Part shown: positions 1-64,000 of the stretch, in pieces
Layout: every line of letters starts with the position of its first letter
How positions within the stretch are numbered: the first letter of the stretch is position 1
DNA from: Aliidiomarina iranensis
GTDB taxonomy: Bacteria > Pseudomonadota > Gammaproteobacteria > Enterobacterales > Alteromonadaceae
Assembly (NCBI RefSeq): GCF_003987135.1
Contig: NZ_PIPJ01000006.1
Span: forward strand, 1-64,000
Reading direction: 5' to 3'
DNA length: 64,000 nt
Notes under the pieces: model-generated
What the model saw: the letters and a program-made list of their open reading frames with translations, nothing else
What the model was told of the DNA's origin: nothing
Database searches by the model: none
Translations under genes and position numbers: made by a program

Positions 1-120
1 TTGTCTGGCGGCCATAGCGACGTGGAACCACCTGAATCCTTTCCGAACTCAGAAGTGAAACATGTCAGCGCCGATGGTAGTGTGGGGCCTCCCCATGCGA
101 GAGTAGGACACCGCCAGGCG
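1..120 (+). rRNA. rrf: 5S ribosomal RNA (end of an rRNA operon)
   Basis: The sequence has the conserved 5S core (CCGAACTCAGAAGTGAAAC at about 43-61, then GCGCCGATGGTAGTGTGGGG). Its ends pair: positions 2-11 pair with 111-120 with two G-U wobbles, forming helix I. The gene is therefore essentially complete, although the upstream rRNA genes lie outside the window. It is followed at once by a terminator hairpin, so this is the distal end of the operon. The exact mature ends are uncertain by one or two bases. Confidence 0.95.
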
Positions 121-133
121 CCTATTAAATAGA

Positions 134-166
134 AGAGCCCTTCGCGTAAGCGAGGGGCTTTTTTAT
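134..166 (+). terminator. Rho-independent terminator of the rRNA operon
   Basis: AGCCCTTCGC and GCGAGGGGCT form a stem around a GTAA loop, followed by a run of six T. It lies 15 bp after the 5S gene. Confidence 0.9.
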
Positions 167-267
167 TGCCTGGGAATCAATAAAATAGCCTGTAGATCAA
201 CAGAGTTTAGCGGAAACATTTAGTGTTTTTGTACAAGCATCACGTAACTGATAGGACAAACATAGCC

Positions 268-810
268 ATGGCTTTGCAATCAACACCTTATAAAATTGCG
301 CTTGATATATCAGATACGGATCGTGGCTGTTATGAACAGGTTAAATTTACGATTGCCCGCCATCCCTCTGAAACTGAGCTTCGATTGGTTGCTCGGATTC
401 TTGCGTTTGGCCTATTTTATCATGAACGGTTAGAGTTTGGCCGTGGCCTATCAGAAACGGAAGAGCCGGCACTATGGCAAAAAGCGTTGCATGGCGATAT
501 TGAGCATTGGATTGATGTTGGCCAACCGGATTTGGACCGAATAACAAAGGGAAGCCGAAAAGGGGACCTTTATAGTTTATTAGTTTATGGAAATTCGCGT
601 GTTTGGATTGAAAAGACGTTGCCAACGATAACCAATTTATCGAATGTGAACATTATCCAGTTACCAAGCGAACCCATGGATGAGTTGACTAAAGTAATCG
701 CTAGGAACACTCATTGGGGAATTATGGTAACGGATAATGTTGTTTACGTTAGCCATGGCGATGGGCAAACGGTTATTGAACTCACCAACCTTAAGGCCTT
801 AGAGGCCTAA
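268..810 (+). CDS. yaeQ: YaeQ family protein
   Basis: This is a 180-residue protein of the YaeQ family, which has a PD-(D/E)XK nuclease-like fold and no firmly established biochemical role. The family signature RHPSE is at residues 31-35, followed by the conserved LAFGLFYHERLEFGRGL segment. The length matches the family. An open frame continues upstream to 223, but the ATG at 268 fits the family N-terminus (MALQSTPYKI) and has AGGA 11 bases upstream. It stands alone between the rRNA terminator and murB. Assignment to the family is firm; function is not known. Confidence 0.9.
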   Translation: MALQSTPYKIALDISDTDRGCYEQVKFTIARHPSETELRLVARILAFGLFYHERLEFGRGLSETEEPALWQKALHGDIEHWIDVGQPDLDRITKGSRKGDLYSLLVYGNSRVWIEKTLPTITNLSNVNIIQLPSEPMDELTKVIARNTHWGIMVTDNVVYVSHGDGQTVIELTNLKALEA

Positions 811-921
811 CACTTCGATTTATATAGCAGCTAAGATTAATTTTCTTTAAAAGTTAATCTTAGCGCGCTCCAGCTGTTAGAATTAATTTACGATAAAAAA
901 CACGATGCGAATAGCATTGAC

Positions 922-1935
922 ATGAATGGAATATCTGAATTGACCTCACTACGCCCTTATCATAGTTTTGCGCTTCCAGCGTCTGCTGAGTCAATGCTCT
1001 ATGTTGATTCCGAGGCGCAGCTTGAAAACATTATCTGGCGTGATGATATGTGGATACTTGGAGCAGGAAGCAACACCATATTTGTTGATGATTATGCAGG
1101 TGTGGTGCTCGTTAATCAGCTAAAAGGAATTCAGATAGATGACATTGACGATGGTTGGCTGATCGAAGTAGCCGCCGGTGAAAATTGGCACGCTCTTGTT
1201 GTGCATTTGATTGAGCTAGGTATTCCTGGCCTCGAAAACCTTGCATTAATTCCGGGTAGTGTGGGCGCAGCGCCAGTACAAAATATTGGTGCATACGGTG
1301 TTGAGGTGAGCAAGTATATAGGGAGCGTTAGAGTTTATGATTTGAAAGCTCACAAAGCATACACGCTGAGCAACGCCGAATGCGAATTTGCGTACCGTGA
1401 TAGTTTGTTTAAACAGCCTTGCAATGCTCATCTTCTCATTACTTCAGTTCAATTTAAGCTACCAAAAAATTGGCAACCAACACTTACGTATCCGGACTTG
1501 AACTCATTACCGCCCTATATTGACGCGAAAACTATTATGGCGCATGTTATTTCGGTTCGTAACGCCAAGCTTCCAGATCCGCAACGTATTCCTAATGCCG
1601 GAAGTTTTTTCAAGAACCCTGTGGTTGCAAAAGCACACTACGATCGCTTAATTGAGCGTTTCCCCAATTTACCGGCTTATGTAGTAGATGAAAATCAGGT
1701 TAAGCTTGCGGCCGGTTGGCTTATTGATAATGCAGGCTTAAAATCGATGAAGATAGGCGGCGCTGAAGTTCATCAACGTCAGGCCTTAGTGCTCGTGAAC
1801 AAGGGTAATGCCACAGGCGAGGATTTGTTGAGCCTTGCCCGTGCAATACAAGCGCGTGTAGAAGCCGAATATGGTGTTAAGTTAGAACCGGAAGTTCGCT
1901 TATTAGGAAAGCACGGATTGTTAGGGGAATTATGA
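922..1935 (+). CDS. murB: UDP-N-acetylenolpyruvoylglucosamine reductase (MurB)
   Basis: MurB carries out the NADPH-dependent reduction of UDP-GlcNAc-enolpyruvate to UDP-MurNAc in cytoplasmic peptidoglycan precursor synthesis. The 337-residue protein is a type I MurB. The FAD-binding segment GAGSNT is at 47-52 and GSVGAAPVQNIGAYG starts at 112. The catalytic triad expected of the family is visible: Arg159 in YRDS, Ser228 in AGSFFKNP and Glu324 in EPEVRLL. No strong ribosome site precedes the ATG. Its TGA overlaps the ATG of birA (ATGA), so the two are probably translationally coupled. Confidence 0.97.
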   Translation: MNGISELTSLRPYHSFALPASAESMLYVDSEAQLENIIWRDDMWILGAGSNTIFVDDYAGVVLVNQLKGIQIDDIDDGWLIEVAAGENWHALVVHLIELGIPGLENLALIPGSVGAAPVQNIGAYGVEVSKYIGSVRVYDLKAHKAYTLSNAECEFAYRDSLFKQPCNAHLLITSVQFKLPKNWQPTLTYPDLNSLPPYIDAKTIMAHVISVRNAKLPDPQRIPNAGSFFKNPVVAKAHYDRLIERFPNLPAYVVDENQVKLAAGWLIDNAGLKSMKIGGAEVHQRQALVLVNKGNATGEDLLSLARAIQARVEAEYGVKLEPEVRLLGKHGLLGEL

Positions 1936-2939
1936 GTTTAACTAAGCAGCAGAGTGATACGAGCGCGCATGATCTTGATTCGCAATTGGTGCAGCGTTTG
2001 GCCGATGGCGGCTTTCATTCTGGTGAACAACTAGGTTTAGAGTTTGGCGTTAGCCGCGCAACGATTCATAATCATATTGAAAAGCTTACTACCTTAGGTT
2101 TAGATATCTTCCGTGTAACGGGGAAAGGCTATCGCCTTGCTAAGCCAATACAACTGTTAAGCAGCGATAAAGTTCGTATTAAACTACCACATGAATTGCG
2201 CGAGTTGCCCCTATATCTTAATCACGTAACTGGCTCTACAAACGATGATATTCGCTCTATCATTACCAATGGAACAACGCCCGGAACCAGCGTGCTGGCG
2301 GAAATGCAAACGCACGGCAGAGGCCGCCGGGGTAAACAATGGCATTCGCCCTTTGGTAGTAATCTTTATCTCTCGATTTATTGGCCATTGTTGCAGGGCT
2401 TGAACGCGGCAATGGGTTTGAGTGTAGCCTTAGGTTTGGCGGTTGCGGAATCGCTCACAGCCGCAGGTATTCAAGAAGTGAGTGTGAAGTGGCCCAATGA
2501 TGTCTATATCCAACGAAAAAAAGTAGCCGGCATATTAGTAGAGCTTGAAGGCCAAGCCGGAGGTGAAGGGCAAGCGATTATCGGGATTGGCCTGAATCTA
2601 GCAATGCAAGATACAGAAGCTTCAATAGATCAACCTTACACCTCGGTAATGGCGCACTTAGATAAGCCACTGGATCGCAACTGGTGGGCAAGCGAATTGA
2701 TAAAGCGCTGCATCGATCGGTTAACCGTTCATGATCAACAAAATCTAAAAGGTTTATTGGATGTTTGGCGTGAATATGATCATTTTTATCAGCAACCTGT
2801 GAGGCTCATTCTCGGACAACACGAGCAAATAGGTGTGGGCAAAGGGATTGATGAGTTTGGGGCGCTTTTAGTACAACAAAGTGATGGATTAAAGCGTTAT
2901 TTTGGAGGGGAAATTAGTGTCCGCAACGCTACTACTTGA
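1932..2939 (+). CDS. birA: Bifunctional biotin operon repressor / biotin-protein ligase (BirA)
   Basis: BirA attaches biotin to biotin-dependent carboxylase subunits through biotinoyl-AMP and, with that adenylate bound, represses biotin synthesis genes. The 335-residue protein has an N-terminal winged helix (about 18-65, with SRATIHNHIEKL) so it should be the regulatory class, not a ligase-only form. The ligase signature GRGRRGKQW is at 129-137 and KWPNDV at 186-191; a C-terminal SH3-like domain follows. The start overlaps the murB stop and has AGGGGA three bases upstream of it. The 3' end overlaps coaX by 23 bp. Confidence 0.96.
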   Translation: MSLTKQQSDTSAHDLDSQLVQRLADGGFHSGEQLGLEFGVSRATIHNHIEKLTTLGLDIFRVTGKGYRLAKPIQLLSSDKVRIKLPHELRELPLYLNHVTGSTNDDIRSIITNGTTPGTSVLAEMQTHGRGRRGKQWHSPFGSNLYLSIYWPLLQGLNAAMGLSVALGLAVAESLTAAGIQEVSVKWPNDVYIQRKKVAGILVELEGQAGGEGQAIIGIGLNLAMQDTEASIDQPYTSVMAHLDKPLDRNWWASELIKRCIDRLTVHDQQNLKGLLDVWREYDHFYQQPVRLILGQHEQIGVGKGIDEFGALLVQQSDGLKRYFGGEISVRNATT

Positions 2940-3714
2940 AATTGGGAATACAGCTTGGAAGTTAGCGCGTTATCACCAATATCAAACGCCTGAGTTTCTC
3001 TCCAAAGGTTATGGTATTGATGATCTCTTTAACGAATTTGAAAAATTGGAATTTGATGAGCTGGCAATGGCGAATGTTGGGCCAGAAGAGCATTTTGAAC
3101 GCATCAAACTTTACGCTGAAACCGCTAATAAAGTACTTTTTGAAGCTCGTACAAGCTCTGGTTTTGGCATTCAGCATTGCTACTCGCGCGAGGCGAGTTT
3201 GGGGGTTGATCGCTGGCTCACCTTATTGCTTGCGAAATCGGAACAAACGGCAGCCATCATTATCGATGCCGGAACGGCTATCACGCTGGATGTGATTGAT
3301 GAGAAAGGCCAGCACTTGGGGGGTTGGATTGCGCCCGGAATGCATTTGATGCAAGAAGCTTTGGTGCGTAAAAGCACACGGTTAAGGGTTTCCGATGAAA
3401 CGCCAACAGAATTACTCGGTAGCAGCACCGAAAACGCCATTCATCTTGGTTGCAAAGCTTCGTTGAATGGTTTTGTTGAGCAAGCATTGGTTGCCGCGCA
3501 AGTTCGCCTAACGCAAGCGGGTGAGGCTAATACACCGAAGGTATGGTTAACCGGTGGTGATGTTCCCTATCTTGGTAACCCATTATTACCTGACGATAAT
3601 GATACGAATAGCGCTTTTTTAGAACGCTTGAAAAGCATAGAGCAAAGGCCAAATCTAGTGCTCGAGGGATTGGCAGTTTGGTATCAGCAGGTAAATAAAA
3701 TAAAAGCGGGCTAA
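2917..3714 (+). CDS. coaX: Type III pantothenate kinase (CoaX)
   Basis: CoaX phosphorylates pantothenate, the first step of coenzyme A synthesis. The 265-residue protein has GVDRW at 96-100, DAGTAITLD at 117-125 and GGWIAPG at 135-141, all family motifs of the acetate/sugar kinase-Hsp70-actin fold. I choose a GTG start at 2917 because GGAGGGG lies six bases upstream; a TTG at 2902 in the same frame has no ribosome site. The first motif reads LEIGNT, with Glu8 where the family usually has Asp. The gene overlaps birA by 23 bp and is the last of the murB-birA-coaX run. Confidence 0.93.
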   Translation: MSATLLLEIGNTAWKLARYHQYQTPEFLSKGYGIDDLFNEFEKLEFDELAMANVGPEEHFERIKLYAETANKVLFEARTSSGFGIQHCYSREASLGVDRWLTLLLAKSEQTAAIIIDAGTAITLDVIDEKGQHLGGWIAPGMHLMQEALVRKSTRLRVSDETPTELLGSSTENAIHLGCKASLNGFVEQALVAAQVRLTQAGEANTPKVWLTGGDVPYLGNPLLPDDNDTNSAFLERLKSIEQRPNLVLEGLAVWYQQVNKIKAG

Positions 3715-3731
3715 CCTTGAGTTAACCCGCC
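3687..3731 (-). terminator. Terminator between convergent coaX and nspC-like gene
   Basis: On the minus strand GCGGGTTAAC and GTTAGCCCGC form a hairpin with one mismatch, followed by a T-rich tail (TTTTATTTTATTTA). The T tail faces the minus strand, so it mainly ends the polyamine transcript; on the plus strand the tail is weak. Confidence 0.75.
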
Positions 3732-3826
3732 AAATTTGAAAGAAAACTGTTGTACTTGGAAAGCTATTTCGCAAACAACGCGAAATGCAGTGGGCAATTG
3801 TGCCGCGTTTTAATTGAGTAACTCAC

Positions 3827-4963
3827 TCAAGAAAGCCGAGCTTTAAAATCGGCGTAAGTAAACTTACGCACCAATTCGAAATCACCGTTACGGCGCAAGA
3901 TACCAATCGAAGGGTGCTCAACGCCATTGAAGAAGGTTGTTTTTACCATGGTGTAGTGCATCATATCTTCAAAGATCACGCGATCTCCGGCTTTTAATTC
4001 ATGGTCAAAGCTATAATCGCCGATGACATCGCCGGCCAAACAGCTGTTGCCACCGAGTTTGTAGGTAAAGGCTTTCACATCCGGTAAATCAGCGCCGGTA
4101 ACGGCAGGGCGGTAGGGCATTTCCAATACATCCGGCATATGGCCAGTTGCGGAAATATCCAAAATTGCAATTTGCCCCTGATTTGCCACAACATCCACAA
4201 CCTCCGCAACCAGCGGGCCGGTTTGCCAAGCTACTGCGGAGCCGGGTTCCAGAATAATGTCCAAATCATAGGTTTCGCGCAGCCGTTTAAGTTGCGCTAT
4301 CAAATGATCGGTATCATAGCCTTCGCGCGTCATTAGGTGGCCACCACCAAGATTTAACCACTTCATTTGCGGTAGCCATTTAGCAAAGCGGGTTTCTACC
4401 GCTGCAAGCGTGCGCTCAAGGGCAAAGGAATCGCACTCACAAAGGTTGTGAACATGCAGGCCTTCAATACCGGTTAAATCAGCTTGCTCTAAATCAGCCG
4501 CAAGAATACCCAAGCGAGAGCCGGGTGCCGATGGATCGTAGAGTTCAGTATCGGCTTCTTGATGCTCGGGGTTGATTCTCAAGCCCATTGAAACGCCTTT
4601 TGCGGCCACTTGACCCCGATATTTGTGCCATTGATGAATACTATTGAAAGAAATATGCGTACAGTGGCGCAGAAGCACCTCAATATCATAATCTTTGTAA
4701 GCAGGGGAATAGGCGTGCACCTCGGTGCCGAATGTATCCGCGGCCAGTTCGGCCTCCCAAGCAGAACTTGCCGTACAACCTTTGAGATATTGGCGCACAA
4801 TTGGAAAAGAACTCCACATGGAAAACCCTTTCAATGCCAAAATAATACTCGCGCCGCTTTGTTCTTGAACATGCTTCATCAATTCTAAATTATTGATTAG
4901 CTTTTGCTCTTCCAATACATAACAAGGCGATGGAATAGCTGGCGAAAGGAAAGGATTAGTCAT
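3827..4963 (-). CDS. nspC: Carboxynorspermidine/carboxyspermidine decarboxylase (NspC-like)
   Basis: This PLP enzyme decarboxylates carboxyspermidine or carboxynorspermidine, the last step of the alternative route to spermidine or norspermidine. It has an alanine-racemase-type TIM barrel with the PLP lysine in LALKGFS (about residue 45), a glycine-rich LGGGHLM segment and the C-terminal GGNSCLAGD with the active-site cysteine. I place the start at 4963 (MTNPFLSP; 378 residues), with GGAG 11 bases upstream; an in-frame extension to 5017 lacks family similarity. It lies downstream of the partner dehydrogenase on the same strand, with a 65-bp gap. Which polyamine is made cannot be read from sequence. 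Confidence 0.93.
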   Translation of the reverse strand: MTNPFLSPAIPSPCYVLEEQKLINNLELMKHVQEQSGASIILALKGFSMWSSFPIVRQYLKGCTASSAWEAELAADTFGTEVHAYSPAYKDYDIEVLLRHCTHISFNSIHQWHKYRGQVAAKGVSMGLRINPEHQEADTELYDPSAPGSRLGILAADLEQADLTGIEGLHVHNLCECDSFALERTLAAVETRFAKWLPQMKWLNLGGGHLMTREGYDTDHLIAQLKRLRETYDLDIILEPGSAVAWQTGPLVAEVVDVVANQGQIAILDISATGHMPDVLEMPYRPAVTGADLPDVKAFTYKLGGNSCLAGDVIGDYSFDHELKAGDRVIFEDMMHYTMVKTTFFNGVEHPSIGILRRNGDFELVRKFTYADFKARLS

Positions 4964-5028
4964 GGTTGCTGCATCTCCAAAATAAGCAAAACCGGCTCGC
5001 AAGAGCCGGCTATTCAAAGTTTAGTAGC

Positions 5029-6231
5029 TTAATCCCGCAGAGGATTCTCATCTACTTCAACAACCTGCCATGGCAGGCCATATTTGTTTAAACGTTCCAT
5101 GAACGGGTCTGGATCGAATTGTTCCATGTTATAAACACCCGGCTTCATCCAAGTGCCCTCTAACATCAAAGAGGCACCAATCATCGCCGGTACACCTGTA
5201 GTATAGGAAACCGCCTGAGCGCCTACTTCTATATTACATGCAGCATGATCACAGTTGTTGTAGATGAAAATAGTTTTTTCTTTACCATCTTTCATGCCGG
5301 TGATGTAGGTACCAATACAAGTGAGGCCTTCATAACCTTCAGCAAGTGAACCTGGGTTTGGTAAAACTGCTTTTAGAAACTCTAAAGGCGCAATTTGTTG
5401 GCCGTTGTAATCAATTGGTTTAATCGAGGTCATGCCAATGCCTTCTAAAACACGTAAGTGATTTAAGTAGGCATCACCGAATGTCATCCAGAAACGAGCA
5501 CGTTTGATGGTAGGGAAGTGCTTAACAATAGATTCCAATTCTTCATGGAATAACAAATAGGAAGCACGAACGCCTACGTTCGGATAATCGAGGTCTTTGC
5601 GAACACTGATTGGATCGGTTTCAATCCATTCGCCGTTCTCCCAGTATTTACCGCGCTGTGTGATTTCGCGGATATTGATTTCCGGGTTGAAGTTGGTTGC
5701 AAAAGCTTGGCCATGATCACCACCATTACAATCAACGATATCTAAATAATGGATTTCATCAAAATAGTGTTTTGCCGCATAGGCGGTAAATACGTTGGTT
5801 ACGCCCGGATCAAAACCAGAGCCGAGAAGTGCCATTAGGCCTGCTTCTTTAAAACGCTCGTGATAAGCCCATTGCCAGCTATATTCAAACTTAGCTTCAT
5901 CTTTTGGTTCGTAATTTGCGGTGTCAAGGTAATGTACATTAGTTGCCAAGCAGGCATCCATGATCGGCAAATCTTGATAAGGTAAGGCCACATTAATTAC
6001 TAATGCAGGCTCAACCTTTTCAATCAGAGTTACCAATTCATCAACATTATCGGCGTCAACGGAGTAAACACCCACAACACGATCTTTGCCAACCTCTGCT
6101 TGTAACTTTTCACATTTAGAAACTGTGCGCGAAGCCAAGTGAATTTCAGAGAAGTACTCTGGCAACATGGCACATTTTTTTACTACAACACCGCTTACAC
6201 CGCCGGCGCCAATAATTAATACTCGAGACAT
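5029..6231 (-). CDS. Carboxynorspermidine/carboxyspermidine dehydrogenase (saccharopine dehydrogenase-like)
   Basis: The 400-residue protein belongs to the saccharopine dehydrogenase-like family. Next to nspC its expected job is the NADPH-dependent condensation of putrescine or diaminopropane with aspartate semialdehyde. The Rossmann motif GAGGVSG is at residues 8-14 and the conserved GSGFDPGVTN lies near residue 130. The start at 6231 (MSRVLIIG) is preceded by AAGGGA eight bases upstream; an ATG three codons earlier overlaps that site. The pair with nspC matches the polyamine gene order known from Vibrio. Family is firm; the substrate is inferred from context. Confidence 0.9.
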   Translation of the reverse strand: MSRVLIIGAGGVSGVVVKKCAMLPEYFSEIHLASRTVSKCEKLQAEVGKDRVVGVYSVDADNVDELVTLIEKVEPALVINVALPYQDLPIMDACLATNVHYLDTANYEPKDEAKFEYSWQWAYHERFKEAGLMALLGSGFDPGVTNVFTAYAAKHYFDEIHYLDIVDCNGGDHGQAFATNFNPEINIREITQRGKYWENGEWIETDPISVRKDLDYPNVGVRASYLLFHEELESIVKHFPTIKRARFWMTFGDAYLNHLRVLEGIGMTSIKPIDYNGQQIAPLEFLKAVLPNPGSLAEGYEGLTCIGTYITGMKDGKEKTIFIYNNCDHAACNIEVGAQAVSYTTGVPAMIGASLMLEGTWMKPGVYNMEQFDPDPFMERLNKYGLPWQVVEVDENPLRD

Positions 6232-6312
6232 TGTATTCATCCCTTTATCTTGATGAAATTCTGCATAGAAAACGGGCGCGATTTTGCCTATGCCCAGTAA
6301 CAAATGCAATCA

Positions 6313-8478
6313 TTATTCTGCATTTTGGTCCGCTGTATTGCCGCTCTTCATATTTAGATGTTCAATCAGGAATGCCCACTGATCTGCAATTTGTTCGATC
6401 GCCATCCAGGTGGGAGTTCCTGCGCCATGGCCGGCGCGCGTTTCCACACGTAACATAACCGGCGCATTGCAACCCTGATCGCGTTGCAACACAGCTGCGA
6501 ATTTATAACTATGCCATGGTACCACACGGTCGTCGTGATCGCCTGTGGTGATAAGTGTTGGCGGATAACACACCCCAGCCTGAGTATTGTGCACTGGCGA
6601 GTATGCATGCAACGCTGTAAATTCTTCGGCGTTTTCACTTAACCCATAATCACTGCTCCAAGCTCGCGCGTTCGCACTAGCAGTGTGATAACGAAGCATA
6701 TCTAAAACGCCAACGGCGGGAAGAGCCGCACCGAACAGCTCCGGACGTTGTGTTAAAGCTGCCGCTACCAACAATCCGCCATTAGAACCACCTTGAATCG
6801 CTATTTTTTCGGCTCTTGAATAATTTTCATCAATCAAGAATTCCGCCGCAGCAATAAAATCATCAAACACATTTTGTTTGTTTAATTTGGTACCAGCTTG
6901 GTGCCAAGCATCACCATATTCGCCACCACCCCGAAGGTTTGGTATGGCAACAATACCACCTTGCTCAAGCCACACCATGCGGGCCACGCTGAAACTAGGG
7001 GTAAGCGATACATTGAAGCCGCCATAACCGTAGAGGAGCACGGGATTTTCACCGTTTAATTGGGAATCCTTATGGCGCACGATGAACATGGGGATCTCAG
7101 TACCATCTTTGCTTTTGTACTTTACTTGCTCAGTTCTGTAATCACTTAATTCTGCATTTACCTGAGTTTGTTGATGAAGATTTATTTCATCGTTAGCGAT
7201 ATCGTAATGATAAATCGCACCGGGCTGGGTAAAGCTGGTGAGGCGAAAAAACGTTTCTAGATGATCGGAATCACCAGTAAAACCAGATACTGAACCGATT
7301 TCCGGTAGCTCAAGCTGTTTAATGTGCCGGCCATGTGCTGAGTAAATCTCTACCAGTGATTGCGCATCGCGCAGATAGCTAGCAAAAAACTGCCCGCCCA
7401 CATAGCTCACATCTTCTAAGGTCTCTGCCTTTTCAGCGATAAGTTCCTGCCAATGCTCGGGTTCTGGGCGATTAATATCAACGGCAATAACACGGCCATT
7501 TGGGGCATTGTTGGTGGTATAAAAATAGAAAATATTGCCATCAGCTTCAATCAAACTGTAGCGGGCGTCCCAATTATCAAACAACGGTTGCCATTCAGCG
7601 TTTTCGGCTGTTAAATCAAGTACGTGAATCGCGTTCGTGCGAAATCCTTCAGAAAGATTAGCCAGTAAAAAGCGGCCATTGCTCGCTACCTGCGGATAGG
7701 GGTTAATAGGGCGCTCATGATCGATTTGGTATACGAGTTCATCACTCGCTTGCTCCTCTCCAAGCACATGCTTATATATACGCACCGTTTGTTGATCATC
7801 GGCCTGCCCATTTTCATCTTCTGGATAACGGCTGTAATAAAAGGCAGTTTCATCCGGTAACCAACTTACGTTGGTGAATTTAGTGCCAGTAATTTTATCA
7901 TTTAAATCGTTGCCGGTTTGCACATCGCGAACACGAAACTCAACCCAATCAGAGCCGCCATCAGAAACACCATAAACGATATAGTTCGCCTCTGGGCTTA
8001 TGTATGTGCGCGAAAGTGACACTGTGCCATCGAGGCTAAATTGATTGGGGTCGATAAGCGTTCTTGAAGGTTCATTCAAGTTGTTGGTAACGTATAAAAC
8101 CGCTTGATTTTGTAAGCCATCGTTACGATAAAAAAAGTACCGATCAGCAACTCGCGTTGGTGTGCTTAAACGCTCAAAATTCCAAAGTGTTGTTAGCCGT
8201 TCTTTCAACATCTCACGGCTTGATAGGTTGGCGAGGTAGGGTAAAGTGAACTGATTTTGCGCTGCAACCCAATCTTTTACCTCTGTACTATCCATATTTT
8301 CTAACCAACGATAAGGATCGCTAACGGTAACACCGTGATAATTATCAACTTGGGAGCCTTGGGGTGATTCAGGATACGCCATATATTCCTCGGGTTCTGG
8401 ATCAGGAGTAGTAGTGCTGCAAGCGGTTAGTAAGAGCAGGCTAACTGCAGCAAAAGAATGTAAATAATGACGCAACAT
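6313..8478 (-). CDS. Prolyl oligopeptidase family (S9A) lipoprotein
   Basis: The 721-residue protein is a serine peptidase of the prolyl oligopeptidase family, expected to cut after proline in short peptides. It has a lipoprotein signal with lipobox LTAC (Cys20) and so should sit in the outer membrane or periplasm. A seven-blade propeller region is followed by the hydrolase domain: nucleophile Ser565 in GGSNGG, Asp in DHDDRV (about 647-651) and His684 in AGHG. The ATG at 8478 is chosen over an in-frame TTG two codons earlier. It lies downstream of tmcA in the same direction with a 50-bp gap. Confidence 0.93.
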   Translation of the reverse strand: MLRHYLHSFAAVSLLLLTACSTTTPDPEPEEYMAYPESPQGSQVDNYHGVTVSDPYRWLENMDSTEVKDWVAAQNQFTLPYLANLSSREMLKERLTTLWNFERLSTPTRVADRYFFYRNDGLQNQAVLYVTNNLNEPSRTLIDPNQFSLDGTVSLSRTYISPEANYIVYGVSDGGSDWVEFRVRDVQTGNDLNDKITGTKFTNVSWLPDETAFYYSRYPEDENGQADDQQTVRIYKHVLGEEQASDELVYQIDHERPINPYPQVASNGRFLLANLSEGFRTNAIHVLDLTAENAEWQPLFDNWDARYSLIEADGNIFYFYTTNNAPNGRVIAVDINRPEPEHWQELIAEKAETLEDVSYVGGQFFASYLRDAQSLVEIYSAHGRHIKQLELPEIGSVSGFTGDSDHLETFFRLTSFTQPGAIYHYDIANDEINLHQQTQVNAELSDYRTEQVKYKSKDGTEIPMFIVRHKDSQLNGENPVLLYGYGGFNVSLTPSFSVARMVWLEQGGIVAIPNLRGGGEYGDAWHQAGTKLNKQNVFDDFIAAAEFLIDENYSRAEKIAIQGGSNGGLLVAAALTQRPELFGAALPAVGVLDMLRYHTASANARAWSSDYGLSENAEEFTALHAYSPVHNTQAGVCYPPTLITTGDHDDRVVPWHSYKFAAVLQRDQGCNAPVMLRVETRAGHGAGTPTWMAIEQIADQWAFLIEHLNMKSGNTADQNAE

Positions 8479-8528
8479 AAGCAAGTGTTTCCTTTTTTAT
8501 GAAGCAAAACTTTAATGTTAGCTGATGA

Positions 8529-10532
8529 TTATAGCAGCTGCTTTTGCTTAGATTCCACGAGTAGGCTCGCAAGATAACGTAAATGCTGTGTAAGCGCTTT
8601 TTTGCCGTGGAATCCGTGGGATTCTGCAAGCTCTGTTAGTGTATTGCCAGCACTCGCGCAACTTGCTAACAACCCACTCGGTAAAACACCACGGTGAGCT
8701 GCTTCTGCTAATACCGGTTGCAGCAGTTCAAAGGGAATAAAACCAGCGGCAAAATCGCTAAGGTAACTACTCAAGAGTGCCGTTTTATCAAAATATTCTT
8801 CTGCTTGAGTAAGGCTCCAATCTTGTAACCATCTCAGTTGTTGAGTGCTGGTTGTTGTTAGTTGCTGAAAAGGGAAATAGGTGCAAAAACGTTGAAATAG
8901 TTCCTGTAAAAGCGGTGAGTATTGGCCTGGTTCGGGCGTGCGTGCATATAAACCGGAATACATTCCTGAAGCAGCATCAATATGCTGGCCAACGCGCAAA
9001 GGTAAAAACTCATTGCGCAGCCAAAATCGATGTAAGCGTTCACTTACGCCAAAGCTTGTGCCGATTAGGTTGTAATTGCCCTTAGCCTGGATAAGCACAA
9101 AATCCAGAAGTGCTGAGCCGGCACCCTGCTGCTGCACCTGCGGCGCAATTGCAATTCGCACGATTCGTTGCATGCTTAATTGAGCCGCCGCTTTGCTACG
9201 TAAATGAAAACACATACTTTGCGGTAAAAGTTGGCCTGCTGGCCTCCGCTTCCCCTCAAAAATAGGCTGAATCAGTTCCTCAGTAATGGGCCCTTCATCA
9301 GCTATCCAACAGACACCCGTTAGGGTATTTCGATGCCATTGTAAAATCAGTTGTTGTTTCCGATCATCAAGCAACAGGCGCAAATCATTTGGGCTCGTTT
9401 GGTAATGCGCATTTGTTAGTAAGATAAATGCCTGTTCTAGCACTTCGGGAGATAAACTTGCCGCATGTACTTGCTGGTAATTGGCTTGGCCGCTAATTTG
9501 CGCTGTAGGCTCGTTCGGATAAACACAAAAACACCGATTTAATCCAGCCTCTAGCGGATCGCCATCGGCCCAACGAATAGGCTCATGCAAATTAAGAGTG
9601 AATACTTGCTGAAAGTAATTCGGTAATGCTTGTTGGAATCGAAGTAAAAAGCCACGGCCGGCGCTTTCATAGCCTTCGGTTGTAGTGGCAATGGCTAAGC
9701 GCTGGCAACGCTCCGCGAGCGATTGCAACACATGGCTAGGTAATGAGGCGGCTTCATCGATAAGTAACCACTCATTGTCTGTTTGCTGGTAACTTGGCAA
9801 TTGGTCTGGGGCTAAAAATTTAAAACTTGTGATTCCCGCACTATTGCTCGCGCTAAAAAAAACACTCTGTGCTTGCCGTTTTGAGGGGGCGCATAGGGTG
9901 AACCTAAAGCGTTCTTTTGCTGCAGCTATCCAGAACCCCAGTAAACTTGATTTTCCTCGCCCTCTTGCTGCGTTCAGCAACACAGCCCCAGAATCGATAT
10001 TACTAAGTTGTGTTAATGCCTTAGCTTGTTCACAAGTAGGCTCCAGCGCTGTGCTTTTGTAGGCCTGAGATTGAAGTGATTTAGTTTCACTGGCAACTTT
10101 GGGCTTGCCTGCTAGATTCGCTCCTTGAAAGTTTCGCTTTGCGTGAAGAGTAAGTAGGCGCTGGAGTTCTGAGCTATCGGTTAGGTGAGTATCAAGGCCA
10201 GCATTAGCAAGGGTAAAGAGTAAACGTTGGCTACTGGGTGTTAGCTTTTGGGGTAAGCGCAATATGAGTAACCCGCCGCCGGCTAGGGTGCCACTTACGG
10301 CAAGTAGCGCATCGGCATGAAATTGCTCACTTAAATCGAAAAAAATACAGCGGTGTTCAGTACCCAAATATTGGCGATACTGATTTACGTTTGTTGCATC
10401 CAGTTTTAGTAGTGCAAATTCTACTTTCGGAAGCTTCGTGTCTGCCCCGATGAATAGCACCTTTCGGTATTGCTGGTTCGTTTGTGTGGTTGCCATCATA
10501 AATTTGAGTATATCGTGGCGCGCAAATAACAC
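8529..10532 (-). CDS. tmcA: tRNA(Met) cytidine acetyltransferase (TmcA)
   Basis: TmcA makes N4-acetylcytidine at the wobble base of elongator tRNA-Met, using acetyl-CoA and ATP. The protein has an N-terminal DUF1726-type region, an RNA-helicase-like ATPase module with Walker A GRGKSS at 191-196 and DEAA at 259-262, a GNAT acetyltransferase domain around residue 470 (VQQQGAGSALL) and a C-terminal tRNA-binding region. The frame opens with GTG at 10532 (667 residues). ATG codons at 10499 and 10496 are alternatives and may be the true start; none has a good ribosome site. Confidence 0.93.
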   Translation of the reverse strand: MLFARHDILKFMMATTQTNQQYRKVLFIGADTKLPKVEFALLKLDATNVNQYRQYLGTEHRCIFFDLSEQFHADALLAVSGTLAGGGLLILRLPQKLTPSSQRLLFTLANAGLDTHLTDSSELQRLLTLHAKRNFQGANLAGKPKVASETKSLQSQAYKSTALEPTCEQAKALTQLSNIDSGAVLLNAARGRGKSSLLGFWIAAAKERFRFTLCAPSKRQAQSVFFSASNSAGITSFKFLAPDQLPSYQQTDNEWLLIDEAASLPSHVLQSLAERCQRLAIATTTEGYESAGRGFLLRFQQALPNYFQQVFTLNLHEPIRWADGDPLEAGLNRCFCVYPNEPTAQISGQANYQQVHAASLSPEVLEQAFILLTNAHYQTSPNDLRLLLDDRKQQLILQWHRNTLTGVCWIADEGPITEELIQPIFEGKRRPAGQLLPQSMCFHLRSKAAAQLSMQRIVRIAIAPQVQQQGAGSALLDFVLIQAKGNYNLIGTSFGVSERLHRFWLRNEFLPLRVGQHIDAASGMYSGLYARTPEPGQYSPLLQELFQRFCTYFPFQQLTTTSTQQLRWLQDWSLTQAEEYFDKTALLSSYLSDFAAGFIPFELLQPVLAEAAHRGVLPSGLLASCASAGNTLTELAESHGFHGKKALTQHLRYLASLLVESKQKQLL

Positions 10533-10535
10533 CTA

Positions 10536-10565
10536 AAAAAATCCCGGCGAGGCCGGGATTTTTAA
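10536..10565 (-). terminator. Terminator after the symporter gene
   Basis: ATCCCGG and CCGGGAT form a perfect stem around CGAGG-type loop bases, with A-rich and T-rich flanks on both sides. It follows the symporter gene on the minus strand and could work in both directions. Confidence 0.85.
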
Positions 10566-10605
10566 TCTAGTTTTTTTTGAACAATTGAGCAAATGCACAA
10601 GCTAC

Positions 10606-12024
10606 TTAGAAAAGAGGCATGGCAAAGAAAATATCCAATACTGTGTTTACAAACACAACCGCAAGAATAATGGGAATAAAGGTTGTAAGCGAAAAGCTTA
10701 TGTATTTTTGGAACAAACCATCTTTATAACCTACCGCACCAGTATTCAATTCATCATGTAAATTCTTTGTGCGCCAATGCCACACCACAAATAAACAAAT
10801 GAGCAGGCCATTGAGAGGTAGCACAGTATCGTAGAATACATCATAAATTAAATCGAACACCGAGCGTGAACCACCACCGTAGCTAACAAAATCAGTGAAG
10901 AAATTGACCATACCGAACGAAGCTGTGGCGATCAGCGTTAAAATCCCCATGGTACCTGCCAGTACGAGCAGTGCTTTGGAACGAGTAAAGGAATACTTGC
11001 GCACAATGGTAGCTGTTGGCACTTCTATGATGGATACCAAAGATGTGATCGCCGCTACAAAAACTAAGAGAAAGAAGATAACCGCCACGATACTGGCACC
11101 GAGATAACCAATGTTGGCCGATAGTGCTAAGAATATCTGCGGCAAGAAGGTAAAGATCATAGCCACCGATGATTCACTTAGCTCTGCGGGGTTGGTATCT
11201 GGGTTGATCGCGAAAATCGCTGGTAATACCATTAAACCGGCAGTAAAAGCCACCGCAGTATCGGTTAACAGCACCATTTTCCCAGCGCCCACTACATTAT
11301 CGCGCTGGCGCAAATAAGAACCATAGGTGATCAAAATACCCATACCAAGCGATAACGAGAAAAACGCTTGTGATAATGCACCACTAATTACACTGCCATT
11401 AATTTTGCTGAAATCAGGTACCAAATAGAACTGCACCCCCGCAAAAGCATTATCTAAAGTGAGTACAAAGCCCACGAGTACCAGCAACATGATAAATAAG
11501 GCTGGCATCATAATTCGCGCGGCTTTCTCAATACCATCGCGTACGCCACTTACCAGTACAAAATAAACAATGGCAGCAACCATTGCGAGGTATAAGAAAA
11601 CGCTCCAGCTGTTAATAAATAAGCCAAAATACTCTGGGTTCGCAATAGTATCGAGGTTGCCTAATACCGTTTGTATTAAATAACCGAGTATCCAAACCGT
11701 AATCACCATATAGAACACGCCAATCATAAAAGGCGTGATTACGGCCAACCAACCGGCAAAACGCCATGGGCTTTTACTGCCAGCAAGCGAAATATAAGCA
11801 CCATGCGGATCTGATTGGGTTTTGCGGCCTAACCCCATTTCTGCGAGCATAATGGGCAAACACACAAAAACCACAAAAATGGCGTAGATAATAAGAAAAG
11901 CACCACCGCCATTTTTGGTGGCGGCAACAGGAAAACCAACCATGTTGCCAATACCAACGGCGGAGCCGGCGGCAGCAAGAATAAAGCCAAGGCGGGAACT
12001 AAAATGCTCGCGAGGCGTGTTCAT
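10606..12024 (-). CDS. Sodium-dependent transporter of the neurotransmitter:sodium symporter (SNF) family
   Basis: The 472-residue inner-membrane protein has the LeuT/SNF fold: about 11-12 hydrophobic helices and the family's first-helix sequence GSAVGIGNMVGFP, with the break that binds sodium and substrate. Such proteins take up amino acids or similar small amines with Na+; the substrate here is unknown. The start at 12024 (MNTPREHFSSRLGF) has AGGA nine bases upstream, better than a TTG two codons earlier. It is a single gene with its own terminator at 10536. Confidence 0.93.
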   Translation of the reverse strand: MNTPREHFSSRLGFILAAAGSAVGIGNMVGFPVAATKNGGGAFLIIYAIFVVFVCLPIMLAEMGLGRKTQSDPHGAYISLAGSKSPWRFAGWLAVITPFMIGVFYMVITVWILGYLIQTVLGNLDTIANPEYFGLFINSWSVFLYLAMVAAIVYFVLVSGVRDGIEKAARIMMPALFIMLLVLVGFVLTLDNAFAGVQFYLVPDFSKINGSVISGALSQAFFSLSLGMGILITYGSYLRQRDNVVGAGKMVLLTDTAVAFTAGLMVLPAIFAINPDTNPAELSESSVAMIFTFLPQIFLALSANIGYLGASIVAVIFFLLVFVAAITSLVSIIEVPTATIVRKYSFTRSKALLVLAGTMGILTLIATASFGMVNFFTDFVSYGGGSRSVFDLIYDVFYDTVLPLNGLLICLFVVWHWRTKNLHDELNTGAVGYKDGLFQKYISFSLTTFIPIILAVVFVNTVLDIFFAMPLF

Positions 12025-12177
12025 AAGCAAATTCCTATTTTTTGTTATAGTTTTATTAATAGCTAGGCGTTATAGCAGGTTTTACCCCACCACCGCAAAC
12101 CCCAAGTTACGTTGCTGGCGCTGGTTGGCGCAGCAAACGCGATAAACACCCAACCAAAAACAACGTGATTGGCTATC

Positions 12178-12645
12178 TCATCGTTTTGGCTTTGCAGAAA
12201 CGTAAATGGTGATAAAGCCGGTTATCACTTGTGTACCATCGGCTTTATAGCCATTTACAGCAACCGCAATATCACCAATATTCCACGCTTCAGCTGGAAT
12301 TTCCGCGGTAATGCGAATATCCGAATCAGCTTTGGCAGTATATTCAACTTGCATACCTTTCGGAATCCAACGCAAATGTTTAGGAATAGAGGCCTCAGCT
12401 ACTGCACCCATGGCCATCTCTAAGCCATTACAAAGCGCAATAGCGTGAACAGTGCCGATATGGTTGGCAACCGCCTTGCGCTTCTTGAACTTGAGTTCGC
12501 AGTAGCCTGGCCGCAATTCAGTGATGAGTGGTTTAATGGTTTTGAAATAGGGCGCTTTACTGGCAAACATGCGCGAAAATATTTGGCGGCCAAAGGGTAG
12601 TCGCAAAGTTTTATGATACAAAGCTAGTAAATAATTTGAAGCCAT
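12178..12645 (-). CDS. DUF4442 (hotdog-fold) protein, possible thioesterase
   Basis: The 155-residue protein fits the DUF4442 branch of the hotdog superfamily, related to YiiD-like putative thioesterases. The central helix region NHIGTVHAIALCNGLEMAMG (about 62-81) is typical. No catalytic activity has been fixed for this family. The ATG at 12645 is chosen; the frame opens two codons earlier with TTG. It is a lone gene between the symporter and a hairpin-bounded monooxygenase gene. Confidence 0.85.
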   Translation of the reverse strand: MASNYLLALYHKTLRLPFGRQIFSRMFASKAPYFKTIKPLITELRPGYCELKFKKRKAVANHIGTVHAIALCNGLEMAMGAVAEASIPKHLRWIPKGMQVEYTAKADSDIRITAEIPAEAWNIGDIAVAVNGYKADGTQVITGFITIYVSAKPKR

Positions 12646-12755
12646 TTGCAATTCTCAATGTAAATGATAGAAACCTGTGATCTTAATTTTTATAAGGCGC
12701 GTTTATATTTTCAACAGCAGGTTTGCCGGCCTGTTGTTCGCTAGCAACGAGCTTG

Positions 12756-12786
12756 GGCCAACAGTTTATCTGTTGGCTCTTTTTTT
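12756..12786 (+). terminator. Hairpin around the stop codon of the flavin monooxygenase gene
   Basis: GCCAACAG (12757-12764) and CTGTTGGC (12770-12777) form a perfect 8-bp stem; the TAA of the monooxygenase gene is in the loop. A T run follows on the plus strand (12779-12786). On the minus strand, where the gene is read, the hairpin lacks a T tail, so it may be an mRNA-end stabiliser rather than a terminator for that gene. Confidence 0.5.
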
Positions 12787-14175
12787 GCCTGCAGTTAAGG
12801 GCTCTAAGTACAAAGATGTTCTGCGATTAAACGATTTATAAGCGCCGATTTTTCCGCCTGGAGCCTTACCAATATCTATTCCAGCTTGCTTCAAAGCTGC
12901 CTTTAAATCACGCCGGAACTTATGATAATCCACTTGGGTAGAATGCCGCGCGCCACCCTCGAAAGGTAAATGCGGATTATTTATTTCATGCTCTATTGCA
13001 GCTGGCATATCTGCAGGCCTTTGATAGCGGCCTAAAATTTCCTGCACGGCCAGTTTCGCTTGATAATCGGCCAAGGGCCAAATACAGCCGAGAGGCTGAA
13101 ATAGCCCGATGAAGTATAGATTTTGATAATCGGCGTGCATCATTTTTAAAAACAAAGGCACTTTTTCAGCATGTTCAAAATCGATAAAGCTTTTGGCAAA
13201 AAAAGGAAAGCTAATACGAAAACCAGTGCAAGCCACAAGAATATCGTAAATTCCACTTTTACCATCGCTGAAAGTGATAGTATTTTCGGCAATAGCGGCA
13301 ATATCTGTACGTGGGTGAATACGGCCATGGCGAATAAAATCAAGCAAATCAGAATTCACCGTTGGGTGATGGCTGAGTAACAGTGAATTTGGCTCGGGTA
13401 AGTTGTATTGTGCCTTGTAATTACCTTGCATGAGCTTCACTAGTTTGGTGAGTACCCATTGCCGAATTCGGTTTGGTACCCAGAGCGGCATGCGGCTACC
13501 CAGCACATCCGAAGGTTTACCAAACATAAACTTAGGTAAGAACCATTGTGGGCTGCGCATACTCATATGCACCGTTTCGGCAATACGGGCCGATTCTACT
13601 GCTACATCACAGGCCGAGTTGCCAGCACCAATCACCAACACGCGTTGCCCGCGCCAACTATCATCTACGCCTTTAAAATCATGGGAGTGGAGATAACGGC
13701 CGGAAAATTCGCCCGGTAATTCTGGGTGCTTTGGATTCCAGTGGTGGCCATTAGCTACCATTAAGTGAGTGAAATGTTTGCTACGTTGGATGCCTTCATT
13801 ATCGCGCCACGTAATTAAAAACTCACCACTGGTTTGGCGCTCAACTTGCTCTACTGTGGTTTGAAAGCGAATAGTAGGAAATACGCCAAAGTGTTTGGCG
13901 TAGTTTTCAAAGTAACTTTGTAGTTGCCGATGGTTTGGGTAATCGGGATACTCGGCCGGCATTGGAAAATCTTCGTATTCCGACCAAGCCTTAGAACTAA
14001 TAATATGGGTATTCTCATATACACTGGAATGCCCAGTACGTGAATTGAAAACCCAATTGCCGCCCACTTGATTGTTCTTTTCGAACACCTCAACAGCGAG
14101 GCCCGCTTCCAGGCAATTTTTAGCTGCCGTTAAACCGCTCGGCCCCGCGCCTATCACCGCAACAGTTGCACGCAT
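12766..14175 (-). CDS. Flavin-containing monooxygenase (FMO/BVMO-like)
   Basis: The 469-residue flavoprotein has an FAD site GAGPSG at 9-14, an NADPH site GAGNSA at 183-188 and the FMO fingerprint F-x-G-x3-H-x3-F at 157-167 (F157, G159, H163, F167). Enzymes of this class oxygenate soft nucleophiles such as amines or sulfides, or ketones in the Baeyer-Villiger branch; the substrate cannot be read here. The ATG lies two bases after the stop of the YjdM-like gene, so the two are probably cotranscribed. A hairpin surrounds its stop codon. Confidence 0.92.
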   Translation of the reverse strand: MRATVAVIGAGPSGLTAAKNCLEAGLAVEVFEKNNQVGGNWVFNSRTGHSSVYENTHIISSKAWSEYEDFPMPAEYPDYPNHRQLQSYFENYAKHFGVFPTIRFQTTVEQVERQTSGEFLITWRDNEGIQRSKHFTHLMVANGHHWNPKHPELPGEFSGRYLHSHDFKGVDDSWRGQRVLVIGAGNSACDVAVESARIAETVHMSMRSPQWFLPKFMFGKPSDVLGSRMPLWVPNRIRQWVLTKLVKLMQGNYKAQYNLPEPNSLLLSHHPTVNSDLLDFIRHGRIHPRTDIAAIAENTITFSDGKSGIYDILVACTGFRISFPFFAKSFIDFEHAEKVPLFLKMMHADYQNLYFIGLFQPLGCIWPLADYQAKLAVQEILGRYQRPADMPAAIEHEINNPHLPFEGGARHSTQVDYHKFRRDLKAALKQAGIDIGKAPGGKIGAYKSFNRRTSLYLEPLTAGKKRANR

Positions 14176-14177
14176 GC

Positions 14178-14516
14178 TTAAACCTTCTTCACAAACTCAG
14201 TTTTTAGTTTCATCGGGCCAATGCCATCGATTTTACAATCAATATCGTGATCCCCATCTACTAACCGAATATTTTTTACCTTAGTGCCCACTTTTACCAC
14301 TAATGAAGAACCTTTTACTTTTAAATCTTTGATAACGGTTACCGTGTCACCATCTTGCAGTTCATTGCCGTTGGCATCACGTTTTATTGATGTGCTTTCA
14401 GCCTCATTTTCGGCTATTTGCGACCATTCATGCCCACATTCAGGACACACATACATCATGCCATCTTCATATGTGTACTCTGAACTACATTGTGGGCAGT
14501 TGGGTAAATTACTCAT
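14178..14516 (-). CDS. yjdM: YjdM/PhnA family zinc-ribbon protein
   Basis: The 112-residue protein has an N-terminal zinc ribbon (CPQC at 8-11 and CPEC at 24-27) followed by an SH3-like domain with [15 protein letters not shown], the pattern of the YjdM (formerly PhnA) family. In spite of the old name the family is not needed for phosphonate use and its role is unknown. The start has GTGTTA but no strong ribosome site. It directly precedes the flavin monooxygenase gene with a two-base gap. Confidence 0.9.
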
Positions 14517-14571
14517 GGGTTAACACCTTTTAAACATCGATTTAGCCTATAATGCCTCAATCTAGTTCATC

Positions 14572-15780
14572 ATGCCACGTGGTACCACCATGGATAATGC
14601 GAATACAACAACGTACATAAAAGGGTTTGCTTGGCTACTCGCTGGGCTTGTGGCCTTGGGGCCGTTGGCAATTGATGCGTATTTGCCGGCGATGCCTATT
14701 ATGGCTACGGATTTGGAAACATCGCTGCATAACATTGAAATTACCTTGAGCGTTTTTTTAATCGGCTTTGCAGCGGGCCAATTAATTGGTGGGCCGCTAT
14801 CCGATCACTTTGGTAGGCGCCTCACTATACTTGTTGGCTTGAGCCTATTTACCTTTGGTAGTGTATTTATTGCGCTTGGTTCTTCTATCGAACTGCTCTG
14901 GTTTGGCCGAGTTTTACAAGCGTTCGGTGGGGGCATGGGGGTAGTGAATACCATGGCGGTTGTACGCGATCGCTACTCGGGTAAAGATAGTGCGAAAATA
15001 CTTTCGCAAATTGTAACCATAATGATGGCCGCACCATTGCTGGCGCCGTTTATCGGCGCGTTCTTTTTGATAATCAGTGATTGGCGGAGTATTTTTTGGT
15101 TCCTAGCTGCCTATGCCGTGCTATTGCTCTTTCTGCTGCGGCGTTATCTGCCTGAAACTCGTAAAGTATCCACCGCCCCGAAGCAATCAGCACTCAGGCG
15201 TTACCTTTCAGTGTTGCAGCATAAACGTGCTTTAGGTGTTTTATTTGCAGTAGCGTTTAGTAATGCGGGTATGTTCACCTTTATCACCACATCGCCCGGC
15301 GTTTATATGGGCCATTATGGTGTAAGTGAGAGCTTGTATCCTATCTTGTTTGCGGTAAATATCATTGCATTAAGCTTGTGTAACCAGATTAATATTCGAG
15401 TATTAAAGCATTTTGAACCAGAACAAGTTTTGCGCACTGGGCAAAAGTTACAGCTAGGTATTGGCGTAATGATGGTGCTTACCGTTACCGCTTTTAATTT
15501 GCCGATTTGGTTACTGGTGCCGCAGATCATGCTCTTTGTTGGTATGCAGGGTTTCGTCGTGGCGAATGGTATGTCGCGGGTAGCCGATTTCTTTCCGCAT
15601 AACTCCGCTACGGCTTCGGCTCTAGTGAGCTCCAGTGGTTTCACCATGGGCGCATTAGTAGGTGGCGTAGCCGCACTAATGAGCGATGGCGATCCATTTA
15701 CCATGGTTGCGGTTATGGCTTCATCACCGTTACTAGGGATAATACTTCGGGTTTTAATGCACCAAAGCGCCCGAGAATGA
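14572..15780 (+). CDS. MFS exporter of the Bcr/CflA subfamily
   Basis: The 402-residue protein has twelve predicted membrane helices and the drug:H+ antiporter-1 (12 TMS) signatures: GPLAIDAYLPAMP in helix 1 and GPLSDHFGRR in the loop between helices 2 and 3. This matches Bcr/CflA-type exporters (chloramphenicol, bicyclomycin or natural substrates); the substrate is not known. Two starts are possible, ATG 14572 and ATG 14590; neither has a clear ribosome site. It is divergent from yjdM with about 55 bp between them. Confidence 0.88.
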   Translation: MPRGTTMDNANTTTYIKGFAWLLAGLVALGPLAIDAYLPAMPIMATDLETSLHNIEITLSVFLIGFAAGQLIGGPLSDHFGRRLTILVGLSLFTFGSVFIALGSSIELLWFGRVLQAFGGGMGVVNTMAVVRDRYSGKDSAKILSQIVTIMMAAPLLAPFIGAFFLIISDWRSIFWFLAAYAVLLLFLLRRYLPETRKVSTAPKQSALRRYLSVLQHKRALGVLFAVAFSNAGMFTFITTSPGVYMGHYGVSESLYPILFAVNIIALSLCNQINIRVLKHFEPEQVLRTGQKLQLGIGVMMVLTVTAFNLPIWLLVPQIMLFVGMQGFVVANGMSRVADFFPHNSATASALVSSSGFTMGALVGGVAALMSDGDPFTMVAVMASSPLLGIILRVLMHQSARE

Positions 15781-15933
15781 GGCAAAGAACGTGTTTTCTG
15801 GCACCAAACGCCTTATTTTTCATCCTCAATTGATGCATACTGAGGTACAGCCTCGCGCGCGTAATCTGTGAAAAGGCGAGTTGCTCAACACCATCGTGTT
15901 TAGCACGCATAAAACTAACATAGGGGAAATCGT

Positions 15934-18120
15934 GTGATTACCATGAAAAAAACAATTTTAGCATCGTTAATCGGTGCATCCTTAGCCATTACTGGGTGTT
16001 CTGAACCTGCACCAACACAAACTTCAGAAACGGCATCAATGAACGAGAGTAGTTCAACCAATGCTGAAGCATCAGTACAGAATCCATTTTTCCAAGCCAG
16101 TACTTTACAGTATCAAGCTCCTGATTTCCGTGTAATCAACGATGACCATTTCTTGCCTGCTTTTGAGCGTGGCATGGAAGAGCACATGGCGGAAATTGAA
16201 GAAATTGCCAACAATCCAGAAGCACCTACATTTGAAAATACAATTGTTGCCATGGAGCGTAGCGGTGAGTTGTTAACTCGTGTATCGCGTGTTTTCTATA
16301 ACTTAACCGGTACAGATAGCAACGAGCAACGCCGAGCTATCCAATCTGAACTAGCGCCGAAAAGTGCCGCGCACTCAGACAACATCAACTTGAACGCTGA
16401 GTTATTTGAACGTGTTAAAAGCATTTATGATAACCGTGAAAATTTAGGTTTAAACAGTGAACAACAGCGTTTAGTGGAAGTTTATCATCAGCGCTTTGTG
16501 CGTGCGGGTGCGCTGTTAACAGAAAGCCAAAAAGAAGCTATTCGCGCTCTTAATGAAGAGCATTCAATGTTAACTACTCAGTTCGCGCAAAACTTGCTAG
16601 CGGAAACGCGCAATATTGCGGTTGTGGTTGATAATGTTGAAGAACTAGATGGTTTATCAAATGCTCAAATTCGCTCCGCAGCTGATGCCGCGGCAGCTCG
16701 GGGTATGGAAGGCCAATATTTAATTAGCATCACCAATACAACTCGGCAGCCGATTTTAACGTCGCTGAATAATCGTGAGCTTCGCCAGCGTGTTTGGGAG
16801 GCCTCTGCTAACCGTGCGCAATCAGGTGAATATGATAATACCGGTATTTCCGCCCGCTTGGCGCAAATTCGAGCTGAGCGCGCAGCTTTGCTTGGCTATG
16901 ATAGCTGGGCAGATTACAACCTTGAACCGCAAATGGCTGAAAAACCAGAAGCTGTTTTCGAAATGCTTGGTAGCATGTTACCCACAGTAATTGCGAATAC
17001 CAAACTTGAGCAGGAAGCGATTCAAGATATGATCGAAAAGCGCGGTGGTGATTTTGAGGTTAAGCCTTGGGATTGGGAGTACTACGCAGAATTTGTACGC
17101 CAAGAGCTTTATGATCTAGATGAAAGTGAAGTGCGCGAATATTTCGAATTTAATCGTGTTCTGCACGATGGCGCATTTTATTTAATGAACCGGTTCTATG
17201 GAATTACGTTTGAGCCACGCCCTGATTTACCAACCTATCACGAAGATGTGGAAGTGTATGAAGTGTTTGATGCCGATGGCACCAGCCTAGCGTTATTCTA
17301 CGCAGATTACTTTGCCCGTGAAGGTAAGCGCGGTGGTGCCTGGATGAGCTCATTTGTTGGCCAATCACACTTGCTTGATACTAAGCCTGTGGTTGTTAAC
17401 GTAATGAATATTCCAAAAGGCCCAGAAGGCGAACCAACGCTAGTGAGCTACGATCATGTAACTACCATCTTCCATGAGTTGGGCCATGGTATTCACGGTA
17501 TGTTCTCGAACGTAACTTATCCTACTTTGGCAGGTACCTCAGTTTCTCGAGATTTCGTTGAGTTCCCATCAACTTTTGAAGAAGATTGGGCTGCCCATCC
17601 AGAAGTAATTGGCAACTATGCTAAGCATTATGAAACGGGAGAACCAATTCCAGCTGAGTTGTTGGAAAGAGTAATGCAATCACGTAGCTTTAATCAGGGC
17701 TTCGATACCCTTGAATATATCTCTGCTTCATTACTCGATATGGAATGGCACTCACTAACAGCGGATGATGAATTGCAAGATGTGAATGAATTTGAAGCTG
17801 CCGCTCTAGCTAAGTATGGTGTTGATTTAGAGGCTGTTCCACCACGTTATAAAACTACTTTCTTCTCCCACTCAATGGGCGGTGGATACTCAGCAAGCTA
17901 TTACGCCTATATGTGGAGTGAAATTTTAGCTGCTGATGCCTTCGCTTATGTGCAAAGCCAAGGTGGTTTAACGCGGGAAAATGGTAATCATTACCGCCGT
18001 AATATTTTAGAAGTGGGTAACTCACGGCCAACGATGGATTCATACATTGAATTCCGTGGCCAAGAGCCAACTACCGATGCACTTCTAATTCGCCGGGGCT
18101 TAAAGCTTAACGTTGAGTAA
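15934..18120 (+). CDS. M3 family metallopeptidase lipoprotein (oligopeptidase / Dcp-like)
   Basis: The 728-residue protein is a zinc peptidase of family M3 (oligopeptidase A / dipeptidyl carboxypeptidase). The zinc site HELGH is at 514-518, with the downstream family motif FSHSMGGGYSASYYAYMWSE. An N-terminal lipobox (ITGC) and Ser/Thr-rich linker suggest a lipoprotein exported to the periplasm. The GTG at 15934 is chosen because AGGGGA lies six bases upstream; an ATG three codons later is 15 bases away. Length is close to other exported M3 enzymes. It is a single gene with a terminator. Confidence 0.93.
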   Translation: MITMKKTILASLIGASLAITGCSEPAPTQTSETASMNESSSTNAEASVQNPFFQASTLQYQAPDFRVINDDHFLPAFERGMEEHMAEIEEIANNPEAPTFENTIVAMERSGELLTRVSRVFYNLTGTDSNEQRRAIQSELAPKSAAHSDNINLNAELFERVKSIYDNRENLGLNSEQQRLVEVYHQRFVRAGALLTESQKEAIRALNEEHSMLTTQFAQNLLAETRNIAVVVDNVEELDGLSNAQIRSAADAAAARGMEGQYLISITNTTRQPILTSLNNRELRQRVWEASANRAQSGEYDNTGISARLAQIRAERAALLGYDSWADYNLEPQMAEKPEAVFEMLGSMLPTVIANTKLEQEAIQDMIEKRGGDFEVKPWDWEYYAEFVRQELYDLDESEVREYFEFNRVLHDGAFYLMNRFYGITFEPRPDLPTYHEDVEVYEVFDADGTSLALFYADYFAREGKRGGAWMSSFVGQSHLLDTKPVVVNVMNIPKGPEGEPTLVSYDHVTTIFHELGHGIHGMFSNVTYPTLAGTSVSRDFVEFPSTFEEDWAAHPEVIGNYAKHYETGEPIPAELLERVMQSRSFNQGFDTLEYISASLLDMEWHSLTADDELQDVNEFEAAALAKYGVDLEAVPPRYKTTFFSHSMGGGYSASYYAYMWSEILAADAFAYVQSQGGLTRENGNHYRRNILEVGNSRPTMDSYIEFRGQEPTTDALLIRRGLKLNVE

Positions 18121-18145
18121 GTAAATTTTGCAGCGTTAGAACTTA

Positions 18146-18178
18146 AAAACCCGATTCAGTAATGAATCGGGTTTTTTG
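18146..18178 (+). terminator. Terminator between convergent peptidase and sugar dehydrogenase genes
   Basis: AACCCGATTCA and TGAATCGGGTT pair around GTAA, with a six-T run on the plus strand and A-rich sequence on the other side, so it may serve both genes. Confidence 0.9.
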
Positions 18179-18205
18179 TGTTTGGTTGAAGTTAGTTAGC
18201 GCCTG

Positions 18206-19504
18206 CTAGTTCCCAGTAGAGCGAGTAACTTTTATCAAACTGCCGTTTGCGCTGTCGGTTAATAAATATAATGCGCCCGTTTGTGGATGTACTCGAATGT
18301 CACGAATTCGCGCTTCAAGCTCACTAAACAACACTTCTTCGAGTTCTAGCGGTTTTTGTAGGCTTTCGCCACTCAGTTGCGCTTCGAACTCTGATAGCGA
18401 ACCAACAGAATTTAAGCTTTCTCGTAAACGCAACCGCGCAACATGTTTGCCCGCAAGTGCGGGAACGAGCAAATCGCCACGCCATTCGTTAAACATATCA
18501 CCGTAGTAAATGGCTAATCCAGAGGGGGCAATTGATGGTGTCCAACTGAATTCTGCTGCAGTGAGCCCGGGCAATTGTTTATAGGGGCTAATTAATGCAC
18601 CGGTATAATCGAGCCCTTCAGTAATTAAAGGCCAGCCATAATTTGCACCACTACGTAAGCGATTTATTTCATCACCACCGCGCGGACCATGTTCACTGAT
18701 AAACATACGCTGCTCTTCGGGATGCCAAGCAATACCCTGAACGTTTCTGTGTCCATAGGTGAAAATCGCCGATTCGGCAGCGCTATTTGCCAACATTGGG
18801 TTATCATTCGGGATGCTACCATCTTGCTCAAGCCGAACAACACTGCCAATGTGGTTTGAAACTCGCTGCGCATCCTCACGATAATCAAAGCCATCGCCGA
18901 GTGTGAGCAGTAGTGTGTTATCTGGCATAAATGCAATACGGCCGCCGTAATGAGCACTACCTCGCTTTTCCGGTTCGGCTCGGAAAATGAGTTGGCCATC
19001 TACCAAGTGCTCACCATCCCAGTTTAACCGTGCTAAGCAGGTGTTGTTTGCGTTTGCGGTGCCGCAAGCATAGCTTAAAAACACAAGGCCATTGCGCGTA
19101 AACTCGGGGCTCAGCGCTATTTCAAATAAACCAGCTTGGCCAGATACCCATAGATCATCCAAGGGCGGCGTAAATTGGCTAATTTCGGAACCATCACTGG
19201 CAAGATGGCGAATTGTGCCACCGCGCTCAGTAACCAACATTGTGTTGTCAGTGAGAAATGCCAAGCTCCAAGGAAAGGCTAGTTCAGCATTTAAGGTTTC
19301 ATATACATAAGAAGAGTTAACCGGAGTTGATTGTTCAGGCTCTTCATTCGCATGAGCAAATATAGGCAAGCTGCTCGCGCAAAACATAGCAAGCATAATG
19401 CTCGAAATAGCCCACCGCTGATTTTTACATCGTTGGCTTTTTTGCTGCAAAAGCATTGAAGAGCAGGTACCAACGTGCGTTTCTCTTAGTGAGGAGCGGC
19501 TCAT
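18206..19504 (-). CDS. PQQ-dependent sugar dehydrogenase-like protein (soluble aldose dehydrogenase type)
   Basis: The 432-residue protein matches the soluble PQQ glucose/aldose sugar dehydrogenase (YliI/Asd) beta-propeller family. Visible motifs are ERGGTIRHL near the start of the propeller and EHGPRGGDEIN, which is a family signature. The N-terminus is long, with a hydrophobic stretch at about 33-50 (AISSIMLAMFCASSLPIFA) that should be a signal peptide. The ATG overlaps the stop of the upstream membrane-protein gene (ATGA), which argues for this start and for coupling. An internal ATG at 19456 would give a more ordinary signal peptide. Periplasmic oxidation of sugars is expected; the substrate is unknown. 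Confidence 0.88.
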   Translation of the reverse strand: MSRSSLRETHVGTCSSMLLQQKSQRCKNQRWAISSIMLAMFCASSLPIFAHANEEPEQSTPVNSSYVYETLNAELAFPWSLAFLTDNTMLVTERGGTIRHLASDGSEISQFTPPLDDLWVSGQAGLFEIALSPEFTRNGLVFLSYACGTANANNTCLARLNWDGEHLVDGQLIFRAEPEKRGSAHYGGRIAFMPDNTLLLTLGDGFDYREDAQRVSNHIGSVVRLEQDGSIPNDNPMLANSAAESAIFTYGHRNVQGIAWHPEEQRMFISEHGPRGGDEINRLRSGANYGWPLITEGLDYTGALISPYKQLPGLTAAEFSWTPSIAPSGLAIYYGDMFNEWRGDLLVPALAGKHVARLRLRESLNSVGSLSEFEAQLSGESLQKPLELEEVLFSELEARIRDIRVHPQTGALYLLTDSANGSLIKVTRSTGN

Positions 19505-20058
19505 TCCGATGTACTCTCTGTTTTGTGGTTAGTAGCAGTGGCAGGTTTTTTCTCCGCTTTTGATTCCGCGGCCCGCTGTTGTGCCCGTATCTTTTTGATT
19601 AATCGGCGGCGAAAAATTCGGCTTAAAACGGCATACACAAAGCCTCCAGCTAAGCCGCTTAAAATCATAAAGAAAGTGCCCATATTTGTGCGCGTGGCCG
19701 CAATTAAGGTTGGCATGGGGGCGAAGTGGTCGGCTGCCAAAAAGGCAACCCATAAGCTAATTGCGCAGGCTGCAGCGCACCATGCTGTAAATTGCCTGCG
19801 TTGAATACGAACCACGATATGAGCAACGGGTAACGCAACGATGAACGCAACAGCAACTACGATCATAAAAAATGGCGCAAAGTTTAGTAAATCATGCCAT
19901 GTTGCAGCCAAACGCTCTTGGTAAGCAAGGCTAGGGCCAATGCTGCTTATGCTGAGTATATTAAATTGGGTTTGAATCACCGAGCCGAGCACACCGGCAA
20001 CAAATACTGCCGGAAGGAACGCTAATATATAACTAAGCCAATGTGATTTGTGCTTCAT
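19501..20058 (-). CDS. Hypothetical membrane protein, coupled to the sugar dehydrogenase gene
   Basis: I do not recognise a family. The 185-residue protein has four clear hydrophobic segments (about 10-28, 58-82, 92-108 and 122-142), then a basic, Lys/Ala-rich cytoplasmic tail. The ATG at 20058 has AGGG nine bases upstream; an earlier in-frame ATG at 20091 lacks one. Its stop overlaps the start of the PQQ-type dehydrogenase by four bases. A role in anchoring or electron transfer would be only a guess from that coupling. It is divergent from fadH. Confidence 0.75.
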   Translation of the reverse strand: MKHKSHWLSYILAFLPAVFVAGVLGSVIQTQFNILSISSIGPSLAYQERLAATWHDLLNFAPFFMIVVAVAFIVALPVAHIVVRIQRRQFTAWCAAACAISLWVAFLAADHFAPMPTLIAATRTNMGTFFMILSGLAGGFVYAVLSRIFRRRLIKKIRAQQRAAESKAEKKPATATNHKTESTSE

Positions 20059-20113
20059 GCAACACAACCCTAATTGTTGTTGAGCGAACATTTTGTGTGG
20101 GTAGTTAACTTAA

Positions 20114-22267
<2,154 letters not shown>

Positions 22268-22315
22268 TGGTTCAATTGAACGAGCAATATTACAGTAGCG
22301 AAAGGAGATGCATAG

Positions 22316-23623
22316 ATGGCAGATACGAAAGCAGCACCGAAAGTATTAGATGATGCTCGGGGACGTTTAGAAGATATTTATGAACGCCTTGATGCGTCGG
22401 ATGATGCTCGGAATCGCTTGTCTCGGCCTCAGCAGCTAATCGAAGCATCAATACCGGTAAGAATGGATGATGGTTCGCTACAAATTTTCCCGGCGTGGCG
22501 CGTGCAGTACGATTTAACACGCGGCCCCGGAAAAGGTGGTATTCGTTTTCATCCTGATGTGAATGCAGATGAAGTAACAGCCTTAAGCTTTTGGATGGCG
22601 ATAAAATGCGCTGTGGTTGATTTGCCTTATGGCGGCGCTAAAGGTGGCGTGTGTGTTGATCCGAAGAAACTTTCGCGGATGGAACTAGAGCGCTTATCTC
22701 GCGGCTATATTCGAGCTATGTTCGATGTAATTGGACCTGATTTAGACATTCCAGCGCCAGATGTGAACACGAATGAAACAATAATGGGCTGGATGGCTGA
22801 TGAATATTCAAATATAGCGCGAGCGCAAACACCTGCGGTGATCACAGGCAAGCCCTTAGGTTTAGGTGGCTCAGTTGGCCGAGTTGCAGCTACTGGGGAA
22901 GGCGCTCTGGAAGTATTGCGGATTTGGATAGAGCAACAGGATAAAAAACCAGAAGATTTATGTGTTGCTGTGCAAGGCTTCGGCAATGCGGGCTATTACT
23001 TTGCCAAGGCTGCACTAGAGCTCGGTTTTCGAATCGTAGCGGTATCTGATTCAAAAGGTGCTGTTTATTCGAAGAAAGGCTTAGATGTTGAAGCGATTTG
23101 GAAGCACAAAAATGAAACGCGTGAATTAAAAGGTATCATTTACTCAGAATCCTCGGTGGGCGATGAGGAGGGTGTAGAAAAACTCAGCAACGATGAGTTA
23201 CTAAGCCTTGATGTTGATGTGCTAGCCCTTGCTGCACTAGAAAATGTTATTACCGAGGATAATGCCGATGATGTGCAAGCGGGCATGATTCTAGAGTTAG
23301 CTAATGGCCCAGTAACAAGTAAGGCCGACAAAGCCTTAAATAAACGCAATATTCCTGTGCTACCTGATGTGTTAGTGAACACCGGCGGTGTGATTGTGAG
23401 CTATTTCGAATGGATTCAAAATCGTACTGGTGATTATTGGACGGCAGATATGGTTCAAGAGCGGATGAATAAGCGTATTGGAGATGAGGCCGAGGCCTGT
23501 TTCAAACTTGCCAAAGAAGAAAATATCGATTTGCGCACCGCCGCTTACATGCAAGGTATACGCCGAATCACCAAAGCAATGGATGACAGAGGGAACCAAG
23601 GCTACTTCAACGGTGATTGCTAG
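22316..23623 (+). CDS. gdhA: Glutamate dehydrogenase (Glu/Leu/Phe/Val family)
   Basis: The 435-residue protein interconverts glutamate and 2-oxoglutarate plus ammonia. Family features are PGKGGIRFHP (about 68-77), the active-site lysine region GGAKGGV (about 104-110) and a dinucleotide site GFGNAGYYF near 221. The start has AAGGAG seven bases upstream. The coenzyme is not certain; the form resembles the hexameric NAD- or dual-specific type. The stop TAG ends one base before a 46-nt copy of the 3' half of tRNA-Arg begins, so an att-like junction abuts this gene. The protein itself looks full length. Confidence 0.93.
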   Translation: MADTKAAPKVLDDARGRLEDIYERLDASDDARNRLSRPQQLIEASIPVRMDDGSLQIFPAWRVQYDLTRGPGKGGIRFHPDVNADEVTALSFWMAIKCAVVDLPYGGAKGGVCVDPKKLSRMELERLSRGYIRAMFDVIGPDLDIPAPDVNTNETIMGWMADEYSNIARAQTPAVITGKPLGLGGSVGRVAATGEGALEVLRIWIEQQDKKPEDLCVAVQGFGNAGYYFAKAALELGFRIVAVSDSKGAVYSKKGLDVEAIWKHKNETRELKGIIYSESSVGDEEGVEKLSNDELLSLDVDVLALAALENVITEDNADDVQAGMILELANGPVTSKADKALNKRNIPVLPDVLVNTGGVIVSYFEWIQNRTGDYWTADMVQERMNKRIGDEAEACFKLAKEENIDLRTAAYMQGIRRITKAMDDRGNQGYFNGDC

Positions 23624-23669
23624 CCTCCGGAGGCGGAGGTCACAGGTTCGACTCCTGTCGGGCGCGCCA
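23624..23669 (+). pseudogene. 3' half of tRNA-Arg(CCG), canonical sequence, lacking the 5' half
   Basis: The 46 nt run from tRNA position 31 to the CCA end: anticodon loop CTCCGGA, GGCGG anticodon-stem strand, a normal T arm (ACAGG-TTCGACT-CCTGT) and the acceptor strand CGGGCGC plus GCCA. It is followed by a good terminator, as a real tRNA gene would be. The 5' half is absent; the gdhA stop codon lies directly upstream. It is a direct repeat of the 3' half of the tRNA at 25946 but is closer to the normal gammaproteobacterial sequence. It looks like one end (att) of an inserted segment. Confidence 0.88.
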
Positions 23670-23675
23670 ACATAA

Positions 23676-23705
23676 GAAAACCACCTTCGCGGTGGTTTTT
23701 TTATG
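23676..23705 (+). terminator. Rho-independent terminator behind the tRNA-Arg half
   Basis: AAACCACC and GGTGGTTT pair around TTCGC, followed by seven or more T. It serves gdhA and originally may have ended the tRNA-Arg transcript. Confidence 0.88.
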
Positions 23706-23818
23706 TTTTTTTGGTCGAAAAGTAATACTACCACATATCCGTAGCTGACCTCCCTTCGACCTATCCTGTAAACATCCCTCGAAATTAAGCCAATATTTTT
23801 TTAATCTTAATAGGTCTC

Positions 23819-24715
23819 TCATCGTAATAAATCCTTGAGCTTATCCATCTGCAGTTGATAAACCTCTGGGCTCTCTTTTTTAAACTTCGCCAAATTCATC
23901 AACTTCCATTTTACTGATGGAAATTGATGATAATCATAAACAGACCAGTCCGGCTCTAATTGATCAAAACTGAGCAGAAATTGCTTATCTGCCTCGTTCA
24001 AACTCCGACGTATCGTTTCTATCAGCTTGTTTCGTGTTGCTTCAAAATCAGCATAAGTAAATACAACATTACTCATGCCTTCAAACTGGTTTTCAAAAGC
24101 AGCCCTTTGGTCAAGTAAGTTGGGGGCAAGCATTTCATTTGTCGGTCGATTGCTACTAATCAGTGCGAATATAAAGCCCCGTTTGATTTCATCAGTAAAC
24201 CCTATGTTTTCCAACAATAGTTTCGTATCAAAAAGGTCACGCGGGTGCTGTCGATCCAACGCTTCACAGATTTTCCCACCGTAAAGCTGACCCAATGGCA
24301 CCACTGGCATCGCACAGAACACGTTGTATTGCTCTTGTGCTGCTGAACAAAGTGGCAGCTTTTTTGCAGGACCAATTAAGCCGCGCCCAACCATATTCAC
24401 TTCAATTTTTATTTGAACGCCATATTCACTCATTTGAAGCTTGCACACATTCGGCTTGTGCTGAATCCTAATCGTTGCTCGCAACTTATCGACACGATCT
24501 TCTATTCGCAGTAGCGCAGCATTGATTGCTGCGAGTGCTTCCGCGCGCACTTCTAACCCAACATATGTTAAGTCAATATCTACAGAAAGCCTTGGCATGT
24601 TCTGCAAGAATAAATTGATAGCGGTACCGCCATGCATTGCAAAGCAATCTTCTTTCGCGATTTCCGGCAACACATCGAGTAGCAGCTTTACCTGTCTTTT
24701 ATAAGCTTCGTTCAT
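23819..24715 (-). CDS. abiEii: AbiEii-type nucleotidyltransferase toxin
   Basis: The 298-residue protein belongs to the AbiEii/AbiGii nucleotidyltransferase family, the toxin of AbiE toxin-antitoxin and phage-defence systems. Known members are DNA polymerase beta-like nucleotidyltransferases, some acting on tRNA. The active-site region shows GGT at 29-31 and D-I-D at 46-48 (LSVDIDLTY). Its ATG overlaps the stop of the upstream abiEi gene by four bases, giving the usual antitoxin-first order. The module lies between two copies of a tRNA-Arg 3' segment. Activity against phage is inferred from family, not shown. Confidence 0.92.
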   Translation of the reverse strand: MNEAYKRQVKLLLDVLPEIAKEDCFAMHGGTAINLFLQNMPRLSVDIDLTYVGLEVRAEALAAINAALLRIEDRVDKLRATIRIQHKPNVCKLQMSEYGVQIKIEVNMVGRGLIGPAKKLPLCSAAQEQYNVFCAMPVVPLGQLYGGKICEALDRQHPRDLFDTKLLLENIGFTDEIKRGFIFALISSNRPTNEMLAPNLLDQRAAFENQFEGMSNVVFTYADFEATRNKLIETIRRSLNEADKQFLLSFDQLEPDWSVYDYHQFPSVKWKLMNLAKFKKESPEVYQLQMDKLKDLLR

Positions 24716-25482
24716 TCCATTGACTCCAGTCCCTTTGGAACAGTGATTTGATATTTCGGGATGTAAACACCGTTGGCTACTATCGCACGCTTACCCGAGC
24801 CTAGGTTTACTCTGTTTAAATCAAGGTATTTCATCCAGTCGTGATTTGCTTTCTTGGCGAGATAAAGAAATAAGCGCTTCACTTTTATTGAGCTGCAGGC
24901 TTCTAATAACATTTGTACAGATGCGGGTCGCAAGTTATTTAGGCCCTCCATAAGCTCATAAGCTTCCAGTAACGATTGTGATTTGGGTGCAAGATACAGA
25001 CATTCCATGATGGCTCTCGCTGGCTCTGATACTTTAACCATAAATTGTTTGTGCGGTATTTCGATTAAACCGATTTCCGCCGGCAGAAAGCTAGAAAGAG
25101 TGCACTTGACGTTAACCCTCCAGTCTTGTTTTTTAAACCACAGAGGCACATGCTCGCCATGAGCGCCAAATATCTGCACATGCTTTGGGGAGAGCTCTAA
25201 ATAATGCGCCTTCCCTTGCAATTCTAAGGCAGTTTTTCCGCCAGGGTGTAACGATAAACCAAGCTGTGTTTGTATGGCGTACACCCCACCGAGATAATCC
25301 ACCTGGTCGCTATAACGTATTAATGCACCCGCGCCGATGCTCTCAAACCACTGGCTTTTTTTATAGCGTTGCTGCAAATCCAGGCTGTACCCATTATCAA
25401 CAAGCCAAGATGAACAGAGCACGACGCCTGATGGTTGGGAGCTCAACAGTCGGTTTAATTTTGATGGTATATCCGTACTCAT
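24712..25482 (-). CDS. abiEi: AbiEi-type antitoxin / autoregulator
   Basis: The 256-residue protein fits the AbiEi antitoxin family: an N-terminal winged-helix domain (about 1-95, with the family-like WFESIGAGALIRYSD segment) and a C-terminal antitoxin domain (about 95-256). AbiEi proteins repress their own operon by binding inverted repeats in the promoter and neutralise AbiEii without forming a complex (type IV). A matching inverted repeat begins just upstream of this start at 25486. Only AGG is seen before the ATG, because the operator occupies the usual ribosome-site region. Confidence 0.9.
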   Translation of the reverse strand: MSTDIPSKLNRLLSSQPSGVVLCSSWLVDNGYSLDLQQRYKKSQWFESIGAGALIRYSDQVDYLGGVYAIQTQLGLSLHPGGKTALELQGKAHYLELSPKHVQIFGAHGEHVPLWFKKQDWRVNVKCTLSSFLPAEIGLIEIPHKQFMVKVSEPARAIMECLYLAPKSQSLLEAYELMEGLNNLRPASVQMLLEACSSIKVKRLFLYLAKKANHDWMKYLDLNRVNLGSGKRAIVANGVYIPKYQITVPKGLESME

Positions 25483-25485
25483 GAT

Positions 25486-25525
25486 ACTAGCCTGTTAATA
25501 ATTTGAAACTACAGGTTAGTTTATA
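25486..25525 (-). promoter_or_regulatory. Probable AbiEi operator and promoter
   Basis: ACTAGCCTGT (25486-25495) and ACAGGTTAGT (25511-25520) form a 10-bp inverted repeat with one mismatch and 15 bases between. On the minus strand a -10-like TATAAA sits at 25525-25520, so the start of transcription would fall inside the repeat. This is where an autorepressing AbiEi would be expected to bind. Confidence 0.7.
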
Positions 25526-25945
25526 TTTTCAACCATGTCATTACTAATGGTGCTAATTTTCATAAAATTTCAAACCCAAAAACCTACCGAGGATTTAAGG
25601 AAATTGTCACCCTACTAAATATTTCCTGTTCCTTCTGGCCTAAAATCAAGTTAGAAAGGTGGAATTTTTTCCACATTAAAACTCAGATTTTTCCGGAGAT
25701 TCAGAATTTTTTGTCGCGAGGCAGAGGTCAAAAATCGTCGATTTTAGGGGTGGTTTTCTTTGACCAATTTTGTCGTTGAATGGTCTCAAAAGTGCGAATA
25801 TTTTTTAGAAATCGAAAATGGCAACGCCGATTAAACCTTTGTCACGCCTAGCTTTAACGATTTACCACCGAACCCGTGACCTCACTCCGGAGGCAACAGT
25901 CATTCGGTAAATAGGCACAGTGGTTAGAAGTCAAAATTTGGAAAT
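25521..25945. other. Gene-free AT-rich stretch upstream of abiEi and tRNA-Arg
   Basis: No convincing coding region was found here on either strand. It contains a small inverted tRNA-Arg-like remnant at 25869-25893 and ends at the 5' end of the tRNA-Arg gene. The sequence is richer in A and T than the flanking core genes. Confidence 0.6.
25869..25893 (-). repeat. Inverted remnant resembling the tRNA-Arg(CCG) 3' half
   Basis: Read on the minus strand, CCTCCGGAG then GAGGTCAC then GGTTCG match the segment at 23624-23650 at 23 of 25 aligned bases, with a two-base gap in the anticodon-stem strand. After GGTTCG the similarity stops, so no T arm can form. It is inverted relative to the other two copies. 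Short length and the general conservation of T arms limit confidence. Confidence 0.5.
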
Positions 25946-26022
25946 GCGCCCGTAGCTCAGCTGGATAGAGCGCCGCCCTCCGAAGGCGGAGGTCAGAGGC
26001 TCGAATACTCTCGGGCGCGCCA
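25946..26022 (+). tRNA. tRNA-Arg(CCG) with a degenerate 3' half
   Basis: All 77 nt including CCA are present. Acceptor stem GCGCCCG/CGGGCGC, D stem GCTC/GAGC and anticodon stem CCGCC/GGCGG pair perfectly around the loop CTCCGAA, giving anticodon CCG. The T arm is abnormal: T54 is C and C61 is A, so the conserved G53-C61 pair and the T54-A58 interaction are lost. Base 37 is A where this tRNA normally has G, the target of TrmD methylation. No terminator follows. The 5' half is normal. It may be poorly functional or a pseudogene. Confidence 0.8.
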
Positions 26023-26172
26023 TTTTCTTGGCCTGTAGCGATTTTCAGCCTTACCTAACTACTCTAAATTCTTCTCTTTGCTGTTTTTCCTGCGTGACCG
26101 CTAGCTGTTGTGGCTGATTTTTCGGTGGATCAGGGCTGTGTCCATTCTGTGTCCAGATTGTGGCCGCGGATC

Positions 26173-26319
26173 TTACGCATATTTTCGGGATACTATTATT
26201 TGACCTTTAGCTTCAAAACGCTGAAGCGCCATTTCCAGTCGTCTGTCTTTCCGACACCAGACCGCGCCCAACACCATCGCCTTCTGGCCTTCGTTCTCCA
26301 GATAGACAGGCACCAGCAT
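26173..26319 (-). CDS. Small open frame, possible gene remnant
   Basis: A 48-codon frame starts MLVPVYLENEGQKAMVLG and ends RKYA. It lies out of frame with, and overlaps, the distal part of the truncated DUF4145-like gene. The same frame stays open a few codons upstream of the ATG, so it could be the tail of a longer lost protein. I do not recognise a family. Confidence 0.3.
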   Translation of the reverse strand: MLVPVYLENEGQKAMVLGAVWCRKDRRLEMALQRFEAKGQIIVSRKYA

Positions 26320-26722
26320 TGAGGCACTTATTGGCCTCAGAAAAAGAAAGCCATACTAGCTCCGGCAATCCGTATTCCGGGTAACTGAAGAGCGAAACAG
26401 GGTGATGCAACTCGTATTGGAAAGTCCAGTCAGGATCGAAATCAAACTCCCAAAACTTGGCATATATAACTTCTTGGCAGAATTCACACTGGCATAAATA
26501 ATGAAAATATCGTTCCATTAATCCATAGTCATCGTCTTTTCTAACGACAGCGAGGTGGATGGGGTTGAACTTCGTTCTTGTCTTGCAGTAAGGGCAAAGC
26601 AAATAGACCCACTTTATGCCCTTATGATCAGGTAAGTCGTTTCCTATCTGGTCTAGCTCAAACCGAGGTTGATCGTCTTCTTCAGTAGGACCAATCTTCT
26701 TATTTATTTGTGTGATCTCCAT
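26213..26722 (-). pseudogene. Truncated DUF4145-like protein with an unrelated C-terminal tail
   Basis: The frame encodes 169 residues. The first 135 look like a DUF4145 protein: a zinc-ribbon-like CPYC (about 44-47) and CEFC pair, then LPELVWLSFSEANKCLNAGA, the start of the helical DUF4145 core. After that the family's core helices are missing and the sequence turns into an unrelated Gly/Arg-rich tail, in a stretch where another frame reads more like protein. This suggests a deletion or recombination joining two genes. DUF4145 proteins are often linked to restriction and defence loci. The ATG has only a weak ribosome site. Confidence 0.55.
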
Positions 26723-27148
26723 ACTTCACTCTGAAAGCGAGTTAACATTTGTATATTGTGCGTGCTCACTTTGTCACTCGTTGAATAAGTAGTTACCTAG
26801 CTTTAAATTACTGAGGTAAAAAAGATTTCAGCCATGAAACGCTCTAAATAAGCCAAATTAATGTGAGCATGCTCAATTAGACTCTAACGAGCGCACGATA
26901 CCCAACTTTAATCTTCATTATGTAATTGATAGTAAAAGACTTAAATACACAACACAATAACAAAACGCGCAATAACGCAGAGAGAAGTGTGCCGTGCCTA
27001 ATTTGCCCGCCAAAAAGCTTACGAATGACAGGGAGGCGGGAAACCAATTAAGTTAGGCAAAATTCTAAGGTCCGGTCCTCGCTCAAACCCGCCGTTCTTC
27101 AAATCCGCTCTTCAAGGTCTCCAATATCGCCGATTGCGATTATTTATC
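26723..27148. other. Intergenic stretch with an imperfect attC-like inverted repeat
   Basis: No gene is evident. The main feature is at 26996-27058: GCCTAAT...CCCGCC...GGCGGG...GTTAGGC. The outer and inner boxes resemble integron attC boxes, but the two spacers are unequal (3 and 11 bases), which is unlike a true attC. Confidence 0.5.
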
Positions 27149-28288
27149 CTACTCCCAACACTTGTAGCCGCCGCGCGGAATGGAGGAATCGACAGCGCTA
27201 GCTGCTTGCCACGCTAGCGAGAGCGGATTCATTGCATTTGGTGTATCTTCACGATTAGTCAGTACGATAACCGACAGTCCAGTGTCGACATCTCTAATAT
27301 AGGCCGTACCGGAATAACCACCATGATTAAGGATACGGCGCCCATTCACGATCTGAGCTTGCCAGCCACGGGCGTAGCCCCAAGTGTCGCATTGTCGGCC
27401 AGTATCGAACGAACGCTGAATCTGCCATGTGGCTTCCAGCGCGTTCCGATTGATGTGCTTCGGGTTCGAAAGTTCCGCTTCCCAACGACTCAAGTCTTCA
27501 AGTGAGGACATCACACCAAAATGCGACGTCAGAGAGAACTGCCAAACTCGGCGATTTTTTTGTATCTCGCCATTTTTCCAAGCATAGCCCTGCGCGCGTT
27601 GCGGTACAATCTTGCGCTGATCTAAGAGATGTGTCTGTTCCATATCCAGAGGGCGAAAGAAATTAGCCTGCATGTAGTTTGCGTACGATTGCTCAGTCAC
27701 CTCTTCGATAATGATACCGAGCAAAAAGTATCCCTGGTCAGAATAGTTCCAATCGGTACCTGGCTCAGCGAGCATAGACGTGTTTTTTGCTGACGTCAGC
27801 ATGTCGTCACGCGAGTACTCGAGTAGGAGTACATCGTTCACCGTCCGTTCGAATCGATGGGTAAGTCCGGCTGTGTGGCTCAAAAGCTGAGCTACGGTAA
27901 TCTTGTCCCAAGCTGAAGGCGCGTCGTCAATCCACTCGACGAGTCGGTCGTCAAGGCTCAAACGCTCTTCCTCCACCAATGTCATCACCGCTAAGGCAGT
28001 CATCTGTTTAGTTAAAGACGCAATCTCGAAAACAGTTTGTGTGGTAACGGGTATTTCATGACTGAGGTTTGCCATGCCGTGGGTGCTTATATGCACAGGC
28101 TGACCTGCGCGCATTACGGTGACTGCTACTCCAGGGAAATGTCCCTCTTCCATCAGATTATTGATCCTCGCTGCGACTCGTTCGTCGTAAGGCAACTGGG
28201 GAGTGTCTTTAGCATCTACGCCATCAACCAGGCCAATCAGTAAGGTCAAAGCAAAGAAAGAATGCCAAATCGCTACCTTGAATTTCAT
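27149..28288 (-). CDS. Secreted serine hydrolase of the class C beta-lactamase / esterase family
   Basis: The 379-residue protein has an N-terminal signal peptide (cleavage near VDA at 24-26). Its penicillin-binding-protein-like catalytic motifs are SLTK at 91-94, YSD at 182-184 (the YxN position) and HGG at 322-324. Members include AmpC-like enzymes, DD-peptidases and esterases (family S12). The Asp in YSD and HGG instead of KTG point to an esterase or peptidase more than a true beta-lactamase, but this is inference. GGAG lies eight bases before the ATG. It sits in the accessory region next to an IS element. Confidence 0.88.
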   Translation of the reverse strand: MKFKVAIWHSFFALTLLIGLVDGVDAKDTPQLPYDERVAARINNLMEEGHFPGVAVTVMRAGQPVHISTHGMANLSHEIPVTTQTVFEIASLTKQMTALAVMTLVEEERLSLDDRLVEWIDDAPSAWDKITVAQLLSHTAGLTHRFERTVNDVLLLEYSRDDMLTSAKNTSMLAEPGTDWNYSDQGYFLLGIIIEEVTEQSYANYMQANFFRPLDMEQTHLLDQRKIVPQRAQGYAWKNGEIQKNRRVWQFSLTSHFGVMSSLEDLSRWEAELSNPKHINRNALEATWQIQRSFDTGRQCDTWGYARGWQAQIVNGRRILNHGGYSGTAYIRDVDTGLSVIVLTNREDTPNAMNPLSLAWQAASAVDSSIPRGGYKCWE

Positions 28289-28503
28289 CGGTGAGTCTCC
28301 ATAGTCAACAAAACTTAAGATAATGAGCTAGAGATAGTGAGATAGCGAAGCGAATGTTTTTCAAGCTAGTTGCCGCTTTTTTGTCTTGCTAGCTATAGAA
28401 TCTGCTACCCAGCTTGCTTTTTTAAATACAATGTAGACAGGTTAATTTTGATTAGCCGCTAAAGAATTCATTAAACCATCCCCATCACTTCATTTCCACC
28501 CTC

Positions 28504-28576
28504 TGTAGTGGCATAGTTAATTTGGCCACCTAATTAGAGGTGTTATCATACACCACATAGACAATTAGGTGACGTA
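28504..28576 (+). repeat. Possible relic of another IS end, with nested inverted repeats
   Basis: The stretch begins TGTAGTGG and contains CACCTAATT (28527-28535) paired with AATTAGGTG (28563-28571), and inside it GGTGT paired with ACACC. TGTAGTGG-type starts and a hairpin before the first gene are common at left ends of IS3-family elements. No transposase belonging to it remains; the complete IS begins directly at 28577. Confidence 0.35.
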
Positions 28577-28644
28577 TGGTAAGGCCTGAGATTTATAGAC
28601 ACCTTTTATGGTAAAAATGTCACTATGACCATAAGAGGAAAATC

Positions 28645-28920
28645 ATGAGTAAAGGTATTCGTTATTCCACCGAGTTTAAACAAGAAGCTGTGAACCAAGT
28701 GAAGATTCATGGCTATTCAACCGCTGAAGTGGCTGATCGTCTAGGTGTGAGCACAAAAGCAATCTATCGCTGGATTAAAGAGCTTTCAAAACCAGTGGAA
28801 ATAAGAGCGGAAGAATCGGATCTTCGCGCTGAGATTGCGCGGTTAAAACGTGAACTCAAACGTACTGAACAAGAACGAAATATATTAAAGGAAGCCGCGG
28901 TGTTCTTTGCAGGCGAGTAA
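28645..28920 (+). CDS. IS3-family transposase OrfA
   Basis: The 91-residue protein has the HTH of IS3 OrfA: YSTEFKQEAVNQV followed by YSTAEVADRLGVSTKAIYRWIK (about 25-46), then a leucine-zipper-like segment (LRAEIARLKRELKRTEQERN) used for multimerisation. It ends FFAGE, a usual OrfA end. OrfB lies in the -1 frame, open from 28869, giving 52 bases of overlap in which ribosomes could shift to make an OrfAB fusion. No standard A6G slip site is present, so the shift point is not fixed. Confidence 0.93.
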   Translation: MSKGIRYSTEFKQEAVNQVKIHGYSTAEVADRLGVSTKAIYRWIKELSKPVEIRAEESDLRAEIARLKRELKRTEQERNILKEAAVFFAGE

Positions 28921-28973
28921 AAGAACGGTACCGGTTCATAAAATCTCGTCGTGCCTGGTACCCCATCAGAGTA

Positions 28974-29798
28974 ATGTGTAAAACGCTTGGTGTGCATCCA
29001 AGTGGTTTCTACTCTTGGTTGAAAGAGCCCGTGAGTAAACGTGCCGAGGCTGATAAAAAGCTGACCGCTCAGATTAAGCAATGCTGGATTGAAAGCGGTG
29101 GTTTTCACGGGTATCGGAATATCTACCTTGATATGCGTGATGCAAACCAGTTTTGTGGCCGTGACCGCGTTTTACGGTTAATGCGCCAAGCGGCCATCAA
29201 AGCACAACGGGGATATGACGTACCGCGAGGCTACTATGGTGGTAAGCCCGACAGTGTTGCTGAGAACGAACTAAATCGCGGCTTTGATGTAGAAGCACCA
29301 AACACGTGGTGGGTTACCGATATCACGTATATAAAAACACACGAAGGCTTTTTATTTTTGGCCGTTGTAATCGATTTGTTTGCTCGCAATGTCGTGGGCT
29401 GGTCGATGAGCGACCGTATGACCGAAAATATCGCCATGCAGGCCCTCACATCGGCGTACTGGCGTCGAAAGCCAACGGGTGAGGTTAAGATACACGCAGA
29501 CCAAGGCTCTCAATATGCGAGTCTGCAATTCAGAAAGTTACTTGAGAGTTACAATATTAAACCGAGTATGAGCCGCAGAGAAAATTGCCATGACAATGCG
29601 GTTGCGGAAAGTTTCTTTAGCAATTTAAAGAAAGATAAAATCCGACGTTGTATTTACGAAACGCGAGCAGAAGCTAAGCAGGCGGTGTTTCATTACATCG
29701 AGATGGTTTACAATCCGAAACGGCGACATACGAATAACCAACGTGTGTCACCAAACAACTTTGAACGTGAGTATTTTAAGCAACTAGAAGGTGTCTAG
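28974..29798 (+). CDS. IS3-family transposase OrfB (DDE catalytic domain)
   Basis: From the first ATG the frame gives 274 residues, but the homology starts earlier (VKERYRFIKSRRAWYPIRVM before this Met), so the functional product is probably an OrfAB fusion made by -1 frameshifting. The HTH_21 segment is followed by the rve-type integrase core with the catalytic acids in WWVTDITYIK, IHADQGSQYAS and HDNAVAESFFSNLK. Nothing is broken, so the element may still be active. Confidence 0.93.
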   Translation: MCKTLGVHPSGFYSWLKEPVSKRAEADKKLTAQIKQCWIESGGFHGYRNIYLDMRDANQFCGRDRVLRLMRQAAIKAQRGYDVPRGYYGGKPDSVAENELNRGFDVEAPNTWWVTDITYIKTHEGFLFLAVVIDLFARNVVGWSMSDRMTENIAMQALTSAYWRRKPTGEVKIHADQGSQYASLQFRKLLESYNIKPSMSRRENCHDNAVAESFFSNLKKDKIRRCIYETRAEAKQAVFHYIEMVYNPKRRHTNNQRVSPNNFEREYFKQLEGV

Positions 29799-29819
29799 AA
29801 TACTCAGGCCTTACCAGTC

Positions 29820-30314
29820 TTAAGCGCCGCCCCTTATCAACCTTCTATTTGTAAGCTGAAATCCATTTAGAACACGTACGTCTAATTGTTTACTTTGCGA
29901 ACTAAAATCTCGTATTTCTCCTAAATTCTTATCAAAAATATGATGACGCGTGAGCAATGACTCGGATCCATCAAATCTTACGAGTAGCGGCCGATATGCC
30001 GTTGTGTTATCACCGAACCCGACAAAGTACATACCTTTCAACACTGAAGAACCCACTTTATTATCTCGAGTTACAGTGCCATTTTCTAAATCAAAAATAA
30101 TCGTATCGGGTGCTTTCTTGAACTCTAAATAGTCATTAATAAGAATGTAGAATATCGCAATGAAGGCAGTCGTCAGTAAGATAAAAATTTTGGTATCCAC
30201 ATTTCCACTTGATATCAGCCAAGCCGCACTCAAGAAAACCGGCGAAAATGCCAATAATGCTATCGTAATATTCTTAAACAACAGAGAGCGAACTTTTTTT
30301 CCTTGTATTTTCAT
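29820..30314 (-). CDS. Hypothetical membrane protein next to the IS
   Basis: I do not recognise a family. The 164-residue protein has two hydrophobic segments near the N-terminus (about 18-38 and 44-62) and a mainly beta soluble C-terminal part (DTIIFDLENGTVTRDNKVG onward), resembling small membrane-anchored PH-like proteins in outline only. The stop lies four bases outside the IS right end, so the IS may have removed the original C-terminus. ATG 30314 is chosen over a TTG three codons earlier. Confidence 0.6.
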   Translation of the reverse strand: MKIQGKKVRSLLFKNITIALLAFSPVFLSAAWLISSGNVDTKIFILLTTAFIAIFYILINDYLEFKKAPDTIIFDLENGTVTRDNKVGSSVLKGMYFVGFGDNTTAYRPLLVRFDGSESLLTRHHIFDKNLGEIRDFSSQSKQLDVRVLNGFQLTNRRLIRGGA

Positions 30315-30369
30315 CTTTGCCAAATATCCTTAAGCAAAAGCCTACCAAGAGGCCTAAATTTTCTAAACA

Positions 30370-30909
30370 CTAATCATTCACTGGGCCGTGCGTTACGCGT
30401 TGAAACTGCTCGATATCGTAACCCCAAGCATAGGCTCGGGTGGTTACTTCATCTATCAAGCCTTGGCTTGGCCGCGGTGAGCGCGATAATAGCCAGAAAT
30501 AATCCTTACTATCACTCACAACAACCGCATATTCATAGTTACTGCCGAGTTCAGCAATATAGTAGCCGCCATTAAACGGCCAAAAGAAGGTTACGCGGAA
30601 ACCCGCTTCCATTCCGGGCACCGGTTCCGCGCTTGCTGTTGCGGTTTGCCATTCACCTTTCTTCCGGTTGTAGCCTTTGTTGGTAACGTGAATGGTGCCA
30701 TCTTCGTTAAGCCGATATTCAGCGGTTACATTATCCAAATCTTTTTCAAAGCGGTGGGGCAAACGTAAAATCGAATACCATGTGCCCATATATCGCTCGG
30801 GATCAAGGTTGGCAATAGGCTTCACTGCAGGATTTGGCTGGCTTGAAAAATTAATGTAGGCCCAACCCGCAAGCGCAAGAACAATAATAAATAGCAGTAA
30901 TTTTTTCAT
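30370..30909 (-). CDS. blc: Lipocalin family protein (Blc-like)
   Basis: The 179-residue protein is a bacterial lipocalin. The signature GTWYSI begins at residue 42, with the family's later PFNGGYYIAEL and YAVVVSDSKDYFWLLSR strands. Blc-type lipocalins bind lysophospholipids or fatty acids at the envelope. Here there is an uncleaved-looking N-terminal hydrophobic helix (about 3-17) and no lipobox cysteine, so it may be membrane anchored instead of lipidated. ATG 30909 has AGGA eight bases upstream. Confidence 0.92.
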   Translation of the reverse strand: MKKLLLFIIVLALAGWAYINFSSQPNPAVKPIANLDPERYMGTWYSILRLPHRFEKDLDNVTAEYRLNEDGTIHVTNKGYNRKKGEWQTATASAEPVPGMEAGFRVTFFWPFNGGYYIAELGSNYEYAVVVSDSKDYFWLLSRSPRPSQGLIDEVTTRAYAWGYDIEQFQRVTHGPVND

Positions 30910-31063
30910 TTTTTCCATCCTAAAGCCCTTCATGCTTGGCCACAACCTTTGGCCGCAAATTCGCGTTTGCAGAGCAGCTGTTCCAGCGAAGGTTTGTCAT
31001 CAACTAAAGTATCTTACCTTTAACTGCGAATGTTGAGCAATGATTTAGGCATAGCAAGAAAGT

Positions 31064-32641
31064 TTATAGTGAATCGATATCGGCCAGATAGTGTTGCGCT
31101 TGGGAAAGTATAGCTTCTTGCGCTTCCGTATCTTGTTTATCCCATTGCCGGTACATCATGCCCATACGCGGATTGTTAGCTAATTTACCTCGATGCGTAT
31201 GTAAAAAATGCCAATACAAGCTATTAAATGGGCAGCTTCGCGCACCTGTTTTTGCACTCACTTTATAGTAGCAATCTTTGCAATAAGTGCTCATTTTATT
31301 GATGTAGTTGCCCGATGAAATATAGGGCTTTGTCGCTAATAACCCGCCATCTGCAAACTGACTCATACCACGAGTGTTAGGGAGCTCTACCCACTCAATG
31401 GCATCGATATAGATACCCAAATACCAAGCATCCATTTCATCGGGGTGCACGCCAGCGAGTAAACCAAAATTACCGGTAATCATTAAGCGTTGAATGTGGT
31501 GAGCATAGGCGGTTTCAAGCGATTGGGAAACCGCGTGTTGCACACAATTCATTTTCGTATCCGCGTTCCAGTAGAATTTGGGTAATGGATTTTTGTGTGC
31601 AAAAAAGTTTTTCTCTTTGTAGCTCGGCATTTCTCGCCAATAAATTAATCGTACAAATTCACGCCAACCAATAATCTGGCGAATAAAACCTTCTACTTGT
31701 GCAAGCGTAATGTTGTCTGGATCGCGCTCGTAAGCCTCAATAGCGGCTTCAACGACCTCTCTTGGATTCAACATCTTTGTATTTAAGCTAAACGAGAGGC
31801 GAGAGTGAAACAGTAAGTAACAACGTTTGCTCATGGCATCTTGATATTGGCCGAATAACGGCAAACGCTCTTGCATAAAGTTGCGTAAAAGCTTTAGCGA
31901 TTGCTCGCGCGTAATCGGCCAATCGAGTTTATCGGCCGTTGCGGTACCTATCATTTTGATATCGGCTTTAGCTAACATATCGGCGATGCTGCTTGCATCG
32001 TTCTCGAAAGCTAGGGGCGCGGGTACGCTCACTTTATCTGGCAACTTGTTGCGATTATCGTGATCATAATTCCATTTACCACCAATCGGTTTTTCATCTG
32101 CCATTAGATAACCGGTTTCTTTGCGCACACGGCGGTAAAAGGTTTCCATCAATGGGGCTTTATTGGCGGGAAGATAACTATCGAGATGTTGCAGTGAGAT
32201 GAGAAAATGCTCGGTGGAGCAACATTCAATAGCGGTGTTTTCGGATACTTCGAATTCTTCCAGTTGTTTTACCAATCGATACTCATCGGGCTCTTGATAG
32301 CTAAACTTTTGCGGTTGCGTGAGTTGCAGAACGCTATTCAAGTTTTCGGTGAGCGAATGCTTGTTGTCAGCACAACCAAGTTGGAGGTAGAGAACATCAG
32401 CAAGGCTGGCCAGAGCATTAGCAAATTCGCGCATAGTAGCGAAAAATGCCAGAACTTTTTGTTGATGATGGCGAACGTAATTAGTTTCTTGCTGCATTTC
32501 AAACATAACATACAGCACAGCATCATTTTGCTTAAACCATGAGTGTTTCGGGTTGAGTTGATCGCCTAAAATTAACCGCACTTCCTTGAATTGTCTGCGC
32601 TTTTTCTTAGGGATGTCGCTGAGGCTAGAGAAAATCGCCAT
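31064..32641 (-). CDS. FeS-type (6-4) photolyase / cryptochrome-related protein (FeS-BCP, PhrB class)
   Basis: The 525-residue flavoprotein belongs to the deoxyribodipyrimidine photolyase-related group. The N-terminus VRLILGDQLNPKHSWF is typical. Four cysteines, Cys366, Cys454, Cys457 and Cys470, have the spacing of the 4Fe-4S ligands of PhrB-like (6-4) photolyases. The FAD-binding C-terminal region (GWREFVRLIYWREMPSY and GNFGLLAGVHPDEMDAWYLGIY) is intact. It should repair UV (6-4) photoproducts using light. It is divergent from rsuA, with about 170 bp between the starts. Confidence 0.92.
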   Translation of the reverse strand: MAIFSSLSDIPKKKRRQFKEVRLILGDQLNPKHSWFKQNDAVLYVMFEMQQETNYVRHHQQKVLAFFATMREFANALASLADVLYLQLGCADNKHSLTENLNSVLQLTQPQKFSYQEPDEYRLVKQLEEFEVSENTAIECCSTEHFLISLQHLDSYLPANKAPLMETFYRRVRKETGYLMADEKPIGGKWNYDHDNRNKLPDKVSVPAPLAFENDASSIADMLAKADIKMIGTATADKLDWPITREQSLKLLRNFMQERLPLFGQYQDAMSKRCYLLFHSRLSFSLNTKMLNPREVVEAAIEAYERDPDNITLAQVEGFIRQIIGWREFVRLIYWREMPSYKEKNFFAHKNPLPKFYWNADTKMNCVQHAVSQSLETAYAHHIQRLMITGNFGLLAGVHPDEMDAWYLGIYIDAIEWVELPNTRGMSQFADGGLLATKPYISSGNYINKMSTYCKDCYYKVSAKTGARSCPFNSLYWHFLHTHRGKLANNPRMGMMYRQWDKQDTEAQEAILSQAQHYLADIDSL

Positions 32642-32813
32642 GCTGAATCACTCCATTTCTGCAATATGTTATGTGGTTTTTTCGTGCATTGGTTGTGCAC
32701 TAATTCCGCTTTAGTTACGCTTCAGTTAAACAAAGAGTTGTGTGAGAAGAGATCACATCTCGTTTCGCTGTGGTGTAGAATACGCCCAAATACCTAAACT
32801 GGTTTGTAAAACT

Positions 32814-33500
32814 ATGCGATTAGATCGATTTCTATCTGAAACAACCGGGATGAGCCGAAAAGAAGCTACCCGAACATTGCACCGTGCTGAAGTAACGGTA
32901 AACGGGGAAGTAGAGAAAAAAGGGGCGAATCATGTACCGGAAGGTGCTGAAGTGCGATTCAATGGTGTGCATTTACAGCTCTTGGGGCCAACTTACATTA
33001 TGTTCCACAAGCCCGTCGGCTGCATTTGTGCTAACGACGACCCGCACCATATGACGGTATTTTCCTACTTGGATTTGCCGAATCCAGATAAATTTCACAC
33101 TGTTGGGCGGTTAGATTTAGATACTTCAGGATTATTATTGGTTACTAATGACGGTAAGTGGACACATCGAATTACCTCGCCAAAACACGGCTGTAAGAAA
33201 GTTTACCGTGCTTTTGTAGCCGATCCCTTGGAAGAGAAAAATATTGAATCATTCAAGCGTGGTTTGAAATTGCATGATGAGGCAAAATTAACAGAGCCTG
33301 CAGAGTTACAAATTGTTGCTGAGCGTGAGGCATTAGTAACTGTATCCGAAGGCCGCTATCACCAAGTAAGGCGAATGTTTGCGGCTATCGGTAATAAGGT
33401 AGAGAGCCTGCACCGCGAACAAATTGGGGAGTTGTCGCTCGGTGATCTGGCCGAGGGTGAGTTCCGTGAACTTACCCCTGAAGAGGTTGCCTTATTCTAG
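32814..33500 (+). CDS. rsuA: 16S rRNA pseudouridine(516) synthase (RsuA family)
   Basis: The 228-residue protein has an N-terminal S4 RNA-binding domain (1-60, MRLDRFLSE...) and the RsuA/RluB catalytic domain with Asp101 in GRLDLDTSGLL. Length and layout match E. coli RsuA, which isomerises U516 of 16S rRNA. The frame opens at 32742, but ATG 32814 matches the family start. Other members of the RsuA/RluE/RluB group are possible; the S4 domain favours RsuA over RluE. Confidence 0.88.
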   Translation: MRLDRFLSETTGMSRKEATRTLHRAEVTVNGEVEKKGANHVPEGAEVRFNGVHLQLLGPTYIMFHKPVGCICANDDPHHMTVFSYLDLPNPDKFHTVGRLDLDTSGLLLVTNDGKWTHRITSPKHGCKKVYRAFVADPLEEKNIESFKRGLKLHDEAKLTEPAELQIVAEREALVTVSEGRYHQVRRMFAAIGNKVESLHREQIGELSLGDLAEGEFRELTPEEVALF

Positions 33501-33672
33501 TTACTAGCTTAGCTGCAGCCGAGGGTTCGGCTGCAGCCAGATAAACAGTAATTTGATTCATCTCGAACTTTCGGCGCTTGAACGCATGTTTTCTGGTGGA
33601 AGAGCGGGTAACCTGTATATTGGTTGTCTACTTTTTTTTAACATGCGCTTTTTCACAAAGGATCAGAGAGTT

Positions 33673-36195
33673 ATGCCTCAAGCCCGACGCCTTTTTCGCC
33701 CTTCACGGGTGCTGTTAGCCATCGCTGCCGCATCTTGTTTCTCAGTCGCCATAGCCGACGTGCCAATCATTCAGCCGGGTAAACCGGGTGAGCCTAGCCG
33801 GCAAATTAATGCGGAAGAAGCGATTCAATTAGTGAGCGCTCGCTATTCTGCTGCCGATGTTGAGTTTATGCAAGGTATGCTTCCGCACCATCAACAGGCA
33901 TTGGATATGTCGGCGTTATTGCCTGAGCGTACCAGTAGCAATGAAATGATTGAGCTTGCTAATCGTATTGAACGAACACAAAAAGATGAAATTGTGTTCA
34001 TGCAACAATGGCTTCGCGAACGTGGCGAACCTGTACCTGAGTTGAGTTGGCAGGGAGGTGAACACGATGAAGCGAGCGCACATGCTGAGCATCATGGTGC
34101 TGGCCATGGCCAAAATCATCAGGCAATGCATGGGGCTCATCATGAAATGAAGGGTATGGCTACACCTGAGCAGATGGCAGCGCTTGAGGCTGCGAGTGGG
34201 CCAGAGTTCGATCGCATGTTTTTAGAACTCATGATTAAGCACCATGAAGGTGCCCTGAGTATGGTTGATGATTTGCTCAAACAGCGAGGCTCCGCACAAG
34301 TACCGGAGATGTTTGAGTTCGTAAACGATATTAATAACGACCAAAAAGCTGAAATTGACCGCATGCTTGCCATGCTTACGAGCTATTCACCGGATCCACG
34401 GGCCGGCCTTACTGCTGGTTTCCGCGACGCCGAAGAAGCGATTTGGAATATGGAGCTGTTGGCAGCGCTGCCGAAACCAGCTGGTTTTTACGATGTTGAA
34501 AATCCAGCGGGTTTGCCGGCAAGCCGGTTGCGTGAACTTGCTGCCGATGCAGAGGGTTCTGCAAGCGATGAGAGTGCAGAAGATGGTGAGGGCACGAGTT
34601 CATCAGAACGGCCAGCACTGCTTGATTTTGCCAATACGGATATGGCTTTTTCTGGCGATACCTTGGTAGTTGGCAGTTATCATGGTTTCAAAATTTTTGA
34701 TATCAGCACCAAAGGTGAACCAAACCTGATTAGTGCTGTAGTTTGCCCTGGCGGTCAAGGTGATGTGTCTGTCGTTGGTGATCTGCTGATTATGTCGGTA
34801 GAACAAGGGCAGGGCCGTTTAGATTGCGGTTTGCAGGGTATTGCAGGCGAGGTGAGCGAAGAGCGTTTTCGTGGTTTGCGGATTTTCGACATTAGTGATT
34901 TACGCATGCCAGTTCAGGTAGGAGCGGTACAAACTTGCCGCGGCTCGCATACGCACACAGTAGTTAATGAGCCCGGAGAGGATAATCGTTTAATCGTATA
35001 CAACTCAGCCACAAGTTTTGTTCGCGAAGATGAAGAACTCGAGGGTTGTTTCGACGAAGACCCATATCGCGATGAACGCACTGCGCGATTCCGTATCGAT
35101 GTTATCGAGATTCCCATCGATCGACCGCAAGATGCCCGTATCATTCACAGCCCAGCAGTATTTGCAGATCCTGAAAGTGGCAACTTAGCCGGCCTTTGGG
35201 AGCGCGGTGATCATGGCCCGGGAACACAAACAACCAATGAAACTAATCATTGCCACGATATAACTGTTTATCCAGAAGCCCAAATTGCGGCAGGCGCCTG
35301 TTCAGGAAATGGTATTCTGTTTGATATTTCTGACCCCGAAAACCCAACACGTATGGATGCCGTTGTTGATCCGGGTTTTGCTTATTGGCATTCGGCTACA
35401 TTCAGCAACGATGGTAGTAAAGTAATCTTCACCGACGAATGGGGTGGGGGCGTGCGCCCTCGTTGCCGTGCTTCGGACCCACTAACTTGGGGCGCGAATG
35501 CGATCTACGATATTGTTGATGGCAAGCTTGAGTTCCGCAGTTACTATAAGATGCCAGCACCACAATCAGAAACGGAAAACTGTGTAGCGCACAACGGCTC
35601 ACTCTTACCAATTCCGGGCCGTGATATTATGGTACAAGCTTGGTATCAAGGTGGTATTTCTGTATTTGATTTCACAGATTCGGCAAACCCGATGGAGGTA
35701 GCTTACTTTGATCGTGGCCCCATTGATGAGAAAGAGCTAGTAACCGGTGGTTATTGGTCGGCATATTGGTATAAGGGGCTTCTTTATGGCACTGAAATAG
35801 TACGTGGCCTTGATGTACTCCAGCTATTGCCAAGTGAATATTTGAGCGCCAATGAGTTGATGGCGGCAGAACTCGTAGATAAGGGCGAAGCCTTTAATCC
35901 GCAGTTGCAGCCATTTGTGAGCTGGCCGCAGGAGCCGGTGGTAGCTCGCGCTTATCGAGATCAGCTAGAACGTGGCAATAACCTCAGTAGTGATCAGCTA
36001 AACCAAATGAATCAGCTGTTGGAACAGGCCGATCAAGTTCTGGCTTCAGGCCGGAGTAACAGTGGTTTAGCAAATCGTTTATCGGCTTTAGCTGCTGCGG
36101 TAAATGAAGAGGCGGCAGCGCATGAGGGCTTAGATCGCAAGCGTATGAGCGAGCTTAGCAGCACTCTTGATGGTATTGCCGCTCGTGTTCGCTAA
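33673..36195 (+). CDS. Secreted protein with tandem DUF305 domains and an LVIVD-type propeller
   Basis: The 840-residue protein starts with a signal peptide (cleavage after about residue 28, SVAIA). Two DUF305 four-helix domains follow (about 45-135 and 175-245; motifs FMQGMLPHHQQALDM and MFLELMIKHHEGALSM). Between them is a His/Met-rich linker (about 135-172) that looks able to bind copper or another metal. The rest (about 310-760) resembles LVIVD/choice-of-anchor beta-propeller repeats (GDTLVVGSYHGFKIFDIS). The C-terminal 100 residues are helical. DUF305 proteins are often found with copper resistance genes. The role of this fusion is unknown. The ATG at 33673 is chosen because it gives a standard signal peptide. 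Confidence 0.85.
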   Translation: MPQARRLFRPSRVLLAIAAASCFSVAIADVPIIQPGKPGEPSRQINAEEAIQLVSARYSAADVEFMQGMLPHHQQALDMSALLPERTSSNEMIELANRIERTQKDEIVFMQQWLRERGEPVPELSWQGGEHDEASAHAEHHGAGHGQNHQAMHGAHHEMKGMATPEQMAALEAASGPEFDRMFLELMIKHHEGALSMVDDLLKQRGSAQVPEMFEFVNDINNDQKAEIDRMLAMLTSYSPDPRAGLTAGFRDAEEAIWNMELLAALPKPAGFYDVENPAGLPASRLRELAADAEGSASDESAEDGEGTSSSERPALLDFANTDMAFSGDTLVVGSYHGFKIFDISTKGEPNLISAVVCPGGQGDVSVVGDLLIMSVEQGQGRLDCGLQGIAGEVSEERFRGLRIFDISDLRMPVQVGAVQTCRGSHTHTVVNEPGEDNRLIVYNSATSFVREDEELEGCFDEDPYRDERTARFRIDVIEIPIDRPQDARIIHSPAVFADPESGNLAGLWERGDHGPGTQTTNETNHCHDITVYPEAQIAAGACSGNGILFDISDPENPTRMDAVVDPGFAYWHSATFSNDGSKVIFTDEWGGGVRPRCRASDPLTWGANAIYDIVDGKLEFRSYYKMPAPQSETENCVAHNGSLLPIPGRDIMVQAWYQGGISVFDFTDSANPMEVAYFDRGPIDEKELVTGGYWSAYWYKGLLYGTEIVRGLDVLQLLPSEYLSANELMAAELVDKGEAFNPQLQPFVSWPQEPVVARAYRDQLERGNNLSSDQLNQMNQLLEQADQVLASGRSNSGLANRLSALAAAVNEEAAAHEGLDRKRMSELSSTLDGIAARVR

Positions 36196-36213
36196 CGCAT
36201 AGGTGTTGCTAAA

Positions 36214-36276
36214 TAAAAATCTCGTGCGTTTAATCTGCTGATATAGCGAAGCAGAACGCGCGAGATTTTTTTTATT
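36214..36276. terminator. Bidirectional terminator between convergent genes
   Basis: AAAATCTCGTGCG and CGCGCGAGATTTT pair across an inner CTGCT/AGCAG stem, with T runs on either strand. It separates the DUF305 gene from the dGTPase-like gene. Confidence 0.8.
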
Positions 36277-36285
36277 TCAGCAAAG

Positions 36286-37569
36286 CTAGATAAATAATCG
36301 CTTGTACATGTGTTCAGCGTAATCGTCGGTCATGCCGGCAATATAATCACATAACACCCGATCAGCGGCTATTTGGCCATCTTGCTCATATGCTTGTAAC
36401 CAGCGCGCGCGAGTATTCCGTGGGAGCAATCGTTGTGGTTCGGCATGAAACGCCGAGAAAAGGTTAAGCAACATATTTTGGCTGCGGTAGCGCAGTTGTT
36501 GAATTGCTGGCTGGTTAATAACATGCTCGAAAACCACTGCTTTCAAGCCATCAAGTAGCACCCGCTCATCTTCTGGTAATATGGCATTCATGCGCACCAG
36601 AGCTTGTTCAGCCTCTGGTAACACTTCGTCTACCTTTACCGCTGTTACGAAAATATTTACCATGGCGCCAATCGCATTCTTACGCTGATGATGAGTATCC
36701 GAAAAAAGCTCTTGTTGGAGTTGTTGCATTAATTTGCGCAACGCTGGATTCAGATTTTCCAATAGGGCCGGAATATGCGCATCCCACTGCTGGCGCGTTA
36801 AGTTGCCGGTAACCACGGCATCTTCTAAATCATGCACACCATAGGCGATATCATCCGCAAGCTCCATGAGAGAGGCATCGAATGATTTATGTTTCGAACG
36901 CTGCCAAGGCGCCTTTTCCAGTGTATCCACAGCTTGAAAAATATCACGATCGGCAGCGCTTAGGGGTTCAAGCACCCAATCAAGTAAATCCGCATCGGCG
37001 CTAAATACCGCTTTTGTAGGTTTCCATGCAGAAAGGCTTTTTGGGTGTTCTTCAAAGGGTTTGGGAGAATCAGGCGTAAGTACTGGATATTTTAATAATC
37101 CAAGTAAGGTGCGGCGGGTAAGATCCATACCATGGTCTTGATGATAGGCCTCAAGCCGGCCAACAATACGAAAGGTTTGGCCGTTACCTTCGAAGCCACC
37201 AGACCCAAGCATTTTGTAATTCAGTGCGGTTTCGCCACCATGACCAAACGGCGGATGGCCAATATCATGGGCCAAGCACAGGGCTTCCATCAGATTTTCA
37301 TCAGGCAAAAGCGCTCGCACATTATCAGTGCCCGCATGAGCCAGTTGATTTATCAACGAGGAACCAATTTGTGATGCTTCTAACGAGTGAGTAAGGCGAG
37401 TGCGATAAAAATCGTTTTCACCAATGTTCATGATTTGAGTTTTTGATTGCAAGCGCCGAAAAGCTGCGGAGTGAAGAATTCGAGCGCGATCACGTTGCCA
37501 AGGGTTTCGAAGATCGCCGGGCCTTGCTGGCGCCGCACCGGAACGTCGTTGCTGCCAAATAGTATCCAT
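36286..37569 (-). CDS. dgt: Deoxyguanosinetriphosphate triphosphohydrolase-like protein (HD domain)
   Basis: The 427-residue protein is a dGTPase-type HD phosphohydrolase, splitting dNTP to nucleoside and triphosphate. The metal motif residues are seen in RLTHSLEASQIG, LAHDIGHPPFGHGGE (HD pair) and MELADDIAYGVHDLEDA. The C-terminal regulatory region is present. The length fits the shorter dGTPase-like group rather than the 500-residue E. coli Dgt, so the substrate range may be broader. The downstream terminator at 36214 is shared with the DUF305 gene. Confidence 0.9.
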   Translation of the reverse strand: MDTIWQQRRSGAAPARPGDLRNPWQRDRARILHSAAFRRLQSKTQIMNIGENDFYRTRLTHSLEASQIGSSLINQLAHAGTDNVRALLPDENLMEALCLAHDIGHPPFGHGGETALNYKMLGSGGFEGNGQTFRIVGRLEAYHQDHGMDLTRRTLLGLLKYPVLTPDSPKPFEEHPKSLSAWKPTKAVFSADADLLDWVLEPLSAADRDIFQAVDTLEKAPWQRSKHKSFDASLMELADDIAYGVHDLEDAVVTGNLTRQQWDAHIPALLENLNPALRKLMQQLQQELFSDTHHQRKNAIGAMVNIFVTAVKVDEVLPEAEQALVRMNAILPEDERVLLDGLKAVVFEHVINQPAIQQLRYRSQNMLLNLFSAFHAEPQRLLPRNTRARWLQAYEQDGQIAADRVLCDYIAGMTDDYAEHMYKRLFI

Positions 37570-37611
37570 GAAAACTCACAAAGTTTTAAATTGAAGCTTT
37601 ATGTTACGTGG

Positions 37612-38079
37612 CTATGCAGTACCAGAGCAAGTGTTTAAATCTGGTTTATAGCGCATAATTAACCGATGTTCGCCGGCTCCAAGATAGTTATCTTTCTGCT
37701 CGAGCACTACAAAACCAAGTTTTTGATAGAGTTTAAGGGCGCCGGTGTTTGTTGGCGCAACACTTAGATAAATAGTAGAGAACCCTTGGTCTGTAAGATG
37801 CGATAGGGCATGCCCCATAAGCGCAGAACCAACACCAAGGCCCCGGTAATCTGCAGCCACCAAAGCTGACATAATCCATGCTTCTGAGCTTCCAGCTCCC
37901 GGCGCGCACAGTACATAGCCCGCCACCACCGAATTATCAGAGGCCAGCCACAACATTTGCGGCCATTGGCGATAAGCCTGAAACAAAAAGGCCTCGGGAT
38001 ATCCCTCGGCCTTGTAATGCTGATACTCCAACGCGGTTAGCGCGGGAATATCAGCGGAAGTTACTGAACGAATGTGCAT
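37612..38079 (-). CDS. GNAT family N-acetyltransferase
   Basis: The 155-residue protein is a single GNAT domain. The acetyl-CoA-binding motif A is at about 70-90 (VAADYRGLGVGSALMGHAL, Q/RxxGxG/A type), followed by FSTIYLSVAPTNTGALKLYQKLGF, the usual motif B region. The layout resembles RimI-like acetyltransferases, but the substrate is unknown. It lies between yceI and dgt on the same strand. Confidence 0.88.
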   Translation of the reverse strand: MHIRSVTSADIPALTALEYQHYKAEGYPEAFLFQAYRQWPQMLWLASDNSVVAGYVLCAPGAGSSEAWIMSALVAADYRGLGVGSALMGHALSHLTDQGFSTIYLSVAPTNTGALKLYQKLGFVVLEQKDNYLGAGEHRLIMRYKPDLNTCSGTA

Positions 38080-38095
38080 TGAAGCCCTAATCAGT

Positions 38096-38686
38096 TTATT
38101 GGCGTATGCCTTCTACCACTAAATCCATGTATACCGTTTGCGCGGCTGGGCCTAGGTTGAAATCCATACCAAAATCAGAAATATTTAGTGCCACAGTACC
38201 GGTAAAGCCTGCACGGTATCCACCCCATGGATCTTCACCTTCACCATATTTTTCAACATCAATTGTAATTTCTTGAGTTTCGCCGAACAAGGTTAAATTA
38301 CCGGTTACGGCACCTTTGCCATCGCCATGATCGGTGTAGCTTGTGCTCACAAAGGTAGCTTGGCTGTATTTTTCCACATCGAGGAAATCACTACTACGTA
38401 CGTGGCGATCGCGTTCTGCATGATTCGAATCAACTGAAGCAGTATTAACTGTTACTTCAACTTTGTTGTTGCTCGGGTTCTCATCATCATAAGTAAAGCT
38501 TCCAGAAAAATCATTGAAGCGGCCAACAACATAGCTTACGCCCAGATGGTCGATTTTAAAGTTAATGGAAGCATGGGCGCCTTCAGTATCGATAACATAA
38601 TCAGCTGCGGAAACTGAAAGGCTCATTAAGCTCGTGCCGGCAATAGCCGATGCAAGGGCAATGTTCTTAAGATTAAATAGTTTCAT
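38096..38686 (-). CDS. yceI: YceI family periplasmic protein
   Basis: The 196-residue protein has a signal peptide (cleavage after SVSAA near residue 27) and the YceI lipocalin-like barrel that binds isoprenoid chains (start DYVIDTEGAHASINFKIDHL; SSDFLDVEKYSQATFVST). The family is common in marine bacteria and is linked to polyisoprenoid or quinone binding. The start has GAAGGAGA seven bases upstream. It follows a cytochrome b561 gene in the same direction, the same order as yceJ-yceI in E. coli. Confidence 0.93.
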   Translation of the reverse strand: MKLFNLKNIALASAIAGTSLMSLSVSAADYVIDTEGAHASINFKIDHLGVSYVVGRFNDFSGSFTYDDENPSNNKVEVTVNTASVDSNHAERDRHVRSSDFLDVEKYSQATFVSTSYTDHGDGKGAVTGNLTLFGETQEITIDVEKYGEGEDPWGGYRAGFTGTVALNISDFGMDFNLGPAAQTVYMDLVVEGIRQ

Positions 38687-38745
38687 AGTAAATCTCCTTC
38701 AAGATTATTTAAATTAAGTGTTCTGTTGTACCGCTAAAATTAGCA

Positions 38746-39339
38746 TTATTCCTGTTGCTGTTTGTGTTCTCTTGATTCGGTTACCACCACACCAAACATG
38801 CGCTTCAGTGTGGCGTCTTTATTGATAAAATGGTGCTTCAACGCCGCTAGAATATGAACCGCCGTTAATACCATTAAACTAGTGGCAGCATAAAAGTGAA
38901 TGTTGCCCCAAAAATCTTCCTGCCGGTTGGCTAGTGCCTCGATGGCAGGTACGGTGAACCACCCAAACACGGATATACCCCTACCATCGGCGGTTGAGAT
39001 CAAATAACCGCTGCTGAAAACCACAAACAGCAAAATGTATAGCGCAACGTGGCCGGCATGAGCTGCAAATCGCTCTATCTTTCTTTGCCCTAGCATTTGC
39101 GGCGAAGTGTTGCTTAGTTTCCAAGTTAATCGAACCGCAACTAGCGCCGCAAGTATCAAGCCGATACTTCGATGAATGTTTGGAAATACTCGATAACCAG
39201 GATCGTAATACCCCAAAGATACAATGTATAAACCCAGGGGGTACATCCCAAGTACCGCTAGTGCAACGAGCCAATGCATAATGATGCTCGGCCAACCATA
39301 TTGCTTTTTACTATTCTTTATCTTACGAGTTAGTGCCAT
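38746..39339 (-). CDS. Cytochrome b561 family protein
   Basis: The 197-residue membrane protein is a four-helix b-type cytochrome of the prokaryotic b561 group (YceJ/CybB-like). Haem-ligand histidines are likely in IIMHWLVALAVLGMYP, NIHRSIGLILAALV and later in NIHFYAATSLMVLTAVHILAALKHHF. It is expected to move electrons between ubiquinol and a periplasmic acceptor. It is paired with yceI (59 bp downstream) and divergent from a LysR regulator. Confidence 0.92.
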   Translation of the reverse strand: MALTRKIKNSKKQYGWPSIIMHWLVALAVLGMYPLGLYIVSLGYYDPGYRVFPNIHRSIGLILAALVAVRLTWKLSNTSPQMLGQRKIERFAAHAGHVALYILLFVVFSSGYLISTADGRGISVFGWFTVPAIEALANRQEDFWGNIHFYAATSLMVLTAVHILAALKHHFINKDATLKRMFGVVVTESREHKQQQE

Positions 39340-39496
39340 CTAGAATCCCTGCCATACGTTCACACTGAACAACGTTGTAGCTATCATTTATGAAACGTTC
39401 ATTAATTCTTGTTGCATTATTTGATACAGAGATTAGCTTAGGATACTATATTCATCAAATGCATGATTGAAATAAAAGATATGCGTAAGGTGCATA

Positions 39497-40411
39497 ATGA
39501 GAAGCCTAAAATTAAGAGATATTGATTTAAACTTACTTGTTGTTCTGGATGTTTTGTTAGCAGAGCAGCATGTATCGCGGGCTGCTGAGCAGTTAAATAT
39601 GAGCCAGCCGGCGGTGAGTAGGGCACTAGGAAGGCTGCGAAAAACACTCAACGATCCTATTTTAATTCGAACTGCTGCGGGCTTTACACTGAGCTCACGG
39701 GCAGTTTTGTTGCGCGGGGAACTCGATATTGCGCTGCGTGATATAGAGCGTGTAATTGAGCCGCCTAACTTCAATCCGAGTACCGACGATAGCTTGATTC
39801 GATTAACCGGCCTTGATATGGAAATTGGCCTGTACTTTCCTGCGTTAATTAAACGGCTACGGCAGTTGGCTCCCTTTCTGCGCTTTGAAATAGTGCGCCA
39901 GGAGCATGATAGTTTCCCCATGCTTGAACGTGATGAGGTGCATTTTAGTTTAAGTGGGTTAGCACCCATGAGCGCTGAGCATAGCCTGCATCGAAAAACA
40001 TTGGAAACGATGAATGTAGTTTGTCTGCTGGCTGAAAACCATCCATTGGCCTCTGTTGAAATGAGTGCTGAAGATTATGCCAACACACCTCATGGTTTGG
40101 TTTCGATTACTGGGCGTGGGCCAGGTTCGATGGAACAGGTACTCGCGCAACATGGCCTGGAAAGGAGAGTGGCTTTGCGATTATCGGGTTTTACATCAGT
40201 TGCGGATTTCTTGGAGGATAGCGATTTGATTTTTACCTTGCCAAAACGCCTTGCAGAGCGCATCGCCGAGGGGCGAAAACTAGTCATCCGGCCTCTACCC
40301 AAGCCCTTACAAGCGAGTTCTGTGCAGTTCTACTTATATTGGCACGAGCGTTATCATAATGATCCAAAAATGATTTGGATACGGGAGCAATTAGCCGATA
40401 CATTAAAGTAA
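39497..40411 (+). CDS. LysR family transcriptional regulator
   Basis: The 304-residue protein has an N-terminal winged HTH (about 8-66; AEQHVSRAAEQLNMSQPAVSRALGRLRK) and a periplasmic-binding-like effector domain. The start LRDIDLNLLVVLDVLL is the form seen in NodD/LeuO-like members. It is divergent from the b561-yceI pair with about 157 bp between, so control of that pair is possible, as is usual for LysR proteins, but no target site is proven here. Confidence 0.92.
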   Translation: MRSLKLRDIDLNLLVVLDVLLAEQHVSRAAEQLNMSQPAVSRALGRLRKTLNDPILIRTAAGFTLSSRAVLLRGELDIALRDIERVIEPPNFNPSTDDSLIRLTGLDMEIGLYFPALIKRLRQLAPFLRFEIVRQEHDSFPMLERDEVHFSLSGLAPMSAEHSLHRKTLETMNVVCLLAENHPLASVEMSAEDYANTPHGLVSITGRGPGSMEQVLAQHGLERRVALRLSGFTSVADFLEDSDLIFTLPKRLAERIAEGRKLVIRPLPKPLQASSVQFYLYWHERYHNDPKMIWIREQLADTLK

Positions 40412-40518
40412 GTGCTTTATTAGCAATTTCACATTAGCAATTTCACATATTTGATGGTTGCTCATTGCTTAAGGTATGGGTAAAGTGAGTTAGGGATTGC
40501 GTTTAAAAAGGAGTTTGC

Positions 40519-41529
40519 ATGACTAGCAATAGCGCTCGTATGACCATCACTCGGCAGTGGGAGGTGTTGAAATTACTTCCTGGACGAGCACCAGGAACAA
40601 CCTCACGAGAATTAGCTGAAGCACTTGAAGGTGCAGGGTTTGTTGTAAGTAAGCGCACGGTGGAACGTGATCTTTCCGAGTTAAGCCGTTTGTTCCCCAT
40701 CGTTTGTAACGCAAAGGGCCGCCCTTACGGTTGGTATTGGGCCAAAGATGCAAGTATCGATATGCCGGGAATATCAGTGGCCGAGGCTCTTTCGCTCTCA
40801 CTCATTGAACAAATCATGAAACCGTTGATTCCGAAATCAGTAATGCAATCGGTTCAACCGCGGTTTCGCCAAGCGAAAAAAACTCTGAATGGTCTAAAAT
40901 CTGGGCAAAAACTATCAAACTGGACGGAAAAAGTGGCACATGTTCCTGCAAGTTTGCCGCAACACCCGCCTTTAGTTAAGCCAAAGATTCTAGAAACGGT
41001 TCAAAATGCGCTGTTGCATGAGAAGGTTCTTGAGGTGACTTATCAATCGATGGGTAAACAAGAAGCTAGCAACCTACGTTTACACCCGTTTGGATTAGTG
41101 CAGAGGGCCGCGGTTACCTATTTAGTGGCTTCTGCTGAACCTTATGAACAGCCGCGATTATTTGCTATGCAGCGCATTGAAAAGGCGCAGCAAACGGATA
41201 CGCAGGCTATTCTGCCAGATGATTTTTTGTTGCAAGATTATCTCGATTCAGGCGCATTGCAGTTTGGGTCGGGAAAAGAAATAAAGCTAAAAGTTCGTTT
41301 ATTTTCCGACGATGTTGTGCGTTCATTAACGGAAAGCCCGATTAGCGAGGAGCAGGAGATTCACGAAGATGATGAGGGCGCGGTATTAGTTGCCAATGTA
41401 AAAGATTCTTGGCAAATCCGTTGGTGGTTGCTTTCCTACGCAGAATTAGTAGAAGTACTGGCGCCCGAAGCTCTGCGCTCAGAAGCAGCTCGGCGTTTAT
41501 CTTTGGCGGCACAACGGTACGCAGTTTAG
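40519..41529 (+). CDS. WYL-domain transcriptional regulator (YafY-like)
   Basis: The 336-residue protein has an N-terminal HTH (about 10-70; TTSRELAEALEGAGFVVSKRTVERDLSEL), a WYL domain (about 165-235; VTYQSMGKQEASNLRLHPFGLVQR) and a C-terminal WCX region. WYL regulators respond to nucleic acids or other ligands and include defence-island controllers, but this one lies among ordinary genes. AAGGAG lies upstream of the ATG. A terminator follows at 41548. Confidence 0.9.
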   Translation: MTSNSARMTITRQWEVLKLLPGRAPGTTSRELAEALEGAGFVVSKRTVERDLSELSRLFPIVCNAKGRPYGWYWAKDASIDMPGISVAEALSLSLIEQIMKPLIPKSVMQSVQPRFRQAKKTLNGLKSGQKLSNWTEKVAHVPASLPQHPPLVKPKILETVQNALLHEKVLEVTYQSMGKQEASNLRLHPFGLVQRAAVTYLVASAEPYEQPRLFAMQRIEKAQQTDTQAILPDDFLLQDYLDSGALQFGSGKEIKLKVRLFSDDVVRSLTESPISEEQEIHEDDEGAVLVANVKDSWQIRWWLLSYAELVEVLAPEALRSEAARRLSLAAQRYAV

Positions 41530-41547
41530 ATGCCGAATTTGTAAAAA

Positions 41548-41600
41548 GAAAAGAGCCGGTGCGCACTAAAGAAAAAATAGGGTGCACCCGGCTTTTCTTA
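41548..41600 (+). terminator. Terminator after the WYL regulator
   Basis: AAAAGAGCCGGTGCGCAC pairs with GGTGCACCCGGCTTTT around an A-rich loop, followed by TCTTATG. The stem has one bulge. Confidence 0.75.
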
Positions 41601-41612
41601 TGCTTACTAATA

Positions 41613-41654
41613 AATGCCTACGAATTAATGCCTCCGAATTAATGCCTTCGAATA
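41613..41654 (+). repeat. Three tandem copies of a 14-bp repeat
   Basis: The unit AATGCCTnCGAATT is repeated at 41613, 41627 and 41641 with single-base differences, and a degenerate fourth begins at 41655. It lies between convergent genes. Confidence 0.8.
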
Positions 41655-41693
41655 AATGTCCAATTGAAGCTAGGTTATGGTTTACCCAAAGTA

Positions 41694-43424
41694 TCAGCCC
41701 GTTACTTTTCGCAGCAGGGCTCGGCTTATTACGCGCATTTTATCTCGGGTTGAAAACCGCTTTAATGTGCTCTTTACAACACCGCTGGTAAACCGAGTGC
41801 GCTTTGAGTAATCAATGCGTACATCAACTAGTACTGTTTCACCTTTATTCGCTGCAGCTATCGCTTGCGCCACTTTACTTGCACATTCTTCATTATTATT
41901 AATGGCAATAAATGTGCAGTGCGTAGCGGCCGCTAAGGCTTGAATATTCAAAGGTTTGAGCACGGTGCAGGTTTTTCGATTGTAGGGAATTTGCTGCGCT
42001 TGCGATATTTGTGAGAGCTCGCCATCGTTAAATACAAAAATGGGGACGCCTAGGTTTAACTCACTCGCTGTCGCCATCTCTAGCCCTGTCATTCTCAGCG
42101 CACCATCGCCTACCACACCAACTACCTGCGTATCAGGCTTCGCAAGCTTTGCGCCGATAACACCGGGAATGCAATAACCCATAGCGTTGAAATCACTGGG
42201 TGATATGAACTTTCTTGGTCCATGAATTGGCATCAATTCAGCCATTAAAAAGGTATGATTGCCATCATCGGCAACCAGCACGGCATCATCATCGAGCTCT
42301 GCACGAAGGGCATTAAAAAATAGAGCAGGGTTCACGCGATCGCCACTATTGTGGGCTAACCATTCTTCATTATATTTGTGTTTCCAGTTTTTAATTACAG
42401 CCGCTAGTTCGGTGGAATCTCGTGGCTCGCATTGTGCTTGTAGATATTGCAATAGCAAAGGCACAGAAAGGGCAGAATCACCAGTAACCGCTATTTTTGC
42501 CGGGAAATTGGCGCTAAAAACCTCAGGGTTAATATCCAGATGAATTAAGTTTTCCGGTACCGGCATGCTGTAACTGCCAGTGGGTATCTCGGCAAAGCGA
42601 ACTCCGATTGCTAGCAAGCAATCACATTCTGAAAATGCGTGTGTAGCTGCTGGAACGGCATATTCACCAAAGCCCATGCCGGTATGTAGAGGGTGATTCC
42701 CTGGAAAAACGCTTAACCCTTGTAAAGTTGTACACACGGGAGCGCCAAGGTGTTCGGCAAGTGCAATAAGCTCGGCGCTGGCGGCAAGCGCTCCCCAACC
42801 GACAAATAAACCGGGTTTCTTTGCATTTGCGAGCATTTCTGCAGCTTGCTTCAAGAGTGTTTTATCAACTTGTTGGTTGGCCGTGCCTGCTGAAAAAGCT
42901 TGCATACCTTCAACTTCACCCAAGAAGTTACCAATATTATACGGCAGCTCTACAAATACCGGGCCAGGTTCGCCAGAGGTAGCAATGCGATAGGCCTCAT
43001 AGATTGTTGGAATAACTTCTGCATGGGATTCAATGCGAAATGTAGCTTTGGTAATTGGCGAGAGCAGTGTGTGTTGGTCCATATCGTGCAACTGATACTT
43101 GTGTCCACTCTCGGTATGGATACCACCGGAGATTACCAACATGGGAATACCATCTAGCCCAGCCTCACCGATACCGCTGGCCGCGTGAGTAACGCCGGCC
43201 GCGGGAACAATAACCATGGTACCAATACTTTCACCCATACGGCTCACAGCATCGGCCATAAAAGCACCCGCACCCTCATGGCCTACTAATACTGGTTGAA
43301 TACTTTCGGAGGCATTGAGTTCATCATACAACTCAGTGTTGTGTACGCCGGGAATGCCAAATGTATGCTTTACGCCAAGTTGCTCAAGCGCATAGCGCGC
43401 CAATGCTGCACCAGATTTATTCAT
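41694..43424 (-). CDS. Thiamine pyrophosphate-dependent enzyme, acetolactate-synthase-like
   Basis: The 576-residue protein has the three-domain plan of TPP enzymes. The cofactor-activating Glu is in VGHEGAGAFMADAVSR (about residue 50) and the TPP/Mg motif begins GDGALRMTGLEMATA near 440 and ends FVFNDG. It resembles acetolactate synthase large subunits, benzoylformate decarboxylase and relatives; there is no small subunit nearby, so ordinary branched-chain synthesis is unlikely. Its ATG overlaps the stop of the upstream flavoprotein gene (ATGA), with AGAGGA upstream. The substrate is unknown. Confidence 0.88.
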   Translation of the reverse strand: MNKSGAALARYALEQLGVKHTFGIPGVHNTELYDELNASESIQPVLVGHEGAGAFMADAVSRMGESIGTMVIVPAAGVTHAASGIGEAGLDGIPMLVISGGIHTESGHKYQLHDMDQHTLLSPITKATFRIESHAEVIPTIYEAYRIATSGEPGPVFVELPYNIGNFLGEVEGMQAFSAGTANQQVDKTLLKQAAEMLANAKKPGLFVGWGALAASAELIALAEHLGAPVCTTLQGLSVFPGNHPLHTGMGFGEYAVPAATHAFSECDCLLAIGVRFAEIPTGSYSMPVPENLIHLDINPEVFSANFPAKIAVTGDSALSVPLLLQYLQAQCEPRDSTELAAVIKNWKHKYNEEWLAHNSGDRVNPALFFNALRAELDDDAVLVADDGNHTFLMAELMPIHGPRKFISPSDFNAMGYCIPGVIGAKLAKPDTQVVGVVGDGALRMTGLEMATASELNLGVPIFVFNDGELSQISQAQQIPYNRKTCTVLKPLNIQALAAATHCTFIAINNNEECASKVAQAIAAANKGETVLVDVRIDYSKRTRFTSGVVKSTLKRFSTRDKMRVISRALLRKVTG

Positions 43425-45070
43425 TTTGTTTCCTCTTGTCGAGCGATAGCTTGTACTGCTCGGCGGCTATTCAAAATACAATTTGCTAGGAAAGTGCCTT
43501 CAAGCGAGCGAATACCGCTAATCCCCCCGCCACCAAAGCCAGCTGCTTCACCAGCGGCAAACAACCCAGGAATAGGCTGTTGTTGTTTATCTAACACCGC
43601 CGCATCAAGATTAGTGAGCATGCCACCCATGCTTTTGCGGCTAACAATACGTTCGCGAATCGCAATAAGTGGGCCGGCCTTTTTATCTTCTATCGGCTGA
43701 AACTTGCAAGTTCTTAGCTTATCGCTTTTCCACTGCCGAAGTTGTTGGATTTTGCGTAGCTGATCATCATTCCAAAGGCTTGGGCCGCGTTGAATATTGG
43801 CATCATAACTACGGATGTCACTGCACATTCTTTCGGCATCTAATAGATCGTCGTTGGCCAAGGCTCGCATTTTCTCTGCGAGCTCAGTTAGGTTATCAGC
43901 GCACACAACATCTTCGCATTCATCTACCATCCACCGCACTAAGTTATGATTACCGCGCAAGGTTTGCCAAATCAGCTTTAGCAATTTTTTATCACGAAAT
44001 AACGGATTTTCATCCGTTCCCGATATGGCCATCTCTTTTGTAGCGATTTTCCAGTTCATGACCTGCCAAGTGTACTGGCCGGGGGCATTGCCTGTGCGCT
44101 TGCAAAGATCGTGTGTGTCGAAGCCTGTTACCATTGGGGCTGGGCCTACGCGTTCACCTTTTGCGTTTAGCCAAAGTGCAGATCTCGGTGGAATTAAGCT
44201 TAAGCCATGGCGAGAAAATTTAGGCTGAGGATGAGCAATACCTGCCGCGTAATTCCACATTTGGCCCAGATTAACAACCTGGCCACCTACGCGTGATACC
44301 TCATCATGCAACGCCCCATCGGCAGCAGGTGAAACACCGTTCAAGATATTTTCCGGAAAGGGGCCATAAATGGGATCCCAATGCTGGCGAACGCGATCGA
44401 TATTGCCATTAATACCGCCGCTACACACAATGGTATGAGCTGCGGTTACCTTAAAGTTTTTATCAGGGCTATTCTCAGCCGAAATGCTACCGATACAGCC
44501 CTGAATAGCGCCTGATTTTGCATCTCGAACTAAGCTATGCACACGGTGTTGATGGCAAATTTGCAACTTATCACGATGTTTATGAGCGCGTAATTTACTA
44601 ATTAATGTTTGTACAACGCCGCGGCCACACCCCCAAGCAATGTGATAACGGGGAAGGCTGTTACCGTTACCCACATTACCTCGCTCTACCCATTGCACAG
44701 CTGGGAAAAACCGAATGCCATGGTGGTGTAACCAATCGTAAACGTCAGGTTTGCATGAATAAGCGTATTCTTTTGCCCAACGTTGCCCCCAAATATCATC
44801 GGCAGAAAATTCTGCCGCGCGCAGCCAATCGTTCAGTAGCAGTTCAGGAGAATCTTGAATACCATTCTTCGCTTGTTCCTTTGTATTAATCAGGAGCATG
44901 CCACCAAAGGCATCGTTTGCTTGGCCACCAAAATTAGTTTCCGGCTCAGCATCAACAAGGATTACGGACTTATTTAGATCGAGTAACTCAAGTGCGCTTA
45001 CAATTCCCGCCAAGCCGCCGCCAATCACCAAAGCATCAGCATGGTATGATTTCACTTCTGAGGAATTCAT
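43421..45070 (-). CDS. FAD-binding dehydrogenase (fumarate reductase / 3-ketosteroid dehydrogenase-like)
   Basis: The flavoprotein (549 residues from ATG 45070) has an FAD site GGGLAG near residue 17 and the C-terminal GLFAAGEAAGFGGGGISG and RSLEGTFLANCI segments typical of this group of putative dehydrogenases. Relatives reduce or oxidise C=C bonds next to a carbonyl. Other starts at 45082 (ATG) and 45088 (TTG) are possible. It is translationally coupled to the TPP enzyme, so the two probably work in one pathway. It is divergent from the SGNH hydrolase gene. Confidence 0.88.
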   Translation of the reverse strand: MNSSEVKSYHADALVIGGGLAGIVSALELLDLNKSVILVDAEPETNFGGQANDAFGGMLLINTKEQAKNGIQDSPELLLNDWLRAAEFSADDIWGQRWAKEYAYSCKPDVYDWLHHHGIRFFPAVQWVERGNVGNGNSLPRYHIAWGCGRGVVQTLISKLRAHKHRDKLQICHQHRVHSLVRDAKSGAIQGCIGSISAENSPDKNFKVTAAHTIVCSGGINGNIDRVRQHWDPIYGPFPENILNGVSPAADGALHDEVSRVGGQVVNLGQMWNYAAGIAHPQPKFSRHGLSLIPPRSALWLNAKGERVGPAPMVTGFDTHDLCKRTGNAPGQYTWQVMNWKIATKEMAISGTDENPLFRDKKLLKLIWQTLRGNHNLVRWMVDECEDVVCADNLTELAEKMRALANDDLLDAERMCSDIRSYDANIQRGPSLWNDDQLRKIQQLRQWKSDKLRTCKFQPIEDKKAGPLIAIRERIVSRKSMGGMLTNLDAAVLDKQQQPIPGLFAAGEAAGFGGGGISGIRSLEGTFLANCILNSRRAVQAIARQEETK

Positions 45071-45266
45071 TGAATACACCATGTACAAACTATCGAATAA
45101 CAGTAAACTTAACAGATATTATTAACTAATTTCATACATTTTTGTTGATAATGAGCAAAACCCACTCAGCATTAGAAAAACAAAAGGTGTAGAAATAGAA
45201 CCAACATTCCCATACACAATCAGTATTTTATTCATCTGATCATTACGTTAGCTTGCAAAGGGCCTT

Positions 45267-45983
45267 ATGCTTATTTCACTCTATAAATTTATCCTCGCCC
45301 CTTGGTTACTTGTGCAAGGTAAGCGAGTACGTTCGCAAACACCGAGATTGCCAGAGCCTAGCGGTGAGCGTAGTGGCGTTATTTGTGGTGAGAAGCCGCC
45401 GCTGCGCGTGCTTATCTGCGGCGATTCAGCGGCGGCGGGCGTTGGCGTTGAAACCCAGAGTGAAGCGCTTGCTGGCCAACTTGTGGCTGAATTACAGCAG
45501 CGCTTTCCTATGCGCCAAATTGAATGGCAGTTATGGGCAAAAAATGGTGATAGCACTGCGGTAACCCTTACCAAATTACACATGAAACCAGCGCAGTACT
45601 TTGATCTTGTGGTTACTTCCTTGGGTGTAAATGATGTAACCGGGCAAACAAGCCCCGCAAAATTTCGGCGCAATCAACAAGCACTTATACAATTACTGCA
45701 AGAAAAATTTCACGCTGCCCAGATTCTGTTAACGGCACTTCCACCAATGCATTTATTTCCAGCCTTGCCACAACCTTTGCGTTGGTTTTTAGGCCAGCAG
45801 GCGCGGCGTTTAACTCGGGAATTAGATACGGTTGCGGCAGTAAATCATGCTTGCGATGTGCTTGATGTGAGCTTTCCTATGCACGCCAATGTTATTGCCA
45901 GCGATGGCTTTCATCCTGGCCCTGTGGGATACAAATTGTGGGCGCAGGCGATAGTTGAAAACATTGAGGATCCCCATGGCTAA
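45267..45983 (+). CDS. SGNH/GDSL hydrolase
   Basis: The 238-residue protein shows the SGNH blocks: GDSAAAG (about 58-64, nucleophile Ser), GVND (about 118-121) and DGFHPG near 216 with the catalytic Asp and His. It may be an esterase or lipase-like enzyme. An N-terminal hydrophobic helix (about 1-16) suggests membrane association. The start has AAAGGG four bases before the ATG. The end overlaps the next gene by eight bases, so they form an operon. Confidence 0.88.
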   Translation: MLISLYKFILAPWLLVQGKRVRSQTPRLPEPSGERSGVICGEKPPLRVLICGDSAAAGVGVETQSEALAGQLVAELQQRFPMRQIEWQLWAKNGDSTAVTLTKLHMKPAQYFDLVVTSLGVNDVTGQTSPAKFRRNQQALIQLLQEKFHAAQILLTALPPMHLFPALPQPLRWFLGQQARRLTRELDTVAAVNHACDVLDVSFPMHANVIASDGFHPGPVGYKLWAQAIVENIEDPHG

Positions 45984-46398
45984 ATTCTCTAACTCAATAA
46001 GCTACATTACCCTTGGTGTTGAATCTCTTGAACGCTCTTTGCGGTTTTATCGCGATGGATTAGGCTTGGCGACTAAGGGGATTCTTGGCGAGGAGCACAA
46101 GAATGGCGCTGTTGTATTTTTTGATTTTCAGCCAGGCTTAAAATTGGCTCTGTGGCCGCGTAAAAGCATTAGTGAAGAATGCGGTGTACCACTCATGAAT
46201 CCTGACCCTGCTGGTTTCATGCTCGCGCATAATGTTGCGAATGCAGATGCGGTTGACAGCATTGTTCAGCAGGTTAGCGATGCTGGGGCAAAGATTGTAA
46301 GGCCAGCCAAGCGATTTTCTTGGGGTGGCTACGGAGCTGTATTTCAAGACCCCGATGGCCATCTCTGGGAGGTTGTTTGGAACCCTCACAATAGCTAA
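45976..46398 (+). CDS. VOC family protein (glyoxalase-like)
   Basis: The 140-residue protein is a single vicinal-oxygen-chelate domain pair: ISYITLGVESLERSLRFYRDGLGL at the start and YGAVFQDPDGHLWEVVWNP at the end. Such proteins include glyoxalase I, dioxygenases and resistance proteins; the exact activity is unknown. ATG 45976 has GAGGA five bases upstream and overlaps the SGNH hydrolase gene by eight bases. Confidence 0.88.
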   Translation: MAKFSNSISYITLGVESLERSLRFYRDGLGLATKGILGEEHKNGAVVFFDFQPGLKLALWPRKSISEECGVPLMNPDPAGFMLAHNVANADAVDSIVQQVSDAGAKIVRPAKRFSWGGYGAVFQDPDGHLWEVVWNPHNS

Positions 46399-46427
46399 AT
46401 TAAGCACTGTTGTATTTCGGTACTCTG

Positions 46428-46566
46428 GCTCAGGGCTAAGATCTCAGGGCTGCTCTCTCAACGCTCAGGGCTAAGATCTCAGGGCTGCTTTCTCAACGCT
46501 CAGGGCTCATTGTCCAGGGCTCATTGCGCAGCGCTCAGGGCTGCTTTTTCAACGCTCAGGGCTGCT
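46428..46566. repeat. Repeat array built on CTCAGGGCT
   Basis: Eight copies of CAGGGCT occur in 139 bp. Two copies of a 35-bp unit (CTCAGGGCTAAGATCTCAGG...) are nearly identical; the rest are partial units. The array fills the gap between convergent genes and reaches into the last codon of copA. Confidence 0.88.
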
Positions 46567-49030
46567 AGGCACGCTTTAAGCGCAAAGCGTTGGTAAGCAC
46601 AAAAACACTTGAGAGCGCCATGGCTCCAGCGGCCAACATGGGTGAGAGCAAGATACCAAATAGAGGATACAATATGCCCGCCGCTACCGGCAGCAAACTG
46701 GCATTATAAGCAAAGGCCCAGAACAAGTTTTGTTTAATATTCCGCAGCGTTTTTCGGCTTATTTCGAAAGCAGCAACTACCGCGCTTAAATCACCGCGCA
46801 TGAGCACTACGTCGGCTGATTCAATTGCAACATCGGTACCACTGCCCACTGCAATACCGGTGTTGGCCTCGGCAAGTGCCGGTGCATCATTAATACCATC
46901 ACCAACAAAGGCTACCGGGCCAAATTCCGTGCGTAGTTGCTTTACGGCTTCTACCTTGCCATCGGGCAGTACTTCGGCGATCACTTTATCAATGTCTAAT
47001 TGTTTTGCGATAGCCTTTGCGGTTGCTTTGTTATCACCGGTTATCATGGCCACTTGTAGGCCAAGTGCGTGAAAGGCCTTAATCGCCTCAGGTGTGCTTT
47101 CACGGATGGTATCTGCCACTGCAATTATGACGGCGAGTTTGCCATCGAGTGCCGCGTATAAAGGTGTTTTTCCCTCGCTGCCCAAGCGCTCAGCGATTTC
47201 CCTAAATTCGGTTACCGAAATATCTAGTTCGGCCATGTAACGGTCGGCACCGATATGAACCTTAGTATTGTATTCTTGGTTTGTGTTTACTTCGGCAACC
47301 ACTCCCATACCCGATACTGATTGAAAATCAGTACACTCAGCGATGACGATATTTTTAGCTTTAGCTGCAGCAACGATAGCATTCGCAATCGGATGCTCCG
47401 ATTGTTGTTCCACAGCAGCTACTAGAGCCAGAACATTATCTTCTGAAAAGCCCTCAGCTACCTCAAAATCAGTAAGTTTGGGTTTCCCTTCGGTAAGGGT
47501 TCCGGTTTTATCGAGCGCAATTACTTTACTATCACGCAATGTTTGCAGTGCTTCGCCTTGGCGAAATAACACACCTCGTTCAGCCGCTCGGCCAGTGCCT
47601 ACCATAATAGATACGGGGGTTGCTAAGCCCATCGCACAGGGGCAAGCAATGATCAGTACAGCTACACCGTTCACTAAGGCGAAGGTAAGGGCAGGGCTTG
47701 GCCCGAATAACAGCCAAACAATAACGGTAAGCACAGCAATAGCTATTACAATCGGCACAAAGATGGCGGTTACTTTATCAACTAAAGCTTGCACTGGTAG
47801 CCGTGCGCCCTGCGCTTGCTCTACCATTTTTATAATCTGAGCAAGAAGGGTATCAGCACCAATTTTTGTAGCTTTAAACGTAAGTGAGCCATTACTATTA
47901 ACTGTTCCCGCCGCTACAGTATCGCCAGCTTTTTTGGAAACCGGTATTGGCTCGCCAGTAAGCATGGATTCATCAACATATGACTCACCATCGGTTACCT
48001 CACCATCTACCGCAATGCGTTCGCCGGGTTTGGCTTGAATTACATCACCTAGTTCGATTTGATCAATAGCGAGTTCCTGCCATTCGTTCTCTCGTTTCAC
48101 CCGGGCTGTTTTCGCTTGTAAGCCGAGCAAACGTTTAATGGCATCACCGGTTTGCCCTTTTGCGCGGGCCTCTAGCACACGGCCAAGTAAAATCAAGGTA
48201 ACAATAACCGCAGCCGCTTCGTAATATACATTCGCGGTGCCCGCGGGTAACACGCTAGGGCTAAAGGTTGCTACTACAGAGAATAACCAGGCAGCGCTGG
48301 TACCCATAGCTACTAAGGAATTCATATCTGGCGAACCCTGCAGAAGTGCGGGTATACCTACTTTATAAAAGCGCCAACCCGGCACAGCGAGCACCAATGT
48401 GGTGAGAACAAATTGCAGGTGCCAATTCAGGCTTTGCCCTAGGGTTTGCTCAACCCAATGATGAATAGCCGGAATGAAGTGGCTACCCATTTCTAGAATA
48501 AATACGGGTAAAGTTAAGAGTGCTGCAAACCAAAAATTGAGTTGTAATGATTTTAATTCTTTTGTTTTGTGCTCACTTGCTGAGCTACTTTGGTTGGCGG
48601 AGCTGCCGGCACTCGATTTAATCTCTGCTTGGTAACCTGCGGCTTTCACCGCGTTTTGTAGCTGTTTAGGCTCTAGGCTACCACTGATAAACTCAATAAC
48701 AGCGGTTTCGTTCGCTAAGTTCACTTGCGCTTTGTAAACGCCGGCAACTTTGAGTAATGCCTTTTCAACCTTGCCCACACAAGATGCACAATGCATGCCC
48801 ATGAGGTCGAGTTCAATGCGTTCAGTACGGGTGGGGTACCCAGCTTTTTTTAGGTTTGATACTACGCCCGCTAACGCCGCGGTATCTTCGTATTTTATAT
48901 CTGCTTTTTCATTGGCAAGGTTAACCGAAGCTTCAATAACACCATCGGTTGCTTGTATCGCTTTCGTAGCTCGGCTCACACAGCCGGCGCATGAAAGTTT
49001 AGTAATTGGCGCTTGAATTGCTTGGCTCAT
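46565..49030 (-). CDS. copA: Copper-exporting P1B-type ATPase (CopA)
   Basis: The 821-residue inner-membrane ATPase exports Cu(I). There are two N-terminal heavy-metal-binding domains with Cys14-AG-Cys17 and Cys81-AS-Cys84, eight predicted helices, the transmembrane CPC motif ([12 protein letters not shown]), the phosphorylated Asp in [11 protein letters not shown] and the hinge [11 protein letters not shown]. All key residues are present. No cueR gene is adjacent. The 3' end meets the CTCAGGGCT repeat array. Confidence 0.96.
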
Positions 49031-49154
49031 ACCACCCTCTTGGAATCTAAGCTATGATGCTTAAACTATACCCTATTTGCGCAAGTAGCTAAACGTTGAA
49101 CAGGGGTATGCCGCAAAGCATGTGCGTTTTTATAACGCACCGAAGGTAACAAAA

Positions 49155-49625
49155 ATGAATAGTTTAGAATTAAAGATTCCACCCTTGATATTAGTGCTCA
49201 TCATTGCTGCCGATATGTGGCTGCTAAGCTGGATATTTGGCACGTGGTTAGGCTTGGGTTGGTTATTCTCAACGTCTCCTGCGTTGCTTTGGCTAGCCAT
49301 CGGCGTTGGGGTGCTGTTGCCGCTGCTGGGCGCCCTTGAATTTCTAAAACATAAAACCACGGTGAATCCAACGAAACCAGCAGATAGCAGCGCGGTGGTC
49401 AAAACAGGTATTTACCGGTTCACCCGAAACCCTATGTATCTTGGCTTCTTCTTTTTGTTATTTGGCTTTGCGCTTTGGTTAGGGAATTTCGCTGCCGCCA
49501 TTATGCTGCCGGTTTATGTATGGTTTTTAACGCGTTTTCAAATTATCCCAGAAGAACGAATTTTGTTAGATAACTTTGGCAAGCCTTACGCAGATTACCT
49601 GCAAACTGTTCGCCGTTGGATATAA
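49155..49625 (+). CDS. Isoprenylcysteine carboxyl methyltransferase-like (ICMT/PEMT) membrane protein
   Basis: The 156-residue membrane protein has three to four helices and the family motif GIYRFTRNPMYLGFF (about 88-102), followed by EERILLDNFGKPYADYLQTVRRW. This places it in the ICMT/PEMT/NnrU-like methyltransferase group, whose bacterial substrates are mostly unknown. AAGGT precedes the ATG by seven bases. It starts a run of small same-strand genes. Confidence 0.88.
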   Translation: MNSLELKIPPLILVLIIAADMWLLSWIFGTWLGLGWLFSTSPALLWLAIGVGVLLPLLGALEFLKHKTTVNPTKPADSSAVVKTGIYRFTRNPMYLGFFFLLFGFALWLGNFAAAIMLPVYVWFLTRFQIIPEERILLDNFGKPYADYLQTVRRWI

Positions 49626-49645
49626 ATTTAAACAAAGAAGTTATC

Positions 49646-50101
49646 GTGAAAAATAAGATGATTTTGCTGGTTGTAGCATTTGTTTTAGTTCTTGGTGCAC
49701 CGTTGCACGCCGAAGAAAAGCAGCGGGTGCTGGGGTTTGGAGGTTTCTTCTTTAAAGCCGAAGATCCCGCGGCACTTGCGCAATGGTATGAGGAACATTT
49801 GGGAGTTACTAAAACGCCTACTACTTATGAAGAAGAACCATGGAACCAGGAAGGTGGTAACACAGTGTTCGGTGTTTTTCGCAATACCACATCTTATTTT
49901 GGTGATGCGGAACAACAATGGATGCTTAACTTTCGCGTGGCAGATTTAGATGCAATGGTGGCGCAGTTACGTGGGGCCGGCATTGAGGTTGAAGTAGATC
50001 CAACGGAATATCCGAATGGCTGGTTTGCGCGTTTAGCGGATCCGGAAGGTAATCCAATTCAGCTCTGGCAGGAAAAAATAGTATCTCCGAGTGATCAATA
50101 G
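49646..50101 (+). CDS. VOC family protein with an export signal
   Basis: The 151-residue protein has a signal peptide (hydrophobic MILLVVAFVLVLGAPLHA, cleavage near residue 22) and then one VOC/glyoxalase domain: FGGFFFKAEDPAALAQWYEEHLG at the start and WFARLADPEGNPIQLWQ at the end. VOC proteins are normally cytoplasmic, so an exported form is unusual. The GTG at 49646 is chosen with AGAAG upstream; ATG 49658 also keeps the signal. Confidence 0.82.
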   Translation: MKNKMILLVVAFVLVLGAPLHAEEKQRVLGFGGFFFKAEDPAALAQWYEEHLGVTKTPTTYEEEPWNQEGGNTVFGVFRNTTSYFGDAEQQWMLNFRVADLDAMVAQLRGAGIEVEVDPTEYPNGWFARLADPEGNPIQLWQEKIVSPSDQ

Positions 50102-50135
50102 AATATAAGTAAACAACAATTAGAGATCTCAAACG

Positions 50136-50546
50136 ATGAACAATCAGCTTATCAAAATATTCCTAATGCTCGTGTTACTTTCGTTTCCAATAGCTGGCAA
50201 GGCTGAAAATCAGAAACCTATCGAGCTGCCAACAGAGTGGGATAGCTACTATGTTGTATTGGTAAAACAAGGCCCAAATTTTGCTGAGCTGCAAGGCTCT
50301 GAAGGTTTGCGGGCGTTAATGTTTGCGCACATTCAATATCAACTGGGCTTACAAAAAGATGGTATTGCATTATCTGCTGGCGGCTTCGCTGAAGCTAAAG
50401 AAGGAATTGCGGGTTTAACCATACTGCGGGCGTCGTCGTTAGAAGAAGCCGAGCAGATCGCGCATGCAGATCCGGCGGTAAAGGCTGGCCGTTTCGCAGT
50501 TGTGGTTTATCAGTGGTATGTACCGGGCGGTAGCTTAGGTGAGTGA
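50136..50546 (+). CDS. Secreted YciI-like (YCII domain) protein
   Basis: The 136-residue protein has a signal peptide (MLVLLSFPIAGKA, cleavage near 22). The mature part resembles the ferredoxin-like YCII domain: YYVVLVKQGPNF, then a conserved His in FAHIQYQLGLQKDG, then the strand pair ending AEQIAHADPAVKAGRFAVVV. The family is not well understood. It follows the exported VOC gene by 34 bp and is likely cotranscribed. Confidence 0.75.
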   Translation: MNNQLIKIFLMLVLLSFPIAGKAENQKPIELPTEWDSYYVVLVKQGPNFAELQGSEGLRALMFAHIQYQLGLQKDGIALSAGGFAEAKEGIAGLTILRASSLEEAEQIAHADPAVKAGRFAVVVYQWYVPGGSLGE

Positions 50547-50631
50547 ATAAGTGTTTGAAGTATAGAAAATGGACTGATTTGCGCACCTATATTAAGTTAT
50601 AGGTGCGATATCAATGAATAAGGATATTTTT

Positions 50632-51063
50632 ATGAGTAAATTTACTTCAGTATTAATAAGCGCAACTTTTCTGATGTTTGCTGGAAACGCCGTAGCTTTT
50701 AATTCAGATGGAACTACTAACGAAGATAAAATGGTAGAGCTGTATTCTGCAGCGGGTTCATTGCACGAGTTAAAAACAAGAGGTTCAATTTCTAGTGAGC
50801 GTTATGAAGAGCTTCTCGCGGATGGCCTTACACCTGATACTCGAATGGAACTTAAGTACCGGCGCCTAGCGAGCGTGCATGCTCAGAGAAGCGCGGGTTA
50901 TGATCCGGAAAGTGTTCCGAGTGTAAACGACAAACCTCATGAGCAAGAAGAGCGTTGGCAGCGCATAGAGAACGGTGCAACTTACCAATATGTGGAACGG
51001 AAACGCTATTTTGAAGATAGCGGCTGGCAGCAAGTTTATTTTAGCCGCACACTTATCGAGTGA
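50632..51063 (+). CDS. Hypothetical secreted protein
   Basis: I do not recognise a family. The 143-residue protein has a signal peptide (SVLISATFLMFAGNAVA, cleavage near 23) and a charged, mainly helical mature part. ATG 50632 has AAGGA seven bases upstream; an ATG at 50614 has no such site. It ends the run of exported proteins and is followed by a terminator. Confidence 0.7.
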   Translation: MSKFTSVLISATFLMFAGNAVAFNSDGTTNEDKMVELYSAAGSLHELKTRGSISSERYEELLADGLTPDTRMELKYRRLASVHAQRSAGYDPESVPSVNDKPHEQEERWQRIENGATYQYVERKRYFEDSGWQQVYFSRTLIE

Positions 51064-51079
51064 ACGCATAAAGCAAAAA

Positions 51080-51111
51080 TAAAAAGGCCAGCTTAGAAGC
51101 TGGCCTTTTTA
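51080..51111. terminator. Terminator next to the left end of the tRNA-Phe element
   Basis: AAAAAGGCCAGCTT and AAGCTGGCCTTTTT form a near-perfect stem. It ends the secreted-protein transcript and, on the minus strand, is where the tRNA-Phe transcript would have ended before the element inserted. Confidence 0.9.
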
Positions 51112-51141
51112 TTGCAAATTACTTGTTCAAAGTACTTGCTG

Positions 51142-51192
51142 AATAATGGTGCCCGGAGGCGGAATCGAACCACCGACACGAGGATTTTCAAT
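51142..51192 (-). repeat. attL: 51-bp direct repeat, 3' part of tRNA-Phe
   Basis: This copy is identical to 55635-55685 over 51 bp. Bases 51147-51192 are the 3' half of tRNA-Phe on the minus strand, from the anticodon loop to CCA. The rest of the tRNA is absent here. It marks the far end of the integrated element. Confidence 0.95.
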
Positions 51193-51560
51193 TAGTTTTA
51201 GCGAGAATTACTAATTTACGGCAGTCAATAATATCAACCAGTTGCGGCGTCTACGATGTTCAGTACTTAGATATACAGCTATCTAAACCATGCGATATTG
51301 GTACAATTTTGGTACAATCAGTGGTATCTTATGTCTAATTAGTTTTTTGAGAGTTTTTAAGCATTACGCTTTACTGGTCGGATGAGTTAAAAGCTAAAAG
51401 TGTATTATAGTATGTACATCAACACATACCGGAACCACTTAGTGGGGTGTTGTGTCGGGTGAATAAAATCATCTCCTAGCCTGAGAGCAGGATAACCAAA
51501 GACTAGACCGATATTTCCATAAAGGAAACGAAAAGCCGCTTTAAAGCGGCTTTTTTGTTG
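51193..51560. other. Non-coding left end of the element: arm-like repeats, hairpin and terminator
   Basis: No coding region is evident. GGTACAA occurs at 51300 and 51311 (11-bp spacing), matching repeats near the other end. CAACAC (51420-51425) pairs with GTGTTG (51447-51452) around an inner CCAC/GTGG stem. A strong terminator AAAAGCCGCTTTAAAGCGGCTTTTTT lies at 51531-51556, so a short RNA ending there on the plus strand is possible; on the minus strand the same hairpin ends the next gene. Confidence 0.6.
51531..51556. terminator. Strong bidirectional terminator in the element
   Basis: AAAAGCCGCTTT pairs with AAAGCGGCTTTT, with six T following. It lies five bases beyond the stop of the minus-strand gene at 51561. 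Confidence 0.9.
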
Positions 51561-52049
51561 TTAAAATTTGTTCCCGTTGACTTTCCTATATACTACATCT
51601 GTCCATTTGTACTTCTTGCCCTTTGGCAAGGTGCTTCTACCCCATTGCTCAACTTCGTACGCTGATACAACTTGGAGTTTCAAACAGTTATCGCGGTTGG
51701 CTGGTTTTCGTAGTTCAAAAAAAACCGAGTAATCATTCGAATCTAAATGAAAAAATTGTTCAGCACGGTTTTTTGATAGATATCGGGCTACATAACCATT
51801 TTGCAATGATTTCTTCAGCATATTAGGTAAGTCGAAGCTGCTATGGTAACGGCTCAGACTAAAATACCGACTTTCACCTCTAAAGTTCACTTCGTATTCA
51901 TTTTGTTTTTCATCCGTGAACACATGAAAGCCATATGTAACTAATATCTCTATCCGTTGCTCTGTTGAAAGTTCCGTAAACATCGAGTGAGGATGAAGAT
52001 GGTTCAAATTATAGTTTATATCATTGAAGTTATATGGCTTCCAACGCAT
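51561..52049 (-). CDS. Hypothetical protein, element cargo
   Basis: I do not recognise a family. The 162-residue protein has no signal peptide or membrane segment. It looks like a mixed alpha/beta soluble protein with many aromatic residues (FRGESRYFSLSRYHSSFDLP) and a basic C-terminus. AAGGGA lies five bases before the ATG, so translation is likely. It is read opposite to the replication and integration genes and has its own terminator, as is usual for cargo genes in small integrative elements. Confidence 0.65.
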   Translation of the reverse strand: MRWKPYNFNDINYNLNHLHPHSMFTELSTEQRIEILVTYGFHVFTDEKQNEYEVNFRGESRYFSLSRYHSSFDLPNMLKKSLQNGYVARYLSKNRAEQFFHLDSNDYSVFFELRKPANRDNCLKLQVVSAYEVEQWGRSTLPKGKKYKWTDVVYRKVNGNKF

Positions 52050-52197
52050 TTGATTCCCTTCTAAATAGATTCTGCGTAGATATTTACATCTAATTCGTTT
52101 ATTTAATATTAGGGTACATGAATTCCCTAGTGAGTGCTTCTTAGTTTTGCGTTACTGTAAATCATTCTTAAATCGTTTTTAATATGTAAAGAGGGGA

Positions 52198-52209
52198 CCC
52201 GCTTGCGGG
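52198..52209 (+). repeat. Short perfect GC-rich hairpin upstream of the 268-residue gene
   Basis: CCCGC and GCGGG pair around TT in otherwise AT-rich sequence, 40 bp before the start of the next gene. It could be an operator or a rolling-circle origin hairpin. Confidence 0.4.
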
Positions 52210-52248
52210 GAATCGCTTTCGCACAGAAAATAAGGGAATCTTCATCTT

Positions 52249-53055
52249 ATGGACGAGAAAGAAATCAATATTCTTGACCAGCTTCACGACCTATTGAAGG
52301 ACGGTAAAAAGGAAGAGCGGGAGTTCTTCGATTTATTAGCATTAAACCCCGAGGGAAGGGCCAAGCTCGAATCTAAATTAGAAAGCTGGGCAGAACTCTA
52401 TTCGCTTACATTTCTTGAATTCATGGCTTTATTTGTCGTGATATCGGGAGCATCCAGCCTCATTGAGCAAGCAAATCAGCACGAATCACGCTCCGATATC
52501 CAACTGGCATTTTTAGAACAAATGGAAAGCTTTGATATCTCACTTTCGTCACTAAGTGAAGCGCTCGGGGAAGATGAAGCCACCGCATGCATGATGCAAT
52601 TTGTGTTCGCGTTGCAACACAATATGAAAGCCATTGCGCGAAGAAACCGTTCCATAAATACGATGCTCGAACAAATTCGCAATAGAGTTGATAACTATGA
52701 AGAAATAATCTTTGAGGCTATCGCTATTGATCCAGCAGTTGTGAGTAACTCGGAAATAGCCAATTTTATCGCGTTATGGGTGGTTGAGCAAAACACAGAT
52801 CGTTTAACCAAGCTTTCCAAGGCTATTATCGGCAAATATCCGATCGGTAAACGAATCGTTGGCCTTGATGACATGCGAATGATGATTGCTGTACAGGAGG
52901 AAGTCACGGGCAATTTAGATGCTGAATCAGTCTATGAAATGAGTATATTGTTCAACCTCATTGCGGAAGGTAACGATTTGGAAGCTGCTATTCGCAAACA
53001 CCTGCAACGGCGCAAGCATGATACAAGGACGTCAAACGGCCAATCGACGTCCTAA
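52249..53055 (+). CDS. Hypothetical helical protein upstream of rep
   Basis: I do not recognise a family. The 268-residue protein is predicted almost wholly helical and acidic in the N-terminal part (MDEKEINILDQLHDLLKDG), with a moderately hydrophobic segment at about 52-72 (LTFLEFMALFVVISGASSL) and a basic C-terminal end (IRKHLQRRKH). AAGGGA lies 11 bases before the ATG. It is the first of four plus-strand genes ending with int and lies 58 bp before rep, so a replication-control or cargo role is possible. Confidence 0.7.
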   Translation: MDEKEINILDQLHDLLKDGKKEEREFFDLLALNPEGRAKLESKLESWAELYSLTFLEFMALFVVISGASSLIEQANQHESRSDIQLAFLEQMESFDISLSSLSEALGEDEATACMMQFVFALQHNMKAIARRNRSINTMLEQIRNRVDNYEEIIFEAIAIDPAVVSNSEIANFIALWVVEQNTDRLTKLSKAIIGKYPIGKRIVGLDDMRMMIAVQEEVTGNLDAESVYEMSILFNLIAEGNDLEAAIRKHLQRRKHDTRTSNGQSTS

Positions 53056-53113
53056 ACATTCAGATATTCGTGTATAGAGTAGGAAACCTCTTTCAAACTA
53101 TGAGGTTTCTACC

Positions 53114-54373
53114 ATGTCGAAAAATGAGCCCAACCCAACCACCGTGGACGCCGCCAAGCGGTTTGCTTCGCAGAAGGAAACTGCTTTCGGTGTCGAAAGT
53201 CTTTTGCCGCACTTAGAAGGTGCGCCACCTAGTAACACAGCACCCCCAAAATACCAAAACACTGAAATTATAAGAACAGGTATTGATAGCTTGTATCTTT
53301 CTTTTCACGGTTCAGCCCGTTTAAACCTGCTTTCTCGCTTACAAGAATTAAAAGAAATAGCCAAAAGCACAAGGTGCAGAGATGAGCGGACGCCGCCAGC
53401 GCTGCACCTTGCTGGTATCAAATTTATCGTAAAACCCAAAGGCCAAAGCATATATCCCTTTGTCTTGTTCAATAACCATTTTGTTATTCGCGTAGCGAGT
53501 GAAGCAAGCTCCAACGCTCCGCCCGTGTATATGCAAATATCCAGCGAACTACTCACGATGCATGGGTACGATGCTGCGCTTGAAATGTCACGTAGAATTG
53601 CAGGCCAAATTGTCGCTGACTGTAATCAAGGCACTATCAGTCGTGTGGATCTGTGTTGTGATTTTACCACTGAGCTGGATTGGCTAAGTGTTGATCCGAT
53701 AGCGTGGGTATGTCGCTCAAATAAACGCAGTGAATATCGAGAGGCGAATGAATTAACAGGCTATGTGTTTGGGAAAAGTGGCGATGTATTAGCCCGCCTT
53801 TATGATAAAACTCGTGAGATAGAAGTGAGCGAAAAGAGCTTCTTTAAAGAGATCTGGAAATTACGCGGGTGGGATGAAGAACAAACGGTATGGCGTCTTG
53901 AATATCAGATTCGGCAAGCTTTTTTAAAAGATACCGCATCAACCAACCCCGATACCTTTATCGATAAAATGAACTCGGCTTGGAATTACTTAACGTCTAA
54001 TTGGCTTTCACTTCGCCTGATTTCTCTCAATGATGGGAATAGCTCACGTTGGCCACTTCACCCTGATTGGAAAGTGTTATGTGATGCGCGGTTTAATCAT
54101 GTAGGCGTTGACGATATTCGCCGAGCACGATTTGAAGTATTACCGAGTGACTACAGCATTTTTACGGGTGCCCTCGGTTATCTCACCAGCTTTATGGTGA
54201 AGCATGAGCATCAGACTATGACGCAAGCCCTTGCCGCTTTTTATGATGCAGCTGAAGAGCACTTTAAAATCGATGATAAGCGGCATGAAACATTTGCGCA
54301 TTATGTGCAAACAAAACTGGCTGAGAAACGCATCAAGTTTGTGAAGCTGAAACAGATTGGGGAGCTGGAGTAA
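53114..54373 (+). CDS. Replication initiation factor family protein (Rep_trans)
   Basis: The 419-residue protein fits the Rep_trans family of rolling-circle replication initiators and nickases, which includes plasmid RepC/RepD types, Tn916-type Orf20 and the filamentous phage protein RstA. Visible motifs are IRTGIDSLYLSFHG, SRVDLCCDF (about 176-184), RLYDKTREIEV (about 232-242) and TVWRLEYQIR (about 259-268). GAGG lies eight bases before the ATG. Together with xis and int it forms a close-packed operon. The nicking tyrosine cannot be picked with certainty. Confidence 0.82.
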   Translation: MSKNEPNPTTVDAAKRFASQKETAFGVESLLPHLEGAPPSNTAPPKYQNTEIIRTGIDSLYLSFHGSARLNLLSRLQELKEIAKSTRCRDERTPPALHLAGIKFIVKPKGQSIYPFVLFNNHFVIRVASEASSNAPPVYMQISSELLTMHGYDAALEMSRRIAGQIVADCNQGTISRVDLCCDFTTELDWLSVDPIAWVCRSNKRSEYREANELTGYVFGKSGDVLARLYDKTREIEVSEKSFFKEIWKLRGWDEEQTVWRLEYQIRQAFLKDTASTNPDTFIDKMNSAWNYLTSNWLSLRLISLNDGNSSRWPLHPDWKVLCDARFNHVGVDDIRRARFEVLPSDYSIFTGALGYLTSFMVKHEHQTMTQALAAFYDAAEEHFKIDDKRHETFAHYVQTKLAEKRIKFVKLKQIGELE

Positions 54374-54379
54374 TGCCGT

Positions 54380-54712
54380 ATGAACACATTCAATCTGCAA
54401 GAGGCCGCACAATACCTGTGTATGTCCGCATCCCACTTGGCCGAATTAGCCCGTGGGAAGCGCATCAAAGCAGCGAAACCTGGCAAACGTTGGGTGTTCC
54501 TCGAAAAAGACCTTGTGGAATACCTGGATGCTTTATATGCTTTTGGTGTGAACACGCCGCAACAAGGTTGTGATGAGGAGGAATCATCATGGCATTGTAT
54601 AAACGTGGGAACCTCTGGTGGACTCGCTTCACGGCTCCAAACGGAGAGAGAATATCTCGCTCTACTGGCACCGACGAAAAGAAGCAGGCGCAAGAGTACG
54701 AAGATAGCCTAA
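54380..54712 (+). CDS. xis: Excisionase-like HTH protein
   Basis: The 110-residue protein starts with a MerR/excisionase-type HTH (FNLQEAAQYLCMSASHLAEL, then GKRIKAAKPGKRWVFLEKDLVEYL). Such proteins direct integrase towards excision. GGAG precedes the start, which lies seven bases after the rep stop. The 3' part overlaps the integrase gene by 124 bp in another frame; the HTH domain is before the overlap, so the tail may be only a read-through extension. Confidence 0.8.
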   Translation: MNTFNLQEAAQYLCMSASHLAELARGKRIKAAKPGKRWVFLEKDLVEYLDALYAFGVNTPQQGCDEEESSWHCINVGTSGGLASRLQTEREYLALLAPTKRSRRKSTKIA

Positions 54713-55704
54713 AGAGCGAAGCTTGGCGGGTGTATAAACTGGGTGAACAACCAAGGCGAACGTGGCGGGAAACTGTGGTTCGCTGGTTACAGGAGAAAGC
54801 TTACAAGGCGGATGCTAAAAAAGACTTAGGGAAGCTGCGTTGGCTGGATCCATATTTAGGGCACCTTTATCTTGATGAGATTAACCGCGATGTGGTTGAT
54901 CACATTAAGGCAGTGAGAGCAAAGGAAGCATCGACGACAACGGCCAATCGTTACTTGGCGCTTATACGCTCAATACTGCGTATGGCTCGGGATGAATGGG
55001 AGTGGGTCGATCGGATTCCAGCGGTAAAACTGTTTAAGGAGTCAAGAAAACGTATTCGCTGGTTAACCCCCGATGAAGCGGATCGATTGTTAGAGGAATT
55101 ACCGCGGCACTTGCGTCTTATGGCTCAGTTTTCATTGGCAACGGGTTTGCGCCAATCGAATGTGAGTTATTTGCGTTGGGATCAAGTGGATGTTGAACGC
55201 GGGTTTGCGTGGATCCATCCTGATCAATCAAAATCAGGAAAGGCCATTAACGTTCCTTTAAATAACGATGCGGTATCGGTGTTGCGAACGGTGCAAGGTG
55301 AACATCCGCAGTATTGTTTTGTGTATCAAGGCAACCCTGTGGAGCGAACATCGACAAAGGCATGGCATGCAGCGTTAACCCGAGCGGGTATTGAAAATTT
55401 TCGTTGGCACGATTTACGGCACACGTGGGCGAGTTGGCATGCTCAACGTGGCACTAGCTTACAAGAGCTTCAAGAGCTAGGTGGCTGGGCATCATTTGAA
55501 ATGGTTTTGCGCTACGCCCATCTTGCAGGGCAACACTTAAAACAGGTTGCGGGCAATGTGGATGGTACATGTGGTACAAAATTGGTACAAAGCCAGAAAA
55601 CAAAAAGCCCCGCTATTGCTAGCAGGGCCTTTGAAATAATGGTGCCCGGAGGCGGAATCGAACCACCGACACGAGGATTTTCAATCCTCTGCTCTACCAA
55701 CTGA
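54589..55704 (+). CDS. int: Tyrosine recombinase (integrase) whose 3' end lies in tRNA-Phe
   Basis: The 371-residue integrase has an N-terminal AP2-like arm-binding region, a core-binding domain (about 55-150) and the catalytic domain with Arg188 (ATGLRQSN), His274 and Arg277 (WHDLRH) and nucleophile Tyr309 (MVLRYAHL). AGGAGG lies just upstream of the ATG. Residues 351-371 are encoded by the opposite strand of tRNA-Phe; the stop TGA is inside the tRNA gene. Using the left att sequence instead, the frame would end ISFSENY, so the gene stays complete when the element is a circle. Confidence 0.95.
   Translation: MALYKRGNLWWTRFTAPNGERISRSTGTDEKKQAQEYEDSLKSEAWRVYKLGEQPRRTWRETVVRWLQEKAYKADAKKDLGKLRWLDPYLGHLYLDEINRDVVDHIKAVRAKEASTTTANRYLALIRSILRMARDEWEWVDRIPAVKLFKESRKRIRWLTPDEADRLLEELPRHLRLMAQFSLATGLRQSNVSYLRWDQVDVERGFAWIHPDQSKSGKAINVPLNNDAVSVLRTVQGEHPQYCFVYQGNPVERTSTKAWHAALTRAGIENFRWHDLRHTWASWHAQRGTSLQELQELGGWASFEMVLRYAHLAGQHLKQVAGNVDGTCGTKLVQSQKTKSPAIASRAFEIMVPGGGIEPPTRGFSILCSTN
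55564..55590 (+). repeat. GGTACAa repeats near the right end, probable integrase arm sites
   Basis: GGTACAT at 55564, GGTACAA at 55573 and GGTACAA at 55584 lie 45-71 bp inside the right repeat. GGTACAA at 51300 and 51311 lies inside the left repeat in the same orientation. Spacing of 9-11 bp is close to one DNA turn. Confidence 0.6.
55600..55630 (-). terminator. Terminator for tRNA-Phe, inside the integrase gene
   Basis: On the minus strand GCCCTGCT and AGCGGGGC pair around AGCAAT, followed by TTTTTG. It lies nine bases past the tRNA 3' end and is carried by the element, replacing the chromosomal one. Confidence 0.85.
55635..55685 (-). repeat. attR: 51-bp direct repeat within tRNA-Phe
   Basis: It is identical to 51142-51192 and covers the 3' half of the intact tRNA-Phe plus five bases beyond CCA. 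The crossover should fall in the anticodon loop/stem part of the repeat. Confidence 0.95.
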
Positions 55705-55715
55705 GCTATCCGGGC
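55640..55715 (-). tRNA. tRNA-Phe(GAA)
   Basis: The 76-nt gene has acceptor stem GCCCGGA/TCCGGGC, a regular D arm, anticodon loop TTGAAAA (anticodon GAA), a normal T arm (GGTGG-TTCGATT-CCGCC) and encoded CCA. It is intact after integration of the element, which supplied its 3' half and its terminator. Confidence 0.97.
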
Positions 55716-55765
55716 AAGCCGCGCAAAGTGATGGCCATATAAAGCAACATCTCAATGCGGCGGGT

Positions 55766-55794
55766 ATTAAACTCGTTTTGTGGTTAGGTGTCAA
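55766..55794 (-). promoter_or_regulatory. Sigma-70 promoter for tRNA-Phe
   Basis: On the minus strand TTGACA (55794-55789) and TTTAAT (55771-55766) are separated by exactly 17 bp: a perfect -35 and a 5/6 -10 box. Transcription would begin about 43 bases before the tRNA. Confidence 0.8.
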
Positions 55795-55892
55795 GGCTGC
55801 GCTGGTATTTTATTGAAACTTCTATTCCTAGAAGCCTTTTTTAACACTAGGCAGCGCCTATTAAGCGCACCGTTTGCGAAACGAATTAAACG

Positions 55893-57161
55893 TTAAGAGC
55901 GAACTTGACCATTACCGGTAACTACAAACTTCTCGGTAGTTAGCGATTGCAAGCCCATGGGGCCATACGCATGGAGCTTGGAGGTAGAGATACCAATCTC
56001 TGCACCTAAACCTAGCTGCCCGCCATCGGAGAACCGTGATGAAGTGTTCCACATGGTTACTGCTGAATCGATATCGGCAATGAATTTACGTGCAGTTTGC
56101 TCGTTTTCAGTGCAAATCACATCGGTGTGGCCGCTAGAAAACTGATGCAAATGTTCAACTGCATGATCGTAATCATTCACCTTACGAACAGCAATTTCCA
56201 GCGCTAAATATTCTTCACCGAAAGCATCATCTGCGATATGCTCAGCATCTTCGAAATATTCTAGCGAACCTGAACATGCGTGAATTTTAACGTTCTTTTC
56301 CGCTAGTGCTGTTGCAGCCATTGGCAAGAACTTATCAGCTACTTCACTGTGAACTAATAAACCTTCAAGAGCATTACATACGCCCGTACGTTGAGTTTTA
56401 CCGTTTAGCAATAAGGCCAACGCTTTATCAAGATCCGCATCTTTATCAACATATAAATGGCATACACCTTTGTAATGTTGAATCACTGGGATCTTGCTGT
56501 TATCGCTTACATAGTGAATGAGGCCTTCACCACCACGCGGGATCACTAAATCAATGTAATCGCTTTGCTTTAACAGCTCAGCCATTAGATCACGATCTGG
56601 CGTTGGCACTACGGTAACCACATCTTTCGGCAAGCCGCTGGCTTCAATGGCACTGTGCATCGCTTCGGCGATTACTTTACTGGTGCCGATCGCTTCGCGG
56701 CCACAACGAAGAATTACTGCATTACCTGATTTAAAGCAAAGAGCGCCAGCATCTGCTGTTACATTTGGGCGCGCTTCGTAAATCATGCAAATAACGCCTA
56801 GCGGGATACGCATTTTATCGATACGCATGCCATTTGGGCGCTCTTCTAGAAGATAGCTCTCACCAACGGGATCAGGTAAGGCAATGATTTCTTCAATTGC
56901 TTTGGCCATATCTTCGATACGATCTGCATCTAGGGCTAAACGATCCATCATGGCAGCATCTAAGCCTTTAGCTTCGCCTTCACGTAAATCTTCGGCGTTG
57001 GCTAGTAGAATTTTTTCTTGCTGCGCACGAATGGCATCGGCCATGCGTTGTAAGGCTGCATTTTTATCTTCGGTAGATAAAGTTGCAATTGAACGTGCCG
57101 CTTTAGCAGCACGTTTAGAAATTTCTGTAGCTAATTCGCTATTACTAATTTGGTTACTCAT
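55893..57161 (-). CDS. proA: Gamma-glutamyl phosphate reductase (ProA)
   Basis: ProA reduces gamma-glutamyl phosphate to glutamate semialdehyde in proline synthesis. The 422-residue protein is an aldehyde-dehydrogenase-fold enzyme; the catalytic cysteine lies in QRTGVCNALEGLLVH (about 285-299). IDLVIPRGGEGLI and IGISTSKLHAYGPMGLQ are further family segments. GGAG is five bases before the ATG, and the start overlaps the proB end by eight bases. No key residue is missing. Confidence 0.97.
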   Translation of the reverse strand: MSNQISNSELATEISKRAAKAARSIATLSTEDKNAALQRMADAIRAQQEKILLANAEDLREGEAKGLDAAMMDRLALDADRIEDMAKAIEEIIALPDPVGESYLLEERPNGMRIDKMRIPLGVICMIYEARPNVTADAGALCFKSGNAVILRCGREAIGTSKVIAEAMHSAIEASGLPKDVVTVVPTPDRDLMAELLKQSDYIDLVIPRGGEGLIHYVSDNSKIPVIQHYKGVCHLYVDKDADLDKALALLLNGKTQRTGVCNALEGLLVHSEVADKFLPMAATALAEKNVKIHACSGSLEYFEDAEHIADDAFGEEYLALEIAVRKVNDYDHAVEHLHQFSSGHTDVICTENEQTARKFIADIDSAVTMWNTSSRFSDGGQLGLGAEIGISTSKLHAYGPMGLQSLTTEKFVVTGNGQVRS

Positions 57162-58272
57162 GTTTTCTCCATAACATTAAATCGTCGCGATGAATGACTT
57201 CGCTGATTGGGCTGTATCCATATGCTTCAGCGATGGCGCTATCCGATTGCCCTTTGATATGAATCAATTCGTGGGAGCTATATCGGCAAATGCCTTTAGC
57301 GATCGTTTCCATGTTTTCTGCGCTTCTAACAAGCACTGCATCGCCGCGATCGAAATTACCTTCTATACCGACGATACCCGAAGTCAATAATGATTCGCTG
57401 TTATTCCTAATCGCTTTTACTGCGCCTGAATCTACCAGTATCTCGCCTTGGGCGATTAGGGTGTGGCGTAGCCAATGCTTTTTATTGCTTAACGGGTTTT
57501 CTTTAGCTTTAAATAAGGTGCCCGGATTTTCGTTTCGCAGAAGCACTTCAAATTTACTTCCTTTCCGGCCATTTAAAATATAAGTGTCTATGCCGTGGGC
57601 GGTTGCCTTTTCAGCAGCCTCAACTTTTGTTCGCATTCCGCCGGTACCAACAGCACTAGCAGAACCCCCGGCCAGGGCATAAATACTCTGATCAATTTCT
57701 TCAATCACCGGTAACAAGGTAGCGTCTTTATTTTTATTCGGGTCTTTATCAAACAACCCATCAATATCAGAACAAATAAAGAGCGCGTCGGCATCAACAA
57801 CTGTAGCAACCATTGCGGCTAAGTTATCGTTATCACCTACTTTTAAATCATCGGTGGCTAGCGCATCGTTCTCGTTGGCGATGGGCATGATGTCGTTTTC
57901 GAGAAGTGCGTTCACTGTGTTGCGAATGCTGATATAGCGCTCGCGGTCGCGAAGGTCATCGTGAGTCATGAGAACTTGGGCACAAGGGAAATCAAAAAAG
58001 CGTGACCAGCTCTCCATAACTTGGGTTTGCCCTACAGCCGCCATGGCTTTCTTTAGAACAACCGGAATTTGGGTACTTTCTACATTAAAATGATGTCGGC
58101 CTGCGGCAACGGATCCTGATGACACCAAAACTATCTCTTGTCCGCGCTCACGGCATTCGTTAATGAAGCGAGCGATGGCGAGAAGATATTTTGAGCTGCA
58201 TCCATTACCATCTGGCGCGATTAGAGCACTGCCGACCTTGATCACTGCTCTTCGCCAGGCTGGGATTTTCAT
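57154..58272 (-). CDS. proB: Glutamate 5-kinase with PUA domain (ProB)
   Basis: ProB phosphorylates glutamate in the first, proline-inhibited step of proline synthesis. The 372-residue protein has the amino-acid-kinase domain (RRAVIKVGSALI, LLENDIMPIANENDALA, GDNDNLAAMVA, GTGGMRTKVEAA) and a C-terminal PUA domain (about 275-365). GGAG is five bases before the ATG. It is the first gene of proBA. Confidence 0.96.
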   Translation of the reverse strand: MKIPAWRRAVIKVGSALIAPDGNGCSSKYLLAIARFINECRERGQEIVLVSSGSVAAGRHHFNVESTQIPVVLKKAMAAVGQTQVMESWSRFFDFPCAQVLMTHDDLRDRERYISIRNTVNALLENDIMPIANENDALATDDLKVGDNDNLAAMVATVVDADALFICSDIDGLFDKDPNKNKDATLLPVIEEIDQSIYALAGGSASAVGTGGMRTKVEAAEKATAHGIDTYILNGRKGSKFEVLLRNENPGTLFKAKENPLSNKKHWLRHTLIAQGEILVDSGAVKAIRNNSESLLTSGIVGIEGNFDRGDAVLVRSAENMETIAKGICRYSSHELIHIKGQSDSAIAEAYGYSPISEVIHRDDLMLWRKHE

Positions 58273-58552
58273 ATGAACTCCATACTGAACTAACGAAGCA
58301 TTTATACTAGCATAATGGCGAATTAAGCTCCACCAAGCCCACGCTCACGGGGCTTGATAGGGCATTCACAGTTTATATGGGAGGTATTCGCAATAGCTAT
58401 AAAACGAATGATTAGGATGTGTTATGCATAGCTCCGTTATTGCATAAAAATTCACTTTTAGCGTTAAAGAACCTACTTTTTTAGATTGAAAAATAAGCAA
58501 TTTATTCTTTAAAAACTTGAAGTAATATGTTGGTTTTTTGTTTGGATTTACG

Positions 58553-58828
58553 TCATTGCTGTTCTGGCGGTGTATAACCTTCAATATCTACTTCTTTTCC
58601 TTCAAACAAAAACGCAATCATTTGCTGTTCTAAAAACGCACGGGCTTCGGTGTCCATCATGTTCAAACGTTTTTCGTTGATAAGCATAGTTTGTTTTTTT
58701 TGCCACTCAGCCCAGGCTTCTTTTGAGATACTGGCAAATATTTTTTCACCAAGCTCGCCAGGATAGAGTTGAAAATCTAGGCCTTCGGCTTCTTTCTTTA
58801 GGTATTCACAATATACGGTACGAGCCAT
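58553..58828 (-). CDS. yggX: Probable Fe(2+)-trafficking protein (YggX)
   Basis: The 91-residue protein matches Ygg[28 protein letters not shown] at the start with the conserved Cys7, and [20 protein letters not shown]. YggX protects iron-sulfur proteins and is induced by oxidative stress in enteric bacteria. GGAG lies just upstream of the start. It follows mutY with a 108-bp gap, the conserved mutY-yggX order. Confidence 0.96.
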
Positions 58829-58936
58829 AACTTACTCCAAACTGAACACTTATCGGTAGTTAAGCGGTTTTCGTTTCACCACCATCTAATGGGCTGGCAT
58901 ACTAACACACAGGAATTATTACCAGCTAGCGCAACT

Positions 58937-60022
58937 CTATTCTGCCTTGGTTTGCCAGTGAGTTTCAATAAATGCCCGAATCGGCGTTGGTAACCCTAGG
59001 GAGTTCAATGTTTTGCTATTCTCTAGGTCAGCAACTGCATCGGTAGGTAGTTGATATTCAGGATTCGCTTCTTCAAGGTGATTCATTATTTCAACGTTGG
59101 CGCTGGTCATCGCCCACACCTTAGCTTCTAACTTGTAATGGCTAAAAACGTGTTTGAAGCTTCCTTTTAACTCGGCCTCTAATGGTTTTTCCGAAACTTC
59201 CGGTAAACTCCAAAGAGATGCCCAAATACCTTTGCTGGGTCGTTTAACCAGGCGCAGGCTATTATTCTCCAAGTTTTCTATCCAGAGGAAGTGGCCAATT
59301 TTGGTGGGAATGGCTTTTTTAGCCTTAGGGTTGGGTAATTCTGTTATTCGTTGCTCTTGAAAAGCAACGCAAGAACTTGCGAAGGGGCAATCTTGGCAGC
59401 TAGGGTTACGTTTGGTGCATAGCGTGGCGCCTAAATCGAGCAACCCTTGAGCGAACCTGCGGTTATTTTTCTCAGGCGTGAGCGTTTCGGCATACTGCCA
59501 TAGTTCTTTATTTACTGCGCTGCTCGTGGGCGGGCCTTCAATACCAAAAATTCGGCAAAACAGACGGCGCACATTGCCATCGACAATGGGTCCATAGGTA
59601 TCATAGGCGAACGAGCGAATTGCCCCTGCGGTATAACGGCCAACACCAGGAATCTTTTGAATACTTTCAAGTTCTTCAGGAAACTTGCCATTCAGCTCAT
59701 GCACTATGTAATGCGCGGCTTTCTGCAAATTTCGAGCGCGCGAGTAATAACCTAAGCCTTGCCAAAGCGCCATAACCTCATCTTCGTTGGCGCTTGCAAG
59801 TGCTTCCAGAGTGGGTAAAGCTTGCATCCAGCGCTGAAAATATGGAATAACGGTGCTAACTTGAGTTTGTTGCAGCATAATTTCACTAACTAGAACACGA
59901 TAAGGAGTGGCTGGCTGTTGCCATGGCAGATCATGACGACCATGCTGATGTTGCCAAGTAAGTACTTCTTCTGCGAATTTAGCGGCGGTTAGTTGCTTTT
60001 TAAGTTTATTTGCTGCTTGCAT
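58937..60022 (-). CDS. mutY: A/G-specific adenine DNA glycosylase (MutY)
   Basis: MutY removes adenine mispaired with 8-oxoguanine. The 361-residue protein has the HhH-GPD fold with Glu47 (VSEIMLQQTQV), the hairpin IPGVGRYTAGA near 124 and Asp148 (PIVDGNV). The 4Fe-4S cluster ligands are Cys202, Cys209, Cys212 and Cys218. A C-terminal NUDIX-like domain recognises 8-oxoG. Start at 60022 has no clear ribosome site. It is divergent from trmB. Confidence 0.96.
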   Translation of the reverse strand: MQAANKLKKQLTAAKFAEEVLTWQHQHGRHDLPWQQPATPYRVLVSEIMLQQTQVSTVIPYFQRWMQALPTLEALASANEDEVMALWQGLGYYSRARNLQKAAHYIVHELNGKFPEELESIQKIPGVGRYTAGAIRSFAYDTYGPIVDGNVRRLFCRIFGIEGPPTSSAVNKELWQYAETLTPEKNNRRFAQGLLDLGATLCTKRNPSCQDCPFASSCVAFQEQRITELPNPKAKKAIPTKIGHFLWIENLENNSLRLVKRPSKGIWASLWSLPEVSEKPLEAELKGSFKHVFSHYKLEAKVWAMTSANVEIMNHLEEANPEYQLPTDAVADLENSKTLNSLGLPTPIRAFIETHWQTKAE

Positions 60023-60140
60023 GCGAGTTTGCTTGTTTTTCCTTCAGGAGCTTGGATAATAACGGCCCGTTGAGTGTAGCAGGTTCGTTTGTGTGCATGC
60101 TATCAAGAAAATTGAAGAATTTAGAACCACAGAGGTAGGT

Positions 60141-60896
60141 ATGAACAAAACGCCAGAGCACGGCGCGGCCAACACAGAAACTACAGAAAGCTCAGAAGCG
60201 CTAAAGGAAATCGAAAGTGGCCCCTACATGCGCCGGATCAGAAGTTTTGTTCGCCGTGAAGGCCGATTAACGAAAGGCCAAGCTGGTGCGATGGAGCGCC
60301 AATGGCCAATCATGGGTATTGAATTCAATGGTGAGCAGCTGAATCTAGCGAGCATATTTGGCAACGCTAACCCTGTGGTTATAGAGATCGGTTTTGGCAT
60401 GGGAAAATCGTTAGTAACTATGGCAAAGGCCGCCCCACAAATAAACTTTATTGGTATTGAAGTACATACCCCGGGCGTAGGTGCCTGTTTGCTTGAGGCG
60501 GAAGCTCAGAATGTAAGTAACTTGCGCGTTATTGAACACGATGCCGTAGAGGTATTGAATGATTGGCTCGCTGATGATTGCCTTGATGGTGTGCAGATAT
60601 TTTTCCCAGATCCGTGGCATAAAAAACGCCACCATAAACGCCGGTTAATTCAGCCGGAATTTGTGGCTTTATTGCGGAAGAAGTTGAAAGCCGGTGGTGT
60701 TTTGCATTTGGCTACCGATTGGGAAAATTATGCCGAGCACATGTTAGAGGTGATGAACGTAGCGCCGGGATATGAGAATCAAGCCACTGATGGTACTTAC
60801 ATTCCGCGGCCAGACGAGCGCCCACTCACTAAATTCGAACAACGTGGGCAACGCCTTGGCCATGGGGTTTGGGATATGAAATACACCGCCGTTTAA
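60141..60896 (+). CDS. trmB: tRNA (guanine-N7-)-methyltransferase (TrmB)
   Basis: TrmB methylates G46 in tRNA variable loops. The 251-residue protein has the SAM motif [17 protein letters not shown] (about 77-93) and the family motif [17 protein letters not shown] near 154-170. The frame opens at 60093, but ATG 60141 has AGAGG five bases upstream and is preferred. Its TAA overlaps the stop of hemW on the other strand. Confidence 0.95.
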
Positions 60897-62056
60897 TTAT
60901 CTTCGGTAAGTAAATCGCTAAGCACTTGATTTAAGTATAAGCGCCCCGTTGCAGTTGTTTGCCAATGTTCCGCTGTATTCTCGATAAAGCCCTTGCGAAT
61001 TGAATCAGCAAGGGCTTTATCGGCTTTATCGAGTGGTAAACCGGTAAAGGCCGAAAACTCGCTTTTAGGAACTGGTTCAAGTAACCGTAAGCGATTCATA
61101 AAGTACTCGAATACTCGCTCATCCGGCTCCACCTGCCATTGTTTAAAGACAAAGTTTCGGGTTAAATCAAGATAACCGCGTGGATGCTTCACCTTTTCGG
61201 TGCGAATAATTTGTTGCTGGTCGGGCAAGGTTATTTTGCCGTGAGCACCACAACCAATGCCCAAGTAATCACCAAAACGCCAGTAATTCAAATTATGCTG
61301 ACCGCGATGCCTCGGTTTGCCATAAGCACTTACTTCATATTGCTCGTAGCCAGCGGCGGCAAGGCGAATATGGCCTTGTTCATAGATATCCCACAATACA
61401 TCATCATTGGGCAACACCGGCGGTTTGCTCGCAAACATGGTATTGGGCTCAATCGTAAGTTGATACCACGAAATGTGAGGTGGGTTGAGGGCAATAATAC
61501 CCTCTAAATCCGCCATGGCTGTAGCTAGCGTTTGCTCGGGTAAACCATGCATTAAATCCAAATTAAAACTGGTGAGCGCTAGGGTGCTGGCATGCTGAGC
61601 CGCAATCTGTGCTTGCTCCGAATTATGAATTCGGCCCAGGCGCTGCAGCTGTTGTTGCTGCAAGCTTTGAACGCCAATGGATAATCGCGTTACGCCAGCA
61701 TCGGCAAAGCCAGCGAAACGTTCAGTTTCAAAGGTACCTGGGTTCGCTTCGAGCGTTATTTCAATATTTGGGTTAAATGGTATAAGTGCCTCAATGCCTT
61801 GTAATAAACCTTGTATTCCTGCGGCTGAAAAAAGGCTCGGAGTGCCGCCGCCGATAAAGATAGAGGTAAGCTTGCGGCCTTGAACGTAACGTAAATCAGC
61901 CGCTAAATCATCAAGCAAACAAGCAATATATTGGGCTTCAGGAATAATTTCAGGTTGCGCATGAGAATTAAAATCACAATACGGGCACTTTTGCACACAC
62001 CACGGAATATGCACATATAAACTCAAGGGTGGTAGTTGCATATTAGTGGTTGTCAT
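60893..62056 (-). CDS. hemW: Radical SAM haem chaperone HemW
   Basis: The 387-residue protein is the HemW radical SAM enzyme, a haem chaperone once annotated as oxygen-independent coproporphyrinogen oxidase. The cluster motif is Cys20-x3-Cys24-x2-Cys27 ([11 protein letters not shown]). [11 protein letters not shown] and [10 protein letters not shown] are further family motifs, and a C-terminal HemW domain is present. ATG 62056 has GAGG six bases upstream; ATGs at 62077 and 62041 are alternatives. It lies downstream of rdgB, the usual order. Confidence 0.94.
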
Positions 62057-62163
62057 TAGATGCCTCAAATACTTCATTAACCAGCGAAAATTGGTAGCCT
62101 ATTGGGGTAAAAAGGGCTTGCGTGAACATCTTTTGGATGAACGTTGGTTCTGTAAACACGGAT

Positions 62164-62766
62164 TTAAGCGAGTTGCTGAACGAGAAGTTGCAGAGCTTTT
62201 GCTCGATGACTCAACGCTTGTTTCTCCGGTTTGCTTAGTTCCGCTGATGTGCAATTGAGCTCAGGTATCCAAAAAATTGGGTCATAACCAAAGCCGCCAG
62301 AACCCGCTGGTTCTCTGGTAATCATACCTTGCCAACGGCCGTGGCAAACGATGGGCGTAGGATCGCTGGCACTTTGCATGAACACCAACACACAATGAAA
62401 CTCTGCTTGACGCTCATCAGTAGGAACATTTTCCATGTCTGTAAGCAGCTTGTTCAGATTATCTGTATCGGTTGCATTGCTTCCAGCATACCGCGCTGAA
62501 TAGATTCCCGGTGAGCCGCCTAAAGCTTTTACGGCTAAACCAGAATCATCGGCCAGAGCTGGAAGGCCGGTACTTTCACAGGCATGCCGCGCTTTAATAA
62601 TCGCATTTTCAATAAATGTTAAACCGGTTTCATCGGCATCGGAGACATTTAACTCAGCTTGCGGTGTTACCTGCCAACCTAGTGGCGCAAGAAGCTCAGA
62701 TAATTCAACCACTTTGCCTTTATTGCCAGTGGCGAGCACCAACTGCAACGAATCCTTAGTTTGCAT
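62164..62766 (-). CDS. rdgB: XTP/dITP diphosphatase (RdgB/HAM1)
   Basis: The 200-residue enzyme hydrolyses dITP, XTP and other non-standard purine NTPs to monophosphates. It has the HAM1 signature [12 protein letters not shown] (about 10-21), [13 protein letters not shown] (about 67-79), SARYAG and [14 protein letters not shown] lies six bases before the ATG. All usual motifs are present. Confidence 0.96.
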
Positions 62767-62891
62767 CTATAACCTCGCAGATTGCTAAAATAGTATTTGT
62801 TCGGCGGGATTATAGCGCACTTCGAAGGCTGTGTTATTATCAAAACCGGAGCTATCGAAGTAAAGATTACAAAAGGACGCAGAGCACACTA

Positions 62892-64000
62892 ATGGAAGCC
62901 GTAAACCTACTCATTCTCATCGCAGGGGCATTGCTGGTTATCAGTATTCTGGCCGTGCAGTTCTCTGTTCGCGTGGGCGCGCCATTACTTTTAGTGTTCT
63001 TAAGCGTTGGTATGTTGGCTGGAGAAGAGGGCGTACTTGGGTTGGAGTTTGATAACCCTGATGCGGCTTTGCTGATCGGTTCAGTGGCTTTAGTGATTAT
63101 TCTCTTCGATGGCGGCCTGCGCACTCATCCAGAACGCTTTCGTGTGGCCCTGAGGCCAGCCGCTACTCTGGCTTCTGTGGGTGTTTTGATTACCTGTTTA
63201 ATAACTGGTTTAGCTGCATCGTGGTTGTTTGGCTTTTCCTGGATAGAGGGCTTGTTACTCGGCGCTATCTTAGGTTCTACCGATGCGGCTGCGGTATTTT
63301 CCATTTTTCAATCACAAAAACTTCGCATCAAAGAGCGTGTAGCTTCAACGTTGGAAATCGAATCGGGTAGTAATGACCCAATGGCGGTGATGCTCACGGT
63401 AACCATTGTAGCGGTTCTAGCTAACCCTGAAGTGCCGTTAGACGGATGGATTGTGTTGGTTTTTTTGCAGCAAGCCGTGGTGGGTGCCATTGTTGGCTAT
63501 CTAAGCGGTAAGGTGTTTGTGTTTGGCTGTAAAAAGCTTGATTTACATGTTTCTTTTTTCCCTTTATTAGCCGTAGCTGGGGCAGTAACCGTTTTCGGCC
63601 TTACCGCACAACTTGGCGGTAGTGGCTTTCTGGCTGTATATTTGATGGGTTATCTAGTAGGTAATGCGCGTTTGCCACAGGTTATTCACATACTGCGAGT
63701 ACACGATGGCTTAGCATGGTTATCGCAGATCGTGATGTTCTTAATGCTCGGATTACTCATGACGCCCTCCTCGATTACAGGTATCTTGGTGCCGGCACTC
63801 ATTCTGGCTGCTGTACTCATTTTTATCGCTCGGCCGCTCGCGGTTTTCATCAGTTTGGCTCCGTTTAGATTCCCTTGGCGCGATCAAATTTTTATTAGTT
63901 GGGTGGGTTTGCGTGGTGCAGTGCCCATCGTATTGGCACTTTTCCCATGGATTGCAGGTTTGGAAAACCAACAACTCTATTTCGAAATAGCCTTTGTTGT
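62892..64000 (+). CDS. nhaP2: Potassium/proton antiporter of the CPA1 family (NhaP2/CvrA-like), cut by the window end
   Basis: About 369 codons are present without a stop. The membrane protein has successive hydrophobic helices, the CPA1 segments GSTDAAAVFSIF (about 124-135) and EIESGSNDPMAVMLT (about 154-168, with the conserved Asp), and WVGLRGAVPIVLALFPW near the end. This fits NhaP2, whose C-terminal TrkA_C-type regulatory domain would lie beyond the window. ATG 62892 is preceded by AAAGGA at a rather long distance. It is divergent from rdgB. Confidence 0.92.
   Translation, partial: MEAVNLLILIAGALLVISILAVQFSVRVGAPLLLVFLSVGMLAGEEGVLGLEFDNPDAALLIGSVALVIILFDGGLRTHPERFRVALRPAATLASVGVLITCLITGLAASWLFGFSWIEGLLLGAILGSTDAAAVFSIFQSQKLRIKERVASTLEIESGSNDPMAVMLTVTIVAVLANPEVPLDGWIVLVFLQQAVVGAIVGYLSGKVFVFGCKKLDLHVSFFPLLAVAGAVTVFGLTAQLGGSGFLAVYLMGYLVGNARLPQVIHILRVHDGLAWLSQIVMFLMLGLLMTPSSITGILVPALILAAVLIFIARPLAVFISLAPFRFPWRDQIFISWVGLRGAVPIVLALFPWIAGLENQQLYFEIAFV

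Follow-up and report, generated by a model that had tools for sequence, protein, structure and literature searches.

The abiEi-abiEii pair found in the window, i.e., the 64,000-nucleotide stretch of Aliidiomarina iranensis DNA analyzed here, most probably belongs to an integrase-less, CIME-like unit of a tRNA-Arg(CCG) island family, stacked on the remnant of an older insertion at an ectopic site. It appears to be the decayed remains of a mobile element of a known type. An earlier sequence-only reading of this locus had proposed that the AbiE module is inserted between tRNA-derived recombination sites, has no integrase and lies on another insertion, and in this it agrees with our results; the boundaries it assigned to the unit have to be redrawn.

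Approximately 6.7 kb are inserted between gdhA (22316–23623, forward strand; Pfam ELFV_dehydrog), an intact gene for glutamate dehydrogenase that forms the left host flank, and the lipocalin gene on the right (30370–30945, reverse strand; PF08212). In contrast, these two genes adjoin in the closest relative, G004, and, by reading, also in G002. The gdhA side is collinear with G004 up to position 23618, and host collinearity is restored beyond the insertion on the lipocalin side. In GC content the insertion is not distinguishable from the right flank. A tRNA-Arg(CCG) 3′ half and its terminator abut the gdhA stop (23624–23707) and are followed by the abiE pair. Comparison of the gdhA-to-tRNA region with relatives, which had been proposed as a check, revealed no tRNA half within approximately 320 nt behind gdhA in any of the twelve relatives read, and a native gdhA-tRNA order split by the insertion is rejected on this basis. 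CCTCCG directly follows the gdhA stop in a single one of these twelve, the more distant G008. The genome is a draft of 36 contigs, and unrelated DNA might have been joined at the gdhA-to-tRNA junction via tRNA repeats during assembly; such an artefact is extremely improbable, given that the repeats are short (46–94 nt) and merely 87–91% identical, and that host collinearity returns on the far side.

The split repeats noticed in the sequence-only reading are real: two 46-nt direct repeats (23624–23669 and 25977–26022), 87% identical and spaced by 2353 bp, are beyond chance at the scale of the whole genome (E = 1.2e-9). The left one, on the forward strand, is the left attachment site; it begins on the base following the gdhA stop codon (23621–23623) and contains the core CTCCGGAGG at 23625–23633. 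It is not a copy of the host's own 3′ half: its T stem (ACAGG/CCTGT) differs from that of the tRNA-Arg(CCG) on contig C1 (AGAGG/CCTCT), and it is identical to the I. rhizosphaerae tRNA at 46/46 positions. A simple foreign origin is disfavored, since this T-stem type is also present in two members of the genus (G008 and G014) and the adjacent terminator is of the genus type. The latter, an intrinsic terminator-like hairpin of 17 pairs (23669–23707, forward strand), is 97% identical over 39 nt to the one behind the C1 tRNA; the fold of 23670–23708 has a z-score of −8.1, and the Rfam matches in this place, to STnc130 and the rnk leader, are both below their cut-offs.

By reading, the P′ arm repeats are missing behind the left 3′ half, and the terminator and insertion-sequence remnants stand in their place. 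A 61-bp remnant (23706–23766, reverse strand) of the left end of an insertion sequence, presumably of the IS30 type, was recognized by its similarity to copies in relatives, i.e., 92–93% in G012, G013, G014, and G016 and 97% over 60 nt in G004; the copy at locus L088 continues into a transposase-like ORF. The adjoining segment beside abiEii (23767–23818, reverse strand) is tentatively a decayed IS3-type end: by eye, TGTAAACATCCCTCGAAATTAAG in the window corresponds in position to TGTAATCCCCCCGAAAAATCGGAG in relatives; the window's own copy did not pass a search allowing three mismatches. In relatives, the sequence bordering AbiE on the left resembles the end of a separate AbiE transposon; we do not propose one, as copies of this border elsewhere enter a transposase-like frame that we take to be of the IS3 type.

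This debris would fit the alternative that the block was brought to gdhA by insertion-sequence activity or homologous recombination, with no integrase and with the tRNA pieces as passive passengers. Further along, the IS3-type element at 28577–29816 has no detectable target duplication, an observation that weighs little because the G004 copy is also without one. Neither a P arm nor a second core was seen at the right edge (30369), so that integrase-driven entry at gdhA hangs on one junction; likewise, no core was seen behind gdhA in G004. However, the boundary on the left coincides with the beginning of the attachment core, a single base past the gdhA stop, which is unexpected from movement of insertion sequences, and we consider this transport unlikely.

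Sequence homology indicates that the right boundary of the AbiE unit is the nearer core, at 25885–25893, upstream of the tRNA at 25946. This core terminates a conserved 239-bp P arm (25655–25893, forward strand), 80% identical to an I. loihiensis copy and supported by an alignment of copies (20 rows, two of which, G066 and L173, represent one place). In six of eleven AbiE records (L125, L126, L130, L172, L173, and L174) the AbiE homology is continuous into the arm, the core, and the tRNA 3′ half. The right attachment site is complete in sequence; the left one is without P′ arms. The 5′ half at 25946 had been paired with the 3′ half at 23624, an assignment that does not survive the comparison with homologous AbiE units, which end at the core. 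Core-bounded excision would yield a predicted circle of approximately 2,260 bp, the distance from 23625 to 25885, in which the core joins the P arm to the 3′ half and which holds neither a tRNA 5′ half nor a complete tRNA, in place of the circle of about 2.35 kb with an intact canonical tRNA-Arg that had been postulated. A 2,353-bp circle bounded by the two 46-nt repeats and carrying both abiE and a complete tRNA would agree with their direct orientation and spacing, and 25946–25976 joined to 23624–23669 would produce a canonical tRNA in which the anticodon stem pairs correctly. We nevertheless judge it very unlikely: homologous AbiE units stop at the core and not at the tRNA, the stretches fetched from G004 and G014 contain the linker-plus-tRNA piece but no AbiE, and a separate intact tRNA-Arg(CCG) is kept in the genome. 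In A. maris, an equivalent AbiE-arm-tRNA block is 90% identical over 2194 bp, whereas the best gdhA found there encodes a protein only 63% identical, which points to horizontal transfer.

The segments beyond the core belong to the older insertion. A linker (25894–25945, forward strand) that ends in TAGAAGTCAAAATTTGGAAAT is part of its attachment region, and a similar linker with a full tRNA is present in A. maris, G004, and G014. It is followed by a complete but damaged tRNA-Arg(CCG) (25946–26022, forward strand; ARAGORN), in which the previously reported A37, C54, and A61 are read directly from the sequence; because of A61, there is a G53-A61 mismatch. It scores 56.8 bits with Rfam, compared with 69.3 for the C1 copy, and is the sole tRNA-Arg match (ARAGORN, whole window; Rfam, 22000–30500). 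The earlier concern that the only tRNA-Arg(CCG) of the genome is damaged proved unfounded, as the genome search found a canonical copy at C1 284339–284415, with promoter-like upstream sequence and a terminator; hence, CGG decoding is independent of the damaged copy. No promoter-like site was found ahead of the latter on its strand, in a scan that does not discriminate because its total of sites was lower than in shuffles. Next comes the P′ side of the older element with TGTGTCC-type repeats (26023–26200, forward strand; 26027–26167 is 77% identical to a unit in G004). The rest (26201–30369) contains a 169-aa ORF, a serine beta-lactamase-fold gene, the IS3-type element, and, at the right edge, a 167-aa ORF, which is present in 2 of 16 other genomes of the genus and does not reveal the lost right end.

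As judged from sequence comparison, an island family of Idiomarinaceae can be defined by the 239-bp P arm, the core CTCCGGAGG, and the 3′ half of tRNA-Arg(CCG). A full unit consists of the 3′ half with the core, P′ arm repeats, cargo, and the P arm, at whose end the core recurs. The arm was found in 21 of 395 family genomes from four genera; at most two candidates were scored per genome, making the copies per genome lower bounds, and some of these genomes are, by their coordinates, those behind the separately fetched loci. Among 19 stretches, mostly picked around 3′ halves or AbiE, 14 contain P arms (22 copies), 18 of which run directly into a tRNA-Arg(CCG) 3′ half; when the arm was the only query, 9 of the 12 loci retrieved adjoin a 3′ half. 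Tandem arrays are common, e.g., I. loihiensis has eight 3′ halves within 80 kb. A UvrD helicase of this array matches GajB in PADLOC; a defense system was not assigned, as the match rests on the helicase domain. The AbiE unit shares with the family the P arm ending in the core and the 3′ half with the core at the opposite end, and departs from it in having no P′ arm repeats and in not being positioned at a tRNA-Arg(CCG) gene. The sequence-only reading held that a split arrangement in relatives without abiE would speak against it. Such relatives exist in part: units with other cargo have identical 3′-half and arm boundaries, hence the split arrangement is a trait of the island family and not of AbiE.

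Integrases are rare in these units. Of the 15 complete arm-bearing units in genomes searched for PF00589, one contains a tyrosine integrase; the three further complete units (18 in total), two in G378 and one in G216, had no match by tblastn with 15 query proteins, one of which, from L120, is a reading frame opposite the recombinase gene. The integrase-bearing unit, in G066, has three PF00589 matches, one of them under the curated cut-off. Together with orthologues in G002, G004, G006, and G012 (69–74% identity), it represents one integrase family at tRNA-Arg(CCG) in five genomes. BLAST found no full-length arm in the four Aliidiomarina islands with this integrase; the G002 island has a partial arm and the G004 island, by eye, a diverged one, so only G066 combines the integrase with the full arm. 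The A. iranensis genome has no cognate integrase (best match, 24% identity).

A possible history is as follows. An older family element, comprising the linker, its own tRNA, and the TGTGTCC repeats, would have entered the non-tRNA site between gdhA and the lipocalin gene. The AbiE unit was then presumably placed at its core; stacking as such is seen in the sequence, while the order and mechanism are our reconstruction. Recombination between cores may have been catalyzed in trans by the integrase of approximately 400 aa with an arm-binding domain that is encoded by larger islands, or by the same integrase in cis after accretion. Insertion-sequence events may have exchanged the P′ arm of the AbiE unit for the terminator and remnants and deleted the older element's right end, and the second tRNA may have decayed, being redundant beside the C1 copy. 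As one arm is replaced by a terminator and insertion-sequence debris, the AbiE unit is probably immobile now. The window may thus illustrate an end state, in which the arm is lost, debris accumulates, and a spare tRNA decays while an intact chromosomal copy works.

Tycheposons or phage satellites are marked by phage packaging or replication genes or by sequence present in viral collections. No such genes were recognized in the AbiE unit, the 239-bp arm is absent from phage records, and an exact 21-mer of it is not in IMG/VR, and hence a phage satellite is rejected within the collections searched. A plasmid search with the arm and 3′ half returned 52 records; the ten matches listed cover the tRNA part only (query 225–282) and are therefore uninformative on the arm.

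Integrase-less islands of the CIME type are known, and the AbiE unit would add a member. CIMEs of Streptococcus ICE/IME islands retain attachment sites, have lost integration and transfer genes, and lie in tandem with co-sited islands (PMC5704250), features that recur here. The AbiE unit also has no integrase or transfer genes; in contrast to CIMEs as presented there, it occupies a non-tRNA site, has one arm replaced, and has no integrase-bearing neighbor that could mobilize it in cis. Tandem islands flagged by repeats of an RNA-gene 3′ end are likewise described at Dehalococcoides ssrA, where 15 are reported to be without an integration module and are suggested to be CIMEs (PMC3146451); there, the enzyme is a serine recombinase, the target tmRNA, and the repeat 20 bp, compared with a tyrosine integrase, tRNA-Arg(CCG), a 46-nt repeat, and a conserved 239-bp arm here. 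CALIN arrays are integron cassettes without an integrase that can be served by one encoded elsewhere (PMC11389934); the units studied here differ from attC cassettes in being islands of about 2–25 kb with phage-type attachment sites.

It is conceivable, if doubtful, that the arm, core, and 3′ half constitute a reassortable, integron-like cassette system at tRNA-Arg(CCG) spanning genera, in which a single integrase family acts in trans to shuffle the mostly integrase-free units, which occasionally land at non-tRNA sites, as in the window, AbiE being the smallest cassette. In any case, the 239-bp arm with the 46-nt 3′ half is diagnostic for mostly integrase-free units in at least four genera, and makes the movement of integrase-less islands in trans, and minimal unit size, testable.

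The abiE pair comprises the only genes recognized between the two cores. Its identity, proposed earlier from the sequence, was confirmed by Pfam and PADLOC: abiEii (23819–24715, reverse strand) encodes a 298-aa type IV toxin, a nucleotidyltransferase (PF08843, PADLOC AbiEii), and abiEi (24712–25482, reverse strand) a 256-aa antitoxin/repressor (PF11459 and PF17194, PADLOC AbiEi). The two genes are adjacent, as is characteristic of AbiE type IV toxin-antitoxin systems, with which they share these families and from which they differ in nothing unusual. The AbiEi_1 profile (PF09407) had no match in this genome nor in any control genome, which makes that search uninformative. Systems of the AbiE type serve in stabilization or defense, and by analogy the pair may be stabilizing or defense cargo. 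Finally, an AbiE pair of 76% identity lies close to the tRNA-Arg(CCG) of G007, with no arm detected, suggesting that AbiE reaches tRNA-Arg(CCG) by other routes too.

Judged by the alignment of 11 AbiE loci, the right end of the AbiE unit is the core CTCCGGAGG at 25885–25893, and not the tRNA gene at 25946, where the sequence-only reading had placed the boundary. Relatives of AbiEi were found at 50 loci, of which 11 are close (L125–L132 and L172–L174; one in a gammaproteobacterial MAG, the other ten in Idiomarina, Pseudidiomarina or Aliidiomarina). The boundary follows from six of these (L125, L126, L130, L172, L173, and L174), since their homology to the window passes from AbiE through a conserved 239-bp arm (25655–25893) and the core up to 25894–25895, beyond which a tRNA-Arg 3′ half follows. 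At L127 (Aliidiomarina maris, G005), homology extends into the linker and the full tRNA, as in the window, and L128 has an arm with its 3′ half separate from AbiE. When aligned to the window, the whole arm is present in 8 of the 11 loci (L125–L128, L130, and L172–L174) and its first part only in L131; it is absent from L129 and L132. In six records (L128, L129, L130, L172, L173, and L174), abiEii is devoid, or nearly so, of the stretch matching 24202–24650, which suggests that the shortened toxin gene has spread with the units.

The 239 bp up to the core recur as a strongly conserved block. Within 19 compared stretches, mostly picked around 3′ halves or AbiE, 14 contain the arm, in a total of 22 copies that reach 200 nt or more, and 18 of these copies lead directly into a 3′ half. 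The other four are those of the window and A. maris (linker and full tRNA), a copy in genome G011, where the 3′ half is represented by 29 nt, and a single copy in genome G378. When loci were retrieved with the arm as the sole query, a 3′ half adjoined it in 9 of 12, the three exceptions being those of A. maris, G378, and G011. Within the family, 21 of 395 genomes, representing four genera, have the arm, with identity of up to 93–94% outside the query's Idiomarina-like genus. It has no matches among 50,697 phage records, and one 21-mer from it, sought as an exact match, is absent from IMG/VR.

The units also form arrays. In Idiomarina loihiensis SN11, eight matches to the 3′-half pattern lie within 80 kb (2197917 to 2277505), the first of them inside a full tRNA-Arg(CCG), together with one further, degenerate copy and five complete arm-bearing units. 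The arrays of P. homiensis and P. gelatinasegens are shorter. For nine proteins selected from the many in the SN11 array, Pfam matches comprised a UvrD-type helicase, BcsE and BcsC (cellulose), an outer-membrane efflux protein, an AcrB-type pump, a mutator-type transposase, HipA, AbiEii, and catalase; PADLOC, applied to twenty array proteins, returned AbiEii, helicase-domain matches, and one marginal hit. No PF00589 match was found in SN11 between those at 1753251 and 2471114, an interval that spans the array. Fifteen of the 18 complete arm-bearing units are in genomes searched for PF00589, and matches occur inside one of them, from Pseudidiomarina sp. CB1 (G066); the other three units gave no tblastn hit.

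The CB1-type integrase is the likely helper of the arm-bearing units. In the CB1 island, the integrase gene closest to the tRNA encodes a 398-aa protein with Arm-DNA-bind_2 and Phage_integrase domains; from its location and these domains we infer that it recombines arm-core sites. Four relatives encode orthologues (69–74% identity). Those of G002 and G012 lie between the tRNA and a displaced 3′ half; for G004 and G006, the distance downstream from the tRNA is below 10 kb, and the far end of the island is out of view. G011 and G014 have relatives of this integrase at 55–56%, away from tRNA-Arg(CCG), and G011 an additional broken one (30%); the best match in the window's genome is 24%. A full-length arm was absent, by BLAST, from all four integrase-bearing Aliidiomarina islands, which counts against a tight link between integrase and arm. 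Three integrase-bearing islands have in common two adjacent large proteins (about 750 and 970–1010 aa; G066:C1 1676894–1682058, G004:C7, and G002:C3) with weak integrase domains, 29–35% identical between islands.

The sequence confirmed the earlier positions of the direct repeats, terminator, abiE gene pair, and complete tRNA in the window. The left 3′ half (46 nt; 23624–23669) starts with the base following the gdhA stop and leads into a terminator-like hairpin of 17 pairs. It matches I. rhizosphaerae at 46/46 positions and is unlike the host copy on another contig, C1; its T-stem type is also seen in two genus members, and the terminator behind it is of the genus type. A 120-aa ORF across this 3′ half (23372–23734, minus strand) is probably an artefact. 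The tRNA at 25946–26022 is recognised by ARAGORN and Rfam (56.8 bits vs. 69.3 for the canonical copy). Due to A37, C54, and A61, its 53–61 pair is broken and G37, normally methylated beside a CCG anticodon, is lost. The concern that this might be the only tRNA-Arg(CCG) was dispelled by a whole-genome search, which located a canonical copy with its own terminator on C1 (284339–284415); hence, the damaged copy is redundant. By eye, the C1 gene and the tRNA locus in relatives have similar upstream sequences.

Sequence comparison with G004 indicates an insertion of about 6.7 kb between gdhA and the lipocalin gene in the window: the ends of these genes are approximately 30 bp apart in G004, and collinearity ends at 23618 and restarts at 30380. 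None of 12 relatives with a readable gdhA end has a tRNA piece in the approximately 320 nt after gdhA. In one of them, G008, GCCTCCGAG directly follows the gdhA stop; it is a possible native core, which we do not count as proof.

Behind the AbiE core, the window has the linker, the complete tRNA-Arg, and TGTGTCC-type repeats, in this order. At five tRNA-Arg(CCG) loci of relatives (L075, L106, L201, L202, and L095, from G002, G004, G006, G013, and G014), a first tRNA breaks off behind its core; next come the linker and a complete second tRNA, whose 5′ end is reached 93–94 nt further along. AbiE is absent from the stretches fetched there. The element at these loci appears to introduce an entire tRNA gene, not just a 3′ end. 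Behind the tRNA at 25946, the sequence shares 77% identity with the one following a 3′ half in G004. Because of this match, and because linker and tRNA stand without AbiE in relatives, we interpret the linker, tRNA, and repeats as the P′ side of an older element and place the AbiE unit at the core of that element, in the same way as in A. maris. On the left side in the window, the AbiE unit lacks a P′ arm of its own, i.e., the repeats beyond a 3′ half; in its place are the tRNA terminator, an IS30-type remnant of 61 bp attached to it in the same manner as in G004, and possibly a degraded IS3-type terminus. As neither arm nor core was found at the right edge of the older element, the insertion is decayed on both sides. 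Over 2194 bp, the AbiE block and its A. maris counterpart share 90% identity, compared with 63% for the closest gdhA protein detected in that species; this difference in sequence identity speaks for horizontal transfer of the block. A member of the serine beta-lactamase fold family (PF00144) is encoded at 27149–28288, also within the older insertion.

In function, the AbiE unit is comparable to CIMEs, island units that have attachment sites but no integrase. The strict definition, however, includes a helper in cis, which the AbiE unit does not have, and a functional left site, whereas here the left site is putative and without a P′ arm. Among the literature matches listed, there is no account of tRNA-Arg(CCG) arrays in Idiomarinaceae; the kind of element is already known, but the family and its ectopic, decayed member are, judging by those matches, undescribed.

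A more distant AbiE pair (both proteins 76–77% identical), at which no 239-bp arm was detected, is situated near the tRNA-Arg(CCG) of a genus member (G007:C1 1911000–1922000, L205). Elsewhere in the window, tRNA-Phe (55640–55715, minus strand) and a tyrosine integrase gene (54589–55704) overlap at the 3′ end of the latter, and the protein end at this overlap is repeated at 51143–51208 (86% over 22 aa); the region 51143–55715 probably constitutes an element of its own, approximately 4.5 kb in size and located in tRNA-Phe.
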